NCBI GenBank assembly: GCA_900556485.1 | Contig: USOX01000012.1 | Location: 1-64,000 of the forward strand | Reading direction: 5' to 3' | DNA from: an uncultured Dysgonomonas sp. | GTDB taxonomy: Bacteria > Bacteroidota > Bacteroidia > Bacteroidales > Dysgonomonadaceae | Length of the DNA: 64,000 nucleotides | Shown here: piece by piece, positions 1 through 64,000 of the stretch | Numbering within the stretch: the first letter of the stretch is position 1 | How the letters are laid out: each line of letters begins with the position of its first letter | Notes under the pieces: generated by a model | What the model was told of the DNA's origin: nothing | The model's database searches: none | What the model saw: only the letters and a program-made list of their open reading frames with translations | Program-made: the position numbers and the translations under genes

Positions 1-76
1 TAACCAATCTCAGCCGAGACACTTAGTGGTATACTTTTCAATTACTAAGTGGACTACTTTTCGATTATTATTTACA
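1..76. mobile_element. probable end of an IS21-like insertion element (partial)
   Basis: Two tandem imperfect 23-bp direct repeats lie at 21-43 and 44-66, each with the core AGTGG followed by TACTTTTC and ATT. Repeated short motifs of this kind at the terminus are typical of IS21-family elements in Bacteroidetes. The element would run off the left edge of the window. Its right end is placed near 76 because the sequence after that point is coding for a barrel protein. The transposase genes are not visible, so the family call rests on the terminal repeats only. Confidence 0.45.
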
Positions 77-374
77 CGTACATGCTGCATACAAATTCGA
101 CATTGCACCTAAAACACGTCTTGTAGTAGAAGGTGGTCCTTATGTAGCATATGGTATTGCCGGAAAAGTAAAAAGTGGAGGCGAAAAAATTAATATTTTC
201 CATGACGACAGATTCAAACGTTTCGATTTCGGACTGGGAGCCGGTGTAGGCGTTGAGTTTAATAAAATCGTAGTAAAAACAGGTTATGACTTCGGATTGC
301 TGGATGTATCTGATATAAAAGGTGTAAAAGCTCGCAATCATAATGGATACGTGACTGTTGGTTATCACTTCTAA
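77..374 (+). pseudogene. 3' fragment of an outer-membrane beta-barrel (PorT-like) gene, 5' end replaced by IS-like DNA
   Basis: The frame is open from 27 to the TAA at 372-374 and has no ATG. From about 81 it encodes alternating hydrophobic and polar strands with glycine turns and ends in VTVGYHF, an aromatic-terminal last strand as expected for Bacteroidetes outer-membrane barrels. The first roughly 15 codons (27-76) do not look like barrel sequence and coincide with the IS21-like terminal repeats. The natural reading is that an insertion cut the gene and only the C-terminal 98 or so residues remain. A gene continuing to the left of the window in another frame cannot be excluded. Confidence 0.6.
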
Positions 375-534
375 ATACTCATTGGTTAATTCTCAAGATT
401 ATATTCGGTTTCTTTTAATATCAAGACCAAGTGGATATGAAGGCATAAGGAAAAGGAACCTGAAATTAAACAAAACCGGATATAGTCTTCATTTATTTTC
501 AAGGCACATCATGTATAAGTCTGATGGTGGTTAT

Positions 535-568
535 AGAGGGATCTCCATATATGGGATTCCTCTTTTTT
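535..568 (+). terminator. intrinsic terminator after the barrel gene fragment
   Basis: AGAGG at 535-539 pairs with CCTCT at 559-563, with a partly paired inner segment, and is followed by a run of six T. It lies about 160 bp after the barrel stop codon. The 160 bp between contain nothing recognisable. Confidence 0.6.
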
Positions 569-659
569 AATTATTATTGAATCAGTAGTTGAAATATATG
601 TTCTATTCTTTTATACATAAAGGCTATTTTATTCTGATTTTTGAGACCTTTGCTCATTA

Positions 660-1157
660 CTGTCGCGCCCTCCCGGGCTTGCCCCTTCTTTTGGCATTGC
701 CCAAAAGAAGGCAAAAGGCTAGTGCTGAGCCCCTCGGCGACCTGTCATCGGCTTGCCGGCTGAATCAAACCTACGGGCTATCGCCCCGTTTGATTCTACG
801 CCGAACTTCACCGGACAGGTGCCCGCCTGCGGAACTCTATGCACGGGAGGCTGACGCACCACAAGAACTTCGATGCACTTCTCTTGTCGTGGCTTTGCCT
901 TAGCGCCGTTCGTTGAGCGTACGGGGTACCCACCCATCGAAGGTGGCGTAGAATGAAGTGCGGTGGATGCTATGCAAATCTACCTAAACATCAGGAAGAT
1001 TGTTTTTAGCTTCACTTCATTCAGCCGACAAGATGATGGTGGGTCGTACAGCGAGGCGCGGCGCTAAAGAGTTTTTAGTTACTTTTGGGGCTTTGGCCAA
1101 AAGTGACGCAAGCAATCTTCGATTGTGCGCAGTATAAAAGAATAGAACATATATTTC
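660..1157 (+). repeat. GC-rich structured dispersed repeat, copy A (about 0.5 kb)
   Basis: This block is repeated in the same orientation at 14087-14584, at almost the same length and with scattered substitutions and small indels. It is much richer in GC than its surroundings. It carries many inverted repeats: an 11-bp stem 684-694/701-711, ACTTTTGG 1081-1088 with CCAAAAGT 1097-1104, ATTCTACGCC 793-802 with GGCGTAGAAT 945-954, and GAATCAAAC 762-770 with GTTTGATTC 788-796. Weak similarity extends some 25 bp beyond both ends. Short open frames across it are not conserved in frame between copies because of indels, so it looks non-coding: a structured RNA or a non-autonomous element. It ends about 50 bp upstream of the histidine kinase gene at 1211. 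Confidence 0.8.
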
Positions 1158-1210
1158 AACTACTGAATCCCATAACTCGTAATTCACAAATTAGCTGTTA
1201 TATTTGTAAT

Positions 1211-2227
1211 ATGAAGAAGTACAATAAGAAAAATATTATCATAGCACTATTCTGGACACTTATAATGATAGTAGTTTGGTTTAGCGACGAGAGGGAATTA
1301 TCTTTAGCGGAAAGACTTTTATGCTTCTCTTGTTTTTCTATTAGCTATATAGGTATATCCATTGCTTTTAGTAAAACACTATTCAAGAATACTTTTAGCA
1401 ACAAGAAGATAATACCTTTCATAGCGAAATTTGTGCTTATGACTTCCTGCTTCCTCTTTGCCGGGATGTTGCTGCATTGGTTTTTCTATTTCCTCGAAAC
1501 GAGTGGTTTCATTACCTCCAACTATTTTATAGAAGACCATGAAGATATTCTAGCATCGATGATAGAAGGCATACCGGGGCTGATATCCACTAATTTACTC
1601 TTTGGTGGAATACTCTTATATTACGAATACACCGAATTAAAAAACATAAACCTAAAATATCAGCTGCAAATATTACATTCGCAGATCAATCCGCACTTCA
1701 TGTTCAATGTACTGAACCACATCTATATCCTTATGCAAAAAGATGTAGATATGGCATCATCATTATTGCTGAAATATTCGGATGCATTGCGCTACCAGTT
1801 ATACAGTGGTAAAAACGAAACAGCGATATTAGAACAAGAAGTCCAGTTTCTGAAAAACTATATCGATGTCGAAAAGTTCCGATGGGAAGGCAAACTCGAT
1901 GTCACCTGTAGTTGGAACATCGAAAATAATAAAACAGAGATAGCTCCCCTATTACTTATCACATTCATCGAAAATGCATTTAAACACGTCTCCCGGTCTC
2001 AGCATCAGAAGGGCTTTATAACAATTTCTTTAGTACAACAAGGAAACACTGTTACCCTGGAAGTAAAAAACTCAAAATCGAACAGCAACAAAAAGAAAGA
2101 AAAAGATTCGGGTATCGGCTTAGCCAATGTAAAAGCGCGTCTGGACATACTCTATCCCAAACGCTACACCCTCACTATAGATGATGAAGACGAAACATAT
2201 TTGATTAAACTATCTATAAACGTTTAA
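1211..2227 (+). CDS. LytS/YehU-type sensor histidine kinase
   Basis: Membrane sensor kinase of 338 residues. Four hydrophobic segments (about residues 8-24, 36-53, 67-95 and 120-138) are followed by a His_kinase domain with INPHFMFN, where His162 is the likely phosphoacceptor. An HATPase domain carries FIENAFKH (N box) and GIGLANVKARL (G box). It should phosphorylate the LytTR regulator encoded 3 bp downstream. ATG 1211 was chosen because it begins with a basic MKKYNKK stretch before the first membrane segment; the longer frame from 1085 would translate part of the upstream GC-rich repeat. A TATATTTG box at 1199-1206 overlaps the start region, but no minus-33 partner is evident. The signal sensed is unknown. 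Confidence 0.9.
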   Translation: MKKYNKKNIIIALFWTLIMIVVWFSDERELSLAERLLCFSCFSISYIGISIAFSKTLFKNTFSNKKIIPFIAKFVLMTSCFLFAGMLLHWFFYFLETSGFITSNYFIEDHEDILASMIEGIPGLISTNLLFGGILLYYEYTELKNINLKYQLQILHSQINPHFMFNVLNHIYILMQKDVDMASSLLLKYSDALRYQLYSGKNETAILEQEVQFLKNYIDVEKFRWEGKLDVTCSWNIENNKTEIAPLLLITFIENAFKHVSRSQHQKGFITISLVQQGNTVTLEVKNSKSNSNKKKEKDSGIGLANVKARLDILYPKRYTLTIDDEDETYLIKLSINV

Positions 2228-2230
2228 TAT

Positions 2231-2971
2231 ATGGACTCAGCAATTCAACCTAAAACCCAAGCTTTGCAATGCCTGATTGTAGATGACGAATCATTTGCTA
2301 TCGAAGGGATCATTGTTCATATCAACAAGCTTAATTTTCTTGAAGTAGCCGCAACCTGTTCTTCTGCCATCGAAGCCAAAGAAATTTTAAGGCAAAAACA
2401 TATAGACCTTATGTTTCTGGATATTAATATGCCCGATCTATCAGGCCTCGAATTTTTAGAATCACTCGACAAAGCTCCACTGACCATCCTGACCACTGCA
2501 TATTCGGAGTATGCCCTCGATGGTTTCAGGCTCAATGTTATCGATTACCTGCTAAAACCTATCGGGTTTCAGCGTTTCTTTCAGGCAGCAGAGAAAGCTT
2601 TGGAAGCCCATAACTCAGCCAACAACCAGAAGGAAGAAACACAGCCCTCCGAAATGTATATACGCCAGGGGGATGCATTTGTAAAAATAGCATGGACCGA
2701 TATCTTATATGTAGAGTCTATGCAAAATTACCTGAAACTACATTTCGAAGATAAGACATACACCATACATCAAACAATGTCTTCGCTGGAAGAACTATTA
2801 CCCAAAGAGGCTTTTTTCAGAATACATAAATCCTATCTGGTAAACGTTGCTCATATTGACTTGATTAGCGGAGGACGAATTTTCATAAAAGGAAAGGAGC
2901 TGCCTTTATCCAAGCACCGCAGAGAAGAGTTGTTCAACAATGTTATTCTGAAAAAACTAATAAGTAAATAA
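2231..2971 (+). CDS. LytTR-family response regulator
   Basis: Response regulator of 246 residues, partner of the kinase just upstream. The receiver domain (about residues 12-128) has the acidic pair VDDE near residue 18 and phosphoacceptor Asp64 in MFLDINMPDLSG; the conserved Thr and Lys are in LTTAYSEYA and YLLKPI. A LytTR DNA-binding domain follows (about 143-246), with YVESMQNYLKLHF and LPLSKHRREEL. The gene starts 3 bp after the kinase stop, so the two are almost certainly co-transcribed. Such regulators usually control a few nearby or envelope-related genes; no target is evident here. Confidence 0.93.
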   Translation: MDSAIQPKTQALQCLIVDDESFAIEGIIVHINKLNFLEVAATCSSAIEAKEILRQKHIDLMFLDINMPDLSGLEFLESLDKAPLTILTTAYSEYALDGFRLNVIDYLLKPIGFQRFFQAAEKALEAHNSANNQKEETQPSEMYIRQGDAFVKIAWTDILYVESMQNYLKLHFEDKTYTIHQTMSSLEELLPKEAFFRIHKSYLVNVAHIDLISGGRIFIKGKELPLSKHRREELFNNVILKKLISK

Positions 2972-3046
2972 TTCGCTATATATCTATATTCTATAATTTA
3001 ACTTGTATACTACTAAACTTCATTCTAAAAATAAACCACTAAGTTA

Positions 3047-3077
3047 TTGGATAATAAAAACAAAAGCACTACCTTTG
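3047..3077 (+). promoter_or_regulatory. Bacteroidetes-type promoter for rplY
   Basis: A minus-33 TTGG at 3047-3050 is separated by 19 bp from a minus-7 TACCTTTG at 3070-3077. Both elements and the spacing fit the Bacteroidetes primary sigma consensus. It gives a 5' leader of about 75 nt. Confidence 0.65.
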
Positions 3078-3158
3078 CACCGCTTTTATAAAGCCCGTAC
3101 GTGTGATGGGAATAGGGAAGCAATCCTTAATTTGAGTAACACATTTTAAAATTAAAAA

Positions 3159-3737
3159 ATGAAAACATTTGAACTAAAAGGCGTATCAAGAAACGACCTT
3201 GGCAAAAAAGCAACAAAAGCAATCCGTAACGAAAACAGTATTCCTGCAGTTATTTATGGTAGCGACGACAAAAAAGCGATCCATTTTACAGTAACAAACA
3301 GTGATGTTCGTAAACTGATCTATACTCCTGAAATTTTCCTTGTTGATTTAACTATCGACAATGCTAACTATAAAGCTATACTGAAAGATATACAAGTACA
3401 TCCGGTAACTGATGCTATCCTTCACTTGGATTTCCTTCATGTATTCGAAGAAAAACCTATCGTTATCGATGTTCCTGTTGTACTTGACGGACTTGCAGAA
3501 GGTGTGAAAGCAGGGGGTAAATTGTCTCTTGACTTACGTAAGCTTAAAGTTAAAGCTCTTTACAAAAATGTACCTGAAAAATTACATATAGATGTAACAG
3601 GACTTGCATTGGGTAAATCGGTACAAGTAGGCGAACTTAGCTTCGAAAACCTTGAGCTACTTAACGCTAACAATGCAGTTGTATGCCGCGTTCAATTGAC
3701 ACGTGCTGCAAGAGGGCTTGCTGCTAAAAACGGCTAA
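3159..3737 (+). CDS. rplY: 50S ribosomal protein L25 (Ctc/TL5 form)
   Basis: Ribosomal protein of 192 residues that binds 5S rRNA in the large subunit. The N-terminal part (about 1-92) has the L25 fold, with RNDLGKKATKAIR and the IPAVIYG motif. The C-terminal part (about 93-180) is the TL5/Ctc beta domain, with HLDFLHVFEEKPI and VPVVLDGLAEGVKAGGKL. The length is that of the two-domain Ctc form. It is the first gene of a run with pth, an S4-domain gene and dusB. Pairing of rplY with pth is common in bacteria. Confidence 0.96.
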   Translation: MKTFELKGVSRNDLGKKATKAIRNENSIPAVIYGSDDKKAIHFTVTNSDVRKLIYTPEIFLVDLTIDNANYKAILKDIQVHPVTDAILHLDFLHVFEEKPIVIDVPVVLDGLAEGVKAGGKLSLDLRKLKVKALYKNVPEKLHIDVTGLALGKSVQVGELSFENLELLNANNAVVCRVQLTRAARGLAAKNG

Positions 3738-3766
3738 TAGCGCATAAAATATAGAATAAAAATTGA

Positions 3767-4894
3767 ATGAAATATTTGATTGTCGGGCTGGGCAATATCG
3801 GATTTGAATACGAATATACCCGCCACAACATAGGATTCAGAGTATTGGACGCTTTAGCTAAGGCGTCCAATACTGTTTTTACGGACAGACGTTACGGGTT
3901 TGTAGCCGAAACAAAAATAAAGGGACGGACGTTGATACTGTTGAAACCATCAACATATATGAACCTAAGCGGAAATGCTGTTCGATACTGGATGAATCAG
4001 GAGAAAATTCCGATCGAAAATCTTCTGGTGATAGTAGACGACCTAGCCTTGCCATTCGGCACACTGCGGTTGAAGGGTAAAGGTAGCGATGCAGGGCACA
4101 ATGGGCTGAAACATATCCAGAGCATCCTGAATAGCCAAAACTATGCCCGTCTACGATTCGGCATAAGCGACGATTTTCCTCGAGGGTCGCAGGTACATTA
4201 TGTACTCGAAAACTTCTCTCAAGAAGAAGAGAGTGCTCTACCTGCTAAATTGGATACTTGTATAGAAATAATCAAAAGTTTCTGCCTTGCAGGATTACAA
4301 CGAACAATGAATACCTTCAACAATGGAAATGGACAGTCTTCCGAAAAAGAATACGTCAAAAAACAAAGGTTGACTTTATCTGACGAAGACGGAATTATCG
4401 GCATTGCAGATGCAGATAGATACAATGGCTATATCAGCGAAGACTGGGAATTGAATGAGATTGTAGAGTTGTTTATACAACAAATGAACGACCAGAACCT
4501 GATTGTATGGAAAGCATCCGACGATGGTAATGTCTGGAATATAGACATTACAAACAAAAGATCGAAAAAGATGGCATTCCGCGAATTCGAAAAAACGATT
4601 GAAGTTACATCAAGAGGATTATATCTGATCGATTATACTGCCCTCACAATGATAGCACAGTATAAAACCAATACAGTAAAGTCGGAATGTAAAGAGAGTC
4701 AGAAAATAGAAATAGAAAACGGCACCTACAATGTAATGGTGCGCCAACTTTTCAATCCTGAAGACCTCGAAAGCGAATATTACGATAACGAGAACAAAAA
4801 GCCTCATTTCGAAATAGTATTCGAAAAAAGGGATGAAAGTAAACTGACCAAAACAGATAAAATATTCTGGTGGAATATTGATTTATTTTTATGA
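3767..4894 (+). CDS. pth: peptidyl-tRNA hydrolase with an unusual C-terminal extension
   Basis: Residues 1-187 form a complete peptidyl-tRNA hydrolase, which recycles peptidyl-tRNA released from stalled ribosomes. The active-site set is present: Asn10 in GLGN, His20 in YTRHN, MNLSG at 65-69, the acidic pair Asp91-Asp92, and Asn112 in AGHNGLK. A normal Pth stops at about residue 187 (NTFNN), but the frame continues without a stop to residue 375. The extra 188 residues look soluble, acidic and beta-rich, with [23 protein letters not shown] and [12 protein letters not shown] do not recognise the family with confidence. Its stop codon overlaps the next start in an ATGA. This could be a true fusion or loss of the pth stop in front of a former separate gene (Met181 could be an internal start). 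Confidence 0.9.
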
Positions 4895-5316
4895 AAGAAG
4901 AAAAAAACGAAGTACGCATAGATAAATGGTTATGGGCTGTACGCCTCTTCAAAACCCGTACTATAGCTATAGAAGCTTGCAAAAAAGGGCGTGTAAGCAT
5001 AAAAGGGATGCCTGTAAAACCATCGCGAATGATAAAAGTAGGCGATGTGCTCGAAATACGCCGTCCGCCTGTCACCTACTCTTTCGAAGTGCTTGCACTT
5101 TCGGAACGGAGAATGGGTGCAAAACTTGTACCTGAATTTATGCGTGATGTAACAGCTCCATCTCAATTAGAAATACTGGAGATGTCTAAAATGACAGGCT
5201 TTGTCGACCGCGCCCGTGGAACAGGGAGACCAACGAAAAAAGACCGCCGCGAACTGGATCAGTTTTCGGAAGACTATTCATTCTTCGACGATTGGGATTT
5301 CGATGGAGAAGATTAA
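4891..5316 (+). CDS. hslR: S4-domain RNA-binding protein, Hsp15/HslR-like
   Basis: Small RNA-binding protein of 141 residues. The S4 motif occupies about residues 8-70 ([19 protein letters not shown] and [22 protein letters not shown]). A basic middle and an acidic tail ([16 protein letters not shown]) follow. Hsp15 relatives bind free 50S subunits carrying nascent chains and help clear stalled complexes, which fits the neighbouring pth. The ATG overlaps the pth stop by 4 bp, indicating translational coupling. The symbol is by family resemblance. Confidence 0.85.
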
Positions 5317-5321
5317 TAAGG

Positions 5322-5386
5322 AGCCCCTCTCAATCTCCCCAAAGGGGAGAATAGCCCCTCCTCCGGAGGGGTTGGGGAGGCTCTAG
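5322..5386. repeat. intergenic palindromic repeat of the CCCCTCCGGAGGGG type
   Basis: The stretch carries nested inverted repeats: CTCCCC/GGGGAG at its start, then CCCCTCCGGAGGGG, then GGGGAGGCTC. Related sequence occurs at 55806-55831 and 55882-55912. It fills the gap between the S4-domain gene and dusB. Confidence 0.7.
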
Positions 5387-5399
5387 TAAACTAAAAAAA

Positions 5400-6386
5400 A
5401 TGAAAATAGGCAACATAAACTTCCCTGATAATCCGGCCTTTCTTGCCCCAATGGAAGATGTTACTGACATGGGATTTCGCCTGATGTGCAAAAAATTCGG
5501 TGCAGATATGGTTTATACCGAATTTGTATCGAGCGATGCCCTGATACGTCATGTGAATAAGACCAAATCGAAGCTGACCATCAGCAACGAGGAGCGTCCT
5601 GTTGCCATTCAGATATATGGCAGGGAGGTAGAACCAATGGTGGAAGCAGCCAGAATATGCGAAGAAACTAATCCTGATATATTGGATATCAACTTTGGTT
5701 GCCCTGTGAAAAAAGTTGCGGGCAAAGGAGCCGGATCAGGTATGCTGAGAACACCCGACCTGATGGTGGAAATTACCAAAGCGGTAGTAGATGCAGTAAA
5801 AATACCTGTGACAGTAAAAACACGCCTTGGCTGGGATAACGACTCTAAAATAATAGTTGAACTTGCTGAACGATTGCAAGATACAGGAATACAGGCCTTG
5901 ACTATACATGGTCGTACCCGTTCGCAGATGTATTCGGGTGAAGCAGACTGGTCTCTGATTGGTGAGGTAAAGAATAATCCACGCATGCATATCCCTATCA
6001 TCGGCAACGGTGATATAACCTTCCCTCAGATATGCAAACAACGCTTCGATGAAACCGGAGTGGATGCCATTATGATAGGACGGGGCAGTATCGGTAGTCC
6101 ATGGATTTTTGACGAGATAAAACATTACCTGAATACTGGAGAGTTATTACCTAAAAAAGATTTCACCTGGTATCTCGATGTACTTAAAAACCTCATTACC
6201 AAAAATGTTGAAAATTCGGGTGAACGCGGAGGTATCATACATAGCCGCCGTCATCTTGCTGCCAGTTCTTTGTTTAAAGGAATACCTGATTTTAAGAAAA
6301 CAAGGGTAGCAATGCTGCGTGCAGAAACCGTTGATAGTCTTTTCGAAATATTGGATAATATTCCTAATCAATTAGAACTTAGATAA
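5400..6386 (+). CDS. dusB: tRNA-dihydrouridine synthase
   Basis: Flavoenzyme of 328 residues that reduces uridine to dihydrouridine in tRNA D-loops. It has the N-terminal FMN motif NPAFLAPMEDVTDMGFR (about 11-27) and the catalytic NFGCPVKKV, with Cys101 as the proton donor. VKTRLGWD, LTIHGRTRSQMYSGEADW and a terminal phosphate-binding IGNGDI ... MIGRGSIGSPWIF are also present. Length and motif order are normal. It follows the S4-domain gene after an 83-bp gap filled by a palindromic repeat and is probably part of the same translation-related run. Confidence 0.94.
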   Translation: MKIGNINFPDNPAFLAPMEDVTDMGFRLMCKKFGADMVYTEFVSSDALIRHVNKTKSKLTISNEERPVAIQIYGREVEPMVEAARICEETNPDILDINFGCPVKKVAGKGAGSGMLRTPDLMVEITKAVVDAVKIPVTVKTRLGWDNDSKIIVELAERLQDTGIQALTIHGRTRSQMYSGEADWSLIGEVKNNPRMHIPIIGNGDITFPQICKQRFDETGVDAIMIGRGSIGSPWIFDEIKHYLNTGELLPKKDFTWYLDVLKNLITKNVENSGERGGIIHSRRHLAASSLFKGIPDFKKTRVAMLRAETVDSLFEILDNIPNQLELR

Positions 6387-6421
6387 TTTTCGTTAGACAT
6401 TAAAATACTGTTTGTAAATAA

Positions 6422-7162
6422 ATGATCTATATCGAAAAAATAAGAAACAGGCATATTTATCAGGAAGGTGAAGATTATCCCTATAATATTTCATCTCTGA
6501 AAAAACTGAAAGAATTATCATTCAGAAAAGCTGTCACGTTTATTATTGGAGAAAATGGATCTGGAAAATCTACTCTTATTGAAGCAATTGCAATAAATGC
6601 AGGATTTAACCCCGAAGGTGGAGGCAGAAACTTCAGCTTTAAGACTAATGAAACCCACTCTTCTTTATTCGAAGATTTATTGCTTATACGCTCACCCTAC
6701 AGAAACAAAGACGGCTACTTTCTTCGTGCCGAAAGTGTATACAATCTGGCATCCAATCTCGAAGAAATGAACAGAGAAAGTGGTGGTGCTTTTGCTCCAT
6801 ATGGAAATAAATCTCTGCATAATCAATCTCATGGCGAAAGTTTTCTGAATATTTTTATCAATCGCCTGTATGGTACAGGATTATATGTTCTGGATGAGCC
6901 GGAAGCCGCTCTATCGCTGCAAAGTATGTTTACTTTTCTGATAAGGATGAAGCAATTGGTAGATCTAAAATCCCAGTTTATTATAGCTACCCACTCCCCC
7001 ATACTATTAGCCTACCCCGATGCAGATATTTATACAGTTACAGAAAATGGGCTGCAATTGACTGCATACGAAGAAACTGAACAATATAAGCAGACAAAAT
7101 ATTTCCTCAATAATCATACAAAAATGATTAAGGAATTATTCAATGACCAGACCTTGCCCTAA
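6422..7162 (+). CDS. small AAA/ABC-type ATPase (COG3910-like)
   Basis: Soluble ATPase of 246 residues. It contains Walker A GENGSGKST (43-51), an ABC-like signature region HNQSHGESFLNIF, Walker B LYVLDEPEAALS and an H-loop FIIATHSPILLAY. The protein is a single stand-alone nucleotide-binding domain without transmembrane segments, like the predicted ATPases often found alone in genomes. It starts 35 bp after dusB on the same strand. The partner and physiological role are unknown. A toxin-antitoxin pair follows on the opposite strand, but nothing links the two. Confidence 0.8.
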   Translation: MIYIEKIRNRHIYQEGEDYPYNISSLKKLKELSFRKAVTFIIGENGSGKSTLIEAIAINAGFNPEGGGRNFSFKTNETHSSLFEDLLLIRSPYRNKDGYFLRAESVYNLASNLEEMNRESGGAFAPYGNKSLHNQSHGESFLNIFINRLYGTGLYVLDEPEAALSLQSMFTFLIRMKQLVDLKSQFIIATHSPILLAYPDADIYTVTENGLQLTAYEETEQYKQTKYFLNNHTKMIKELFNDQTLP

Positions 7163-7169
7163 ATTAGCA

Positions 7170-7493
7170 TTATAAATATTGTGCAATAGTATGGTTATTG
7201 CCTATATAGGTAACCACATAGGTCTTCTCTTGGATATATGTTTCAAAAAACACATACCACTGCGTTATATTATTTTTTTTGAATACAGCATAAGATAGGT
7301 CATTTCCATATTTAGAAAAATGGTCTGGTGCTTTCTTTTTCTGTTTTCTGGGTAAATCAACCTCTATTTCATCGAATAATTCGCGGGCATACCGAATTGC
7401 ATTCTCCTCAAATCCAAAATAATTTTCCTGATAAAGGAGAAATGCTAATTCAGCAAAATATTCTCTTATCTCCGACAAGAATAGAACCTTCAT
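7170..7493 (-). CDS. RelE/ParE-like toxin of a type II toxin-antitoxin pair
   Basis: Protein of 107 residues. The C-terminal half has the beta-strand pattern of the RelE superfamily (DLSYAVFKKNNITQWYVFFE, YVVTYIGNNHTIAQYL). Its ATG overlaps the stop of the upstream antitoxin gene by 4 bp (ATGA), the usual coupling for such modules. RelE relatives usually cleave mRNA on the ribosome and ParE relatives inhibit gyrase; the sequence does not settle which applies. The basic segment LPRKQKKKAPDHFSK is compatible with RNA binding. It is convergent with the ATPase gene, whose stop is only 8 bp away. Confidence 0.65.
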   Translation of the reverse strand: MKVLFLSEIREYFAELAFLLYQENYFGFEENAIRYARELFDEIEVDLPRKQKKKAPDHFSKYGNDLSYAVFKKNNITQWYVFFETYIQEKTYVVTYIGNNHTIAQYL

Positions 7494-7714
7494 TTATTGT
7501 ACATTTTTCTGATATCTGATTCAATGCCTTCCATTAATTCATCTTTTGATATGGCTCTATGTAGGTTGTTGACTTCTATTTTATCTTTCCTAACCAGTTC
7601 TATAACCTCGTTTGTTCCTCTTTGTGTTATTATAATTCTTTCTTTTTTCGAAAGATCAAAATATTTTTTCTGATTTTTTCGAAAATCGGAGCTTGTTACT
7701 ATTCTTATATCCAT
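7490..7714 (-). CDS. Phd/YefM-like antitoxin
   Basis: Protein of 74 residues. The N-terminal part (MDIRIVTSSDFRKNQKKYFD, then IIITQRGTNEVIELV) has the Phd/YefM DNA-binding fold, while the C-terminal part is charged and helical and would wrap the toxin. These antitoxins neutralise the toxin and repress their own operon. It is the first gene of the pair and overlaps the toxin by 4 bp. A second Phd-type pair at 45271-45853 has a similar organisation but distinct sequence. Confidence 0.75.
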   Translation of the reverse strand: MDIRIVTSSDFRKNQKKYFDLSKKERIIITQRGTNEVIELVRKDKIEVNNLHRAISKDELMEGIESDIRKMYNK

Positions 7715-7825
7715 TGTTGCAATATTTATGATTCAGTATCTATTTGTAAAGATAATAAATTGTACATTTAGTTGTACAACTAGAATTAAAAACTTTCCAT
7801 ACTCTTTCTCTCCACTACTACCTCT

Positions 7826-7884
7826 GCTACCGTGCGATTGCATTGCGTGGTCAATTAAGTCACGCGATACAATCGCGCGACAGC
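7826..7884. repeat. REP-like palindromic repeat, copy 1
   Basis: Two arms of about 24 bp (GCTACCGTGCGATTGCATTG... and its imperfect complement ending CGCGCGACAGC) flank a short loop GTCAATTAAGT. A near-identical unit is at 25162-25220, a single arm is at 21712-21735, and a short relic is near 35028-35048. The GC content contrasts strongly with the AT-rich flanks. The rest of the 7715-8065 gap shows no gene. Confidence 0.85.
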
Positions 7885-8065
7885 ATTGGAGTTGGAATAA
7901 TATCTATAATATCTTTTTACATTTATCTATATTGTATAACAAAAGATTCTTAATGAAACAAAAAGGACACAGAAAAAAATGTATAAAAAGTGTGTCATTT
8001 GTGTCATTTTTGCATTTACTACTTAATGATCACACTTCGAAAGAATGACTTAAACAAAAAATAGC

Positions 8066-8073
8066 TACTTTTG
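8066..8073 (+). promoter_or_regulatory. minus-7 box for cysS
   Basis: TACTTTTG matches the Bacteroidetes TAnnTTTG element. Transcription from about 8080 would leave a leader of roughly 20 nt before the chosen cysS start. A clear minus-33 TTTG is not seen. Confidence 0.5.
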
Positions 8074-8101
8074 TATTTCTAAAAAAATCATGCTAAAAAT
8101 C

Positions 8102-9574
8102 ATGGAACAAAAACTATCAGTATATAATACACTTACACGCCAAAAAGAAGTATTTGAACCCATACATGCGCCTCACGTGGGAATGTACGTTTGTGGACCT
8201 ACCGTGTACAGCGATGCACATCTGGGACATGCACGCCATGGTGTTACGTTTGATCTGTTGTTCAGATACTTGCAGCATATCGGATATAAAGTAAGATATG
8301 TAAGGAATATTACTGATGTAGGTCACCTCGAAAATGAAGAAGGAAGTGGCGAAGACCGCATTGCAAAAAAAGCACGTCTGGAACAACTTGAACCCATGGA
8401 AGTTGTGCAATACTATGCCAACAGGTACCATAAGGTAATGAACGACCTGAATACGCTTCCGCCATCGATCGAACCTCATGCGTCGGGTCATATTATAGAG
8501 CAGATAGAGACCATACAAGAAATACTAAAAAACGGCTATGCCTACGAAAGTAATGGTTCGGTCTACTTCGATGTAGTAAAATATAACAAGGACTATAACT
8601 ATGGTATCCTTTCGCACCGCAACATCGAAGAGATGCTTAACACCACTCGCGAGCTTGACGGACAAGACGAAAAGCGCAGCAAAGTAGACTTTGCCCTGTG
8701 GAAAAAAGCATCACCTGAGCATATTATGCGCTGGCCTTCGCCTTGGAGTGTCGGTTTTCCGGGATGGCACCTGGAATGTTCCACAATGAGTATCAAGTAT
8801 CTGGGCAAGGAATTCGATATTCATGGTGGAGGGCTTGACCTTATGTTTCCTCATCATGAGTGCGAAATAGCTCAAAATACAGCAGCAGAAAAGCATCAGG
8901 TAGTAAAATACTGGATGCATAATAATATGATAACAATCAAAGGGCAAAAAATGGCGCGTTCGTTGGGTAATTTCATTACACTGGAACAGCTTTTTTCAGG
9001 TGATCATCCTCTGTTGGAAAAAGCATATAGCCCGATGACTGTCCGTTTCTTCATCCTACAGGCACATTATCGCAGTACGGTCGATTTCAGTAACGAAGCA
9101 TTGCAAGCTGCTGAGAAAAGCCTGAGCCGCTTGTTAGATTCTTATAATAATATAGGTAAAATAACTGCTTATGCCGCATCCGATACTGATACAAAGGCTT
9201 TAAGGGCAAAGTGTTATGAAGCGATGAATGATGATATAAATTCTGCTATTGTAATAGCGCATTTATGTGAAGCAAGCACCACTATCAATTCTGCTGTTGC
9301 CGGAAATATCACACTGACTCAGGAAGATATAAACGAACTGAAAGATATATTCGACATATTCCTTTTCTCTATATTGGGAATCCGTAATGATGCGGTTAGT
9401 GGGAATAACAACAACGAAGCATTTGGTAAAGCAGTAGACATGCTACTCGAAATTCGCCAAAAAGCGAAAGAAAATAAAGACTGGGCAACATCAGACCATA
9501 TCCGTAACGAACTGGCCAAAGCCGGATTCGAAATAAAGGATGGAAAAGATGGAGCTGAGTGGAAACTGAAATAA
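8102..9574 (+). CDS. cysS: cysteinyl-tRNA synthetase
   Basis: Class I aminoacyl-tRNA synthetase of 490 residues that charges tRNA-Cys. It has the zinc/cysteine-site motif [19 protein letters not shown], with HLGH as the HIGH equivalent. Zinc ligands are in WHLECSTMS and HHECEIAQ, and the KMSKS loop appears as KMARS. The C-terminal helical bundle and anticodon-binding part are present. The start [13 protein letters not shown] at 8102 fits the family N-terminus; an in-frame ATG at 8090 would add four residues. Confidence 0.96.
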
Positions 9575-9576
9575 TG

Positions 9577-9678
9577 TGCCAATTTGCCAATTAGTTAATA
9601 TGCCAATGAATTGATGTAATATAATAAAGAATAAAAAAATGGCATATCGCCACATTAACTCATCGGCACATCAATAAA
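9577..9678. repeat. phrase-type intergenic repeat (TGCCAATTTGCCAAT family)
   Basis: Several copies of the phrase TGCCAA(T) with spacers occur on the plus strand and are answered by complementary phrases (GGCATATCGCCACATTAACT) further right, so the whole gap can fold back on itself. Similar stretches are at about 48270-48342 and 53620-53700. The repeat fills the gap between cysS and the M16 peptidase gene. Confidence 0.6.
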
Positions 9679-9680
9679 TA

Positions 9681-10907
9681 ATGGATATAAATTATTACTC
9701 TCATACGCTGGCTAATGGTTTACGAATAGTACATAAGCCAATAGCCGGAAATGTTTCTTACTGTGGCATTATAGTAAATGCAGGTACACGCGACGAACTG
9801 CCGGATGAATATGGCATGGCTCACTTTGTGGAGCATATGCTGTTTAAAGGAACAAAAAAACGCCGTTCGTATCATATAATCAATCGGTTAGAAACCGTAG
9901 GAGGTGAACTAAACGCATACACCAATAAGGAAGAAACAGTAACATACTCTATATTCCTGGAAGAACATTTCCAAAGGGCTATAGAACTCCTTTCCGATAT
10001 AACATTTCACTCCGAATTTCCTCAACGAGAGATAGAAAAAGAAGTAGAAGTTATCATCGACGAAATTCATTCATATGAAGATAATCCTTCGGAACTGATA
10101 TTCGATGAGTTCGAAAATATTGTATTCCAAAATTCGCAATTAGGTCATAATATATTAGGTTCGGAAGAATCGTTGGATACCTTCGATTCTACTAAAGCAA
10201 AGAGATTTACCGACAAACATTATGTACCATCAAACGCTGTATTTTTCTCCTTAGGCAGTACCGATTTCAAAAAGGTTGTATACTTTGCCGAGAAGTACCT
10301 TTCGGACTTAAAGGGTTCTGATTACAACAACAATCGTATATCTGCCCCCATGGTAAAAGCGATCAGCAAGAGGGAGAAAAAGGAAACATCACAAGTACAT
10401 GCACTTATAGGTTGTAGATCATACTCTATTCACGATCCGAAAAGAAAGGTACTACACCTGATGAACAACATTCTCGGAGGCCCCGGAATGAATAGCCGCC
10501 TGAATATCTCTTTACGTGAAAAAAGAGGCTATGTATATAATGTGGACTCTTCGCTTACATCGTATACAGATACCGGGATTCTGAATATTTACTTTGGATG
10601 CGACAAAAAGAATGCCGAAAAATGTATCAATCTGGTTCATAAAGAATTAAAAAAACTAAAAGATACCAAATTGACATCGTCCCAACTGAATACAGCCCAG
10701 AAGCAATTGATAGGACAAATAGGTGTGACAAGCGATAATCACGAGAACCTTTCTTTAGCGTTAGGAAAGAGCTTCTTACATCATAATAAATTCAATACAT
10801 TAGAAGAAACATTCAATAAAATAGAATCGATAACAGCAGAACAAATATGGGATATAGCGAATGAAATATTCGACGAAAAGAATATGTTTAGTTTATTATT
10901 TCATTAA
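9681..10907 (+). CDS. M16-family zinc metallopeptidase (mitochondrial-processing-peptidase-like)
   Basis: Protein of 408 residues with the inverted zinc motif HFVEH (His48, Glu51, His52) and a downstream glutamate region EKEVEVIIDEIHSYEDNP supplying the third ligand. The second, non-catalytic M16 domain includes GGPGMNSRLNISLREKRGYVYNVDS, the conserved R/Y region that helps bind substrate. No signal peptide is seen, so it is probably cytoplasmic. The length is that of single two-domain bacterial M16B proteins. The substrate is unknown. Confidence 0.92.
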   Translation: MDINYYSHTLANGLRIVHKPIAGNVSYCGIIVNAGTRDELPDEYGMAHFVEHMLFKGTKKRRSYHIINRLETVGGELNAYTNKEETVTYSIFLEEHFQRAIELLSDITFHSEFPQREIEKEVEVIIDEIHSYEDNPSELIFDEFENIVFQNSQLGHNILGSEESLDTFDSTKAKRFTDKHYVPSNAVFFSLGSTDFKKVVYFAEKYLSDLKGSDYNNNRISAPMVKAISKREKKETSQVHALIGCRSYSIHDPKRKVLHLMNNILGGPGMNSRLNISLREKRGYVYNVDSSLTSYTDTGILNIYFGCDKKNAEKCINLVHKELKKLKDTKLTSSQLNTAQKQLIGQIGVTSDNHENLSLALGKSFLHHNKFNTLEETFNKIESITAEQIWDIANEIFDEKNMFSLLFH

Positions 10908-10913
10908 TTCTCT

Positions 10914-10921
10914 TAACTTTG
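10914..10921 (+). promoter_or_regulatory. minus-7 box for the 10940 gene
   Basis: TAACTTTG matches TAnnTTTG. It overlaps the TTG that would be the most upstream possible start, which argues against that TTG and for an ATG at 10931 or 10940. Confidence 0.5.
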
Positions 10922-10939
10922 TCGTACGATATGGACTTT

Positions 10940-11650
10940 ATGAAAACATTTTATAGAATAATATTTATATGTTGTTTGCTTGTTTGTGTTTCATCAGTAA
11001 TGAAAGCACAAACAACGAAAAAGCGTTTCAGTTCCGACATCCATGTGGGATTAAATTTCGCGACGATGGATATAGAAAACGCAAATATGTTTAAGACTCC
11101 TAAAATTGGAGTGAACATAGGAGTTAATTTCAATTATAAAATACTAGGTAACATACAACTGCAATCCGGACTATTTGTTACTAAAAAAGGATTAAAGCAA
11201 CATATAAAAAGTAGAACGAAAGATGAAACGACAGGGACTGTTGTTGCAAATGATACAATTACTCATATTGTTCCCAATTATATACAAGTACCATTAGCAC
11301 TAGGTTACGAAGTTTATTTATCTAAAAATTTTGCATTCAATGTAAATGTTGGAGGATATGCTGCATATGGCTTCAAAGGATACCATACACGCGAAACATC
11401 TTCATGGACTGTAGAAGCAGGGCGACCACCATCAGATGTCTCATATGGTCCTGGCATAGATACAGATGTATTTGATGATAATAATGTATTGAGGCGGTTC
11501 GATTATGGAGTAATAGCATCTGTTGGATTTATATATGATATTTATATGATCAATTTCAATTATGAACACGGTTTATATAATATTTCGAACGATGCCTCAC
11601 GGGTTTTAAAGACACGAAATAAATGGTTCTCAATCGGTTTCCGTTTCTAA
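10940..11650 (+). CDS. outer-membrane beta-barrel protein (PorT-like)
   Basis: Secreted protein of 236 residues. A signal peptide (MKTFYRIIFICCLLVCVSSVMKAQ) is followed by alternating strands typical of small Bacteroidetes barrels: DIHVGLNFATMDI, PKIGVNIGVNFNYKI, LQSGLFVTKKG, FDYGVIASVGFIYDI. It ends in WFSIGFRF with a terminal Phe. ATG 10940 was chosen because it directly precedes a standard signal peptide; ATG 10931 is possible. A strong terminator follows. The function is unknown; such barrels often support secretion or surface structures. Confidence 0.8.
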   Translation: MKTFYRIIFICCLLVCVSSVMKAQTTKKRFSSDIHVGLNFATMDIENANMFKTPKIGVNIGVNFNYKILGNIQLQSGLFVTKKGLKQHIKSRTKDETTGTVVANDTITHIVPNYIQVPLALGYEVYLSKNFAFNVNVGGYAAYGFKGYHTRETSSWTVEAGRPPSDVSYGPGIDTDVFDDNNVLRRFDYGVIASVGFIYDIYMINFNYEHGLYNISNDASRVLKTRNKWFSIGFRF

Positions 11651-11679
11651 AGAGAATAAAAAATAAGACTATATAATAA

Positions 11680-11713
11680 AAATGAGCCAAAATAAAATTT
11701 GGCTCATTTTTTT
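11680..11713 (+). terminator. intrinsic terminator
   Basis: A perfect 12-bp stem AAATGAGCCAAA/TTTGGCTCATTT with a 6-nt loop is followed by a T run. It ends transcription of the barrel gene. Confidence 0.9.
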
Positions 11714-11730
11714 ATAAACTTCATATGTAA

Positions 11731-11738
11731 TATATTTG
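11731..11738 (+). promoter_or_regulatory. minus-7 box for the 11767 gene
   Basis: TATATTTG matches TAnnTTTG 28 bp before the start codon, immediately after the preceding terminator. The minus-33 position falls in the terminator's T run. Confidence 0.5.
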
Positions 11739-11766
11739 TTTATATATTAAATTAAAAAAACGAATT

Positions 11767-12075
11767 ATGGAAAATCTTATAAAGAAACTACAGGAAGAAG
11801 TAGGACTTACTGAAACAGAAGCAATTAAATCTCTTTCGATAATAAAAGAGTATATGGATAAAGAAGGTATGGAAGTAGACTGGGAAAAATTCTTCAAAGG
11901 AAAAACTCAGGAATTTCTGGCAAAAGCAAAAGAACTATTTGCCAATGTCTCGACACGGACACAACCATACACCGAAAAATTTGCCGATACCGTAGACGAT
12001 CTGATGGATAAAGCGCGTAAAAGTGCACAAGATATAAGCCAAAAAGCAGCAGATTTTTTTGATGACAAAAAATAA
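11767..12075 (+). CDS. small helical protein of unknown function
   Basis: Protein of 102 residues, highly charged and predicted almost wholly helical. It has an N-terminal LTETEAIKSLSIIKEYMDKEG region resembling helix-turn segments of Bacteroidetes small proteins, and a C-terminal amphipathic repeat-like half (VDDLMDKARKSAQDISQKAADFF) like apolipoprotein or YtxH-type stress proteins. There is no signal peptide. It has its own promoter box and terminator, so it is a single-gene unit. The function is unknown. Confidence 0.75.
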   Translation: MENLIKKLQEEVGLTETEAIKSLSIIKEYMDKEGMEVDWEKFFKGKTQEFLAKAKELFANVSTRTQPYTEKFADTVDDLMDKARKSAQDISQKAADFFDDKK

Positions 12076-12081
12076 AAGAGA

Positions 12082-12110
12082 AAAGAGAGGAAAAAATCCT
12101 CTCTTTTTCG
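12082..12110. terminator. bidirectional terminator between convergent genes
   Basis: AAAGAGAGGA 12082-12091 pairs with TCCTCTCTTT 12097-12106. A T run follows on the plus strand, and an A-rich stretch precedes it that gives T-rich RNA on the minus strand. It separates the small helical gene from rdgB, which runs the other way. Confidence 0.85.
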
Positions 12111-12144
12111 TTCTATAATATACACTACTGAGAGTAATTTCTTT

Positions 12145-12726
12145 CTATATCTCCGTCAGAAACTTACACAATGCTTTTACAGCCAAAGCACGGTGGCTTA
12201 TATTATTCTTTACTTCGTTACCCAGTTGTGCAAAAGTCTCATTATATCCGTCAGGCATGAAAACAGGATCATATCCAAAGCCAGCTGTGCCTCTCTCATC
12301 TGTAATAATTTGTCCTTCAATTTTACCTTCGAACAAATATTCTTTTCCATCCAATATAAGGGCTATCACCGACCGGAATTGTGCTTTACGATTCGAAATG
12401 CCATCAAGTTCCTTTAATAATTTATTCATATTAGCCTTAGCATCGTGCCCATCACCGGCATAACGCGCAGAATAAACACCCGGTGCACCATTCAAAGCTT
12501 CAACTTCCAGTCCTGTATCATCTCCAAAACAGTCGTATCCGTATTTTTCTTTTACATAACGGGCTTTTATCAGGGCATTCTCCTCTAATGTCTCTCCGGG
12601 TTCTTCAATATCTTCGAAGCATTCGATATCTTTAAGCGATAGAATTTCGAAATTGTTTCCGACAACTTCCCTTACCTCTTCCAGTTTATGCGCATTGTTT
12701 GTGGCAAATACTAATTTCCGTTTCAT
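12145..12726 (-). CDS. rdgB: non-canonical purine NTP pyrophosphatase (RdgB/HAM1)
   Basis: Enzyme of 193 residues that hydrolyses dITP, ITP and XTP to monophosphates and so keeps deaminated purines out of nucleic acids. Family motifs occur in order: [12 protein letters not shown] at the N-terminus, [33 protein letters not shown] and ISHRALAV near the end. The length is normal. Its ATG overlaps the stop of the aminotransferase gene by 4 bp, so the two are co-translated. Confidence 0.95.
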
Positions 12727-13925
12727 TTTTTTTCCAATGAGTTATATGTTTCTAATGCTTTCTCTAATACAGTAAGTGCGTTAGCTAAATCTTCTTTATT
12801 AAGGACATATGCAATACGGACTTCATTTACACCGAGTCCCGGCGTGGTATAAAAGCCCGATGCAGGAGCCATAAATACGGTTTGTCCTTCATACTCAAAG
12901 TCTGACAAGCACCATTCACAGAACTTATCTGCATTGTCGACAGGTAGACGAGCTACCGTATAAAACGCGCCCATCGGTATCGGTGAATAAACACCCGGAA
13001 TACGGTTGAGACGATCTATAAGGAATTTACGCCTCTCTACATACTCGTCGTAAGTATCGCGTAAATAATCCGGACTGGCATCTAATGAAGCCTCTGCTGC
13101 TATCTGCCCTATAAGGGGAGGACTAAGACGAGCCTGACAGAACTTCATCAGTGTCTTACGCAGTTCTTTATTTTTAGTGATCAATGCTCCTATGCGGATA
13201 CCGCACTCACTATAACGTTTCGATACAGAGTCTATCAACACTACATTATCTTCTATACCAACCAGATGGCAAGCCGAAATATAAGGCGAGCCTGTATAAA
13301 TAAACTCCCTGTACACCTCATCCGAAAAAAGATAAAGGTCGTACTTTTGTACCAGATGCTTTATTTGGTTCATCTCGGCACGCGAATATAAATAACCTGT
13401 CGGATTATTCGGATTACAGATCATAATACCTTTAGTGCGCTCATTTATCAAAGCTTCAAACTTTTCGATAGGCGGAAGAGCAAAACCTTCTTCTATAGAT
13501 GACGGAACCGTGCGAATAACAGCTCCTGCCGATACCGCAAATGCCATATAGTTTGCATATGCAGGTTCGGGAACGATTATTTCATCACCCGGATTAAGAC
13601 ATGCAAGAAAAGCAAATAGAACAGCCTCGGAACCACCTGTAGTTATGATAATATCATCTGCCGAAACATTTATATTATACTTCGCATAATAGCCTACCAG
13701 TTTTTCGCGGTACGAACGATATCCATCACTGGGACTATATTCCAGAATAGAACGGTCTATATTACGAATGGCGTCGAGGGCTTCCTGTGGTGTAGGCAGA
13801 TCCGGCTGACCTATATTCAGGTGATATACTTTCAGTCCTCTGGCCTTTGCTGAGTCTGACAACGGAGCCAATTTCCTTATCGGCGAATTTGGCATCTCTA
13901 TTCCTCGCTGCGAAATATGTGGCAT
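12723..13925 (-). CDS. class I/II PLP-dependent aminotransferase (AspC-like)
   Basis: Fold-type I aminotransferase of 400 residues. The conserved elements are [11 protein letters not shown] (substrate side), TTGGSEAV (PLP phosphate contact), [11 protein letters not shown], and [10 protein letters not shown] with the PLP-pyridine Asp. [14 protein letters not shown] carries the Schiff-base Lys, and NEVRIAYVL carries the carboxylate-binding Arg. The amino donor and acceptor cannot be named from sequence. It is the first gene of a two-gene unit with rdgB (4-bp overlap). Confidence 0.92.
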
Positions 13926-13963
13926 ATTGCTATTTAATTGTATTTAATTTGAACATTAAGCCA

Positions 13964-13971
13964 CAAAGATA
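13964..13971 (-). promoter_or_regulatory. minus-7 box for the aminotransferase-rdgB unit
   Basis: On the minus strand the sequence is TATCTTTG, a TAnnTTTG match about 40 bp before the start codon. A clear minus-33 element was not seen. Confidence 0.45.
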
Positions 13972-14086
13972 CAATAATAGTTAGAATTTTACAGCAATGA
14001 TAATCTGTAGTTGGATAGAAAAAATAGTTCTTTAAATTTATGTATAACAACTATCTTATTTTTGATTTTGTAGCTTTAGCATATTC

Positions 14087-14584
14087 CTGTCGCGCCCTCC
14101 CGGGCTTGCCCCTTCTTTTGGCATTGCCCAAAAGAAGTCAAAAGGCTAGTGCTGAGCCCCTCGGCGACCTGTCAAACGGCTTGCCCGCTGAATCAAACCT
14201 ACGGGCTATCGCCCCGTTTGATTCTACGCCGCCTTTACCGGACAGGTACCCACCTGTGGGACCCTATGCACAGAAGGCTAACGCACGACAAGAACTTCGA
14301 TGCACTTCTCTTGTCGTGGCTTTGCCTTAGCGCCGTTAGGCGAGCGTATGGGGTACCCACTCATCGAAGGGGGCGTAGAATGAAGTGGGGTGGCTGTTTT
14401 ACAAACCTCATAGAATATCAGAAAGGTTGTATTTTACATCACTTCATTTAGCCGACAAGATGATCGTGGGTCGTACGGCGAGGCATGGCGCTAAAGAGTT
14501 TTTGGTTACTTTTGGGGCTTTGTCCAAAAGTGACGCTAGCAATCTTCGATTGCGCGCAGCATACAAGAATAAAACATATATTTT
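14087..14584 (+). repeat. GC-rich structured dispersed repeat, copy B (about 0.5 kb)
   Basis: This is the second copy of the block at 660-1157, same orientation. The paired elements are kept: the stem around CTTCTTTTGGC/GCCCAAAAGAAG, ATTCTACGCC 14221-14230 with GGCGTAGAAT 14372-14381, and CACGACAAGA with TCTTGTCGTG (a longer stem than in copy A). GAATGAAGTG and CACTTCATTT, which pair with one wobble, are also kept. Several substitutions between the copies fall in loops. The left end CTGTCGCGC and right end GCGCGCAG are imperfectly complementary. It lies between the divergent upstream region of the aminotransferase gene and the 3' end of the esterase gene. Confidence 0.8.
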
Positions 14585-14613
14585 AAATACTAACCCACAT
14601 TAGTAAACAATAA

Positions 14614-15597
14614 TCAATCCACTCTATTATAAACACTTTTATACATACTTCCTACAAAAGTCATGCTTACCACTTTTCCCTCCGCATCTCTATTGACTTC
14701 CATATAGTCGAATGCGTCTGGTTTCATAAAGAAAGTATTATCAGAAAATGGATGCATCGTTTCTTGCAGCTTACCTTTTCTCATCAAATCCAGCGTATTA
14801 TCTCCGGCTACCAGCTGTATAGTATCCGGATATTCTTGGGCAGCATAAGTTCCGGCATATATCTCTAATAAAGCTTTGTCTATTTGCACCTCTGTATATT
14901 TAAAACGCTTGTGCGACAGCATCCAGTCATATATTTCATCATTGCTATAAGTCTGTGTCCAGCTATCATGTTTTACACCCGGATAGACAGTAAACTTAAC
15001 ATTCGGATTATTCAATGGCTTAAGTGCATCTATCATCTTCTGCGAATTAGATATATTTACTACATCGTCGCTATCGCCATGAAAACACCAGACAGGCATA
15101 TGTTGCAACCCATACACCCTATCAGGGCTACCTCCTCCACAAATAGGAAGAATAGCTGCAAACATTTCAGGATAAGACTGGGCCGTTTGCCATGTTCCAA
15201 ATCCTCCCATACTAAGACCGGTCAGATAAATCCGGTCGCTGTCTACTCTGTAATTTTCGCTCAGATTTAATATAAGCTTACGAATAAAGTCAGGTCTCCA
15301 TCCTCTTTCGGGTGCTTGCGGAGAAACTACTATAAACGGGAATTTCTTACCTTGTTCTATCAATTTGGGAGGCCCATGTACTTTTATTTTATCTACGTCA
15401 TCGCCACACTCTCCTACCCCATGAAGAAAAACCATCATAGGCCATTGTGTGCTATCCGCATCATAGCCATCGGGCAGATAAAGCAGATAGTTCATTTCGT
15501 TTATTACTATCTTATGTGAAGTTTGTTGGGCAAATACAACCAACGGAATAAAGAGAAGAAATGATAAAACCATTCTTCTGGCATAAAAATGATTCAT
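14614..15597 (-). CDS. secreted alpha/beta-hydrolase (feruloyl esterase/PHB-depolymerase-like)
   Basis: Protein of 327 residues with a signal peptide ending near VVFAQQ. The hydrolase core shows MVFLHGVGECGDD (oxyanion-hole HG), the nucleophile elbow LTGLSMGGFGTW with Ser in GLSMG, the acid region WCFHGDSDDVV, and VKHDSWTQTY with the catalytic His. The last 90 or so residues form a small beta-rich domain (EIYAGTYAAQEYPDTIQLV). This architecture is common in Bacteroidetes esterases acting on plant-polysaccharide esters, but the substrate is inferred only. No polysaccharide-utilisation genes adjoin it. Confidence 0.85.
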   Translation of the reverse strand: MNHFYARRMVLSFLLFIPLVVFAQQTSHKIVINEMNYLLYLPDGYDADSTQWPMMVFLHGVGECGDDVDKIKVHGPPKLIEQGKKFPFIVVSPQAPERGWRPDFIRKLILNLSENYRVDSDRIYLTGLSMGGFGTWQTAQSYPEMFAAILPICGGGSPDRVYGLQHMPVWCFHGDSDDVVNISNSQKMIDALKPLNNPNVKFTVYPGVKHDSWTQTYSNDEIYDWMLSHKRFKYTEVQIDKALLEIYAGTYAAQEYPDTIQLVAGDNTLDLMRKGKLQETMHPFSDNTFFMKPDAFDYMEVNRDAEGKVVSMTFVGSMYKSVYNRVD

Positions 15598-15785
15598 AGA
15601 GCTACTTTTTTAGGTTAAACAGCCCTAATATATAGAAAAAGAATAGAACCTGGAAATAAACACCTTGAAATATAAACTAACGATACGCCATATAATCAAA
15701 CACTACCATATATAAAAACACCCCTATTTAATAAGATAAACGGGAGTTTTAAATGATTATTACTATTACGGTAACTATATTTTAA

Positions 15786-16040
15786 CTATCTGTAGCAAAA
15801 ACCGCAGGCGGTCAATCCTTTCTTTTTAGCGTCCATTACAGGAACTTTTTTCAGCTCGCCTGTACAAGATTTTAAACCTCTACATTCTGGGTTTTCTACC
15901 TTATGATAGCGCTTCGAATATTTACCTGTACATATCAATACGGTAGATTGTGCTTCGTCTAATGCGTAAGAACTCTCATACGTATTTAAGGTAAACGAGG
16001 TAGCTGTAAAAAGTAAAAGGCTTAATAATAATGCTTTCAT
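15786..16040 (-). CDS. small secreted Cys-rich protein
   Basis: Protein of 84 residues. A signal peptide of about 16-20 residues is followed by a compact domain with five cysteines (ICTGKYSKRYHK, ENPECRGLKSCTG, GLTACGFCYR). The CTG...YH...C..L..C pattern recurs in small Bacteroidetes exported domains and could bind metal or form disulfides. No function can be assigned. It stands alone with its own promoter-like sequence upstream. Confidence 0.7.
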   Translation of the reverse strand: MKALLLSLLLFTATSFTLNTYESSYALDEAQSTVLICTGKYSKRYHKVENPECRGLKSCTGELKKVPVMDAKKKGLTACGFCYR

Positions 16041-16075
16041 TAATAATACTATCTGTTTAACAATATTACACGGGG

Positions 16076-16105
16076 TAAAATTAATTATTAATTCCGATTT
16101 ACAAA
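16076..16105 (-). promoter_or_regulatory. possible promoter for the Cys-rich protein gene
   Basis: On the minus strand TTTG (16105-16102) is followed after 18 bp by TAATTTTA (16083-16076), a near match to TAnnTTTG. The leader would be about 30 nt. Confidence 0.4.
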
Positions 16106-16203
16106 CAAAAAAGTAACTTTTAAAGAGTTAAAAAAATGAGAAAATCATACTTACATATGCTTTTCAACCATTTATTTCACAATTTTAACCATTGTTTCAC
16201 AAA

Positions 16204-16267
16204 TTATAAGTTATGAATTATGGGTTATGAATGCTAAAAAACAATTCATAACCCATAACTTATAATT
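16204..16267. repeat. phrase-type inverted repeat (TTATGAATTATGGGTTATGA family)
   Basis: A left arm of about 27 bp built from TATAAGTTATGAATTATGGG is answered by its near-perfect complement (CCCATAACTTATAATTC) around a short A-rich loop. Related phrases occur at 21624-21652, 22675-22746, 27484-27548 and 59275-59350. It sits just after the 3' end of the pyrophosphatase gene and could act as a transcription stop. Confidence 0.7.
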
Positions 16268-16274
16268 CAAAAAC

Positions 16275-18635
16275 TCATTTCTTTACGATTCGCATGTTAT
16301 AGAACGAACGATAAACAAATACCAAAGCTGCAAGCAGAAAGACTAAACCTATCCATTTGCAATAATCAGGTATTTCTATTGCTATTTCTACAGCAAGCAA
16401 GCCAAATAGTGTAGAGAATTTAATTATCGGATTCAACGATACAGATGATGTATCTTTGTATGGATCGCCTACCGTATCACCCACCACAGTAGCAGCATGA
16501 AGATCAGTATTACGCTCCTTAAGTTCTACTTCTACTATCTTCTTCGCATTATCCCATGCCCCTCCGGCATTAGCCATATATATAGCCTGGAACAATCCAA
16601 ACACAGCAATTGATATCAGATAAGCTACAAAGAAGTTAGGATCGATAAAGGCAAAAGCCAAAGTAATAAACAAAAGTGCAAGGAAAATATTCCACATACC
16701 TACCTGTGCGTATTTGGTACAAATTTTTACTACAGCCTTCGAATCCGCAATATCCGCTTCTTCTTTATCCAAATTGATATGTTGCTTTATATATTCTACC
16801 GCACGATAAGCCCCTGTAGTCACGGCCTGCATAGATGCTCCAGAGAACCAGTAAATAACAGAACCTCCGCAAATAAACCCAAGCAAGACCGGTGCAGCGA
16901 TAAGGTCGATATTGAGCAATCCCAATTTCTCTAATACAAGGATTATCGAGAATATCATTGTTGTAGCACCTATAACAGCTGTACCAATAAGTACAGGCTT
17001 CGCTGTTGCTTTAAATGTATTTCCTGCCGAATCATTTTCTTCAAGGTATTCTTTCCCCCCTTCAAAATCAGGTTTGAAACCAAAATCTTTTTCTACCTCT
17101 TCCGATATGCCCGGCAGATGTTCGATACGTGATAGTTCGAAAACCGATTGTGCATTATCTGTTACTGGGCCATAACTATCCACTGCGATAGTCACAGGCC
17201 CCATACCAAGTAATCCGAATGCAACGAGTCCGAAAGCAAAGATAGATGGATGCGACATCAACTGACTCAGCTCCTGCATCGATATAAAATAGGCTACAGC
17301 CATTAACAGAGCAATAATCAGTCCTTTCCAGAATGCGCTGAAATTACCTGCCACCATTCCCGAAAGTATATTTAAAGACGCTCCTCCTTCGCGCGAAGCT
17401 GTTACAACTTCTTTCACATGGCGCGAGTTGGAACTGGTAAATGCCTTTGTAAGCTCAGGGATCAATGCGGCTGCAAATGTACCGCAACTGATTATAGATG
17501 CAAGTTTCCACCACAGGCCGTTGCCCATATCTGCAAGCATAAAGTAACTAGCTATATAGGTAGCTATAATTGATACAATAGAAGTAATCCATATAAGGGC
17601 TGTCAAAGGAACTTCGAAATTAAATTTAGTAGCCTTTCCGAACTTAGCTTTTGCAATACCCTGATTGATATAATAAGACAGGATGGATGTGAACAACATC
17701 ATCAACCTCATAACAAATATCCATACAATAAACTGTGCCTGAAAGTCCACATTCAATACCGCCAATACGATAAAGGATATCAAAGCAACCCCGGTTACAC
17801 CATATGTTTCGAAACCATCGGCTGTAGGCCCTACACTATCTCCGGCATTATCGCCCGTACAGTCGGCAATTACCCCCGGATTGCGCGGATCATCCTCCTT
17901 GATATTAAATACAATCTTCATCAGGTCAGCGCCAATATCCGCAATTTTGGTAAAGATACCTCCTGCTATACGTAATGCAGAGGCACCTAGCGATTCACCA
18001 ATTGCGAACCCGATGAGACAGGCTCCTGCCATATCGCCCGGAACAAAAAGCAAGATAACCAGCATCATTATCAATTCTACTGTTATCAGCATTACCCCCA
18101 CACTCATACCTGCTTTAAGCGGAATATTCACAACATCCCACGGACGCTTCTTCAACGAAGCAAAAGCCGTACGCGAGTTTGCTAATGTGTTTATACGGAT
18201 ACCATACCAGGCTACTCCGTACGAGCCTAAGATACCCAGCACTGTCCAGAACAGGATGAATGCAAGGAATGTGGCCCGACTGACTTCTCCTTTTTCTACT
18301 ATTTCGGGATTGGATAAGAAACCGAAGTAGACAAGCATTACTGCCGAGATAATCAGCAAAAGGTAAAACAGGAATTTACCCTGTTGCAATAAATAAGTTT
18401 TACAAGTCTCATAAATCGTTTTCGATACCTGAAGCATCGACTTATGTACAGGCAGTTTGTTAATACTGGAATACTGTACCAAGCCGAAAATGATGCCGAG
18501 CAGCAGAATTAAAAGCCCCCATAACAGGATATAATATCCGTCGCCGAGGGCAGGAACTTTTAAGTCTGCTTCACTTGCAAAAAGGCTTGCCGGAAGCAAA
18601 AACGAAGTAACAATGAATAGTCTTTTCATACACAA
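16275..18635 (-). CDS. hppA: membrane-bound ion-translocating pyrophosphatase
   Basis: Integral membrane protein of 786 residues and about 16 hydrophobic segments that couples PPi hydrolysis to cation pumping. The first 20 residues resemble a cleavable signal, as in other Bacteroidetes members. The PPi site is marked by GVIADCTGDNAGDSVGPTADGFETYG, an acidic cluster that binds Mg. TIAVDSYGPVTDNAQ, GGAWDNAKKIVE and HAATVVGDTVGDPYKDTSS complete the site. The segment GNTFKATAK has Lys in the position that in classical families separates K-independent (Lys) from K-dependent (Ala) enzymes; in this branch, which includes Na+/H+ pumps, that rule may not hold. The ion is not certain. Confidence 0.95.
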   Translation of the reverse strand: MCMKRLFIVTSFLLPASLFASEADLKVPALGDGYYILLWGLLILLLGIIFGLVQYSSINKLPVHKSMLQVSKTIYETCKTYLLQQGKFLFYLLLIISAVMLVYFGFLSNPEIVEKGEVSRATFLAFILFWTVLGILGSYGVAWYGIRINTLANSRTAFASLKKRPWDVVNIPLKAGMSVGVMLITVELIMMLVILLFVPGDMAGACLIGFAIGESLGASALRIAGGIFTKIADIGADLMKIVFNIKEDDPRNPGVIADCTGDNAGDSVGPTADGFETYGVTGVALISFIVLAVLNVDFQAQFIVWIFVMRLMMLFTSILSYYINQGIAKAKFGKATKFNFEVPLTALIWITSIVSIIATYIASYFMLADMGNGLWWKLASIISCGTFAAALIPELTKAFTSSNSRHVKEVVTASREGGASLNILSGMVAGNFSAFWKGLIIALLMAVAYFISMQELSQLMSHPSIFAFGLVAFGLLGMGPVTIAVDSYGPVTDNAQSVFELSRIEHLPGISEEVEKDFGFKPDFEGGKEYLEENDSAGNTFKATAKPVLIGTAVIGATTMIFSIILVLEKLGLLNIDLIAAPVLLGFICGGSVIYWFSGASMQAVTTGAYRAVEYIKQHINLDKEEADIADSKAVVKICTKYAQVGMWNIFLALLFITLAFAFIDPNFFVAYLISIAVFGLFQAIYMANAGGAWDNAKKIVEVELKERNTDLHAATVVGDTVGDPYKDTSSVSLNPIIKFSTLFGLLAVEIAIEIPDYCKWIGLVFLLAALVFVYRSFYNMRIVKK

Positions 18636-19181
18636 ATGCTTTTTTCTGGGTTAACATTAATAGGTCTGTGGCCTAATTATTAAACTCTTTCCATAACAAT
18701 TGGAGCTTTTTTGATTTAAAAGTGGCATTAAAATGGGTTGATTTGACAAAATTATCTGTCACAATAATTTTGATTGCCGTAAATATATAATAAAAAAATA
18801 TAATTTGTGTTTTTTTATAGCATTTTTATAACATATGATTTTGAAAAATAAATTTTATAATTATATGCCTGAAGTTGATTTATTTTAGTTATATGTTCTA
18901 TTTGTAATAGAACTTATCTTAACATTTAACCACAGAGTGGCACGGAGTTACACAGATTATATAATTTAATAAAAGGGTTGTTAATCTTACAGAAAATACT
19001 TATTTCTGACTATAAAAGATAGAACTCGGTAAAACTCCTTTTAGTCTGTGTAACGCTATGGTTTTAAATAAAAAGTTGAAAAAATTTCGTAAAAAAAGTA
19101 CGAAGAGAACAGCCTATCCCCACAAGCAATGTCTCCCCGTACTTCAATTAAATACTAATACCTATTTAAGAAACTATGATA
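18636..19181. other. gene-free AT-rich stretch with CACAGAG-type repeats
   Basis: No coding frame is evident. On the minus strand TAATTTTG (complement of 18747-18754) may be a minus-7 box for hppA, about 110 bp upstream of it. At 18929-18957 an AACCACAGAGTGGCACGGAG phrase is partly complemented by TCTGTGTAACGCTATGGTTT at about 19045-19064, so the segment between can fold back. Confidence 0.4.
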
Positions 19182-21497
19182 CTATTTGATCGGCACATTA
19201 ATCAGATTGAAACCTAAATCGATAAATTGGTTTCCTTCATTATTTTTACATTTTACGGCTACCAGATTCGATTTTCCGAACTGAATAGTTGCTTTTGCCT
19301 CTTTACTGATCTCTACCGATTGATAACGGTTTGTATATCCCGGAAGATTTGCTGCCAAAACTCCATTAATATATATTTCGCAATCTTCGTCATGGAAAAC
19401 AAGCATACGTAAATTATCTAAGTTTGTTGCATCTATGCCTTTCAGTTCTACCCAACGGCGCATATAGATGTAATCGTTGTTCCAGGCAGTATTCATGGCT
19501 GCTCCTTGTAAACCTCCGCTACCAAATCCGGCTTTGCCTAGTTTCCAGTCTTTATCTGAGAATGATATATCTTTCCAAGTGTTTGAGGTTAGAGGTGCAT
19601 CACTTCTGAAGTACTTCCATTCGCTTCCCGATTTTTTATCTCGCGATGCCGGTACCACTGTTACAGATGTATGTATATAGTTGCGTTCGATGGCTTCCTT
19701 TATCTCTGCCAATTGTTTATTGTCAACCTTCACCACTTTGCGGTCATAAGACATCAAACCATTCTCCTCATCCTCTACATCGGTAATTTGTGTATAAACT
19801 GCTGCACAAAGTCCATTCGATTGAAGGCTGAATATCTGGTTAGTGAAGTCGACAAACATATTTTTAAATTCTTCCGAAGTATTTACCTGTGTGTATTTCA
19901 TCAAGCTGCCACCCTGCCAGCGGTGTCCGTCTACCATCAGGGTAATGCCGCCATACTCTCCACATACCGAAGCTCTTTTATTTACCGGATTAGGCAATAC
20001 ATTTGGCTCTGGATACCAGTGTGTATCTTTAATATCTCCATATTCAGAATCGTTCCAACCACTGGCGATACTCAACAGGCGATGTGGATCTGCTTTGCGT
20101 GCAATATCAAGACTCTTTCTTGATGTTGCCTCATCGGGTTGCCCCCAGCTTTCGTTGTAGATAGTCCAAAGAACAATTGACGGATGATTTTCGAGCGACT
20201 TCATAATCCTCACCATCTCATCATGGAAATTTTCTCTGATATCTAAATTCTCGCCAATGATTTTACCTTTTTCGCCAAATCCCGGATTCGGAATATCCTG
20301 CCAAACAAGTACTCCCATCTTATCGCAATGGTAATACCAACGTGCAGGTTCTACTTTGATATGCTTGCGAGACATATTCATTCCGAACTCTTTTGTTTTA
20401 ACCAAATCGAATTTCAAAGCCTCATCCGTAGGGGCTGTATAGATTCCGTCAGGCCAGTAGCCTTGATCGAGTGGTCCGTATTGGAACAGGTATTTATTAT
20501 TAAGGAACATTACCGGATGTCCGTTATAATAGTCTACACTTATCTTGCGCATACCAAAGTAACTGTCTACTCTGTCTATTGCTTTCTGACTATCAGTCAG
20601 CTCTACTTTAAGGTCGTACAAGAATGGAGAATCGGGACTCCAAAGCTTCATATCTTTGATGGCAATAGAATGCTCTTTATTTACATCCATGCCGTTTGTA
20701 GTAGATATCAGCTTTTTGCCATCATATATTTTTATATTCGCTTTGGTATCAGCTTTTGCATTTTCTGCTATCACTTTTATACTGATAGTCTGGTTGTCGA
20801 TATTTGGAACCATCGAAAGCTTTTGAATATGCGTTTTTGCAACTGATTCGATCCAGACTGTCTGCCAGATTCCCGTAGCCGGAGTATACCATATTATTTT
20901 TTCGCCAATTTTCTGCTTGCCGTGAGGATATCCTCCAAATTCCTGATAATCCTGGACAAAGACACAGATTTCCTGTTCCTTCTTACTTTTATCTACGGCA
21001 TCGGTTATATTGAAACAGAAAGGATCGAAACCTCCTTTATGCCCTCCTACTTTTTTACCATTGATATATACTTCACATTTCCAGTCCACAGCCCCGAAAT
21101 GAAGCAGTATATCTTCATTTTTCATGTTACTTGGTACAGTAAACTTTTTGCGGTATGCAAATACCTTACCTTTATTTTGCTCATGGTTTGTATCCATTAT
21201 TCCCGAAATGGCAGACTCCATAGGGAATGGCACAAGTATTTTTTTGTCATATGTTTGTGAAGCGTTATAGCTCATCGAACTCACTTTGGTAAAATCCCAT
21301 ATACCATTCAGGTTAAGCCAGTTGCTTCTCACCATTTGCGGACGAGGATATTCGTCCAGAACTTTATTGGGGTTTACCTTCGCTGCCCAAGGCGACATGA
21401 TGCGAGCCTGCTTCATCTCCCATTTCTGAGCAAAAAGAGAAGGCTGGGTTAGAAAACAAAACAATAGTAGTAAAATGAAATAATTTTTCCCGGTCAT
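19182..21497 (-). CDS. secreted glycoside hydrolase family 2 enzyme
   Basis: Protein of 771 residues with a signal peptide ending near PSLFAQK. The N-terminal sugar-binding beta-sandwich (LNGIWDF ... FAYRKKFTVPSN ... HFGAVDWKCEVYINGKKVGGHKGGFDPF) is followed by an Ig-like domain and a TIM barrel. The barrel contains SRKHIKVEPARWYYHCDKMGVLVWQD, the acid/base motif WTIYNESWGQ and a candidate nucleophile in VCGEYGG. A C-terminal jelly-roll-like domain (VFHDEDCEIYINGVL) is added. GH2 includes beta-galactosidases, glucuronidases and mannosidases; the specificity is not readable. It is an orphan gene without adjacent transporter or regulator. Confidence 0.92.
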   Translation of the reverse strand: MTGKNYFILLLLFCFLTQPSLFAQKWEMKQARIMSPWAAKVNPNKVLDEYPRPQMVRSNWLNLNGIWDFTKVSSMSYNASQTYDKKILVPFPMESAISGIMDTNHEQNKGKVFAYRKKFTVPSNMKNEDILLHFGAVDWKCEVYINGKKVGGHKGGFDPFCFNITDAVDKSKKEQEICVFVQDYQEFGGYPHGKQKIGEKIIWYTPATGIWQTVWIESVAKTHIQKLSMVPNIDNQTISIKVIAENAKADTKANIKIYDGKKLISTTNGMDVNKEHSIAIKDMKLWSPDSPFLYDLKVELTDSQKAIDRVDSYFGMRKISVDYYNGHPVMFLNNKYLFQYGPLDQGYWPDGIYTAPTDEALKFDLVKTKEFGMNMSRKHIKVEPARWYYHCDKMGVLVWQDIPNPGFGEKGKIIGENLDIRENFHDEMVRIMKSLENHPSIVLWTIYNESWGQPDEATSRKSLDIARKADPHRLLSIASGWNDSEYGDIKDTHWYPEPNVLPNPVNKRASVCGEYGGITLMVDGHRWQGGSLMKYTQVNTSEEFKNMFVDFTNQIFSLQSNGLCAAVYTQITDVEDEENGLMSYDRKVVKVDNKQLAEIKEAIERNYIHTSVTVVPASRDKKSGSEWKYFRSDAPLTSNTWKDISFSDKDWKLGKAGFGSGGLQGAAMNTAWNNDYIYMRRWVELKGIDATNLDNLRMLVFHDEDCEIYINGVLAANLPGYTNRYQSVEISKEAKATIQFGKSNLVAVKCKNNEGNQFIDLGFNLINVPIK

Positions 21498-21711
21498 GAT
21501 TTAAATTTCTATCAATCTAGTTAACACATACATTTCTTTGTGTCGCAAATTTCTTACAAACCTTTTAGATTGTTGGAAAAATACTGTTCAATAAAGGAGA
21601 AAATATGACCGTTGGGAAGAAATTATGAGTTAGGGGTTATAAATTATGAGAGAAAGTAAGAGGATGTATTGTTAGTGACTTGTAGGGACGAAACAATGTC
21701 TTCTGTATTCC

Positions 21712-21735
21712 CACGCGATGCAATCGCGCGGTAGC
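21712..21735. repeat. REP-like repeat, single arm
   Basis: CACGCGATGCAATCGCGCGG and the following TAGCC match one arm of the palindromes at 7826-7884 and 25162-25220. The second arm and loop are missing. Confidence 0.7.
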
Positions 21736-21761
21736 CGTGGGCTAGAAAATCTAAGTGTATT

Positions 21762-22511
21762 CTATTTTGAGGAGTTGTATATTAAGAATTTTTTTAGAGG
21801 TTTATTTAGCTCAGATATTGAATCCACTATAGTAAGAATACTTTTAATATCATATTTATACTCAGGTTTATTAATTAATTTAGGCACATAATATACTCCC
21901 TCAATTTGATTTGATAAATCATCAGCATTTAAAGATATTAGCTTTAGCTGTTTTTGTTCTAATTTATACAACCCACGATTAATACTGTCTAAAGATTGAT
22001 TTTTAATAACAAAATCGCCATAATTAATTTCCTTTACAATTTTTCCTTCCTTGTATATTGAAATTAATCCATTTTTTTCGGCAATATTAGCATCTTTATA
22101 ATGTATTTCTAAAGAATCTAAAATATTAACTATATGAGGTAATTTATTCTTTTCTCCATCCTTAAAAAAGAACCAACCATAGTCTATATTAGTATTTGGG
22201 CTTCTGACAAGATAAACAAAATTATCTGTTATTTGAAAGTCCAAAGATTTGTCATCCTTAATAAATTCATAAATTAGAGAAGAGTTATTTATTCTATTCT
22301 TGATTATAAATGCTCTTGTTTTGAATTCTCCCAAGAAACCATAATCTCGATACTCACCTATAATAACATTATTACCATTAAAGATTTTTAAAGTATCGCT
22401 AAATTCCAGATTCTCTAGACTTGTGACATGTTTCAAAATAAGATAATCTCTTTTTTTACAAGCAATAAAAGAAGAAAGGCATATTGAAATAATAAGAATT
22501 TTTTTTAGCAT
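21762..22511 (-). CDS. lipoprotein of unknown function
   Basis: Protein of 249 residues with a lipoprotein signal (LIISICLSSFIACKK, Cys18). The rest is hydrophilic, AT-rich in codon use, and mainly short beta strands separated by charged turns (FVYLVRSPNTNIDYGWFFFKDG, GLISIYKEGKIVKEINYGDF). I recognise no domain. The codon use is more AT-biased than in neighbouring housekeeping genes, hinting at a recently acquired or fast-evolving gene. It is a single gene flanked by repeats. Confidence 0.65.
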   Translation of the reverse strand: MLKKILIISICLSSFIACKKRDYLILKHVTSLENLEFSDTLKIFNGNNVIIGEYRDYGFLGEFKTRAFIIKNRINNSSLIYEFIKDDKSLDFQITDNFVYLVRSPNTNIDYGWFFFKDGEKNKLPHIVNILDSLEIHYKDANIAEKNGLISIYKEGKIVKEINYGDFVIKNQSLDSINRGLYKLEQKQLKLISLNADDLSNQIEGVYYVPKLINKPEYKYDIKSILTIVDSISELNKPLKKFLIYNSSK

Positions 22512-22674
22512 AAATCTGATTTTTAATATAAATGAAGAATTATCTTCTATTTCTAGCCTCCTATCGAATATATATTGACTCCTCCTATTCTTCGAATTCG
22601 GTCCTTATCTCTGCAACAGGATTTTTATATCTACCAACTTCAGCAAATTTAATGAATTATATAAAATGACACAA

Positions 22675-22746
22675 ATGATGAGTTGTAAGTTACTTCGCTC
22701 CATTTACAAATTAATTCATAATTTATAACTCATAACTTACAATTAA
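22675..22746. repeat. phrase-type inverted repeat (GAGTTGTAAGTTA family)
   Basis: GATGAGTTGTAAGTTA at the left is answered by TAACTCATAACTTACAATTAA at the right. It belongs to the same phrase family as 16204-16267 and 27484-27548 and stands just before the B12 locus promoter. Confidence 0.6.
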
Positions 22747-22759
22747 CTATATTTCTTCT

Positions 22760-22767
22760 TATCTTTG
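22760..22767 (+). promoter_or_regulatory. minus-7 box of the cobalamin locus
   Basis: TATCTTTG matches TAnnTTTG and lies just upstream of the riboswitch, so the predicted RNA would start about 10 nt before the aptamer. Confidence 0.55.
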
Positions 22768-22785
22768 TCTCACTTTGTTCTGTAA

Positions 22786-22978
22786 TAGATGAAAAGGGAA
22801 TCAGGTGTAAATCCTGAACAGACCCGCTGCTGTAAGCTCTATTAAAAGTTTTTGAACAATACCCAAAACCACTGTTTTGACAAGCTGTTAGCCATTAGCT
22901 GATAGTTGTTAGCACGGAAAGCTAACTAAAAATGGGAAGGACGTTCAAAAAAAGAGTAAGTCAGAAGACCTGCAAAGT
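22786..22978 (+). ncRNA. cobalamin (AdoCbl/B12-family) riboswitch
   Basis: The aptamer landmarks are in order: AAAAGGGAATCAGGTGTAAA with TCCTGAACAG, then the B12 box-like core CCCGCTGCTGTAAGC. After a variable peripheral region come GGGAAGGACG and finally AGTCAGAAGACCTGC, which pairs back with the first segment. This is the standard B12 element of Bacteroidetes placed before TonB-dependent B12 receptors. It should lower expression of the btuB-btuG-btuF genes when cobalamin is plentiful. An open frame that crosses it (22932-23165) is an artefact. Confidence 0.95.
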
Positions 22979-23097
22979 AATATTTTCGAAAAGCTTTCGA
23001 GGAATAAGGCTTAAGAAACATCTGCAGAAGGAGCACTACTCTTTTTCCTTTGTTCTTACCGGAAGCAATTTTTATCAGTTAAAATTGTCTGTTGCAG

Positions 23098-25077
23098 ATG
23101 AGAACTTCACTTTTTATTATTTCTTTCCTTTGTATATGCACTTCCGTATATGCCCAGAAGAATGACAGTATAAAAACACAGCTGCTGCACGAAGTAGAAG
23201 TTTCTACAAAAGCCAAACCATCAGCAACCTTATCAACCACCCCCCTACAGGTTCTCTCTAATGAAGAGCTCTTGCAAAGAGGTATTCAGTCGGTTTCGGA
23301 TGCTGTACGCAATTTCAATGGAATTGTACTGAAAGATTACGGCGGGATAGGCGGACTAAAAACAATCGCCTTGCGGGGAATGGGTGCCGAACATACAGCT
23401 ATCAGTTACGATGGAGTGATGGTAAGTAATGTACAATCGGGGCAAGTAGATATAGGCCGTTTTTCCCTTGATAATATCTCGATGATATCGCTCAACATCG
23501 GGCAATCTGACAATATATTCCAGACAGCCAAAGCTTTTGCTTCGGCAGGGGTACTCAGTCTGGAAACAATAACTCCACAGTTTACAACACATAATTACAA
23601 AGGGCACGGGCGGATAACTACTGGCTCTTTTGGCTTATTCAATCCTATGATAGATTATGCACAAAAGCTGAACGATACATTTATTGTTTCGGCTAATGGC
23701 AGTTGGCAAAGAGCTGACGGAAATTACCCTTTCGAAATGGAACATGAAGCTGACCGCAAGCGTAAAAACAGCGATGTGGATATTTTCCGTACAGAAGTAA
23801 ACCTATACAGCAATCTGGGAAAGGCTGGGCAGTTAAATACTAAATTGTATTACTTCGATTCGGAACGAGGGCTTCCTGGAAGTGTAATCTTTGGCAACGA
23901 CTATGCTGCTGAACGCCTATGGGATAAAAACTTCTTTGCGCAAATGAGCTATACAACCTCATTGAGTAAAAAGTTTAAGCTGAAATCGCAGCTCAAATAT
24001 GATTATGTATATACCCGCTACGAAAATAAAACGGCAAGTATAGATACAAGAGACAAATACAAAGAACAGGAAGTTTATCTATCGAACACTGTTGGGTATT
24101 CCCTTAATAATGAGGTTACTTTCGCTTTTTCGGAAGATTTATTTTACAATAAGCTGCGGAACGAAATCCAGCTATTCGGAGACAATCTCCCCTACCCCGA
24201 ACGATACAATTCTCTATCGACTCTGGCATTCAAATACAACAATAAACGTCTGACCCTTACTTCTTCTCTATTGGGTACATACATATCCGAAGAGGTAAAA
24301 AACAATCGCGAAGACAAGACTTATAAAAAACTTTCGCCATCTGTCAGTGCATCTTATAAGGTGCTGGAAGCAACCAATTTAAGAATAAGGGCATCATACA
24401 AACAGGTATACCGTGTTCCTACATTCTCAGAACTATATTATTCGTCTATAGACAAAACCCTTAACCCAGAGTCAGCCAAACAATTTAACGCAGGGGTAAC
24501 CTGGACAGGAGAAATAGAAGGAAGTTCAATCAGTTTTCTAAGCTTATCTGCTGATGGCTATTACAATAAGGTGGATGATAAAATAGTAATTATCCCAAAA
24601 ACATTCGGAGCTACAACAATGAATGTAGGAAAAGTAGATATAAAAGGCCTTGACTTGAAACTAGCATCCAATATAAAAATAAGCGATAAAATAAATACAG
24701 ATTTATCTATTGTATATAGCTATATGCAGGCACAGGATTTGACTAACAAAGCGAATGATAACTATAAAGATCAGATACCTTATACTCCCGAACATTCAGG
24801 ATCGGCAACCCTGACTTTGAACAATCCGTGGGTTAACTTTTCTTATTCGGTGATCGCTGCAAGTAAACGATATTCTTTGCCTCTGAATATTAAAGATAAT
24901 GAGGTGGATGGATATACAGATCATAGTATTTCGTTGTTTCGCAGTTTCGATCTGAAAAATAATGAATGTTATATACAGGGTAATATTCTAAATCTGTGGG
25001 ATAAGAATTATGATATCATCGCTTTTTATCCGATGGCAGGGAGATCGTTTAAGGTTTCGGTAGGGATGAGATTTTGA
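23098..25077 (+). CDS. btuB: TonB-dependent vitamin B12 receptor (BtuB-like)
   Basis: Outer-membrane receptor of 659 residues. A signal peptide (MRTSLFIISFLCICTSVYAQ) is followed by a plug domain (about 35-145: LQVLSNEELLQRGIQSVSDAVRNFNGI, IALRGMGAEHTAISYDGVMV) and a 22-strand barrel ending in GRSFKVSVGMRF. The B12 riboswitch immediately upstream supports cobalamin or a related corrinoid as the ligand. Start ATG 23098 was preferred over the TTG two codons earlier because it directly opens the signal peptide. It is the first gene of a locus with a surface propeller and a substrate-binding lipoprotein. Confidence 0.93.
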   Translation: MRTSLFIISFLCICTSVYAQKNDSIKTQLLHEVEVSTKAKPSATLSTTPLQVLSNEELLQRGIQSVSDAVRNFNGIVLKDYGGIGGLKTIALRGMGAEHTAISYDGVMVSNVQSGQVDIGRFSLDNISMISLNIGQSDNIFQTAKAFASAGVLSLETITPQFTTHNYKGHGRITTGSFGLFNPMIDYAQKLNDTFIVSANGSWQRADGNYPFEMEHEADRKRKNSDVDIFRTEVNLYSNLGKAGQLNTKLYYFDSERGLPGSVIFGNDYAAERLWDKNFFAQMSYTTSLSKKFKLKSQLKYDYVYTRYENKTASIDTRDKYKEQEVYLSNTVGYSLNNEVTFAFSEDLFYNKLRNEIQLFGDNLPYPERYNSLSTLAFKYNNKRLTLTSSLLGTYISEEVKNNREDKTYKKLSPSVSASYKVLEATNLRIRASYKQVYRVPTFSELYYSSIDKTLNPESAKQFNAGVTWTGEIEGSSISFLSLSADGYYNKVDDKIVIIPKTFGATTMNVGKVDIKGLDLKLASNIKISDKINTDLSIVYSYMQAQDLTNKANDNYKDQIPYTPEHSGSATLTLNNPWVNFSYSVIAASKRYSLPLNIKDNEVDGYTDHSISLFRSFDLKNNECYIQGNILNLWDKNYDIIAFYPMAGRSFKVSVGMRF

Positions 25078-25161
25078 ATTATGAATAGAAAAAAGTTACA
25101 ATGGAAAGTTGTGTAAAAACTGTCACTTTTGTCACTTTTTTAGAGAAGAGAAATAACTTCG

Positions 25162-25220
25162 GCTACCGCGCGATTGCATCGCGTGGTCAATTAAGTCTCG
25201 CGATGCAATCGCGCGACAGC
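25162..25220. repeat. REP-like palindromic repeat, copy 2
   Basis: This is the same two-arm unit as 7826-7884 with the same loop GTCAATTAAGT. The arms start GCTACCGCGCGATTGCATCG and end GCAATCGCGCGACAGC. Changes between copies mostly occur in both arms or form G-U pairs. It lies between btuB and the BtuG-like gene, where it could attenuate or stabilise the operon mRNA. Confidence 0.9.
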
Positions 25221-25265
25221 AACAAGAAATATTAATTATAAATCTTGAAATATAAAATTACAGCA

Positions 25266-26342
25266 ATGAAAAAGTATTTATTAAAGGTTCTTCTACTAAG
25301 TGTATTTATAGTGCCATTCGTTTCGTGTAGTGATGACGATGATGAACCAGAAACCGGATTTACACTTCCCTCTACAGGTATTTATGTTCTTAATACAGGT
25401 GTAATGAATGCAAATAATGCAAAACTTGCCTTCTACGATACTGAAAAGGGTGAAGTAATATCTGATGTGTTTGGGAAAGCAAATGATGGATTGCCATTAG
25501 GTGATATAGCTCAGGATATAGCTGTTTATGGGTCGAAGGTATATACAACCGTAACCAATTCGAACAAACTGTTTGTTACCGACAGAGGTTCTAAACTCCA
25601 AAAAACATTCTCCCCTCTTAACGAATCGAGCCAACCTCTAAAACCTCGTTCTATTGCAACACATAAAGGCAAAGTATATGTAAGTACCGAAGCCGGATAC
25701 GTAATGCGCATAGATACTACAAATATGAACATGGATATGGTTAAAGTTGGCGCTTTCTCTGAGGAAATGACTATTGTGAACGAAAAGCTATATGTTACCA
25801 ATTCGCGCTCAAACAGCAAAATAGTGTCGGTAGTAGACTTGAATAATTTTACCGGTCAGGCTACTGAAATTACCGTTGCCGATAACCCATCTATCATCAA
25901 CAGCGATAAGTATGGCAATATCTATGTTATTGCATGGGGCATTTGGGGATCAACACCTTCTACTTTCTGCAAGATAAATTCAACTACAAATGCCGTAACC
26001 GAAATAGGTACAGATGTAGCATCTATGATGGCTGTTTTGGATGACAAGGTATTACTAATGAAACTTGATTATAGTACTACTCCGGCATCTTCTACATTCT
26101 TATACTACAACATAAAAACTGAAACATTAGTGAATGAGCCATTTATAACAGATGGTACAACTATTAGTGCCGGATATTCTCTAACTGTAGATCAGAATAC
26201 AAAGAACATATATATTGGTACAGGCGACTCTAATAATCTGGGTAAAATGTATCTATTTAGTTCGGATGGTAAATTGAAAGAACAATTCTCTACAGAAGGC
26301 TATTATCCGATCAAAGGTACTTATATCACACCTTCGAAATAA
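25266..26342 (+). CDS. btuG: BtuG-like surface beta-propeller lipoprotein (DUF5074/YncE-like)
   Basis: Protein of 358 residues. The lipoprotein signal ends at VPFVSCSDDDDEPE, with a Cys followed by an acidic stretch, the Bacteroidetes surface-export pattern. The rest shows repeated blade signatures (GIYVLNTGVMNANNAKLAFYD, KVYTTVTNSNKLFVTD, KVYVSTEAGYVMRID, KLYVTNSRSNSKIVSVVD, NIYIGTGDS), as expected for a seven-bladed propeller. BtuG proteins of Bacteroides bind cobalamin tightly at the surface and pass it to BtuB, and are encoded next to btuB. Position and fold fit that role; the name is by context. ATG 25266 was chosen over 25245 because it directly opens the lipoprotein signal. Confidence 0.82.
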   Translation: MKKYLLKVLLLSVFIVPFVSCSDDDDEPETGFTLPSTGIYVLNTGVMNANNAKLAFYDTEKGEVISDVFGKANDGLPLGDIAQDIAVYGSKVYTTVTNSNKLFVTDRGSKLQKTFSPLNESSQPLKPRSIATHKGKVYVSTEAGYVMRIDTTNMNMDMVKVGAFSEEMTIVNEKLYVTNSRSNSKIVSVVDLNNFTGQATEITVADNPSIINSDKYGNIYVIAWGIWGSTPSTFCKINSTTNAVTEIGTDVASMMAVLDDKVLLMKLDYSTTPASSTFLYYNIKTETLVNEPFITDGTTISAGYSLTVDQNTKNIYIGTGDSNNLGKMYLFSSDGKLKEQFSTEGYYPIKGTYITPSK

Positions 26343-26351
26343 GAACAAAAA

Positions 26352-27485
26352 ATGAAAAAAAACGGGCTATATATTCCTTTTTTCCTACTCCTGCTTGTCT
26401 TTGCAGCTTGCAATAATAAGGCTGATAAACAGAACAGTAAGGATAAAACACAAGGTGAATATACAATCCATTATGCAAAAGGTTTTCAGGTAAAAAAATA
26501 CACTGACTATACAGAAGTATCTGTACATAATCCGTGGGATACAACCAGACTTTTGCAAAAGTATATCCTTATCGACAGGGAAAAAGAAATACCTGCTAAT
26601 CTACCTGCCGGAACCATTGTTAAGATTCCGCTTAAGAGTGTAGTAGCTTATAATACCATCCATTGTTCTACCCTGAACGAGCTTGGTATGGTAGACCTGA
26701 TAAAAGGTGTATGTGAACCACAATATGTGAAAACAGAAAAGATAAAAAAAGGTGTAGAAGCCGGAACAATAGTCGATTTGGGCATGGCCAGCAAGCCTGA
26801 TATAGAAAAGATTATCATGCTTTCACCCGAAGCTATTCTGGCAGCTCCTATCAGTGGACAAACATATGGAAATGTAGGTAAAACCGGGATTCCTGTTATA
26901 GAAACGCCTGATTATACAGAGCCTCATCCCTTGGGGCGAGCCGAGTGGATACGGTTCTATTCCCTCTTTATTGATAAAGAGCAGTTGGCTGATTCGCTTT
27001 TCAATCGGATAGCTCACCAATATAACGAGATAAAAGAGGCTGTAGCAAATGCGACAAGCCGTCCTTCGGTCTTCCCTGATACCAAATATCAGGGTAGCTG
27101 GAATATGCCGGGAGGAAAAAGCTTCATGGCTAATATGCTGGCAGATGCTGGAGGTGCTTATGTATGGGCGGAAGATAATTCTTCTACCTTTTTGCCCTTA
27201 TCTTTCGAAACCGTGCTGGATAAAGCAGGAGAGGCAGATTTATGGCTTATACGTTATTATGCGCCCGAAGATATGACTTACAAAAGTCTGGAGAAAGAGT
27301 TTAAGCCATATTCTTACTTTAAGGCTTTTAAAGAGAGGAATATCTATGGATGTAATACGTTTTATTCCAATTTTTATGAGGATTTACCTATTCATCCGGA
27401 ATATATATTGATGGATTTTGCGAAGATATTTCATCCTGAGCTTTTTCCTGATTACACATTGAAATATTATATGAAAATGAATTGA
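26352..27485 (+). CDS. btuF: BtuF-like ABC transporter substrate-binding lipoprotein
   Basis: Protein of 377 residues with a lipoprotein signal (LLLLVFAACNN). It has the two-lobed type III periplasmic binding fold: first lobe VVAYNTIHCSTLNELGMVDLIKGVCEP ... DLGMASKPDIEKIIMLSPEAILAAP, a helical backbone around GRAEWIRFYSLFIDKEQLADSLFNRI, and second lobe GKSFMANMLADAGGAYVW. Such proteins deliver B12 or iron complexes to an inner-membrane permease. It starts 9 bp after the propeller gene, in the riboswitch-controlled unit. The permease (BtuC) and ATPase (BtuD) are not in the window, so they must be elsewhere. Confidence 0.85.
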   Translation: MKKNGLYIPFFLLLLVFAACNNKADKQNSKDKTQGEYTIHYAKGFQVKKYTDYTEVSVHNPWDTTRLLQKYILIDREKEIPANLPAGTIVKIPLKSVVAYNTIHCSTLNELGMVDLIKGVCEPQYVKTEKIKKGVEAGTIVDLGMASKPDIEKIIMLSPEAILAAPISGQTYGNVGKTGIPVIETPDYTEPHPLGRAEWIRFYSLFIDKEQLADSLFNRIAHQYNEIKEAVANATSRPSVFPDTKYQGSWNMPGGKSFMANMLADAGGAYVWAEDNSSTFLPLSFETVLDKAGEADLWLIRYYAPEDMTYKSLEKEFKPYSYFKAFKERNIYGCNTFYSNFYEDLPIHPEYILMDFAKIFHPELFPDYTLKYYMKMN

Positions 27486-27548
27486 ATTATGAGTTTTGAA
27501 TTATGAGTTATGAGTTTAAGCAAAACATTCATAACTCATAATTCAAAA
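27484..27548. repeat. phrase-type inverted repeat (TTATGAGTTATGAGTT family)
   Basis: AATTATGAGTTATGAGTTT on the left is answered by CATAACTCATAATTC on the right. It follows the stop of the BtuF-like gene at once and probably ends the B12 operon transcript. Confidence 0.7.
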
Positions 27549-27575
27549 ATTACACCTTTTTTCAAAATAAATACA

Positions 27576-27918
27576 TATCTTTGCCCCATAAACTTATAAA
27601 ATACTCCAATGAAAATATCTAAGTAAAAATCGATGGTTACGTACCATCATGCGAACCGGAAAAATCCGGAACATTTTGGTTAATAGAATTATCAATTGAG
27701 TTGATGCACTACACTTCTTAAGCATCAGCTAAAACTTAGAGTCAATGTAATAAATAAATTTCAGTAAACAAGTAGACAAGATACAAGTAAACTAGTTTAG
27801 TTGTATCCTATTCACCTACGCCTATTACTTATCAATTCTTAATTTATTTATCATTTACGAGTAAACGCTTTGACTTGTATCTAGTCAACTTGTTCACTTG
27901 TCAACTAACGAATTCATC
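27576..27918 (+). promoter_or_regulatory. promoter and long structured leader of the ABC-F gene
   Basis: A TATCTTTG box at 27576-27583 predicts an RNA start near 27590, more than 300 nt before the ABC-F start. The leader contains a five-codon frame with codons M-K-I-S-K and stop (27609-27626). Hairpins follow: GATGGT/ACCATC 27632-27648, CCGGA/TCCGG 27656-27669 and GTTGATGC/GCATCAGC 27700-27729. A long palindromic phrase region (about 27770-27905) then includes GATACAAGTAAACTAGTTTA, part of a longer palindrome. A short leader frame plus hairpins before an ABC-F gene resembles ribosome-stalling attenuation, but the palindromic phrases may be just a dispersed repeat. Confidence 0.5.
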
Positions 27919-29514
27919 ATGAGTATTATAATAAAGAAACTATCATATACACATTTCGACAGAGAACTACTATTTCAAGATATAAGCTTTTCTATAAACA
28001 AAGGGCAAAAGATATCTCTGATAGGGAACAATGGTGTAGGCAAATCTACCCTGTTGAAAATCGTTGCAGGACAGCTACAGCCATCCGATGGCGAAGTAAT
28101 AATAAGCGACAAGCCTTATTATGTGCCTCAACATTTCGGTCAATACGATAATCTGACTGTAGCTCAGGCTTTAGGAATAGACCGAAAATTAGAAGCCTTA
28201 TCCGCAATACTGGACGGAGATGCCTCAACCGAGAACTTCAATATTCTCGATGATGACTGGACAATCGAAGAACGTGCTATTACTGCACTTGCAGCATGGA
28301 ATCTTCAGCATATCAGTCTCCATCAGTCTTTCGATACACTTAGTGGTGGTGAGAAGACCAAGGTCTTTCTATCAGGCATAGATATTCATTCGCCATCTAT
28401 CATTCTCTTTGATGAGCCATCCAATCACTTAGATATCACAGCCAGAAACCAATTATACGACCTGATCCAAAACGGAAAATCGACAATGATTATCGTCAGC
28501 CACGACAGAACCCTATTAAACCTGATGACATCAACATATGAGCTAAGCAGCAATAATGTTGATATTTACGGAGGTAATTACGAATTTTACAAGATACAAA
28601 AAGAAGAGAAATTAAAGGCTCTGGAAGCGCAGTTCGACGAAAAAGAAAAAGCTTTACGCCAAGCTAAACAAATAGCCAGAGAAGCAGCCGAGCGCAAACA
28701 AAAGCAAGATGCAGGAGGTAAAAAGAAACAAGAAAAGGCTGGCGTTGCTCGTATTATGATGGGCAAGCTAAAAGACACAGCCGAACAAAGCTCATCACGA
28801 TTGAAGGAAGTACATTCCAGTAAAATGGATAATATCAATAACGAACTAAAGCAAATAAAAGATAAGTTACCCGACCTGAAAGAGCTTAAACTCAATTTTG
28901 AGAATACCAACCTGCACACAGGAAAGATATTGATAGATGCCAATCAGGTAAACTTCGGATATACAGAACAGCATTTATGGAGCACACCTCTCACATTCCA
29001 GATACGAAGTGGAGACAGAATAGCCATAAAAGGGAATAACGGTTCGGGCAAAACAACCCTTCTCAAACTAATATTAGGACAGCTAATGCCGACAGAAGGA
29101 AAGTTGGCCAGAGCCGATTTTGAATACCTGTATATCGATCAAGAATACTCATTAATAAATGATAGGCTGACTGTTTACGAACAGGTACAACAATTCAACT
29201 CCCGTCATTTTCTCGAACACGAACTTAAAACACTGTTACATCGCTTTCTTTTTACTGTGGATATGTGGGATAAAACCTGCGATAAGCTAAGTGGCGGAGA
29301 AAAGATGAAGCTGGTATTTTGCTGCCTGAGTGTAAGTAATAATGCTCCTGATATGTTTATTCTGGATGAGCCAACCAACAATCTGGATATACAGAGCTTA
29401 GATATTATAGCTGCAACTATAAAGGATTACAAAGGTACAGTATTGGTTATTTCACACGATGAGTATTTTATAAAAGAGATTGGAGCTGAACGGGAAATCA
29501 ACCTCAACTGTTAA
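27919..29514 (+). CDS. ABC-F family ribosome-associated ATPase
   Basis: Soluble protein of 532 residues with two ABC domains and no membrane segments. Domain 1 has GNNGVGKST, signature LSGGEKTK and ILFDEPSNHLD; domain 2 has GNNGSGKTT, LSGGEKMK and FILDEPTNNLD. The charged linker (KKKQEKAGVARIMMGKLKDTAEQSSSRLKEVH) between them is the P-site tRNA-interaction motif that reaches the ribosome. Some ABC-F proteins protect ribosomes from antibiotics and others relieve stalling; which applies here cannot be told. ATG 27919 (MSIIIKKLSYTHF) was chosen; an upstream in-frame TTG is unlikely. Confidence 0.92.
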   Translation: MSIIIKKLSYTHFDRELLFQDISFSINKGQKISLIGNNGVGKSTLLKIVAGQLQPSDGEVIISDKPYYVPQHFGQYDNLTVAQALGIDRKLEALSAILDGDASTENFNILDDDWTIEERAITALAAWNLQHISLHQSFDTLSGGEKTKVFLSGIDIHSPSIILFDEPSNHLDITARNQLYDLIQNGKSTMIIVSHDRTLLNLMTSTYELSSNNVDIYGGNYEFYKIQKEEKLKALEAQFDEKEKALRQAKQIAREAAERKQKQDAGGKKKQEKAGVARIMMGKLKDTAEQSSSRLKEVHSSKMDNINNELKQIKDKLPDLKELKLNFENTNLHTGKILIDANQVNFGYTEQHLWSTPLTFQIRSGDRIAIKGNNGSGKTTLLKLILGQLMPTEGKLARADFEYLYIDQEYSLINDRLTVYEQVQQFNSRHFLEHELKTLLHRFLFTVDMWDKTCDKLSGGEKMKLVFCCLSVSNNAPDMFILDEPTNNLDIQSLDIIAATIKDYKGTVLVISHDEYFIKEIGAEREINLNC

Positions 29515-29563
29515 GATAAATTGCAGGGGTGGAAGTTTATTCACCTCTGCAAACATTACCTTA

Positions 29564-30091
29564 TTATAATATCAGTTCATAAAGTTTGAACCACTTCAGA
29601 TGCTCATATGGTAAACCTAAATCAATCGTATCGACATACCGATACCCCATCTTCTCGTACAGAGCGATAGCAGGAGTATTATCTACAGATACATCCAGAC
29701 GAATCGACCTTACCTTCTGATCAATAGCATATTGCTTGGCAAACGCCATCAACGAAGCAGCTACATTCCTCTTAAGGAAAGCCGGATGCACAACAAGTGT
29801 TCGCACAACTAGTATATCCTTATAATCTGCATCAATGAGCCATTTTACCCGACTATACGCATCTTCGGGTGTATGGTTCAGTATAACGCTTCCGGCAATC
29901 GTGTCATCTATTTTGGCAACAAAGAGGCTTTGCTCTTCTATGCCTTTAGCAGCAGTCTCACGTATTGGATATATATGCTTTATCCATCCCGGATAATTGA
30001 ATGGAGATACTGATGCAAAATAATCGTTTAACTCATTATATAGCATCTCCAACTCATCAATATGCAATGTATTGCCTCTTTCTATAATCAT
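29564..30091 (-). CDS. GNAT-family N-acetyltransferase
   Basis: Enzyme of 175 residues that transfers an acetyl group from acetyl-CoA to an unknown amine or amino acid. The core has IAGSVILNHTPEDAYSRV, the acetyl-CoA loop strand LVVRTLVVHPAFLKRNVAASLMAFAKQYA and the C-terminal IRLDVSVDNTPAIALYEKMGYRYVDTIDLG. Residues and length are normal. It is convergent with the ABC-F gene, whose stop is about 50 bp away, and is separated from pfp by a terminator. Confidence 0.87.
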   Translation of the reverse strand: MIIERGNTLHIDELEMLYNELNDYFASVSPFNYPGWIKHIYPIRETAAKGIEEQSLFVAKIDDTIAGSVILNHTPEDAYSRVKWLIDADYKDILVVRTLVVHPAFLKRNVAASLMAFAKQYAIDQKVRSIRLDVSVDNTPAIALYEKMGYRYVDTIDLGLPYEHLKWFKLYELIL

Positions 30092-30114
30092 AATTTCCTG
30101 ACCAATAGTTATAA

Positions 30115-30161
30115 TAGAAAACAGGCTAATCAGCCAGCCTCAACTGTCCAATTAGCCTGTT
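30115..30161 (-). terminator. intrinsic terminator after pfp
   Basis: AACAGGCTAAT 30120-30130 and ATTAGCCTGTT 30151-30161 form an 11-bp stem. On the minus strand it is followed by TTCTATTAT. It lies just after the pfp stop. Confidence 0.75.
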
Positions 30162-30183
30162 TATTCCGATATATAATTATAAA

Positions 30184-31830
30184 TTATTTACTTTGTTCAA
30201 GTTTCAATGTAACAGTAGGTTGGTCACAAACTTCAGTTGGCCCGAAGTATTGGATAGGACCAGGATAAACAAACTCTGTACCTACAGCCCAAGCTTCGCG
30301 GTTGGCAACAAGATATTTGAATGGTGCTCCGTCAAGTTCAACAAGAGCCTTACGGATAACAGGCTTCATTTCGCCATGACGGCGTTCCATGTTCATCATC
30401 ATTGTTACAGGTACACCTCCGGCAATCCATTCAGAAGCAGGAGCCGTTGTGTTACGTACCGATGACATATAACCAGTTTTGCCTGCACCGATAAGAGCAG
30501 CGGCAGTATATCCTAACGAGTAGCAATAGTCTGCATCGAAGTTAGAAGGAGCTGCACAACGTCCTTCGTATCCGAAGAAGTGTACCTGTGCTGCAAATTT
30601 ACCGTTATATGTTCCTGCAGCTTTCATTTCAGCAAGTTTATTGCCTACCATTTCAGCCAATAGTTTTTCTGTTTCGATAAGCGATACCTGTACGTTACCA
30701 TGAGGGTCGCGGTCTAGTGTCAACTGACGTGCAACACCATCAGGCAAGCTGGCAAATACCTTAGCATTATCAGCAGAAAGATTCTGTCTGATATAAGCTA
30801 ATTGCTCATCTTTAGGTACTGCATTAAATTCATCCTGATGATGAGCAAGGAAGTCATTCAATTCCGAAATAAGAACCTTCATTGCAGGGATAAACTCGAT
30901 CAGACCTTCAGGGATCAATACTGTACCGAAGTTGTTTCCATCAGCAGCACGTCTGGCTACAGCCTTCGCTATATCTGTAACGATATCGTCAAGAGATAGT
31001 TTTTTAGCTTCTACTTCTTCCGAAACAATACACATATTTGGTTGCACCTGCAGAGCACACTCAAGAGCAATATGAGAAGCCGAACGTCCCATCAGTTTGA
31101 TGAAATGCCAGTATTTACGAGCCGAGTTACAGTCACGTTGAATGTTACCAATAACTTCTGAGTAAACTTTACAAGCAGTATCGAATCCGAAAGATGTTTC
31201 TATCATTTCGTTTTTCAAGTCACCGTCAATTGTTTTAGGACAACCGATTACTTGTACACCTGCATTGATAGCTTTGTAATATTCAGCTAATACACAAGCA
31301 TTTGTATTAGAGTCGTCACCACCAATGATAACCAGTGCTTTGATATCTAATTTTTTAAGTATTTCAAGCCCTTTGTCAAACTGTGCCTGAGTTTCCAGTT
31401 TAGTACGTCCCGAACCTATAATATCGAAACCACCTGTATTACGGTATTCGTCGATAATATCAGCAGTCAGCTCTTTATAGTCGTGATCTACCAGACCTCC
31501 GGGTCCCATAAGGAAACCATAAAGACGGCTATCTGCATTTTGGCTTTTGATACCATCAAAGATACCTGCAATTACATTATGTCCGCCCGGAGCTTGTCCA
31601 CCCGAAAGAATAACACCTACATTAACAGCAGGAGCATTTACTTTCTCTGTAGATTCTACAAATTTAAGAGTAGGCATTCCGTAAGTATTCGGGAATAATT
31701 TTTTTACTTCTTCCTGATCTGCTACCGACTGAGTTGCTGCTCCTTCTTCTATTTTTACAGAACCATACAATGCTTTTGGCATTTTAGGGCTGTATGTAGC
31801 TCTGGCTACTTGTAATGCACTTTTTTTCAT
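30184..31830 (-). CDS. pfp: diphosphate-fructose-6-phosphate 1-phosphotransferase (PPi-PFK)
   Basis: Glycolytic enzyme of 548 residues that phosphorylates fructose 6-phosphate reversibly with PPi. It belongs to the long PFP clade. The motifs are [23 protein letters not shown] (GGDD instead of GGDGS marks PPi use), [11 protein letters not shown] (Lys and catalytic Asp) and [32 protein letters not shown] helps bind sugar phosphate. In Bacteroidetes this enzyme lets PPi, also consumed by HppA at 16275-18635, drive glycolysis. It lies 47 bp downstream of a small lipoprotein gene on the same strand. Confidence 0.95.
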
Positions 31831-31877
31831 TTGTTTTTTAATCTGTTTTATGTTATAATAATTCTAATAATCTCTTT

Positions 31878-32327
31878 TTAACTGCCCTGCGCAATTTGAT
31901 ATACAGGAATACCATCCTCGCGACCGGCAAATTCTAACCCTTCAAAAAAATAGTGAGGGTCTCCTTTCAGATGTTTCGATGTTTGATTATTTATCTTGAA
32001 CAGGATTTCGCGAGCTGTAAAATTCTTACCATTATCAGCATTCAATACAAAAGAATTTCTTTTTAATGGCTCATTATATTGTCCATAAGTATATTTGATT
32101 TTTACAGAAGGATTGTCTATAACAACTCTAGACAGTTCGAGGCCATGTTCAGACTCTAACATGGTGAATAAAGAATCAGCTTTTTCAACAGACAACACAT
32201 CCATATCCAAAGTCCATGGATAGTCCTCCATAATAAAACCTGCATGACCCATACCTTCTTGATTCGTATTTTTGAATTGACAAGAACCTAAAATAATGAA
32301 AATTAAACAAGCTAAAATATACCTCAT
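31878..32327 (-). CDS. small lipoprotein of unknown function
   Basis: About 149 residues from the chosen start. The signal MRYILACLIFIILGSCQF ends in a lipobox Cys. The mature part is hydrophilic with no domain I recognise (EDYPWTLDMDVLSVEKADSLF, SRVVIDNPSVKIKYTYGQYNEP, FTAREILFKINNQTSKHLKGDPHYFFEGLEFAG). An ATG seven codons upstream (32348) is possible. It precedes pfp by 47 bp on the same strand, so the two may be co-transcribed. Confidence 0.65.
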   Translation of the reverse strand: MRYILACLIFIILGSCQFKNTNQEGMGHAGFIMEDYPWTLDMDVLSVEKADSLFTMLESEHGLELSRVVIDNPSVKIKYTYGQYNEPLKRNSFVLNADNGKNFTAREILFKINNQTSKHLKGDPHYFFEGLEFAGREDGIPVYQIAQGS

Positions 32328-32348
32328 AAGCGTCGCAAATTTCGTCAT

Positions 32349-32632
32349 TTTTTTTGAATTATGAAAGAGATAACAAGCCCTATCCTTCTCATTTTTACAA
32401 GATATTACAAAATGCTTTCTTTTTAACGCATCACCAATAGCAACACTATCAAATTGACAGAAAACAACAAAACAGCAACAAGATAATATTCACGAAGAAA
32501 AATATCAAAAAGACACAACAACATCAATAAACAAACCTATAACAGAAAACCAAAAATGCATTTTAACCATATTTAACCACAAAATAAAAACATTTTGATA
32601 CATAAATCATTTATACAATAAAGAAAGATTTA
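32349..32632. other. gene-free AT-rich stretch
   Basis: No coding frame, hairpin or repeat of note was seen between the small lipoprotein gene and the promoter box at 32633. It is a divergent upstream region, so it probably carries the lipoprotein-pfp promoter, but no convincing TAnnTTTG was found on the minus strand. Confidence 0.4.
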
Positions 32633-32640
32633 TATATTTG
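32633..32640 (+). promoter_or_regulatory. minus-7 box for the 32661 gene
   Basis: TATATTTG matches TAnnTTTG, with TTTA at 32610-32613 as a weak minus-33 partner after 19 bp. The start codon follows 20 bp later, giving a very short leader. Confidence 0.55.
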
Positions 32641-32660
32641 CACCACTAAATAATACCATT

Positions 32661-33005
32661 ATGAAAGCAAAAGCATTTTTCTCATTATTTGTAATTCTAT
32701 TCTTTTCTGCAAATATTTTTGCTGCCACCCCAGAAAAGGTAATGTTCAGTAATATCGAAGAAACTGAAAGTGGAAAAGTTAAAGAAATCTTGTTTTGTGA
32801 CAAAGACACCAATGCCCCTCTCACAAAGACTATCTATAAATATGATACAGAGGGTAAAATAGAACACAAGGCTTCTTACGAATGGAACAGATCTCATGGA
32901 TGGGTAGGAACGCAGAAATATGAATATACATACGACGAAAATAATACACCGTCTACTCCCGTAGTTAAAAAATGGGATAAAAAAACTAAAGACTGGACAA
33001 TTTAA
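32661..33005 (+). CDS. small secreted protein, DUF3836-like
   Basis: Protein of 114 residues with a signal peptide ending near NIFAATPEK. The mature part repeats short strands of the type KTIYKYDTEGKIEHKASYEW and KYEYTYDENNTPSTPVVKKWD, like the YD/WG-type beta repeats found in Bacteroides DUF3836 proteins. The family call is by resemblance. The function is unknown; the location is the periplasm or outside. It is an independent gene with its own promoter box. Confidence 0.65.
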   Translation: MKAKAFFSLFVILFFSANIFAATPEKVMFSNIEETESGKVKEILFCDKDTNAPLTKTIYKYDTEGKIEHKASYEWNRSHGWVGTQKYEYTYDENNTPSTPVVKKWDKKTKDWTI

Positions 33006-33183
33006 CAATTACTAGTTTCCAATCAATTATTCTTTCTTTACCAAAAAAGCTTTGTACATAATGTATGAAGCTTTTTTATTTATTTAAAATCCTGACTACT
33101 AAAAAAAATCGCATAGCCTTTTAAACCTTTCACTACTATTTTAGTCATATAAAACAAGATTGGAATTTAAAAAAAGAACTTAT

Positions 33184-33558
33184 ATGAAAAAAGCAGCATT
33201 ATTATTAATCGTAGCCTTGTTTACAATAACAGGCATTTCAGCACAACAAAGACAACGTGCTACCCCGGAAGAAAGAGCAAAGAAACAAACAGAAAGTATG
33301 GTTGATTTACTGAGCCTTACTGCAGAGCAAAAAGAAAAGGTATACCAAATCAACCTGAAATATGCAAATGAAGCTCCTAAACCGGGAAACAAAGACGAAA
33401 GCAGAGAAAAGCGCAGAGAAGCCATGATGAAGAAAATGGAAGCCAGATCTGCTGATATAAAAGCTGTACTTACAGAAGAGCAACAAAAGAAATTTGACGA
33501 GCATCAAAAATCAATGCAGGACAGAATGCGTGAAAATCGTCGACAACGAAACAATTAA
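33184..33558 (+). CDS. Spy/CpxP-like periplasmic protein (DUF4890-like)
   Basis: Protein of 124 residues with a signal peptide (MKKAALLLIVALFTITGISAQ). The mature part is all-helical and very rich in Lys, Arg, Glu and Gln. It has two LTxxQ-like motifs, LTAEQKEKVYQINLKYA and LTEEQQKKFDEHQKSMQDRM, the hallmark of the Spy/CpxP fold. Relatives act as ATP-independent periplasmic chaperones or stress sensors. ATG 33184 opens the signal peptide; a TTG 24 bp upstream is unlikely. A strong terminator follows. Confidence 0.8.
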   Translation: MKKAALLLIVALFTITGISAQQRQRATPEERAKKQTESMVDLLSLTAEQKEKVYQINLKYANEAPKPGNKDESREKRREAMMKKMEARSADIKAVLTEEQQKKFDEHQKSMQDRMRENRRQRNN

Positions 33559-33601
33559 TGTTGTAAATATAGTTATTAGGTATTAAGTGAATAAATTTGA
33601 G

Positions 33602-33639
33602 ACAGGGGAAAACTTATTTTAGTTTTCCTCTGTTTTTTG
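33602..33639 (+). terminator. intrinsic terminator
   Basis: ACAGGGGAAAACT and AGTTTTCCTCTGT pair around a short AT loop and are followed by a T run. It ends the Spy-like gene. Confidence 0.85.
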
Positions 33640-33791
33640 TTCCAGAAAAGAAAGATTTTTTATTCTTTACAAAACAAAAAGACATTTATCAACGGTTTTA
33701 AAGTCGGTAAATATGTTATTGTTCATGAATACTAACACTTTAACATCATTTAAGAAAACAATTTTCACCCATTTTCCGTTATATGTTTGTG

Positions 33792-33867
33792 TAGTTTTGT
33801 AAAGTTTGTGTTAAGGTTTAAATGAAAGTCCTGCGATGAGATTTCGCGGGCTTTCGTCTTTTTATAC
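33792..33867 (+). ncRNA. possible orphan short transcript (promoter box plus terminator)
   Basis: TAGTTTTG at 33792-33799 matches the minus-7 consensus. About 25 bp later a hairpin with arms GAAAGTCC 33824-33831 and GGGCTTTC 33848-33855 (extended by GCGA/TCGC) is followed by GTCTTTTTAT. No gene lies between the two, so an RNA of about 60 nt is possible. A five-codon frame M-K-V-L-R lies in it. The hairpin could instead serve as the terminator of the facing oxidoreductase gene. Confidence 0.3.
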
Positions 33868-33874
33868 CTCTCGT

Positions 33875-34969
33875 TTATTTACTCAGAAATACTTTCTTTC
33901 CTGTTTTGTTACTTTTGATAGCAGCCTCCAGAATTTCAACCACAGTTATATTATTTTCCAATGCTGACAAATCGGATGTAGCAATATTAATCTCACCCCT
34001 TACCGCCGCTTTCAGATAGTAAAAGGAATCATTATAAGGAGCAGTCAACGTTTGTGCTTTCAATTTTTCTTCTTTATTATCACTCATTACACGCATATCT
34101 GTTGCATTATCCTGATATATATAACCTTTATCTCCATATATATGCATATCCTTACGGCTCATCGGCCAGTTCCACGATGCCATTATTACTACTGTCACAT
34201 CTTTATATTCGAGCATAATAGTAGCATCATCGTCCACCTTTGGGTACAATTGAGGCTTATGCTGTTTCAGCACCGCCGAAACACTGATTGGCTTCTCACC
34301 CTTCATCAACCATGTGCTAAGATTAGCTCCATAGCAACCAAAATCAATAACAGCGCCACCACCATTTAATACAGGATCTGTAAGCCAGTCCGTAAACTCT
34401 TTACCACACCCTATTTCTATAGGCCCCTGATGCCCGTCATATACATTTATGCGCGATAATTCTCCCACTGCACCCTCATTCACCATATTATAAGCCTTAT
34501 GATTAGAAGGATACCAGGTTGTCTCATAATTAGTAAGTACCATAATATTATATCTCCGGGCAAGTTCAGCTATCCGCTTTGCCTGTTTCACTGTGGTTGC
34601 CAATGGTTTCTCTACCATCACATGTATACCTCTGGGAGCACATACCTCCACCACACGCAAATGATCATAGATACTTTCATAAACAATAACAGCTTCCGGC
34701 TTTGTTTTATCAAGCATCTCCTCCAGGTCTTCAAAAAAAAGATCTTTACTAACCTTTGCTCTCAATCTTTCATTATCCCACAGCGAAGTATTCTTTTCAG
34801 CAACACCCACCACTTCGAAATCGCCACGATCGAGACGCGAAATCACTTCCCAAAGATGCCCATGCGAAAGTCCTGCTACACCAAGGCGAAGGGGTTTCTC
34901 ACTTTGGGCAAACGACACACCGGCAACGACAGATAAAGCCACCATACATAAAGTTTTAATCAATTTCAT
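33875..34969 (-). CDS. exported Gfo/Idh/MocA-family oxidoreductase
   Basis: Protein of 364 residues with a signal peptide (MALSVVAGVSFAQSEK region). The Rossmann domain starts LRLGVAGLSHGHLWEVISRL, an unusual version of the GxGxxG turn. The family Lys is in VMVEKPLATT (EKP motif). The C-terminal alpha/beta domain contains GGGAVIDFGCYGANLSTWLM with the usual DxG/xxH-like region. Export of such NAD(P)-dependent enzymes is typical of Bacteroidetes and Planctomycetes carbohydrate metabolism. The substrate is unknown. It is a single gene. Confidence 0.88.
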   Translation of the reverse strand: MKLIKTLCMVALSVVAGVSFAQSEKPLRLGVAGLSHGHLWEVISRLDRGDFEVVGVAEKNTSLWDNERLRAKVSKDLFFEDLEEMLDKTKPEAVIVYESIYDHLRVVEVCAPRGIHVMVEKPLATTVKQAKRIAELARRYNIMVLTNYETTWYPSNHKAYNMVNEGAVGELSRINVYDGHQGPIEIGCGKEFTDWLTDPVLNGGGAVIDFGCYGANLSTWLMKGEKPISVSAVLKQHKPQLYPKVDDDATIMLEYKDVTVVIMASWNWPMSRKDMHIYGDKGYIYQDNATDMRVMSDNKEEKLKAQTLTAPYNDSFYYLKAAVRGEINIATSDLSALENNITVVEILEAAIKSNKTGKKVFLSK

Positions 34970-35270
34970 AATAATATATTTTAGAGTAATATTCTACATG
35001 GACTATAATAACGTGAATTTACTTCGCTGTTGCGCGATTGCGCGCAGAAAAAAACAATCAGTATTTTCATTCTCTATCCAAAGATATAACATCCATATAT
35101 TTTTATTACATCCAATGATCTTTTTATCCTTCATAAATGTTAATTACCAACAGTAATCAAAGGGAGAAATATATTAAAATATAAATGTTGAAAACTGCCC
35201 TTTATTTTATTAGAAAAAGGGTTCTATTTATTGTAACTTTACAAGTTGAAGAAAAAGCAGTCGTATCATT
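34970..35270. other. gene-free divergent upstream region with a REP-like relic
   Basis: Near 35028-35048 the sequence TGTTGCGCGATTGCGCGCAG is a short palindrome resembling the left end (CTGTCGCGC) and right end (GATTGCGCGCAG) of the 0.5-kb repeats joined together. TAACTTTA at 35234-35241 may be the dnaE minus-7 element. No other signal was seen. Confidence 0.45.
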
Positions 35271-38200
35271 ATGAATAACTTTGTACACTTACACGTCCAC
35301 TCACAGTACTCTCTCCTCGACGGACAGGCGAGTATTCCCAATCTGGTAGATAAAGCTATTGGCGACGGTATGAAAGCCATAGCCCTTACCGACCATGGTG
35401 CTATGTTCGGGGTGAAAGAGTTTTTCAATTATGTGAAAAAGAAAAACTCCAAATTCGATGGAGCTATAAAAGAGCTAAAAGGCGAAATAAAAAAACTGGA
35501 AGCCGAAAACGCAGAAGGAGCCACACAGCAAATCGAAGAACTGAAAACAAAAATAAAAGAGGAAGAAACAAAGAAATTCAAACCCATCATAGGCTGCGAA
35601 TGTTATGTAGCACACCGTGGACGGAAGTTCAAAGAAGGCAAACCCGATATGAGCGGATGGCACCTTGTAGTACTTGCCAAAAACAAGCAAGGATACAAAA
35701 ACCTCATCAAAATGGTTTCCTATGCCTGGACAGAAGGATATTACATGCGTCCGCGAATAGATAAAGAACTTTTGGAGAAATACCACGAAGGGCTTATCAT
35801 TTCTACAGCCTGTCTGGGAGGCGAAGTTCCTAAAAAAATAACAGCAGGCGATCTGGACGAAGCAGAAAAATCGGTACAATGGTTCAAAGACTTGTTTGGC
35901 GATGATTTTTATCTCGAACTTCAACGCCATAAAACAAACCGCCCCGATGCCAACGCCGAAGCATACCCTTTGCAACAAAAAGTAAACGAAGAATTGCTCC
36001 GCATAGGGCAAAAGATGGGTGTAAAAGTAATAGCGACAAACGATGTACACTTTGTAGACGAAGAAGATGCCGACGCACACGACCGCCTCATCTGCCTGAG
36101 TACAGGCAAAGACTTCGACGATCCCAAGCGGATGCGTTATACCAAACAAGAATGGCTGAAAACCACAGCCGAAATGAACCAGATATTTTCCGATCACCCC
36201 GAAGTATTGGAGAATACATTAGAAATAGCTAACAAAGTAGAATACTACTCCATCGACTCCGATGCCCTGATGCCATTCTTCACCATCGACGAATCGTTTG
36301 GTACAGAAGCCGGATATAAAGAAAAATACTCGGAAGCAGACCTCATCGAAGAATTTGGAGCTAAAGAGTATCACCGCCTGGGAGGTTATGATAAAGTAAT
36401 CCGTATCAAACTCGAATCGGACTACCTGCGCCACCTTACCATGATAGGTGCCGACAAACGTTATGGCAAAGACCGTGACAGCGAAACTGCTGAGCGTCTC
36501 GACTTCGAGCTCGATGTAATGAAAACAATGGGATTTCCCGGGTACTTCCTCATCGTACAAGACTTTATTGCTGCAGCGCGCAGCATGGGTGTAGCTGTAG
36601 GCCCCGGACGTGGTTCGGCTGCCGGATCAGCCGTAGCATATTGTTTGGGTATCACCGATATAGACCCGATAAAATACGACCTCCTGTTCGAGCGTTTCCT
36701 CAACCCCGACCGTATATCCATGCCCGATATCGATATCGACTTCGACGACGACGGACGTGGAAAAGTACTGAAATGGGTAACCGATAAATATGGGCAGGAA
36801 CGTGTTGCACACATCATCACATATGGTACAATGGCTACCAAATCGGCCATTAAAGACGTTGCCCGTGTTCAGAAACTACCTTTAGCAGAATCGAACCGCC
36901 TGGCAAAATTTGTCCCCGACCGTATTCCTGATAAAAAGAAAGTCACTCTAAGAGATGCCATCGAATATGTTCCCGAACTAAAAGAGGCTGCTACCAGCCA
37001 CGATCCTGTAATGCGCGACACATTAAAGTATGCGCAGATGCTGGAAGGGAACGTGCGAAACACAGGCGTACATGCCTGCGGTATCATCATCGGACAGCAG
37101 GCAATCTCTGATATTGTACCTGTAAGTACAGCCGAAGACAAAGAAACTGGTGAAAATATACTCGTTACCCAATATGAAGGTACGGTAATCGAAGAAACCG
37201 GACTTATCAAAATGGACTTTCTCGGATTGAAAACACTTTCGATCATCAAAGAAGCCATCGAAAATATAAAGCATACTACAGGTGAAGATATAGATATAGA
37301 CACTATCTCGCTCGAAGACCCTAAAACATACGAACTGTATAGCCAGGGTAAAACCACCGGAACATTCCAGTTCGAGTCTGCTGGTATGCAAAAATACCTC
37401 AAAGAGCTTCAACCAACCAAGTTTGAAGACCTCATAGCCATGAATGCCCTTTACCGTCCGGGACCAATGGACTACATTCCATCCTTTATCGCCCGTAAAC
37501 ACGGCAGGGAAGAGATAAGCTACGACATACCTATTATGGAGCGTTATCTGAACGATACATATGGTATTACTGTCTATCAAGAACAGGTCATGCTTCTATC
37601 GCGTCTTTTAGCGGACTTCACACGCGGTCAGTCCGACGAGTTGCGTAAAGCTATGGGTAAGAAGCTAATAGATAAGATGAATGCCCTGAAAGAAAAATTC
37701 ATTGCAGGAGGAACCAAAAACGGACATGCTAAAAAGACGCTGGACAAAATATGGGCCGACTGGGAAAAATTCGCATCCTATGCATTCAACAAATCGCACG
37801 CCACATGCTATTCGTGGGTAGCCTACCAAACAGCCTGGCTCAAAGCAAACTATCCGTCTGAGTATATGGCTGCGGTACTTTCGCGAAACTTATCGAATAT
37901 AACGGAAATCACCAAGTTCATGGACGAATGTAAAGCCATGAACATGAATGTATTGGGACCCGATGTAAACGAGTCGTTCCTTAAATTCTCCGTAAATAAA
38001 GAAGGGGATATCCGTTTTGGTCTTGCCGCAGTAAAAGGTGTGGGCGAAGGCGCTGTAATGAATATCATTGAAGAACGCCAAAAAAACGGTCCGTTCAAAA
38101 CAATATTCGATTTTGTAGAACGTGTCAACCTAAGTTCATGTAACAAGAAGAATATAGAATCTATGGCTCTGGCCGGTGCATTCGATGCTTTTACCGAAAT

Positions 38201-39020
38201 AACCAGAGAACAATTCTTTGGTATGAACGGCAAAGGAGAAACATTTATCGACCAGCTTATCCGCTACGGCAATAAATACCAACTGGATAAAAATCAGGCC
38301 GCCAACTCCCTCTTCGGAAGCGATGCATCATTCGATATAGCCCATCCCGAGGTTCCAAAGGTTGAACGATGGTCCGATCTCGAACGTTTAAATAAAGAAA
38401 GGGAACTGATCGGAATTTATCTTTCGGCACACCCTCTCGACGAATACAGAATTGTACTCGACTATGTTTGCAATATGGGTATGGTAGACATAGAAGACAA
38501 AGAAGCATTCAAAAATAAAGAAGTATCGCTCGGAGGACTGGTATCAGGCGTGCGCGAAGGAATAACCAAAAACGGAAAGCCGTTTATGATCATCCGCATC
38601 GAAGACTTTACCGGTAGCGGCGAAATACCTCTTTTTGGTGACGATTATATCAACTTTGGTAAATACGGGCGTCCCGGACTTTATGTATATATCAAAGGTA
38701 GGATACAGGGACGAAGGTTCGACCCTAACCAGATGGAATTTAAGATCAACTCCATCCAACTTTTACCCGATGTAAAAGACAGATTGATAGAAAAAATTAC
38801 CATTAGCTTACCATTACACGACATGAATTCGCAGATGGTAGAAGAATTGTCAATTTTAACTAAAAACAATCCGGGTAATTCGTTGTTATATTTTGAGGTA
38901 GTAGATGGTGAACGAAATATGAAAGTAGAATTGTTTTCGCGCAATTTCAAAATTAATGTACAGAAAGAACTCATTGATTATCTGACAGAAAACGAAAACA
39001 TTGTATTTAAAGTAAACTGA
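35271..39020 (+). CDS. dnaE: DNA polymerase III alpha subunit
   Basis: Replicative polymerase catalytic subunit of 1249 residues. It has an N-terminal PHP domain (VHLHVHSQYSLLDG, ALTDHGAMFG) and a C-family polymerase core with PGRGSAAGSAVAYCLGITDIDP and the catalytic MPDIDIDFDDDGR. The fingers and HhH region (ELRKAMGKK, HATCYSWVAYQTAWLKANYP, GLAAVKGVGEGAV) follow. A C-terminal OB fold (VSLGGLVSGVREGITKNGKPFMIIRIEDFTG) completes it. An insertion of about 45 charged, coiled-coil-like residues (about 57-101) sits inside the PHP domain between the HGAMFG strand and PIIGCECYV. PHP metal ligands look conserved, so proofreading or structural zinc may be retained. Confidence 0.97.
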   Translation: MNNFVHLHVHSQYSLLDGQASIPNLVDKAIGDGMKAIALTDHGAMFGVKEFFNYVKKKNSKFDGAIKELKGEIKKLEAENAEGATQQIEELKTKIKEEETKKFKPIIGCECYVAHRGRKFKEGKPDMSGWHLVVLAKNKQGYKNLIKMVSYAWTEGYYMRPRIDKELLEKYHEGLIISTACLGGEVPKKITAGDLDEAEKSVQWFKDLFGDDFYLELQRHKTNRPDANAEAYPLQQKVNEELLRIGQKMGVKVIATNDVHFVDEEDADAHDRLICLSTGKDFDDPKRMRYTKQEWLKTTAEMNQIFSDHPEVLENTLEIANKVEYYSIDSDALMPFFTIDESFGTEAGYKEKYSEADLIEEFGAKEYHRLGGYDKVIRIKLESDYLRHLTMIGADKRYGKDRDSETAERLDFELDVMKTMGFPGYFLIVQDFIAAARSMGVAVGPGRGSAAGSAVAYCLGITDIDPIKYDLLFERFLNPDRISMPDIDIDFDDDGRGKVLKWVTDKYGQERVAHIITYGTMATKSAIKDVARVQKLPLAESNRLAKFVPDRIPDKKKVTLRDAIEYVPELKEAATSHDPVMRDTLKYAQMLEGNVRNTGVHACGIIIGQQAISDIVPVSTAEDKETGENILVTQYEGTVIEETGLIKMDFLGLKTLSIIKEAIENIKHTTGEDIDIDTISLEDPKTYELYSQGKTTGTFQFESAGMQKYLKELQPTKFEDLIAMNALYRPGPMDYIPSFIARKHGREEISYDIPIMERYLNDTYGITVYQEQVMLLSRLLADFTRGQSDELRKAMGKKLIDKMNALKEKFIAGGTKNGHAKKTLDKIWADWEKFASYAFNKSHATCYSWVAYQTAWLKANYPSEYMAAVLSRNLSNITEITKFMDECKAMNMNVLGPDVNESFLKFSVNKEGDIRFGLAAVKGVGEGAVMNIIEERQKNGPFKTIFDFVERVNLSSCNKKNIESMALAGAFDAFTEITREQFFGMNGKGETFIDQLIRYGNKYQLDKNQAANSLFGSDASFDIAHPEVPKVERWSDLERLNKERELIGIYLSAHPLDEYRIVLDYVCNMGMVDIEDKEAFKNKEVSLGGLVSGVREGITKNGKPFMIIRIEDFTGSGEIPLFGDDYINFGKYGRPGLYVYIKGRIQGRRFDPNQMEFKINSIQLLPDVKDRLIEKITISLPLHDMNSQMVEELSILTKNNPGNSLLYFEVVDGERNMKVELFSRNFKINVQKELIDYLTENENIVFKVN

Positions 39021-39047
39021 TTATTTCATTATATTAAATAGAATAAT

Positions 39048-39055
39048 TACCTTTG
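39048..39055 (+). promoter_or_regulatory. minus-7 box for trxA
   Basis: TACCTTTG matches TAnnTTTG about 60 bp before the start, immediately after dnaE, so trxA can be transcribed separately. Confidence 0.55.
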
Positions 39056-39115
39056 TAGCAAGAACAAACAACATAAATTTAATCAATACAACAAGTAATT
39101 TAATAAACGAAAGTT

Positions 39116-39430
39116 ATGGCTTTAGAAGTAACAGATGCAGGATTTGAAGAGTTGTTGAACTCTGGCAAACCGATGGTTTTAGATTTTTGGGCAGAATGGT
39201 GTGGACCATGCCGTATGGTAGGCCCTATCGTTGAAGAATTGGCTACTGAATACGAAGGACGTGTTCTTATCGGAAAAGTAGATGTAGACAACAACGACGA
39301 TATCACTTCAAGATATGGTATCCGCAACATCCCTACTATCCTATTCATCAAAAACGGTGAAGTAGTAGACAAACAAGTAGGCGCAGCACAAAAAGCACTA
39401 TTAGTAGAAAAGGTAGAAAAATTACTGTAA
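39116..39430 (+). CDS. trxA: thioredoxin
   Basis: Cytoplasmic disulfide reductase of 104 residues. It contains the active-site WCGPC (Trp28, Cys29, Cys32), the buried Asp23 in VLDFWAEW, cis-Pro in IRNIPTILF, and the final Gly-rich helix start. Size and motifs are canonical. It has its own promoter box and a bidirectional terminator. Confidence 0.97.
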   Translation: MALEVTDAGFEELLNSGKPMVLDFWAEWCGPCRMVGPIVEELATEYEGRVLIGKVDVDNNDDITSRYGIRNIPTILFIKNGEVVDKQVGAAQKALLVEKVEKLL

Positions 39431-39456
39431 GAAAAACAGTAATTAAATAAAATAAG

Positions 39457-39502
39457 AAAATGTCTGAAAAGATGATGCAAATCACTTTTCAGACATTTTT
39501 AG
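39457..39502. terminator. bidirectional terminator between trxA and the S74 protein gene
   Basis: AAAATGTCTGAAAAG 39457-39471 and CTTTTCAGACATTTT 39484-39498 form a 15-bp perfect stem with flanking A and T tracts on both sides. Confidence 0.9.
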
Positions 39503-39515
39503 TATTATAATCATC

Positions 39516-41189
39516 TTATTTCTCTTCCAGAGCCTCCACCCTTTTCAGCAAAGCTTCTATTACCTGTTGTTGCTTGTCGATAATTTGTTGCTGCTCTTGG
39601 ACAGCCTTTACCAATACAGGTGCAAATTCGGAATAGGTTACACTCAGATATTCTTTTTTTTCCATATCCCCTTCTTTTCCGGAAACTACTTCGGGTATAA
39701 TATCGCGTACCTCTTGTGCTATAAATCCGATTCGTTTTACTTCCGATTCCTTCATAGTAAAACTTACGGGTTTTAGCTGCATTACTTGTTTAAGTCCATA
39801 CCCTAAATCTTTAATATCTTTCTTCAGCCTTCTGTCAGAACCGATAGCCCATGCATATACCCCTCCGGCTGACCCATTGACATAGAAGTTATAAGAACTA
39901 TTAGGAATATCACCATTTATTGTAACGACCATATTATTCTGACTATTCTTTTGTCCTACAATATAATACGTTCCATCATTATGGAATGAGCCAATATAAA
40001 GCCTGTTTGATCCTGTATACCCATATCCGGCATTATATCCGATAAAAATGTTATTATCGCCTGAAACTGCAGACGTCCCCGCACCCATTCCTATACCAAT
40101 ATTATTACTTCCGGTTTCCAGCGATGTAAGTGTACTAGCCCCAACAGCAGTATTAAAACCTCCGGTAGTTATCTTCGTCCCTGCAAGTGATCCTATAAGT
40201 GCATTGTAACCCCCACTCTGCACCCACAAACCGGCAGATCGTCCGATTGCTGTATTATTTTGCCCTGTTGTACTCTGCAAAGCAGAAGTACCTATGGCTG
40301 TATTATTGAATCCACCGTTGGCATTCTCCATTGCCTTACTACCTATTGCAGTATTATCACTACCCGATGCATGGTTTGCCATAGCATGGTGACCAATAGC
40401 TGTATTACCATTATGGCCGCTGATTGGCAGGCTGGCTAAGGCATTTACCCCAATTGCTGTCGTTCTGTTGTCTCCACCGGCATCATAAGCTCCATATCCA
40501 TAACTTGTAGAACCGATTTCTAATCTGCCGGAAGGTATATTTCTCGATTTAAACTTTAACGGAACATCTGATGTTGGCCCAAGAAAGCTGGTAGCAGTTG
40601 CATTGGCGTTACCTGTCAGTTTCCAGTTTATATCGTCCTGCCATGTAGCCGTTCCATCAGCATCGGAAGTAAGAATTTTATTAAGGCCTTGCCCATTACC
40701 GGTAATTTTCAATCCGGCTGGAGATGCATGAAGTGTCAATGTATTTATATCGCTTGAGTTAATTCTGGTAGGTTGATTCAAGGTTCCTCCTAATTGGAAT
40801 AATTGAGTATTCGAAGCGCTACTACTCAGGCCATTGTTTACGTCGTAATAAGCAGGCAATTCTACCCACTTATATCCATCGTTATAGTAAAGAATATCGC
40901 TATAAACTTCATTTGGACTGGTACCGCCATAAGCCAAGTTGTAGACCATCATCCCTGCCAGTTGTGCCATAGATGTAGCGCCAGCTATAGCAGTATAATC
41001 TAATGTGGATTTCAAATTTACTCTTGGTAACAGTAATCCACGAGTTGACGAACCGTCAGTTTTTTCTTTCAGGTCGAGTATAGCAGTATTATCCGGCACC
41101 TCGCCGCTGCCTATAGTTACCTGAGACCGTATAGGTAAAACGATAAAGAGAGGTAAAAACACCAATAAAAAAATGGTCAATTGTTTCAT
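39516..41189 (-). CDS. secreted fibre-like protein with YadA-type head repeats and C-terminal S74 chaperone domain
   Basis: Protein of 557 residues with a signal peptide (MKQLTIFLLVFLPLFIVLPIRSQ). The middle has about ten copies of an NTAIG-type repeat (TTAIGVNALASL, NTAIGHHAMANH, NTAIGSKAMENA, NTAIGTSALQS, NTAIGRSAGLWV, NNIGIGMGAGT), the left-handed roll of trimeric adhesin heads. The C-terminus has an S74 intramolecular chaperone: GSDRRLKKDIKDLGYGLKQV, with the Ser and Lys used for self-cleavage, then RIGFIAQEVRDIIPEVV, and a coiled coil KAVQEQQQIIDKQQQVIEALLKRVEALE. It should trimerise, and may release the chaperone. Such proteins occur on phage tails and also as exported bacterial fibres. 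A signal peptide favours the latter. Confidence 0.85.
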   Translation of the reverse strand: MKQLTIFLLVFLPLFIVLPIRSQVTIGSGEVPDNTAILDLKEKTDGSSTRGLLLPRVNLKSTLDYTAIAGATSMAQLAGMMVYNLAYGGTSPNEVYSDILYYNDGYKWVELPAYYDVNNGLSSSASNTQLFQLGGTLNQPTRINSSDINTLTLHASPAGLKITGNGQGLNKILTSDADGTATWQDDINWKLTGNANATATSFLGPTSDVPLKFKSRNIPSGRLEIGSTSYGYGAYDAGGDNRTTAIGVNALASLPISGHNGNTAIGHHAMANHASGSDNTAIGSKAMENANGGFNNTAIGTSALQSTTGQNNTAIGRSAGLWVQSGGYNALIGSLAGTKITTGGFNTAVGASTLTSLETGSNNIGIGMGAGTSAVSGDNNIFIGYNAGYGYTGSNRLYIGSFHNDGTYYIVGQKNSQNNMVVTINGDIPNSSYNFYVNGSAGGVYAWAIGSDRRLKKDIKDLGYGLKQVMQLKPVSFTMKESEVKRIGFIAQEVRDIIPEVVSGKEGDMEKKEYLSVTYSEFAPVLVKAVQEQQQIIDKQQQVIEALLKRVEALEEK

Positions 41190-41249
41190 AATAGTTTGAG
41201 TTTTATATATAATTAAGCCTTGGTTTTTGTCAAATAAAAAAGTCTTAGA

Positions 41250-41327
41250 GGTTGCCTCCTGTTGCATTTAGTATCGATGCAAACCTGTTATCACAACAGA
41301 AAGAAATAAGTAAAAGCGGAAGCAACC
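41250..41327. repeat. 78-bp hairpin repeat, copy 1
   Basis: The ends GGTTGCCTCC (41250-41259) and GGAAGCAACC (41318-41327) are complementary except for one position, and pairing can be extended outward several bases. The centre holds a small palindrome CTGTTATCACAACAG (41285-41299). A second unit of the same length at 43852-43929 has the identical central palindrome and changed but still complementary ends. It lies about 60 bp upstream of the S74 protein gene on the minus strand. It may be a structured RNA or a small MITE-like element. Confidence 0.75.
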
Positions 41328-41331
41328 CATA

Positions 41332-41892
41332 AAACTTTAAAGTCTTCAAATACAAAATATATTTACAGATATATTTTTTGTCTGTTATAAAAAAGTAAAA
41401 ATCTTTTATCATTTTCCTTAAAAAGGGAAAATGACAGTATTTTGTTTTTTGAAAGAAATTTATTACAATACGGGGGATAGTAAACAGGTGAGTATACGTA
41501 CACAAAAATTCGCAAAATGCTAAAAAACATTTTGGATTAAAAAAGAATAGACTGATAAGACTGTCTTCCTTGCCTAGAAGATCCTTATCTAACAAAATAA
41601 CCCTAACCCCCAAATAATCAGGAGTTAAAACACAGTTATTTCTGCTGCTTTTTTTGCACATTTTTACGTTACAGAATAGTTTACTTGGTTTACTTTACTT
41701 ATTTTCTACGACAAATATAAGATCATATTTCTAAACAAAAAGGCTGGTTTGTTGTTTTGGAGGAAAACAAGAATCATTCGGCGGAAATAATGAATCACGA
41801 TAAATATTTACATATCCTCTAACAAAGTTTACGCCATTGTTAAGTTTTCGTTACAAATGCATTACACAGATTAACATAAGGTTAAGAGTGTA
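41332..41892. other. gene-free divergent upstream region
   Basis: A hairpin CATTTTCCTT/AGGGAAAATG lies at about 41411-41433. No TAnnTTTG with good spacing was found for the S74 gene. The open frame on the minus strand (41245-41661) is judged non-coding because its codons run through the hairpin repeat and it lacks any recognisable protein pattern. Confidence 0.4.
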
Positions 41893-41900
41893 TATATTTG
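41893..41900 (+). promoter_or_regulatory. minus-7 box for the Na/Pi transporter gene
   Basis: TATATTTG matches TAnnTTTG 33 bp before the start codon. No strong minus-33 element is seen. Confidence 0.5.
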
Positions 41901-41933
41901 CAGCACATTAATATTGACTAATTTATTTCATAG

Positions 41934-43631
41934 ATGCAATACACTTTTTTCGATTTTATGCTGTTCCTCGGCTCCATGGGATTGTTCTTGTATGGGATGA
42001 AAACAATGAGCGAAGGACTCCAGAAACTGGCCGGAGACAAACTTAGAAACATACTTACAGCGATGACCAAAAATCGCGTAACGGCCGTACTGACCGGTGT
42101 CTTTATCACAGCAATTATCCAATCCTCGAGTGCCACAACCGTTATGGTTGTCAGCTTTGTCAACGCAGGATTACTCACTCTCACACAATCAATTAGTGTT
42201 ATATTAGGTGCCAACATCGGGACAACGCTCACAGCATGGATAATCTCCATATTCGGATTCAAAGTAGATATATCCCTCTTTGTACTCCCGATAATGGCTA
42301 TAGCAATACCATTAGTCTTCTCAAAAAGGAGTTCGCGCAAATCTTTAGGTGAGTTCATCTTCGGATTTGCTCTTTTGTTTATGGGGCTGGCAAGCCTCAA
42401 AGCAAATGTCCCAGATCTGGCGCAAAATCCGGACATGCTGCAGTTTGTAACCAATTATACCGACATGGGATTTGGCTCCATCATCCTCTTTTTCTTTATA
42501 GGAGCCATACTCACAGTAGTTGTACAATCATCGAGCGCCACCATGGCAATCACCCTCATAATGTGCGCACAAGGATGGATCACTTTCGAAATAGGAGCTG
42601 CAATGGTTTTGGGCGAGAATCTGGGTACAACACTCACTGCCAACATAGCAGCACTCACCGCCAACACATCGGCAAGGCGGGCAGCACTCTCCCACTTCAT
42701 CTTCAATATGTTTGGCGTAATGTGGGTATTAGCTGTATTTTATCCTTTTGCCAATGGAGTATCGTCATTCGTAGACAGTGTTGCAAGTGGAGACCAGCAA
42801 ATAATGATTTCATTCAAATTGTCGGCTTTCCATACCTGCTATAATATTTGTAACACATTCATATTCGTATGGTTTGTCGGGTTCCTCGAAAAAGTGGTTA
42901 CCAAACTTATTCCTAAAAAAGAGGAAGAGGAAGAATTCCGCCTCAAATTCATCCAGACAGGACTACTCTCCATATCCGAATTATCGATATTAGAGGCACG
43001 ACAGGAAATAAACTTATATGCAGAACGTATTCAGAAGATGTTCTTTATGGTAAAAGAATTACTCTACGAGAAAAACGATTCTAACTTCAATAAGACATTT
43101 AGCCGGATTGAGAAATACGAAGACATAAGTGATAGCATGGAGCTGGAAATAGCTAACTACCTCAACAAAGCATCGGAAGGCCGTTTAAGCTCGGAAGGGA
43201 AAAATGAAATACGGAATATGCTTCGCGAAATAACTGAGATAGAAAGCATTGGCGATTCTTGCTTCAATATAGCAAAATCAATAAAGAGAAAAAAAGATGC
43301 AAATGTAGATTTCATAGAAGCCCAATATGCAAACATCGAGCAAATGTTCGACCTTCTGTCTTCGTCGTTTACATATATGCAGCGGATACTGGAAAAACAG
43401 GAACCACAAAAGAAAAATATAACACAGGTTTTTGAACTGGAAGATGATATCAACAATTTCCGCACACAACTGAAACTCAAAAATATTATAGACATAGACA
43501 ACAAAGAATACGGATACGATCTTGGTGTCTTTTACATGGACATAATAGGAGATTGCGAAAAACTTGGCGATTACATTATAAACGTAGTGGAAGCTTATAC
43601 AGAGCAAAAAGAAAAATACAAGTTAATATAA
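41934..43631 (+). CDS. Na/Pi cotransporter family protein with PhoU-like tail
   Basis: Membrane protein of 565 residues. The transport part (about 1-310) contains the two inverted QSSSAT repeats, IIQSSSATTVMVVSFVNAGLL and VVQSSSATMAITLIMCAQGW. Each is followed by a GANIGTT or GENLGTT turn, the Na and phosphate binding signatures. The C-terminal half (about 340-565) is helical and PhoU-like (EARQEINLYAERIQKMFFMV, ITEIESIGDSCFNIAKSI, GDCEKLGDYIINVVEAY). In relatives the tail regulates or couples transport. The ion and substrate are inferred as Na and phosphate. It ends in a strong terminator. Confidence 0.93.
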   Translation: MQYTFFDFMLFLGSMGLFLYGMKTMSEGLQKLAGDKLRNILTAMTKNRVTAVLTGVFITAIIQSSSATTVMVVSFVNAGLLTLTQSISVILGANIGTTLTAWIISIFGFKVDISLFVLPIMAIAIPLVFSKRSSRKSLGEFIFGFALLFMGLASLKANVPDLAQNPDMLQFVTNYTDMGFGSIILFFFIGAILTVVVQSSSATMAITLIMCAQGWITFEIGAAMVLGENLGTTLTANIAALTANTSARRAALSHFIFNMFGVMWVLAVFYPFANGVSSFVDSVASGDQQIMISFKLSAFHTCYNICNTFIFVWFVGFLEKVVTKLIPKKEEEEEFRLKFIQTGLLSISELSILEARQEINLYAERIQKMFFMVKELLYEKNDSNFNKTFSRIEKYEDISDSMELEIANYLNKASEGRLSSEGKNEIRNMLREITEIESIGDSCFNIAKSIKRKKDANVDFIEAQYANIEQMFDLLSSSFTYMQRILEKQEPQKKNITQVFELEDDINNFRTQLKLKNIIDIDNKEYGYDLGVFYMDIIGDCEKLGDYIINVVEAYTEQKEKYKLI

Positions 43632-43663
43632 CCACTCCCCAATTATAAGCAGCTATAAACGAG

Positions 43664-43704
43664 ACTCTCCCCTGAAATAATAAATTTTCAGGGGAGAGTT
43701 ATTT
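43664..43704 (+). terminator. intrinsic terminator of the Na/Pi transporter gene
   Basis: ACTCTCCCCTGAAA 43664-43677 pairs with TTTCAGGGGAGAGT 43686-43699 and is followed by TATTTTAT. Confidence 0.88.
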
Positions 43705-43851
43705 TATACAATCATTTACTTCTTTATCGGCATTACTTAATTGCAGAAATTTTCGATAATAGAAAAAGTTAATAGTAATAATATTACTACAATTAATTAA
43801 ACTATTCTATAACTTTGCTGTTTAAAAGAAGAGAAGTTCGTAAAATTTAAG

Positions 43852-43929
43852 GGCTGCCTCCGGGTGAAATTTGTAAACAATGCAAGTCTGTTATCACAAC
43901 AGATAAAAATAAAAAAAATGGAGACAGCC
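43852..43929. repeat. 78-bp hairpin repeat, copy 2
   Basis: The ends GGCTGCCTCC (43852-43861) and GGAGACAGCC (43920-43929) pair with one mismatch, and ATTTAA/TTAAAT lies just outside. The central CTGTTATCACAACAG (43888-43902) is identical to copy 1 at 41285-41299. The third base pair of the outer stem is T-A in copy 1 and C-G here, a compensated change. It lies in a gene-free region between the Na/Pi transporter and ecotin genes. Confidence 0.75.
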
Positions 43930-44585
43930 GTTAAATCTTTTATATCCTAAATAATGCGAAACAAAATAAGGGATATAGTATATAAGTTTATTTTATACAA
44001 AACAAAGAAAGCCTCTGGATTCCCAGAAGATTATAATTAAAAAAAACAATCCATAATATCATTGTACACTTGGTAGCTTTGTATTTGTATAAATATCGTT
44101 TACTCATTATCTGGGTACAAATTAAAAGATTATCTCCCAAAAAGATGCGAACATATAAGACTTTATAATTTAAGTTTTGCATATCTAATCTTTATTCACA
44201 ATACACAAAATATCACATTCAGCACACAACAGAGTATACGAACACAAAACTGCATTTTGTGTCATTTTACAGAATAAAAAACCATCACAATATGACACAA
44301 ACAGATAAATACAGTCTAAATTTAAGAAGTAGCTACAAGCAGAACTGACATCCTTTTCTTACAAAATCATCAGAATAGTTCCGTTTACCTGATCAGTTGA
44401 ATATTAAATAAAAAAATACAATATAAAATACTTATTTACAAATACATACTACATTACTACGAATAAAAAGTACAATCAGCATTAAACGTTTTAACAAAAG
44501 TTGCGTCTATATTATCAGAAAACGAAAACAAATAGATAACATAAGGCGTTTATTTACAAAAATACCAATAATAAAAATTGACAAA
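43930..44585. other. gene-free AT-rich stretch
   Basis: About 650 bp with no convincing gene. TAGCTTTG at 44074-44081 matches a minus-7 box without a partner or a following gene. A short hairpin CTGGATTCCCAG is at about 44015-44026. No promoter was recognised directly before ecotin. Confidence 0.4.
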
Positions 44586-45077
44586 ATGAAAACTATTACA
44601 AAATTCTTACTGATTGCAGTAACAATGCTTTCTTTTACCGGACTAGCTAACGCTCAGGATTTCAATCCGGCACAAGATAGAGAGAAGATGCTGGCTCCAT
44701 TCCCTAAAGCTGAAGAAGGAATGGTAAGATATGTGATTTATCTGGATAAGCACGAAGACGAATCGTTGTATAAAGTAGAAATTGTACCGGGCAAAGTGAT
44801 GAGTGTAGATTGCAACCATCATTCACTAATGGGTAAACTGGAAGAAAAAGACCTTCAGGGATGGGGTTATACTTACTATAACTTTACCAGCAACGGACAA
44901 ACCCGTTCTACAATGATGGCATGTAACAAGCCAAACGAAGAAAAATTTGTTCAGAGTATGGGCTTGATGGTTAGATATAATAGCAAACTGCCTATCGTAG
45001 TTTATGCACCTAAAGGTTACGAAATTAAATACCGAGTATGGTATGCAGGCGCATTGCAGGCATCGCCGGTTCTCTAA
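44586..45077 (+). CDS. eco: ecotin-family periplasmic serine protease inhibitor
   Basis: Protein of 163 residues with a signal peptide ending near GLANAQ. The body follows ecotin throughout: FPKAEEGMVRYVIYL, LYKVEIVPGKVMSVDCNHHSLMGKLEEK, LQGWGYTYYNF, the reactive-site loop STMMAC with Met in P1, and MVRYNSKLPIVVYAPKGYEIKYRVWYA. The two cysteines that brace the reactive loop are present. Ecotin dimers inhibit trypsin-fold proteases such as elastase and chymotrypsin, protecting the cell from host or competitor proteases. It is a single gene with a terminator behind it. Confidence 0.95.
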   Translation: MKTITKFLLIAVTMLSFTGLANAQDFNPAQDREKMLAPFPKAEEGMVRYVIYLDKHEDESLYKVEIVPGKVMSVDCNHHSLMGKLEEKDLQGWGYTYYNFTSNGQTRSTMMACNKPNEEKFVQSMGLMVRYNSKLPIVVYAPKGYEIKYRVWYAGALQASPVL

Positions 45078-45103
45078 TTGAACTAAAACATAAAAAACAG
45101 ATG

Positions 45104-45141
45104 AGAGAGGGGGAGGATTTATTTCACCTCCTCTCTTTTGT
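45104..45141 (+). terminator. intrinsic terminator after ecotin
   Basis: AGAGAGGGGGAGG and CCTCCTCTCT pair around a short AT loop and are followed by TTTTGTTT. Confidence 0.8.
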
Positions 45142-45270
45142 TTGAATACTGTTTTGAGAAATAGGTACCTCTACTTAAAACAATATTAATGATAGGCTAA
45201 AATTTTTATTTCTAAAAAATAACATCTACTTTTGGGTACACAAAATAGAACGTATTTTAATATTAAAAGC

Positions 45271-45519
45271 ATGAAAATAGTAACAGCAAGACAATTTAGA
45301 AGTAACCAGAAAGCAGTTCTGGATATGGTTGATGAAGGCGAACAAATTGTAGTAAAAAGGAGTAACAAAGCCTATCTGATAGTACCAATCACCGAAAGTG
45401 ACAGAATATTTTCGAATCCGCAAATGGAGCAAAGGATCGAAGAGTCTATAGCACAGATAGAAAAGGGAGAGGTTACGAAAATAAATAAAGATGATATCTC
45501 AACATTTTTGGGCATTTGA
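45271..45519 (+). CDS. Phd/YefM-type antitoxin
   Basis: Protein of 82 residues from the chosen start (MKIVTARQFRSNQKAVLDMVDEGEQIVVKRSNKAYLIVP), a classic YefM N-terminal DNA-binding region. A charged C-terminal tail (QIEKGEVTKINKDDIS) follows and would cover the toxin. It neutralises the YoeB-like toxin encoded 25 bp downstream and represses the pair. The ATG at 45271 is preferred over 45232 because it matches the family start. Confidence 0.9.
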   Translation: MKIVTARQFRSNQKAVLDMVDEGEQIVVKRSNKAYLIVPITESDRIFSNPQMEQRIEESIAQIEKGEVTKINKDDISTFLGI

Positions 45520-45544
45520 GACTATTCTTAAATAAAAACAACTT

Positions 45545-45853
45545 ATGAAAAGTGCAGACAACCCTATAAAAAATAAATTATATACTTTAGTCTTTACTAA
45601 AAACGCACTTGAGGATATTGAAGCGCATAAAAAAGCCGAAAAAAAACCTATACTAAGGAAAATAGCCAAACTTCTGGAAGAACTAACAGAACATCCTCAG
45701 ACGGGAACAGGCAAACCAGGGCTTTTAAAATATGATTTAGCAGAATGTTGGTCGCGCAGAATAAACGACAAACACCGTTTGATATATTCTATTAAAGATG
45801 AAAGCATTGAGGTCATAAGCGCATTTACCTCCGGAGATTATAATGACAAGTAA
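45545..45853 (+). CDS. Txe/YoeB-family toxin
   Basis: Ribosome-dependent mRNA interferase of 102 residues. Characteristic YoeB elements are LYTLVFTKNALEDIEAHKK, KIAKLLEELTEHPQTGTGKPGLLKYDLAECWSRRINDKHRLIYSI, and the catalytic set with Glu in LAECWSRRIN, Arg, and His in DKHRLIY. The usual C-terminal aromatic pair is replaced by SGDYNDK, which keeps one Tyr. It is the second gene of the pair, ending in a bidirectional terminator. Confidence 0.92.
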   Translation: MKSADNPIKNKLYTLVFTKNALEDIEAHKKAEKKPILRKIAKLLEELTEHPQTGTGKPGLLKYDLAECWSRRINDKHRLIYSIKDESIEVISAFTSGDYNDK

Positions 45854-45881
45854 AAGCAGGATTTTCACCGATAAATAATAG

Positions 45882-45920
45882 AAAAGGGATGGTAGCAACA
45901 CACACTACCATCCCTTTTTC
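45882..45920. terminator. bidirectional terminator
   Basis: AAAAGGGATGGTAG 45882-45895 and CTACCATCCCTTTT 45905-45918 form a 14-bp perfect stem. It serves the toxin gene on the plus strand and the TonB receptor gene on the minus strand. Confidence 0.9.
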
Positions 45921-45991
45921 GATTAACTATGAAAAACTAATCAATATTGCTTGTATTGGCTAATGTCAATATTTATCAAGCCTTATTGTAT

Positions 45992-48211
45992 TTAAAATTT
46001 ATATTTCATACCAAACTCCACTGTAAACGGACGGATATAAGTCCCCGACAAGATTGCTCCATCCATCTTCTCCGCATCTTCCTTTGTATAAAGGTCTGCA
46101 CCAGAAATAGTACCTTTAGCTCCGCGTTGATTCAGCAGATTTACAACAGTTGCATTAAATTCCAGATTTTTTCCTAATGAATAATTAGCTCCTGCAAATG
46201 TTTCCCAACGTCCTTTAAAATTCAATGAGTTAGTCAGGTTAGCATATTCCTTACTGAAATAACGTGCACTTGCCCAAACTCTTAAATCTTTCCATTGATA
46301 ACTAGGGTCTATTTCTATCAATACTTTAGATACCCCTGTTACATAGTTATCATTGAAGTTATAATCAACAGATTCCCCTGTGTTGAAATTTACAGTTCCC
46401 GAATAGTTTTTATATTTAGGAGTTTGGAATGTAAATAAGAAATGCAAATTGAAATTTTTAAACGGAGTGGCAACTACATCGGTAGTCCAGCCTATTGTTT
46501 CGATATCATACGAAGCCAATGCACGCTCAACTGCCCCCGATGCACTGGAGAAATTCACTGTAGAACGATATTCATCGCGTTTGATATATGTAGCTTTCGA
46601 TACTAAACTTATCAGAGGGTGATTAAAGAATACACCAAATCCGGCTCCGGGTATTTTAGACTTTTTGATATTAGGTTCATTTCCAGCCGAGTAATTTTCC
46701 AGATGACCTGCTTGCTCATTATATGTAACTTCACCTAACAATCCAAAACTTTTTGTCATCTTATAAACACCATTTATCATAAAAGCTTTATTGAACCAAT
46801 CTTTATCTATATCAGTTTTCTTATTTGACAGATATGGTATATTTGCATCTATATCAGCATTATTTATATAATCTCCTCTTAAGTTTTGATATTCGAAACG
46901 TGCACCCAGATTCAATGTCAATACATCTGCGATATCCCATTTATCGGTAAGGAATATAGCCGTCTTATTTTCCGATCCATTATGATATTCATTGATTGCG
47001 CCATAAACTTCTGTACCGCTGATTACTTTCGGATTAGCTTCTACTGTCTGTGAATACAAAGCACCTTCTGTCGTAAATTTATCAATATCGTAAAGCCATT
47101 GATTCAAACCTATTTTCCATTCATGGTTGCCCGATTTCTTGCCAACTTCAAACAAGCTTGTCAAAGATTTGATTGGGGCTTTCTTAGATGCCAAAGCCAT
47201 TACTCCTTGTGCAGCAATAGTTTTAGTTTCGCCATTTTCGGTATAAGTATGATCATTGATACCTGTCATAATAGGTAGATAAAGGCCAGATTTAGCTGAA
47301 TGAAGACGTACAATATAATTGAAATTCAATCCATTATCAAACTTATTTTTCCCGATAAAATCTAATGTATGCGAACGCGAACCATAATCGTCTAAAGCAT
47401 CGCGTTCAACAATATCCCCGGTCTTTGCATCTCTTACTCTAAACTTCTGACCAGTCAGATAGCTGTCGCTACCAATCTTGAAGCCATCTAATTCGTCAAC
47501 CGAACCATCCAGATTATATTTATATGGAGCATACTGCTGCATAGTCATCGACTTCGAATCAGCATATTTATAAAAAGCCGATATGGAACCGCTACCACCA
47601 TTAAATTTATAATCTTGTGTAAGAGCTATTTTATACAACTGTGTCTGATCATTATAATATCGGTCTATATCATTCTTATTCACTTTATATGTACCCGGAT
47701 CGTAATTTACGAAAGCACCAACCGAATATTTCAGTCCTTTCTGATTAGCAGGGCCGCTTATATTCGCAGTTCCATTCAATAGTCCGAAGTGATTCGAATT
47801 TAGCCCTACATTTCCTCCAAACTTATCAGTACCCAGATTATCATATGTACCTACCGAGAAACCAACATCACCAATATTAATAGCAGTCTGTCCTAAGTCC
47901 AACAACTTCACGCCATTAGTCATAGCATCCATACGCCACGATTTGAATGGCATCTCAGGCCAGAAGAAATACACAACAGGCAGATCATTCTCGAGTACAG
48001 TAGTTCCTCCCACACTGGCAGGTAAGCCGATATTTACATTTCGTGGCCCTGCATTAGCCGAAGCTGCATTAAGCATCACATTACGGTCACTTTTTTGTTC
48101 TGCTGTTACCACTTTCGCTGTATCACGTTTGGCTGCATCCTGAGCATTAGCAGTAACGCCCAGTGTAGTAAATGCCAGTAGTAAGCTTATATTTTTGATT
48201 AACTTTTTCAT
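45992..48211 (-). CDS. TonB-dependent receptor-like outer-membrane protein
   Basis: Protein of 739 residues with a signal peptide ending near VTANAQDAAK. It lacks the usual N-terminal carboxypeptidase-like domain of SusC proteins and starts with a short plug-like region (NIGLPASVGGTTVLENDLPVVYF). A long barrel then ends in YIRPFTVEFGMKYKF with a terminal Phe. The barrel contains many aromatic girdle strands (LTLNLGARFEYQNL, FAGANYSLGKNLEFNATVVNLLNQRG). It lies 125 bp downstream of a GH3 enzyme gene on the same strand, which suggests uptake of a sugar product. No SusD partner is encoded nearby. Confidence 0.85.
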   Translation of the reverse strand: MKKLIKNISLLLAFTTLGVTANAQDAAKRDTAKVVTAEQKSDRNVMLNAASANAGPRNVNIGLPASVGGTTVLENDLPVVYFFWPEMPFKSWRMDAMTNGVKLLDLGQTAINIGDVGFSVGTYDNLGTDKFGGNVGLNSNHFGLLNGTANISGPANQKGLKYSVGAFVNYDPGTYKVNKNDIDRYYNDQTQLYKIALTQDYKFNGGSGSISAFYKYADSKSMTMQQYAPYKYNLDGSVDELDGFKIGSDSYLTGQKFRVRDAKTGDIVERDALDDYGSRSHTLDFIGKNKFDNGLNFNYIVRLHSAKSGLYLPIMTGINDHTYTENGETKTIAAQGVMALASKKAPIKSLTSLFEVGKKSGNHEWKIGLNQWLYDIDKFTTEGALYSQTVEANPKVISGTEVYGAINEYHNGSENKTAIFLTDKWDIADVLTLNLGARFEYQNLRGDYINNADIDANIPYLSNKKTDIDKDWFNKAFMINGVYKMTKSFGLLGEVTYNEQAGHLENYSAGNEPNIKKSKIPGAGFGVFFNHPLISLVSKATYIKRDEYRSTVNFSSASGAVERALASYDIETIGWTTDVVATPFKNFNLHFLFTFQTPKYKNYSGTVNFNTGESVDYNFNDNYVTGVSKVLIEIDPSYQWKDLRVWASARYFSKEYANLTNSLNFKGRWETFAGANYSLGKNLEFNATVVNLLNQRGAKGTISGADLYTKEDAEKMDGAILSGTYIRPFTVEFGMKYKF

Positions 48212-48227
48212 AGTTTTTTGTTTTAGT

Positions 48228-48342
48228 TTTTTAGTTTACGAGTTGTTAGAGTTCTAGTTTACTAGCTTTTGTGGCGTTGTACCAATTGCACATTGGCTAA
48301 TTTCCGCATCGCCACATTGGCTAATCTGCTAATTTGCTAATT
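48228..48342. repeat. phrase-type repeats between the GH3 and TonB receptor genes
   Basis: The first half (about 48228-48272) is built from AGTTTACGAGTT and TAGTTTACTAG phrases, as in the ABC-F leader. The second half (about 48273-48342) is built from CCAATTGCACATTGGCTAAT phrases, as at 9577-9678 and 53620-53700. Confidence 0.6.
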
Positions 48343-50667
48343 CTTCACCCCATATTTTGCTGTACGGGCATCTTTAATCACACCTTTCCAGTTAAGCCCA
48401 TATGCAAAATCATAAACATTACCTTCTGTGTCTTTATGGCATTCCATATCAAAAGGCATATCTTCTTTTTGTTTTTCTACAGCCGACATACTTGCAGGCA
48501 TCTGCATCGGAAGCAAACCCGAAGGTTCGAATTTACCGGAGATAATATCCATTATTGGCTGTTCACCAACCGAGAAACGAACCAAAATACCATCCACCTT
48601 ATCTTCGAATTCATTGAATACCATTCCACGAGATACATTAGCAACTACAATCACCGGTTTGTCTCCCATCATAGCTCTTGTGTTCAATACCGAACGTAAG
48701 TCCATTGTATTGGAAGCTGTAACAGTTTTTCCTTTGTAAGAGCGGTCTGTTATTGTTGGATCTACCACAGGGTCTCCTGCTGCAATACTATGCTCGCGGG
48801 CATCTGTAGCTGTATATGTTCCATACTGAAGAGAGATAGGCACATATCCGTTTCCTCCGGCTTTACGGTCATCTATATCGTATCCGCCACCATCGTTATT
48901 AGTATAAGGGCCTGAGATAAATACAATTGCAAAGTCTGCTTTTGCCGGATCGTCAGTTACATTATAGTATTTTTTTACCATTTCCTCATTAGCAGCTTTT
49001 TGTAAGCTTTGTTTCGACCAGTTACCCCACCAATCTTTTACCGATGGTGTATAAACTTCAGGAATGTAAACAGTCTTACGTTCTTTGATAGGCATTACAT
49101 TTCCTTTGTTTTTCAGCATAACTACTGACTTCAATTGTGTAGTATAACCTTCCTGCATAAATTCAGGATTTCCTACAACTTTTGCTGTCTCTTGCGGATC
49201 CAGATATGGATTTTCGAACAAGCCTAAGCGAAAAATATTCCTCAACAAACGAACAGCCGATTGCTCGAAACGATTTCGCATAAACTTCTTACCATGCTCT
49301 TTTGCACCCATATTGTAAGCTTCGATTACTGGCCCCATTTCGTTGTTTCCTCCAAACTGATCCATACCTGCCATCAATGCTATATAATGTCTTTCGGCTA
49401 CAGTTTTATCTTCTACACCCCAAGGTTTTCCGGCAAAATCGCCCGGAGTTGCACCTTCGTTACCTGTTATCAGCCAGTCGGTACATACTACGCCATCGTA
49501 GCCATATTTTTCTCTCAGCAAGTCTGTTACTATATATTTGCTGAAACCGTTCGCTAAATTGGTTCCGTCTTTTGCCTGATTGTAAGAGATAGTATAGTAA
49601 GGCATTACAGCCGAAGCCATACCTGTTTTTCCATCCAGTTTGAAAGCACCTTCGGTAAAAGGTTTCAAATGTGTTTCAAAATTATTTCCCGGATAAACCG
49701 CAAACTTACCAAATGCCCAGTGACCATCGCGCCCACCTTCTTCAGGTCCACCGCTTGGCCAGTGTTTTACCATAGCATTCACACTCTTATAACCCCAGCC
49801 GTCAGCAATCTCATCTTTACCTGTCGAAGTCTGGAATCCGTCGATATAAGCACGAGCCATATCTGTAGCCAAAGCAGGGCTTTCGCCAAATGTCATGCTC
49901 GAACGATACCAGCGAGGCTCTGTAGCTAAATCGATCTGAGGAGATAGAGCTGTACCAATACCCAAAGCACGGTATTCTATAGCTGCAATCTCTCCAAAAC
50001 GCTTTACTAATGCCGGATCGAATGTAGCAGCCATACCAAGCCCGTCGGGCCACAATGATATTTCGCCACCTGCTCCGGCATTAAACTCTGCAACAGTCGA
50101 TCCTGTCACTTGACCCGAATGACGAGGATCGGAACTGTTATTTGCAGGGATACCCAAACCAACACTTTCTACCCAAGCCTGTAATTCGTTATTCCATCTG
50201 GCAGCTACTTCCGGACTTTTTACACCTACCAATAATACATGGCGGAGGTTATCGTCCTTCAGAAATACTTTTTGTGCATCCGACAAATCCCATGGATTAG
50301 CTCCACTTTGCGAAAATGGCTTTCCATTATATGTACCGGCGGCAAAGCCGAATTCATTTGCCGGAACGGCCTGATGTCCGCTATATAGCATCAGTCCTGC
50401 TATTTGCTCTACAGTCATTTTACTAGCCAGGTCTTTGGCACGTTCATCTATAGGCAAACGCCAGTCTTCATATTTATCTAATTTTCCGTTTTTGTTCAGG
50501 TCTTTGAACTTAAGACCATTTACTGTCAGTATTTTAATACCCGAAGAAGGGGAATACCCTAGGGTTGCTCCGTTGCTGTTTTCAACAACTACATAGTTCT
50601 TTGCTCCTTGCGAAAAAGCAAGGTTGGCGGCTACAAATGCCAGAATGAATAAAAATGCTTTTTTCAT
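48337..50667 (-). CDS. secreted glycoside hydrolase family 3 enzyme (beta-glucosidase-like)
   Basis: Protein of 776 residues with a signal peptide (MKKAFLFILAFVAANLAFSQ). The (beta/alpha)8 domain has YEDWRLPIDERAKDLASKMTVEQIAGLML, SPQIDLATEPRWYR and VNAMVKHWPSGGPEEGG. The catalytic nucleophile Asp is in YDGVVCTDWLITG. The following alpha/beta sandwich contains VVMLKNKGNVMP and the region DILVRF/SVGEQPIMDIISGKFEPSGLLPMQMP. Length and order are typical of two-domain GH3 enzymes. ATG 50667 was chosen because it opens the signal peptide; upstream frame extension is leader RNA. Sugar specificity is not certain. It is first in an operon with the TonB receptor and divergent from a Nudix-type regulator. 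Confidence 0.92.
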   Translation of the reverse strand: MKKAFLFILAFVAANLAFSQGAKNYVVVENSNGATLGYSPSSGIKILTVNGLKFKDLNKNGKLDKYEDWRLPIDERAKDLASKMTVEQIAGLMLYSGHQAVPANEFGFAAGTYNGKPFSQSGANPWDLSDAQKVFLKDDNLRHVLLVGVKSPEVAARWNNELQAWVESVGLGIPANNSSDPRHSGQVTGSTVAEFNAGAGGEISLWPDGLGMAATFDPALVKRFGEIAAIEYRALGIGTALSPQIDLATEPRWYRSSMTFGESPALATDMARAYIDGFQTSTGKDEIADGWGYKSVNAMVKHWPSGGPEEGGRDGHWAFGKFAVYPGNNFETHLKPFTEGAFKLDGKTGMASAVMPYYTISYNQAKDGTNLANGFSKYIVTDLLREKYGYDGVVCTDWLITGNEGATPGDFAGKPWGVEDKTVAERHYIALMAGMDQFGGNNEMGPVIEAYNMGAKEHGKKFMRNRFEQSAVRLLRNIFRLGLFENPYLDPQETAKVVGNPEFMQEGYTTQLKSVVMLKNKGNVMPIKERKTVYIPEVYTPSVKDWWGNWSKQSLQKAANEEMVKKYYNVTDDPAKADFAIVFISGPYTNNDGGGYDIDDRKAGGNGYVPISLQYGTYTATDAREHSIAAGDPVVDPTITDRSYKGKTVTASNTMDLRSVLNTRAMMGDKPVIVVANVSRGMVFNEFEDKVDGILVRFSVGEQPIMDIISGKFEPSGLLPMQMPASMSAVEKQKEDMPFDMECHKDTEGNVYDFAYGLNWKGVIKDARTAKYGVKN

Positions 50668-50905
50668 AAAATATCTGTTAACTAATGATATGATCTTGAA
50701 GTGTATAAGGATCGACATCCTTTTAGAAGCTCCGCCTACCTTTTCTGTGCCTGGCCATGACACGAAGTGTAGTTGGCGTGTATCTTTCATCTTGATTCGC
50801 AAAAAGTATTTCACGAATGATTTCCTCAAAATTACTTGCGTCACAAAAACGCACACAAGCGTCTCTATGACGCAAATGTAATATTTATTAATTTATATGA
50901 CCAAA
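50668..50905 (-). promoter_or_regulatory. promoter and structured leader of the GH3-TonB receptor operon
   Basis: On the minus strand TTTG (50905-50902) is followed after 21 bp by TACATTTG (50880-50873), a full Bacteroidetes promoter. The leader of about 200 nt begins with a stem of TTGCGTCA paired with TGACGCAA around an inner GACGC-containing segment. This may regulate stability or access. Confidence 0.6.
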
Positions 50906-50983
50906 CATTTTAAGGAAAAACAATTTCAGCACACAGCCGAACCAACACATAACAACCTGTACAAAAACACATTAACCCAAATC

Positions 50984-50997
50984 ATGTTTTAAAACAT
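50984..50997. promoter_or_regulatory. possible operator palindrome in the divergent region
   Basis: ATGTTTTAAAACAT is a perfect 14-bp palindrome between the divergent promoters of the GH3 operon and the Nudix-type regulator. It is a candidate binding site for that regulator. Its AT content means chance occurrence is not excluded. Confidence 0.35.
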
Positions 50998-51054
50998 AAA
51001 AAATAAAAAGAAGTTAAAATGCCGTAATAATTCAAATTTTCGATCTGACTTCGT

Positions 51055-51062
51055 TAATTTTG
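51055..51062 (+). promoter_or_regulatory. minus-7 box for the Nudix-type regulator gene
   Basis: TAATTTTG matches TAnnTTTG 19 bp before the start codon, so the mRNA would have a very short leader. Confidence 0.5.
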
Positions 51063-51081
51063 GGGTGCTCAAAAGAATGAA

Positions 51082-51867
51082 ATGAGAAAAGAAAAACAAT
51101 CCGCAAATGTCCTTCAATATAGCGCCGACGTCTTCCATCCCGGGACTTCGGTAGACTGCGTTATATTCGGATTTCACGAAGGAACCCTTAAAATACTATT
51201 GAATAAATTTTCGTATTACAACAAATGGATGATTCCGGGAGGATTTGTACATAAAGACGAAAATGTAGACGACGCTGCATACAGGCTGCTAACGTTAAGA
51301 ACCGGACTGTCTGATATCTATCTGCGACAGTTTTATCTGTTCGGAGATAAAGACAGAACCAATATTGAAGAAAATGAAGATATGCTTATCCGTTGGGGTA
51401 TTACCGACAGTGAAGAACGAAAGAAGCATTGGCTCGTACAGCGCTTTGTAAGTGTAGGTTACTATGCACTTGTAGAATACTCGAAGGTAAAAATAGAAAC
51501 GAACGACGATGAAGAAATAGCATGGTTCGACCTCGACGAAATTCCCGTCTTGTATACAGACCACAACAAGATAATAGAAAAAGCACTGGCAACTATACGG
51601 ATGCAATTGCTGATACTTCCATTTGGCTATGAATTGCTTCCCGAAAAATTCACAATGACGGAGCTGCGCATCATATACGAAACCATCCTTCGCCAAAAAT
51701 TGGATCGTCGTAATTTTCAACGTAAGATGCTCGGCACAGGGCTTATTCATAAACTGGATGAAGTGAGCAAAAAATGGGGTGTAAAATCGTCTGCCCTTTT
51801 CTCCTTCGATAAGGAAAAATATTACAATGCAGTAGAAAATGGATTTATGTCATTCGATCAAGACTAA
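51082..51867 (+). CDS. Nudix-domain transcriptional regulator (NrtR/AraR-like)
   Basis: Protein of 261 residues. The N-terminal Nudix fold (about 20-160: VDCVIFGFHEGTLKILLNKF ... WMIPGGFVHKDENVDDAAYRLLTLRTGL) has a degenerate Nudix box. The REUxEE core is replaced by RLLTLR, so hydrolase activity is unlikely. The C-terminal part (about 185-250) is a winged helix (FTMTELRIIYETILRQKLDRRNFQRKMLGTGLI). This architecture is that of NrtR-type regulators, which in Bacteroidetes include the arabinose regulator AraR of B. thetaiotaomicron. Divergent placement next to the GH3-TonB receptor operon suggests it senses the released sugar and controls that operon. Confidence 0.88.
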   Translation: MRKEKQSANVLQYSADVFHPGTSVDCVIFGFHEGTLKILLNKFSYYNKWMIPGGFVHKDENVDDAAYRLLTLRTGLSDIYLRQFYLFGDKDRTNIEENEDMLIRWGITDSEERKKHWLVQRFVSVGYYALVEYSKVKIETNDDEEIAWFDLDEIPVLYTDHNKIIEKALATIRMQLLILPFGYELLPEKFTMTELRIIYETILRQKLDRRNFQRKMLGTGLIHKLDEVSKKWGVKSSALFSFDKEKYYNAVENGFMSFDQD

Positions 51868-51894
51868 TTTAACATAAAGCAATATAAACAACTA

Positions 51895-51927
51895 AATACC
51901 ATACGATTATACCGTATGGTATTTTTT
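51895..51927 (+). terminator. intrinsic terminator
   Basis: AATACCATACG 51895-51905 and CGTATGGTATT 51913-51923 form an 11-bp stem followed by a T run. Confidence 0.9.
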
Positions 51928-52051
51928 ATTATATAACATCATACAGCTATTTTTTAAGTAAAAGACGTTACCTTATAACAAAATATTTTCACACTTTTCT
52001 TTTAACAGTTATATTTAACACTATATACTGCAGAACATTTAACTTTAATTA

Positions 52052-52059
52052 TATCTTTG
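52052..52059 (+). promoter_or_regulatory. minus-7 box for the 52102 gene
   Basis: TATCTTTG matches TAnnTTTG about 43 bp before the start codon. Confidence 0.5.
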
Positions 52060-52101
52060 CAGCCGAAAGTTAAATAAAGTCTAATTTACAAAGCTACTAA
52101 C

Positions 52102-52959
52102 ATGAGATTACTAATTTTATCCGCGTGCGTATTATTCGCATCAACCTTATTCGCTCAGAATAACACAGACTCTACAACAACAATCGTACAAAACTCGGCT
52201 TTACTTCAGGATTCTATTGTTTTTGAAACTACAGAAGCAACAGTACAGGAACTGGAATATTATCAGGGAGGGCCACTTTCGCACCTTAATGTTGCCGTAC
52301 GTCTCTCTACAATGGGATTCGGTATCGAAGCCGCTACTCCATTAAACAGTTACTTAAAGCTACGTGCCGGTATCAACTACATGGGATACAAAAGCAGCGA
52401 TTTTGATATCTCGCTCGACGACCCTAGCGGAATGCTCGAAGAAGCTATCGGTTACGTACCCGATTACAACATGAAAGGCGAACTTAACTTTACTAACGGA
52501 CATGTATTAGTTGACTTCCACCCTGTAAAAAAAGGTATATTCCACCTTACAGCTGGAGCTTACATCGGAAAAAACCAATTGAAAGCAAAAGGTTATCTTG
52601 TGGATGGAGATGGAAACAGGGCTACCCTAATAGATCCTACCGAAAAATGGCCAAACATCGACTTCGACGGACACCAACTAGATATCAATAATGGAGACCT
52701 GAATGCTACCCTACAATTAGGACAAGTGATAAAACCATACTTTGGTTTCGGTCTGGGACGTGCTATTTCTAAAAGCCGCGTAAGCTTCAAATTCGAGATG
52801 GGCGCTATCTATCAGGGAAAATATACACTGAAACAAAATGGAAAGAAAGTTGAAACAATCAGTAATGCTGTGGAAAACTTCGAAGATATAGACAAAATCA
52901 CCAATATACTAAAATGGTGGCCTATGCTTAATTTCCAATTAACATATAGAATTTTCTAA
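52102..52959 (+). CDS. outer-membrane beta-barrel protein
   Basis: Protein of 285 residues with a signal peptide ending near STLFAQN. After a linker, amphipathic strands follow (LNVAVRLSTMGFGIEAATPL, YLKLRAGINYMGYKS, GIFHLTAGAYIGKNQLKA, IKPYFGFGLGRAISKSRVSFKFEMGAIYQGKY) and the last strand ends MLNFQLTYRIF. This is the pattern of a small 8- to 10-strand barrel. No function can be assigned. It has its own promoter box; the next gene is 190 bp away. Confidence 0.8.
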   Translation: MRLLILSACVLFASTLFAQNNTDSTTTIVQNSALLQDSIVFETTEATVQELEYYQGGPLSHLNVAVRLSTMGFGIEAATPLNSYLKLRAGINYMGYKSSDFDISLDDPSGMLEEAIGYVPDYNMKGELNFTNGHVLVDFHPVKKGIFHLTAGAYIGKNQLKAKGYLVDGDGNRATLIDPTEKWPNIDFDGHQLDINNGDLNATLQLGQVIKPYFGFGLGRAISKSRVSFKFEMGAIYQGKYTLKQNGKKVETISNAVENFEDIDKITNILKWWPMLNFQLTYRIF

Positions 52960-53147
52960 TAGATAAATTTCTATATTACAATAGTTTGAACAAAAAGTTA
53001 TTAAAATAATTTTAACTTTAGCATATATAAGTTTTGGTAATATCACTTAATATGAATAATTTTAACCTGTGGACTGTTCTCTCTTTCAAATTAGCCCGAA
53101 GAATAAAGTCCGGTTATTGATTTTAGAAATTGTTAAACCATAACTAT

Positions 53148-53615
53148 ATGAGCAAAGTAATCATCAATTCCTACAGCGATTTCGAGCAATATGTAGGCAA
53201 AGAACTTGGAACTTCAGACTATTTAAAAATCACGCAGGACCGTATCAACCTGTTTGCAGATGCCACACTCGACCATCAGTGGATACATGTGGATCCGGAA
53301 AAGGCGAAAGTAGAAAGTCCTTTCAAAAATACGATAGCACACGGTTATCTGTTGGTATCACTCCTTCCATACCTGTGGGATCAGGTGGTAGAAGTAAACA
53401 ACATTAAGATGCTGATCAACTATGGTATCGAAAAATTGAAATTCAATCAGGCTGTTGTTGTAGACAGTGAGATAAGAATGAGAGTAAAACTTGAATCTCT
53501 TATCAACCTGAGAGGTATAGCAAAAGCTGAACTAAAACTAGTATTGGAAATAAAAGACTGTCCGAAAAACGCTTTGGAAGAAACAGTTATTTTCCTATAT
53601 CATTTTAATAATTAG
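53148..53615 (+). CDS. MaoC-like hotdog-fold dehydratase
   Basis: Protein of 155 residues from ATG 53148. The (R)-hydratase motif is in LFADATLDHQWIHVDPEKAKVESPFKNTIAHGYLLVSLLPYL: an Asp and His with the conserved FxxTIAHG loop. Such enzymes hydrate enoyl-thioesters or act as thioesterase relatives. No signal peptide is present. It is convergent with the menE gene, from which it is separated by a phrase-type repeat, so a direct role in menaquinone synthesis is only a guess. An upstream TTG (53130) is less likely. Confidence 0.85.
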   Translation: MSKVIINSYSDFEQYVGKELGTSDYLKITQDRINLFADATLDHQWIHVDPEKAKVESPFKNTIAHGYLLVSLLPYLWDQVVEVNNIKMLINYGIEKLKFNQAVVVDSEIRMRVKLESLINLRGIAKAELKLVLEIKDCPKNALEETVIFLYHFNN

Positions 53616-53619
53616 AATT

Positions 53620-53700
53620 GACTAATATACTAATGTGCCAATGTGCCGATATGCAAATAAATTTGCTTCGCACCATTGGCACATTGGCATATTAATACAT
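53620..53700. repeat. phrase-type inverted repeat (CCAATGTGCC family)
   Basis: TAATATACTAATGTGCCAAT on the left is answered by the complement ATTGGCACATTGGCATATTA on the right around GCAAATAAATTTGC. The gap between two convergent genes is wholly made of it, so it may terminate both. Confidence 0.7.
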
Positions 53701-54764
53701 TAGGTTATTAGCCTTTTCAATTCCTTACGGCTTATCTTCCCAGTCTCAGTAAGAGGTATAGCATCTATTTTTATTACCTTCTTTGGCACGTAATATTCAG
53801 GGAGGGCTTCTTTATATTCTTCACCCATAATATCTTCCTCTACAACCAGAACAACAATCTCTCCAAACCTAGCATCCGGCAACGATGCTACAGCAAAAGC
53901 CGAGGACATAAACGGCTTCAACAGACGTTCTACCTCTTCTATCTGTATCTTAACACCTCCGCTGTTTATCACATTATCCCTACGCCCGATTATACGAAAG
54001 CCTCCATCCTTGTTTATCTGTGCAATATCATTGGTATACAGCCGTTCACCGGCTACCAGAGGTGCATCAATAATCAACGCATCATCTTCCGACAACGATA
54101 GGGTAACTGACGAAAAAGGCATGTAAACCTCTGATGCATCTTTTCCATTCAGCTTCCTCAACGCAATGTGCGACAGTGTTTCAGTCATGCCATATGTAGA
54201 GTATATATTGTTAGAGAAATCCTTTATATGGTCTTCCAACTGCTTATCTATAGCACCACCGCCAATAATCAGATTTTCAATCTTTCCAAGCCGTACACTC
54301 TCAACCTCCGACTGCAAACTATTATACACCTGCATGGGTATCATTGCTGCAAAATTGAATGGTATATCCGTATCTCTCAGTGGATTACCCGAAGGTGTTA
54401 CCGGATACAAATCCAGTCCGGCAATCAGAGCACGCACCACCATCATCTTACCTGCAATATAATCGAGCGACATACACAGTAAGGCCTTATCACCTTCTTT
54501 CAGTTCTAGGAACGAACAGGTAAGGCGGGCACTCTCCATCATGCGCTTTTTCTCTACAAGCATTTCTTTAGGGGCACCTGTAGAGCCTGATGTATGTACT
54601 TTCAGAAAAGGAGATTGTGAAAACCAATCCTTCAAAAACAGGTATAAGCTATAATGAAAATCAGACCTTTGGGCAAAAGCCGGAATTCCTTTACCCATAA
54701 ACATATCAGGAGTATAAGCCCCCCCTTCTATAGTTATCAAATAATCTTTATCCCAAAAACTCAT
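53700..54764 (-). CDS. menE: o-succinylbenzoate-CoA ligase (MenE), short form
   Basis: Acyl-adenylate enzyme of 354 residues that makes OSB-CoA from OSB, CoA and ATP in menaquinone synthesis. Adenylation motifs are LKVHTSGSTGAPKEMLVEK (A3), YSTYGMTETLSHIALR (A5), and the hinge RRDNVINSGGVKIQIEEVE (A8), with the catalytic Lys region ETGKISRKEL at the end. It is shorter than firmicute MenE (about 480 residues) but similar to other Bacteroidetes forms. It overlaps menC by 17 bp. Confidence 0.93.
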   Translation of the reverse strand: MSFWDKDYLITIEGGAYTPDMFMGKGIPAFAQRSDFHYSLYLFLKDWFSQSPFLKVHTSGSTGAPKEMLVEKKRMMESARLTCSFLELKEGDKALLCMSLDYIAGKMMVVRALIAGLDLYPVTPSGNPLRDTDIPFNFAAMIPMQVYNSLQSEVESVRLGKIENLIIGGGAIDKQLEDHIKDFSNNIYSTYGMTETLSHIALRKLNGKDASEVYMPFSSVTLSLSEDDALIIDAPLVAGERLYTNDIAQINKDGGFRIIGRRDNVINSGGVKIQIEEVERLLKPFMSSAFAVASLPDARFGEIVVLVVEEDIMGEEYKEALPEYYVPKKVIKIDAIPLTETGKISRKELKRLIT

Positions 54765-55803
54765 AATCTATATTCGTTTCTTTCTCCGGATCATACCACA
54801 AACAATCACCTTTGATACTCAATGCCGTATCCAGATTATTCGTATACAGTCCTCCCGTTCCCAAACCTTGAGGAAGCGGATTATCAAAAGTAGCACACCA
54901 TTGCGCAATAGCATTAAGCCCGACATTCGACTCCAATGCCGAAGTGATCCACCAGCCTATATTCAATGATTCAGCCAGCTGTATCCATTCCTCTGCACCA
55001 CAGAATCCACCATGCAATGTAGGTTTCAGTATAATATATTGAGGCTTTATAACTTCCAGTAAACGTCTTTTTTCAGTCCTGTCATTCACCCCGATCAACT
55101 CTTCATCCAATGCAATCGGCAGAGGTGTAACCGCCGATAATTCAGCCATTTCGTTCCACTGACCGGCACGGATAGGCTGTTCGATAGAATGGAGGTCAAG
55201 CTCTGCCAATCTTTTTAATTTATCTAAAGCATCATCAGGCGAAAAAGCACCATTGGCATCCACTCTCAACGTAATCTGATCAGCACTGTAATGCTTACGG
55301 ATATGACGAAGCAAATCAATCTCCTCATCAAAATTAATAGCTCCTATCTTAAGTTTGATACAGCGAAAACCCTGTTCCATCTTCGCCTCTATCTGTTCGA
55401 GCATATAATCATAATCGCCCATCCAGATCAACCCATTGATAGGAATACCTTGTCCCCCCCTCGCAAATGGTGTATCCCATAAGCGGAAACTACCCTGCTC
55501 CAACTGACGCAAAGCTGTCTCCAAACCGAAAAGTATAGACGGATAAGGGCGCAGAGCCTCTACATCCAACCTTCCTTCCTCTTCCAGCTTCTTGCAAAAG
55601 TGAGCCAATGTCTGCTCATACCCTTCGCCATAGTCGCAACTAAGGTCAAACAAGGGTGCGCACTCTCCCATCCCCCACTTGTCAGGATCGGTAGCAGAGG
55701 TAACAATCACATACCATATCTTATGATCGTGATACACACCTCGCGACGTTCCGGCAGGACGTTTAAATTGCAGAGTATAGGGTATTATTCTAGTTTTTAG
55801 CAT
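54748..55803 (-). CDS. menC: o-succinylbenzoate synthase (MenC)
   Basis: Enolase-superfamily enzyme of 351 residues that dehydrates SHCHC to OSB. The capping domain is followed by a barrel with KLKIGAINFDEEIDLL (Lys pair), LRVDANGAFSPDDA (metal Asp), SIEQPI (metal Glu), ALDEELIG (metal Asp) and IILKPTLHGG (catalytic Lys). ATG 55803 was chosen; a start farther upstream would lie inside a palindromic repeat. It overlaps menE by 17 bp. Confidence 0.93.
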   Translation of the reverse strand: MLKTRIIPYTLQFKRPAGTSRGVYHDHKIWYVIVTSATDPDKWGMGECAPLFDLSCDYGEGYEQTLAHFCKKLEEEGRLDVEALRPYPSILFGLETALRQLEQGSFRLWDTPFARGGQGIPINGLIWMGDYDYMLEQIEAKMEQGFRCIKLKIGAINFDEEIDLLRHIRKHYSADQITLRVDANGAFSPDDALDKLKRLAELDLHSIEQPIRAGQWNEMAELSAVTPLPIALDEELIGVNDRTEKRRLLEVIKPQYIILKPTLHGGFCGAEEWIQLAESLNIGWWITSALESNVGLNAIAQWCATFDNPLPQGLGTGGLYTNNLDTALSIKGDCLWYDPEKETNIDYEFLG

Positions 55804-55805
55804 AT

Positions 55806-55912
55806 CAGCCCCTCCTAGCCTCCCCAAAAGGGAGGAATCAAAAAGAGTATTTTTTTAGGTTAATAATTTTGTGCTTGCCAAAGTCCCCCTCCGGGGGATT
55901 TAGGGGGCTTAC
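55806..55912. repeat. palindromic repeats between menB and menC
   Basis: At 55806-55831 a CCCCTCCTAGCCTCCCC segment faces AAGGGAGG. At 55882-55912 the palindrome TCCCCCTCCGGGGGA is followed by TTAGGGGGCTT. Both resemble 5322-5386. In between, 55832-55881 shows nothing. Confidence 0.6.
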
Positions 55913-56730
55913 GGAAACTTCGGAAACTTCTTAAAGTCAGGCTTACGTTTCTCCAAAAATGCATGTTTACCTTCCTGCGCCTCATCAGTCAGGTAATAAA
56001 GTAAAGTAGCATTTCCGGCAAGTTCCTGAATACCAGCTTGTCCGTCAAGTTCGGCGTTCAACCCCATCTTAATCATACGAAGCGCCATAGGGCTGTGCTG
56101 CATCATTTCGTGTGCCCATTTCACAGTTTCGTCTTCCAGTTGGTCGAAAGGTACAACTGTATTAACAAGCCCCATATCCAAAGCCTCCTGAGCAGAATAC
56201 TGACGACAAAGGAACCAAATTTCGCGAGCCTTTTTCTGCCCTACTATACGTGCAAGATACGATGAACCGAATCCGGCATCGAAACTACCTACACGAGGAC
56301 CTGTCTGACCGAAAATAGCATTATCCGAAGCAATAGAAAGGTCACAAACCACCTGCAATACATGTCCACCACCAATAGCATAACCATTCACCATTGCAAT
56401 CACCGGTTTAGGCAGGGAGCGAATCTGTTTCTGCACCTCCAATACCTGTAAGCGCGGCACACCATCTTTGCCGATATAACCGCCTTTTCCTTTTACATTC
56501 TGGTCGCCGCCTGCACAAAAAGCCTTGTCGCCTGCACCTGTCAGCACCACCACATAAATATCCTGATTTTCGTGACAGATACGCAATGCATCGCTGATCT
56601 CCATTGTTGTAGTAGGAGTAAATGCATTACGGTAACGCGGACGGTTGATAGTGATACGTCCAATACCTTCGAAATAATCGAAAAGGATTTCTTCGTATTC
56701 TTTAATAGTTTGCCATTCTCTTTTTGCCAT
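55909..56730 (-). CDS. menB: 1,4-dihydroxy-2-naphthoyl-CoA synthase (MenB)
   Basis: Crotonase-fold enzyme of 273 residues that closes the naphthoate ring from OSB-CoA. It has family motifs [18 protein letters not shown], the oxyanion hole [64 protein letters not shown] and the C-terminal [18 protein letters not shown]. It is the first gene of a menB-menC-menE run on the minus strand. menF and menD, often next in related genomes, are not upstream. Confidence 0.96.
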
Positions 56731-56796
56731 GATATTTTAGTTTATAATTTATAATATATTTAGTATTCAATCACTTCAAAACTTCTCTATTTTTTC

Positions 56797-56905
56797 TGTA
56801 TTGTGCCCTTGAAACTTTTTCTTTGTGCTCTTTGTGCTCTTTGTGGTAAGAAAATAAGGATTAACCACAAAGGTCACTAAGTTTTACACAAAGATCACAA
56901 GTATC
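56797..56905. repeat. phrase-type repeat (CTTTGTGCTCTTTGTGG family)
   Basis: TCTTTGTGCTCTTTGTGC phrases on the left are answered by TTAACCACAAAGGTCACTAAG on the right. The right side overlaps the 3' end of the decayed GxxExxY gene. Related phrases (CACAGAG) are near 18929-18957. Confidence 0.6.
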
Positions 56906-57225
56906 CGTTTATAACTCTTCTCACTCGCATGCTTCAACAATACAATATTAGCGTTTATCAGCAAGCCTAACCTACAACCTCTTAACTTCATATAAGTTTA
57001 TATTTCTACCATACACAAATCATTTAATGCCTTTATAGACTTTATCTCTGCTATTAATTTATCTGCTATTAATAGATTAATTTCATATCCGGCATCCAAC
57101 TTTATTTTTTCATAGACCAAAGGTAATGCCTTTTGCTTTTCCACTTGTATATTTTGTCTGGAAAACTTATAATATGAACATCCTTCATATGCGCTCTTCA
57201 ACAGCCCGGCCTCTAAGTATGACTT
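56884..57225 (-). pseudogene. GxxExxY-family protein gene, truncated and with a nonsense codon
   Basis: On the minus strand the frame reads AGLLKSAYEGCSYYKFSRQN, then VEKQKALPLVYEKIKLDAGYEINLLIADKLIAEIKSIKAL, then a TAA at 57000-56998. In the same frame it continues TYMKLRGCRLGLLINANIVLLK, the conserved end of the family, until TAA at 56886-56884. The stop replaces a Leu codon of the usual LLTYLKL segment, so one base change explains it. The N-terminal start and about 20 residues are missing and replaced by repeat-like DNA. GxxExxY proteins are nuclease-fold proteins of unknown role. Confidence 0.8.
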
Positions 57226-57405
57226 TGCGTCCTTTGTAGCTAAAGAATTATAGATAGAGGTATTGCCTCATAATTTAAAAGAGCATATATCTCAATTACT
57301 GATTCACATTATTTTAAAAAAAAATTATCCTCCACATTTATGGAATTTTCGGAAAAAGATATCTATTTTAAAAAACAGTTAAAAAATCGGAAAAACTACA
57401 CGCTT
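57226..57405. other. gene-free gap before the vWA gene
   Basis: AT-rich. An in-frame ATG at 57340 could extend the vWA protein by 22 residues, but the added sequence is hydrophilic and comes before the signal peptide. No promoter match was found. Confidence 0.35.
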
Positions 57406-59238
57406 ATGACACACAAGACATTTTATCGCACAGTTGTACTTTTCGTTCTGCTTATTTCTTTTACTTTTCCGGCATACGCTATTCTGGTGAAGGGAACAGT
57501 TACGGATGAGACCGGAGAACCAATTGTAGGATGCAGTATAATCCTACAAGGTACTCGCCGAGGAACTATTACCGATGTAGACGGAAATTATAGTATAGAA
57601 GCTAATATAGGAGATAAACTGGATTTTATCTTTATAGGGTATCAGAAAGAAACAAAGGAAGTAAAAGGGGGACTCTTAAATGTGGTACTGAAAGAAGAGG
57701 CGCAAATACTTGAATCGGTTGTGATTGCTTATGGTGCTAGAGATTACGGATCAAGCTTTAAATCATATGACGCATCACCAGCACCCATACCAGCTAAGCC
57801 TGTCTACTTTGCTAATACGGAAAGCTATAAAGCATTTACCAGCAATAAGTTTAAAAGTGTGGATGCTGAGCCATTGTCTACTTTTTCGATAGATGTGGAT
57901 AAGGCATCATATAGTAATATGCGCCGTTTCCTGAATCAGGGCGAGCTTCCTCCTGCCGATGCTATACGTGTGGAAGAATTGATCAACTATTTCGATTATG
58001 ATTATACAGCTCCAAAAGACGATAAACCTGTAAATTTCGAAACAGAAGTAGGTGAATGTCCTTGGAATAAGAAAAACCGATTGGTAAAAATCGGTATTAA
58101 AGCGCAAGAAATAGATACGGATGATCTGCCTCCTGCCAACCTGGTATTCCTTATAGATGTATCGGGATCAATGTACGGGCCAACACGTTTGGACTTGGTG
58201 AAGTCGTCGATGAAGCTTCTGGTAGACCAGATGCGCCCACAAGACCGTGTCGCTATTGTGGTGTATGCCAGCGGAACGAGAGTTGTGCTACCTTCGACCA
58301 AAGGGACAGATAAAGAAACAATTCTGGATGCCCTGAATAAATTGACCGCAGGCGGATCGACTGCAGGAGCTGCAGGTATACAACTGGCTTATGGTACTGC
58401 TGAAGAAAACTTTGTAAAAGGTGGTAACAATCGTGTGATACTATGTACCGATGGAGACTTCAATGTGGGTGTATCGAGCCTCGATGCCTTGAAAACATTA
58501 ATAGAAGAAAAACGCAAAGCAGGTGTATTCCTTTCTATATTAGGCTATGGAATGGGTAACTACAAAGACGACAAAATGCAAACCTTGAGCGAAGCCGGAA
58601 ACGGCAATCATGCTTATATAGATAATATGCAGGAAGCTAACAGGGTGCTCGTTTCGGAGTTTGGAGGTACAATGTTTACAGTGGCTAAAGATGTTAAGTT
58701 GCAGATAGAATTTAACCCATTGAAAGTGAAAGAGTACCGTCTGGTTGGTTATGAGAGTCGATTATTGGAAAAAGAGGATTTCAATGACGACCTGAAGGAT
58801 GCCGGAGAAATGGGTGTAGGGCATACAGTTACAGCTTTCTATGAGATAGCTCCGGCTAAGGGCAAAGCAACGAAGAATAAAGGGAAGGATAAGCCGGATG
58901 TAGACCCGTTGAAATATCAGGTGAGTACACCAACCGGTTCGGACGAAATGCTTACCGTAAAGCTTCGCTATAAAGATGTGGACAGCGACGAAAGTAAATT
59001 GATGAGCGTGGTAGTACATGATGATGGATTGAATAATGTATCGGAAGATTTCCGCTTTGCATCTGCTGTTGCCATGTTCGGAAAAATGCTGCACGATGAA
59101 GAACAGTATCAGCCTTCGGAATTGACAAAGGTGGTGAATATAGCATCGAAAGCTTATGGAAAAGATGAGGATGGTTATCGCCGCGAGTTTGTACGTTTAG
59201 TGAAGTTGGCGCAGAATATAGCGATGGGGAGAAAATAA
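57406..59238 (+). CDS. exported von Willebrand factor A domain protein (YfbK-like) with carboxypeptidase-like N-terminal domain
   Basis: Protein of 610 residues from ATG 57406. After a signal peptide (TVVLFVLLISFTFPAYA), a CarboxypepD_reg-like domain (VKGTVTDETGEPIVGCSIILQGTRRGTITDVDGNYSI) is followed by the YfbK N-terminal domain (PLSTFSIDVDKASYSNMRRFLNQGELPPADAIRVEELINYFDYDY). A vWA domain with an intact MIDAS DVSGSM and CTDGDFN then precedes a C-terminal DUF3520 region (RYKDVDSDESKLMSVVVHDD, FRFASAVAMFGKMLHDE). It probably forms metal-dependent protein contacts at the cell surface or periplasm. The ligand is unknown. Confidence 0.9.
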   Translation: MTHKTFYRTVVLFVLLISFTFPAYAILVKGTVTDETGEPIVGCSIILQGTRRGTITDVDGNYSIEANIGDKLDFIFIGYQKETKEVKGGLLNVVLKEEAQILESVVIAYGARDYGSSFKSYDASPAPIPAKPVYFANTESYKAFTSNKFKSVDAEPLSTFSIDVDKASYSNMRRFLNQGELPPADAIRVEELINYFDYDYTAPKDDKPVNFETEVGECPWNKKNRLVKIGIKAQEIDTDDLPPANLVFLIDVSGSMYGPTRLDLVKSSMKLLVDQMRPQDRVAIVVYASGTRVVLPSTKGTDKETILDALNKLTAGGSTAGAAGIQLAYGTAEENFVKGGNNRVILCTDGDFNVGVSSLDALKTLIEEKRKAGVFLSILGYGMGNYKDDKMQTLSEAGNGNHAYIDNMQEANRVLVSEFGGTMFTVAKDVKLQIEFNPLKVKEYRLVGYESRLLEKEDFNDDLKDAGEMGVGHTVTAFYEIAPAKGKATKNKGKDKPDVDPLKYQVSTPTGSDEMLTVKLRYKDVDSDESKLMSVVVHDDGLNNVSEDFRFASAVAMFGKMLHDEEQYQPSELTKVVNIASKAYGKDEDGYRREFVRLVKLAQNIAMGRK

Positions 59239-59244
59239 GGAATG

Positions 59245-59350
59245 AAGAATGAAAAGTGAATAATGAAAAATGAGGAAAGTTAGGGGTTATGAGTTATAAG
59301 AAAGTGGATATTGGGATATCCATGGACTTATAGCTCATAACTTGTTGATT
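59245..59350. repeat. phrase-type inverted repeats
   Basis: GAAAAGTGAATAATGAAAAA phrases come first (matching those at 61485-61560). They are followed by GGGGTTATGAGTTATAAG answered by CTTATAGCTCATAACTT, with GATATTGGGATATC between. Confidence 0.6.
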
Positions 59351-59422
59351 ATCTAATATAAAGTGAAATATTTTTATTAAGTTTGCTTTGTTTAACACTG
59401 AGAAACTAAAACTATAGAAAAC

Positions 59423-61489
59423 ATGCCAAGGAACTTATTGATAGTAAAAATACTTATTGTTCATTTTTTCTTATCTATCACGAGTGCTATTACAGCGCAG
59501 AAGAAATATGGAGAAGAACATGTAGAAGAATCATATACTCTTACTACATTAGAGCAGACTATAGATCATTTTGGATTTTATTTCCCTTATAAGGAAACAT
59601 TAAAGTATAAAGAAGACTGGATAACGATAACTCCGATAGAAGGACGTGAGGATTATTATAATATATCTGTAACCGAAAATGAGAGTGACCTTCCGCGCAA
59701 GGCAGAAATATTCTATAAGGCCAATTGGGGGACTATTACGATACATATTATTCAGGAGGGGCAGGATATTACTTCGAAGTTTGAGTGTAAAGAATTGAGA
59801 AGACAACTAAAAGAAATGAAGCTTATACCAGATGATAAACTAATTCGTTTTAGGGATGTAAAAGATATAGAAAATTTGGATTTGAGAAATATAAGGTCGT
59901 CTGCCGGTTTGGAATATTTTGTATCTCTAAAATCTATTAATCTAACCCACCATTCGCTTTACTCAAATAAGGATAGCCTTGAGCTTAATTTCTGGAATAA
60001 TAAAAAGCTAAAATATATTGAATGCTATGGAAAGGCTATAAAAAGTATTAATGTAAATGAATGTACAGATTTGGAAGAATTGCACTGTGTAAGGACTCAC
60101 CTCGATACGATAAATGTCAGCAAAAACTATAAACTTCGTAAACTAATAGCAAAGAATAATATTGATTGGGGAGTTTCCAGAAAAGGAAGGAGAAGAAAAG
60201 AAATAGAAAAAGGTTTATGTGCAATAGTATTACCTAAACTGGGTAAAGAAGAATCCCAATTAGAAGAATTGAACTGCGAATATGGATTACTAACAAGATT
60301 AGAATTATACAAATGCCCTAATCTAAAAAAAGTAAATTGTGGCAGAAACCGCATTACAGATTTAGAGTTGCAAGAATGTTCTCAATTAACAGATTTAAGG
60401 TGTTCCAATAATAAAATTGAATATTTGGATTTAAAGGACTGTGTAAATCTTGATACATTGATATGTCAAAATTCGTCTATAAAAAAAATTAGATTTGCGA
60501 AGAATAATAAGTTGAGGTATATAGATTGTTCGATAAATGAGATTTATGAGTTGGATACAGAGAAACTCAAGGATTTAGAGATTTTGGATTGCTCACTTAA
60601 TCTGTTGGCATCATTGGATTTATCAGCGAATACGAGCTTGCAGGAATTATACTGTAGAGGGAGCTGGAACAAATATTCATTATTGAAAGATATAATATTT
60701 CCTGATAATAGAAGGACTGAAAAAGGGCTAACGAAAATTGTTATACAAAATCAGCCATTAGAAACGATTAATTTAAGTAAGAATCCCTACTTAGAGCAAT
60801 TGAATTGTTCATATAATAAGCTTAAAGAAATTGATCTGATGAATAATCTTAACTTAGAGAAACTTGATTGCAGAGGAAACTATATCCGTAAATTAGACTT
60901 AAAGAATAATAAAAAATTGACACAGATAGAATGTGGGACTCAGGATTATTCGTGGATAGTAAAGGCAGGTAAAGTTAGAGAAAATCAGTTAACTCATTTG
61001 TTCCTTCCTGATCAGAAAGATAATGAGACTGGAACTAGGTTGAAGAGACTGGATATATCAGATTCCCGTTTGAAAACTCCAATAGATTTAAAGGCTTTAC
61101 CTGAGCTGGAATATCTTGATTATTCGGATAATGGATTGAAAATGCTGGACGTAAGTCATAATCCAAACCTAATAGCTTTAGCCTGCTATAGCAATAAACT
61201 AAAAACATTGGATGTATCAAAGAATCCGAATCTCAAATTTTTGAATATAGGCTGGAATAATATAAAGGAAATAGATTTGCGTAATAATAAAGCGCTAAAG
61301 ACTGTTTATTGTGTTGTATTTTTACCCCCGAAGGGTATGAATCTGACTGTATATGTACCTGTTGATTATAGAAATACCATAGAATTTCTCGATAATCAAC
61401 GTCTTGAAAATGGATGGATGTATCTGACGAGATCTCCGGATGAGGACTATTTTGTTACGCCGGAATATATTATATTGAAGAAGAAATGA
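59423..61489 (+). CDS. secreted leucine-rich repeat protein with BACON-like N-terminal domain
   Basis: Protein of 688 residues with a signal peptide ending near SAITAQK. Residues about 35-120 resemble a BACON domain (WITITPIEGREDYYNISVTENES ... RKAEIFYKANWGTITIHIIQEGQ). The rest is about 20 leucine-rich repeats of 21-24 residues, such as LEELNCEYGLLTRLELYKCPNLKKVNCGRNRITDLEL and LIALACYSNKLKTLDVSKNPNLKFLNIGWNNIKEIDLR. This is the Cys-containing Bacteroidetes LRR type. It ends with a short beta-rich cap. The likely role is protein or glycan binding outside the cell; the target is unknown. Confidence 0.88.
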   Translation: MPRNLLIVKILIVHFFLSITSAITAQKKYGEEHVEESYTLTTLEQTIDHFGFYFPYKETLKYKEDWITITPIEGREDYYNISVTENESDLPRKAEIFYKANWGTITIHIIQEGQDITSKFECKELRRQLKEMKLIPDDKLIRFRDVKDIENLDLRNIRSSAGLEYFVSLKSINLTHHSLYSNKDSLELNFWNNKKLKYIECYGKAIKSINVNECTDLEELHCVRTHLDTINVSKNYKLRKLIAKNNIDWGVSRKGRRRKEIEKGLCAIVLPKLGKEESQLEELNCEYGLLTRLELYKCPNLKKVNCGRNRITDLELQECSQLTDLRCSNNKIEYLDLKDCVNLDTLICQNSSIKKIRFAKNNKLRYIDCSINEIYELDTEKLKDLEILDCSLNLLASLDLSANTSLQELYCRGSWNKYSLLKDIIFPDNRRTEKGLTKIVIQNQPLETINLSKNPYLEQLNCSYNKLKEIDLMNNLNLEKLDCRGNYIRKLDLKNNKKLTQIECGTQDYSWIVKAGKVRENQLTHLFLPDQKDNETGTRLKRLDISDSRLKTPIDLKALPELEYLDYSDNGLKMLDVSHNPNLIALACYSNKLKTLDVSKNPNLKFLNIGWNNIKEIDLRNNKALKTVYCVVFLPPKGMNLTVYVPVDYRNTIEFLDNQRLENGWMYLTRSPDEDYFVTPEYIILKKK

Positions 61490-61560
61490 AAAGTAAAAAA
61501 TAATAAGGACTCATAAATTATTAATAATTCTTCATTATTCACTTTTCATTATTCATTCTA
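61485..61560. repeat. phrase-type inverted repeat (GAAAAGTGAATAATG family)
   Basis: GAAATGAAAAGTAAAAAATA on the left is answered by TTATTCACTTTTCATTATTC on the right. It lies between convergent genes and may stop both. Confidence 0.6.
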
Positions 61561-62517
61561 TTACAGTCCCGTAGGATAAAAAGCCGGCGGCTCCCATTTT
61601 ATATTACGTATAAGTTTGGGGGCAATGCGGAAACGTTTTACAAAGCTGATTTGGAGCGAGCCTGTATCGAAGCTTAGTTTGTCTTTGTCTTCGAAATGGA
61701 CATAAACCCTGTTGTTTACACCGGAGAGGGCAATAGACCAAGTATCGCTGTTGTATCCCATAGACATACGGGGGAAAAGTGAGGGATAAACTTCTACTTT
61801 GCGTATTTTCAGAGATTCAGTTCCCAAATTAACACCTACCGAAAATGAGCCTGAGAGATAGAAGTTTTTCTTAAAAACCCATGTGTATGCATATCCGCCA
61901 CTGACGCCTATTTGGTAATTATTCAGCTTGTTGGGTATGCTTTCTACAATGGTACTATCGGAGAAGGCTTGGTTATAGTAAATGCCTCCACCAAGTAAAA
62001 AACTTCCTGCTGATTTTAATTGCTTTTCGTTCTGGCTAAAGGCTGCTTTATATGAGAATTTACGCCCGTTGAAAACATATTGCCCGAAAATGCCGTATTG
62101 TTTCAGCCTGATATCGGGAAAAAGTGTGTATACTCCATCTTTATCTTCGTCTTCGGTGAAGAATCCTTTATAATCCTGAAAAAAGAAATCCATTACAAAC
62201 TTTCGGCCATAGTAATGATATTGGAAATCGATCGAACGTGTCTTTCCCTTTTTCTTATTCCGCATAAAATCAAAGCCATACCCCCCACTGAGAGATATAT
62301 TTTTCCACGTTATCCCTAAGCCTATACCAAATGGATTGTTGGGACGATAAGTAACTTCCTCATCGTGGTCTCCTATTTCGTGCGAGAGGGCAGTAAATTT
62401 GTCATAGACATAAGGACGCAACGCAAGCTCCTGCTCGAAAAAGCCGATATATGTGCTATCGGTTTGTGCCGGGCAAAGGCATGGGAATAATAGGAAGAAG
62501 AAAAGTATTTTTTTCAA
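61561..62517 (-). CDS. DUF4421-like outer-membrane protein
   Basis: Protein of 318 residues with a signal peptide (MKKILFFFLLFPCLCPAQT). The mature protein is rich in aromatic amphipathic strands: FGIGLGITWKNISLSGGYGFDF, IDFQYHYYGRKFVMDFFFQ, YQIGVSGGYAYTWVF, FYLSGSFSVGVNLG, SLQISFVKRFR. This is consistent with a barrel and matches my recollection of DUF4421 proteins of Bacteroidetes. The function is unknown. It is a single gene between phrase-type repeats. Confidence 0.75.
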   Translation of the reverse strand: MKKILFFFLLFPCLCPAQTDSTYIGFFEQELALRPYVYDKFTALSHEIGDHDEEVTYRPNNPFGIGLGITWKNISLSGGYGFDFMRNKKKGKTRSIDFQYHYYGRKFVMDFFFQDYKGFFTEDEDKDGVYTLFPDIRLKQYGIFGQYVFNGRKFSYKAAFSQNEKQLKSAGSFLLGGGIYYNQAFSDSTIVESIPNKLNNYQIGVSGGYAYTWVFKKNFYLSGSFSVGVNLGTESLKIRKVEVYPSLFPRMSMGYNSDTWSIALSGVNNRVYVHFEDKDKLSFDTGSLQISFVKRFRIAPKLIRNIKWEPPAFYPTGL

Positions 62518-62524
62518 GATTATG

Positions 62525-62640
62525 AGAAATTTCAGGATTTCATAATTCCAAGATTTCAGATTTCAAGATTTTGCTGACACATGTATTTTGAAATCTTGAA
62601 ATTTGAAATCTTGGAATTATATTTTTAAACTTTAAATATT
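62525..62640. repeat. phrase-type inverted repeat (TTTCAAGATTTCA family)
   Basis: GATTTCATAATTCCAAGATT and TCAGATTTCAAGATTTT on the left are answered by AAATCTTGAAATTTGAAATC and TTGGAATTAT on the right. It sits between the DUF4421 and alcohol dehydrogenase genes. Confidence 0.65.
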
Positions 62641-62646
62641 TAAAGA

Positions 62647-63804
62647 TTATTGTCTCAGCTCCAATATTTTTTTCACCACATCGGCTGTTATATTGTGACA
62701 TTCGCCAAGTTTCCAGCCACGTTGAGCCATGCGGTTGGTTACCTTTTCCACAGCTTCTGCTCCAAGTTCGTAGTCGGACAGGTGAGTTTTTACTTCCATC
62801 GTTTCGAAAAAGTTTTCCACAGCCTTTATTGTTTTGTCAATAAGTTCGTTAGGCGATGAGGCTTCTACCCCGAAAACTTCCCTGCCCAGACGTGCTATCT
62901 TCTTGGTTTTTTGCTCTTTTAGTACAGTCATTACACCCGGTAATACAATAGCAAGGGTTTGTGCGTGATCGATACCGTAGAATGCTGTGATCTCGTGCCC
63001 TATCATATGTGTTGCCCAGTCTTGAGGAACTCCGCAGTTTATCCATCCGTTCAGCGCCCATGTAGAAGCCCACATCAGATTGGCTCTTACATCATAATCG
63101 GTAGGGTTTACCAAGGCTTTAGGACCTTCCGAAACTAATGTTTTCAGTATGGCTTCTGCCATGAGGTCTTGCAACAAGGAGTCGCCTTCATAATGAGTCA
63201 GGTATTGTTCCATAACGTGAACAAAGGCATCTACAACACCATTGCCAACTTGACGGATAGGGAGGGTATATGTTACAGTAGGGTCAAGCACAGAAAACAG
63301 AGGGAATGTAAGAGGCGAATTGAAAGCCAGTTTTTCTTCTGTTGCTGCTTTGGTAATTACTCCGCCGGAATTCATTTCCGAACCTGTAGCGGGCAGGGTG
63401 ATAATGTCGGCAAAAGGCATGGCTTTTGTAATTTCGCTGCCTTTGGATAATATTTGCCAAGGATCGTCTCCGTCGAAGTATACTGCTGCTGCTATAAATT
63501 TGGTGGCATCGAGTACCGAGCCTCCTCCGACAGACAGGATGAAGTTTATGCCTTTTTCTTTGATCATCTCTACTGCTTTCATACAGGTTTCGTAGTGGGG
63601 ATTAGGTTCGATTCCTGCAAATTCGTAAAACTCGAAGCCTGCCAGTGCTTTTACAGCCTGATCGTATACGCCGTTTCTCTTGATGCTGCCTCCGCCGTAT
63701 GTCATCAGCACTTTGCTGCCTTGTGGTATTTCGTTAGCTATATTCTTGATTGTATCTTTCCCGAAAATGATTTTTACGGGATTGGAATAAGTGAAATTTT
63801 CCAT
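62647..63804 (-). CDS. iron-containing alcohol dehydrogenase (YqhD/butanol dehydrogenase-like)
   Basis: NAD(P)-dependent enzyme of 385 residues that interconverts aldehydes and alcohols. The Rossmann-like domain shows KVLMTYGGGSIKRNGVYDQ and FILSVGGGSVLDATKFIA. The metal site is formed by VDAFVHVMEQYLT (Asp and His), WATHMIGHEITAFYGIDHAQTLAIVLP (His residues). The GGGS loop and substrate-side ITLPATGSEMNSGGVIT are typical of the YqhD/BDH branch, which mostly uses NADPH. It has a good promoter and about 95 nt of leader. Confidence 0.93.
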   Translation of the reverse strand: MENFTYSNPVKIIFGKDTIKNIANEIPQGSKVLMTYGGGSIKRNGVYDQAVKALAGFEFYEFAGIEPNPHYETCMKAVEMIKEKGINFILSVGGGSVLDATKFIAAAVYFDGDDPWQILSKGSEITKAMPFADIITLPATGSEMNSGGVITKAATEEKLAFNSPLTFPLFSVLDPTVTYTLPIRQVGNGVVDAFVHVMEQYLTHYEGDSLLQDLMAEAILKTLVSEGPKALVNPTDYDVRANLMWASTWALNGWINCGVPQDWATHMIGHEITAFYGIDHAQTLAIVLPGVMTVLKEQKTKKIARLGREVFGVEASSPNELIDKTIKAVENFFETMEVKTHLSDYELGAEAVEKVTNRMAQRGWKLGECHNITADVVKKILELRQ

Positions 63805-63900
63805 ATGCTACTATTTTTATAATGATTTGATGGTATATTTTAACTGTACTTTTACTGTTGTCTTTCTATTCTTAAATTAAGTTCTTCGGAAGTATAACAC

Positions 63901-63932
63901 CAAAAGTAGACAATTATATTATCTGCACCAAA
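63901..63932 (-). promoter_or_regulatory. promoter of the alcohol dehydrogenase gene
   Basis: On the minus strand TTTG (63932-63929) is followed after 20 bp by TACTTTTG (63908-63901), an excellent Bacteroidetes promoter. Confidence 0.75.
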
Positions 63933-63980
63933 GAAATCTTTTTTCTCCTCCGAAAATTTTAAACAGCTTCTTATTTAATG

Positions 63981-63988
63981 TACTTTTG
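63981..63988 (+). promoter_or_regulatory. minus-7 box of a gene beyond the window
   Basis: TACTTTTG matches TAnnTTTG and faces right, 12 bp before the end of the window. It is divergent from the dehydrogenase promoter. Confidence 0.45.
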
Positions 63989-64000
63989 TAACTTACGACA

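Follow-up and report, generated by a model that had tools for sequence, protein, structure and literature searches.

A covarying, palindromic repeat of Dysgonomonas is a non-autonomous transposable element whose interior appears to be kept paired as DNA

The window, i.e., the whole 64-kb stretch of DNA analysed here, contains two copies of a repeat in the same orientation and 13 kb apart, which we refer to as copy A (660–1157) and copy B (14087–14584). This pair had been noted in a sequence-only reading of the window. The two copies are 88.4% identical over 554 aligned bases, and no second pair of blocks of this kind is found in the window. The repeat is real but its length had been put too low at ~0.5 kb, since the similarity extends past both of these limits and the two blocks form the core of an element of ~590 bases. 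Copy A is bracketed by terminal inverted repeats (TIRs) of 38 bases that are 97% complementary and include a perfect run of 35 bases. The homology of copy B reaches approximately from 14002 to 14596, with the same layout as in copy A and with decayed ends. Both copies lie outside genes, in agreement with the earlier claim. Copy A ends at position 1169, 41 bases before a gene for a LytS-type histidine kinase (1211–2227, where 1211 is a chosen start codon), and a LytTR regulator gene is also located downstream. Copy B is located between an aminotransferase gene (12723–13925, minus strand) and an esterase-like gene (14614–15597, minus strand). The GC content is 0.484 in the 500-base segments holding copy A or copy B; the block does stand out as GC-rich against its neighbourhood, but it is not unique in the window, as one further 500-base segment, which holds no copy, reaches 0.486. 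The features of the two copies are listed below; hairpins and arms P3 to P8 are given as they occur in a consensus structure that was derived from 79 copies of the element family and mapped onto the window, and the limits of copy B were read from the sequence.

579–1169, plus strand: copy A, whole element from TIR to TIR
579–616, plus strand: left terminal inverted repeat of copy A, 97% complementary to 1132–1169 (35 bases perfect)
1132–1169, plus strand: right terminal inverted repeat of copy A, pairing with 579–616
660–1132, plus strand: hairpin core of copy A, closed by P2 (660–666 with 1127–1132)
667–678, plus strand: hairpin P3 of copy A
679–714, plus strand: hairpin P4 of copy A
717–899, plus strand: large arm P5 of copy A
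903–1064, plus strand: large arm P6 of copy A
1075–1111, plus strand: hairpin P7 of copy A
1112–1126, plus strand: hairpin P8 of copy A
14002–14596, plus strand: copy B, whole element with decayed ends
14087–14559, plus strand: hairpin core of copy B, closed by P2 (14087–14093 with 14554–14559)
14094–14105, plus strand: hairpin P3 of copy B
14106–14141, plus strand: hairpin P4 of copy B
14144–14326, plus strand: large arm P5 of copy B
14330–14491, plus strand: large arm P6 of copy B
14502–14538, plus strand: hairpin P7 of copy B
14539–14553, plus strand: hairpin P8 of copy B

Two other features of the window were recorded. There are three copies of another, smaller palindromic repeat (GCGCGATTGCATCGCG-like), at 7820–7885, 25156–25221 and, inverted, at 21711–21737; two of them are 91% identical over 66 bases and one is found upstream of a cysteinyl-tRNA synthetase gene. 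A cobalamin riboswitch (22758–22991, 89 bits) lies upstream of a TonB-dependent receptor gene (23092–25077).

Indels between copies A and B break any reading frame common to the two, as had been pointed out before, and when all six frames are read no open reading frame (ORF) longer than 104 aa is found inside either copy, which bears out the statement that the repeat carries no transposase. The ORFs that overlap the hairpin core have ~100 aa. Five proteins match one frame of the block; one of them is encoded in the window and three are named Dysgonomonas hypothetical proteins (window 14007–14326 and records P0002–P0004); these annotations of a frame of a non-coding element are probably spurious, in which case the element family accounts for some of the "hypothetical protein" annotations in Dysgonomonas. 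The short ORFs overlapping the block, one of which is matched by annotated proteins, could also be taken as remnants of a decayed protein gene, but this explanation is extremely improbable, being contradicted by the frame-shifting indels, by the small size of the ORFs across the core, and by the fact that pairing, and not a reading frame, is kept among the copies.

The consensus fold consists of a closing stem P2 around hairpins P3, P4, P7 and P8 and the large arms P5 and P6. The series of inverted repeats reported for the two copies is indeed present in both, and one stem is longer in copy B: the stem ATTCTACGCC/GGCGTAGAAT measures 13 bases in copy A (790–802/945–957) and lies in copy B within a 24-base pair of segments that are 83% complementary (14212–14235/14367–14390). 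When folded as single-stranded DNA, the plus strand of copy A (z = −5.67), the plus strand of copy B (z = −5.38) and the minus strand of copy A (z = −5.05) each beat 100 of 100 shuffles.

Among the 79 copies, which have a mean identity of 68.5%, 90.9% of the cells at the 143 pairs of the structure are Watson-Crick, compared to 79.8% after shuffling of the 3' letters and 27–34% when the partners are slid. The covariation test that had been proposed for this repeat, carried out with our own script and not with R-scape, detects strong covarying pairs. Eight of the strongest 10 among 118,112 column pairs are exact pairs of the structure and all 10 fall within two columns of one; 27 of the 81 testable structure pairs lie above the 99.9th percentile of the remaining column pairs. 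Because the structure was derived from the same data, it was cross-checked between two sets of copies from different genomes. The fold obtained without G-U pairs from set B (34 copies) is 91.6% Watson-Crick when scored on set A (45 copies), and the reverse comparison gives 85.4%. Set A folded with G-U pairs allowed prefers another, long-range fold, which performs worse on set B (69–70%). In the consensus sequences of four genomes, 132–140 of the 143 pairs are Watson-Crick, and the internal loops and the layout are kept across genomes. The loop of P4 reads CATTG in 70 of the 79 copies, and some selection is therefore likely.

Profile searches of fetched DNA yielded 162 non-duplicate copies from 17 sources including the window. 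Near full length were the 79 copies used above; the other 83 were left out of the alignment because they are partial, longer than 720 bases or rich in N. Of 25 genomes from the Dysgonomonas-type genus, 16 match the family by BLAST and nine do not. The pattern of hairpin P4 is found in 72 stretches of the genome collection, namely 54 in Dysgonomonas sp. 521, 15 in Dysgonomonas sp. 511 and three in Prevotella-labelled records. In an order-wide sample 5 of 247 genomes match (G001, G002, G157 and two over ~40 bases only), a low-sensitivity count because scoring was limited to two candidates per genome, and in a class-wide sample the P8 pattern occurs in 2 of 395 genomes. The elements of genome G157 are diverged; they have the P8 hairpin and ends of the AATCAGTAGTTG type. 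Thus the repeat, for which a lack of copies elsewhere had been named among the refuting outcomes, has many copies in related genomes. Hairpin P4 with the following CAAAAGGCTAGTG (window 684–711 and 14111–14138) recurs in three Microviridae phage records, in matches of ~40 bases with 95–97.5% identity that lie outside annotated genes (e.g., L001 827–865 and L002 31–68). A viral or plasmid origin was rejected: none of the viral contigs matches any of four patterns, plasmids contain no match to the repeat, and the three Microviridae share only these ~40 bases.

The family is variable in length. Deleted forms exist from 99 bases upward, and the TIR-bracketed forms span 99 to ~890 bases. The end-points of deletions show no signal with respect to the stems (0.77 versus 0.75 for random placement; 46 of 52 deletions, poor alignments). 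An optional module of roughly 105 bases, bounded by GTTC, occurs at GTTC in either arm; many copies of Dysgonomonas sp. 521 have it in one arm or in both (for example, L010 3279–3430 and 3951–4100), and the module may itself be mobile. Left and right end types are mixed among the copies, which suggests exchange between them. There are also relatives of 235 bases that have like ends and a different interior. Such elements of 235–237 bases (L151 738–972, L021 6668–6902, L060 4950–5184 and L051 3968–4204), whose interior has no detectable similarity to the family in the one compared (L151), are probably a second miniature inverted-repeat transposable element (MITE) moved by the same enzyme.

Inverted repeats of the GNNAATCAGTAGTTG type form the ends of the aligned copies. 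In a set of 91 well-formed bracketed elements, which includes the 235-base relatives, the two flanking 9-mers are identical at 8 or 9 of 9 positions in 31 cases; with shuffled pairing the mean is 5.5 of 91 at 8 or more of 9 positions, and the maximum in 1000 shuffles is 13. The identity of the flanks is raised at length 9 (z = 13.5), while other lengths from 6 to 12 have z from −1.5 to 2.8. Related empty sites were found as well. A 600-base element (L031 5351–5950), whose own flanking 9-mers match at 6 of 9 positions, sits inside another dispersed repeat, and its flanks, joined after removal of one 9-mer, are 77–86% identical across the junction to 9 or more distinct examples of that repeat that are uninterrupted; near the junction six of these nine are gapless, two have a one-base gap and one has a gap of nine. 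For one 235-base relative, one such related empty site is available. The insertion-target repeat of Dysgonomonas sp. 521 has the form CCGTCTCCGTAGG...CCTACGGAGAC (flanks in L031; L010 4163–4273 and L060 3941–4050). We conclude that the repeat is a non-autonomous DNA transposon (MITE), one of the possibilities raised by the sequence-only reading: the family has TIRs, target duplications of 9 bases, related empty sites, no internal transposase, and many dispersed copies with lengths within 50–1000 bases. Neither copy A nor copy B has a recognisable target duplication, so that both look old. In the search for an orthologous empty site of copy B, its flanking gene was matched in 2 of 25 genomes, in one of them over merely 56 bases.

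The gene context of the insertions was counted for 94 copies on the first copy list, which preceded the set of 162. None of the 94 lies inside an ORF longer than 600 bases; 58 are located between genes of the same direction, 20 between divergent and 16 between convergent genes. Between same-direction genes the element is on the strand of the genes in 39 of 58 cases (39 versus 19). An autonomous parent with matching ends was not found with exact end patterns in 14 genomes, which were searched as one genome, two with a stricter pattern, and eleven, ten of them matching. Two inward-facing end pairs are spaced 1–3.5 kb apart, both in the first genome searched. On contig 25 of G001 a radical-SAM gene lies between the two ends, and the pair on contig 185 encloses a gene with a weak RHS-repeat match along with an ordinary copy of the element; both were discarded as autonomous elements as neither gene is a transposase. 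Among seven loci of IS256 type, the sole transposase type covered, none has convincing matching ends.

A structured RNA transcribed from one strand tolerates G-U pairs and does not tolerate A-C pairs. In the 79 copies of the element the ratio of G-U to A-C is 247:248, even though the program used for folding accepts G-U pairs. With the same script, controls from the genus give 335:13 for RNase P RNA (21 sequences; one of 22 hits was dropped as partial) and 138:10 for cobalamin riboswitches (28 sequences; two of 30 loci were dropped for their length). The symmetry in the element is an average over helices: the G-U to A-C counts are 26:26 in P1, 19:19 in P2, 3:2 in P3, 3:27 in P4, 54:109 in P5, 77:29 in P6, 32:12 in P7 and 12:6 in P8. 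Much of the skew stems from a few single pairs (29 of the 77 in P6, for instance), and in none of the helices does G-U outweigh A-C as strongly as in the controls. As dead copies could blur the tips, the changes were also placed on a tree, where internal branches have 26 changes from Watson-Crick to G-U and 28 from Watson-Crick to A-C. The reconstructed ancestors of the element contain 1.0% G-U and 1.4% A-C, compared to 11.8% and 12.3% G-U and one A-C each in the ancestors of the two controls. The search of Rfam 15 detects no family above its gathering score in the block, and the five matches below threshold, to unrelated families, look like chance; a known structured RNA was rejected on these grounds. 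Consequently, the proposal of a large structured RNA is not supported: of the features of such an RNA the covarying pairs are present, whereas neither G-U well above A-C nor a known family is found. The test that had been proposed would probably have taken the strong covariation as a sign of RNA.

Pairing conserved without an RNA-like wobble bias is most simply explained as pairing of DNA, and we read the data in this way, with the reservation that transcripts of both strands, if constrained, would leave a similar pattern. In such a scenario, read-through transcripts of both strands would fold and be selected, e.g., as an insulator, terminator or RNA stabiliser beside genes. The intergenic location and both orientations of the copies, the good folding of both strands, and the equality of G-U and A-C that this constraint would yield are all in line with it, but it would not by itself explain the clustered double changes described below, and we regard it as unlikely. 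A large structured noncoding RNA made from one strand and dispersed by the MITE is less likely still. The RNA-like covariation, the excess of G-U over A-C in P6 and P7, and the preference for the strand of same-direction genes favour this explanation; the overall equality of G-U and A-C with ancestors nearly free of G-U, unlike in both controls, the lean of P4 and P5 to A-C, and the lack of an Rfam family speak against it.

The tree contains 187 double Watson-Crick changes; 64 of the 137 pairs used have at least one and 39 have at least two. In 52 of 124 cases such changes fall in neighbouring pairs on one branch, versus 14.9 (sd 3.2) after permutation. Template switching between the arms of a palindrome has been proposed as a cause of multi-base compensatory changes (PMC8794818). 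Exchange among copies, which violates the tree, could likewise give clustered changes. Inversions of loops, which arm-to-arm copying is expected to produce sometimes and whose near absence counts against it, occur in none of the row pairs of two loops (0 of 2485 and 0 of 2926) and in 7 of 2850 row pairs of a third. Mutation alone, i.e., template switching and conversion among copies acting on a structure that has no function, would account for the clustered double changes and agrees with the published proposal (PMC8794818). We consider this doubtful in view of the P4 loop conserved in most copies, the near absence of loop inversions, and the internal loops and layout kept across genomes. Arm-to-arm copying together with some selection on the DNA hairpins therefore seems to be the best reading of the kept pairing.

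Our preferred explanation, to which we assign a probability of about three quarters as a whole, is that copies A and B were inserted long ago and belong to a MITE family found in Dysgonomonas-type Bacteroidales, that its transposase is supplied in trans, and that the interior is kept paired as DNA by copying between arms and by selection. The transposase would recognise the GNNAATCAGTAGTTG-type ends and insert the element through a 9-base staggered cut. When either DNA strand becomes single during replication or transposition, the palindromes would form extruded hairpins; mismatched arms would be copied from each other through template switching, the corrected arms would spread via exchange among copies, and there would be some selection on the hairpins as DNA. 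Several observations count against this explanation, including the failure to find an autonomous element with matching ends in the searched genomes, the window copies without recognisable target duplication, the different long-range fold of set A with G-U, and the gene-strand bias (39 of 58), which strand symmetry does not predict. The skews of individual helices (P6 and P7 to G-U, P4 and P5 to A-C) likewise count against it, and the per-helix counts slightly lower our confidence. A more speculative extension, which we hold only tentatively, is that the branched single-stranded or cruciform fold of the interior is a maintained trait, where either strand folds, each arm serves to repair the other, and the fold helps the element to spread or to be tolerated by the host. 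If so, this would be a DNA structure with covariation of RNA grade and yet no RNA.

In the collection of papers searched, none was found on miniature inverted-repeat transposable elements or palindromic intergenic repeats in Dysgonomonas. The element resembles the MITEs of Porphyromonas gingivalis (BrickBuilt, MITEPgRS/464 and MITE239), which also belong to Bacteroidota, are non-coding, occur in multiple copies and carry TIRs; BrickBuilt is in addition predicted to form long stem-loops (PMC4596501). BrickBuilt has IS5-family-like ends (GAGACC...), flanking duplications that are 2–5 bases long or irregular, and a 23-base tandem repeat in its interior, whereas the present element has GNNAATCAGTAGTTG ends, 9-base duplications and a GC-rich branched palindrome (PMC4596501). 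MITECca01 of Cardinium is likewise a high-copy, mostly intergenic MITE of Bacteroidota, but has 240 bases and is derived from a resident IS982-family element (PMC9769881), while our element has ~590 bases and its parent was not found. The element is thus different from the compared Bacteroidota MITEs in its ends, duplication length and branched GC-rich interior.

Large structured bacterial RNAs, represented here by RNase P, share with the element a large multi-branched covarying fold; the element differs from them in lacking an overall excess of G-U and in having transposon ends and target duplications. REP and BIME sequences are short intergenic palindromes that occur in many copies without target duplication and have a RAYT partner gene. 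The element is also intergenic palindromic DNA in many copies, but it is much longer and has TIRs, and its 9-base target duplication led us to reject an identity with REP or BIME.

Covarying pairs commonly count as the strongest sign that an RNA is functional. In the present case, high-copy mobile DNA covaries strongly and yet overall fails the G-U/A-C strand test that two RNAs of the same genus pass, which is a caution for RNA searches that rely on covariation alone. The family also constitutes a natural data set on how DNA palindromes keep their arms matched.
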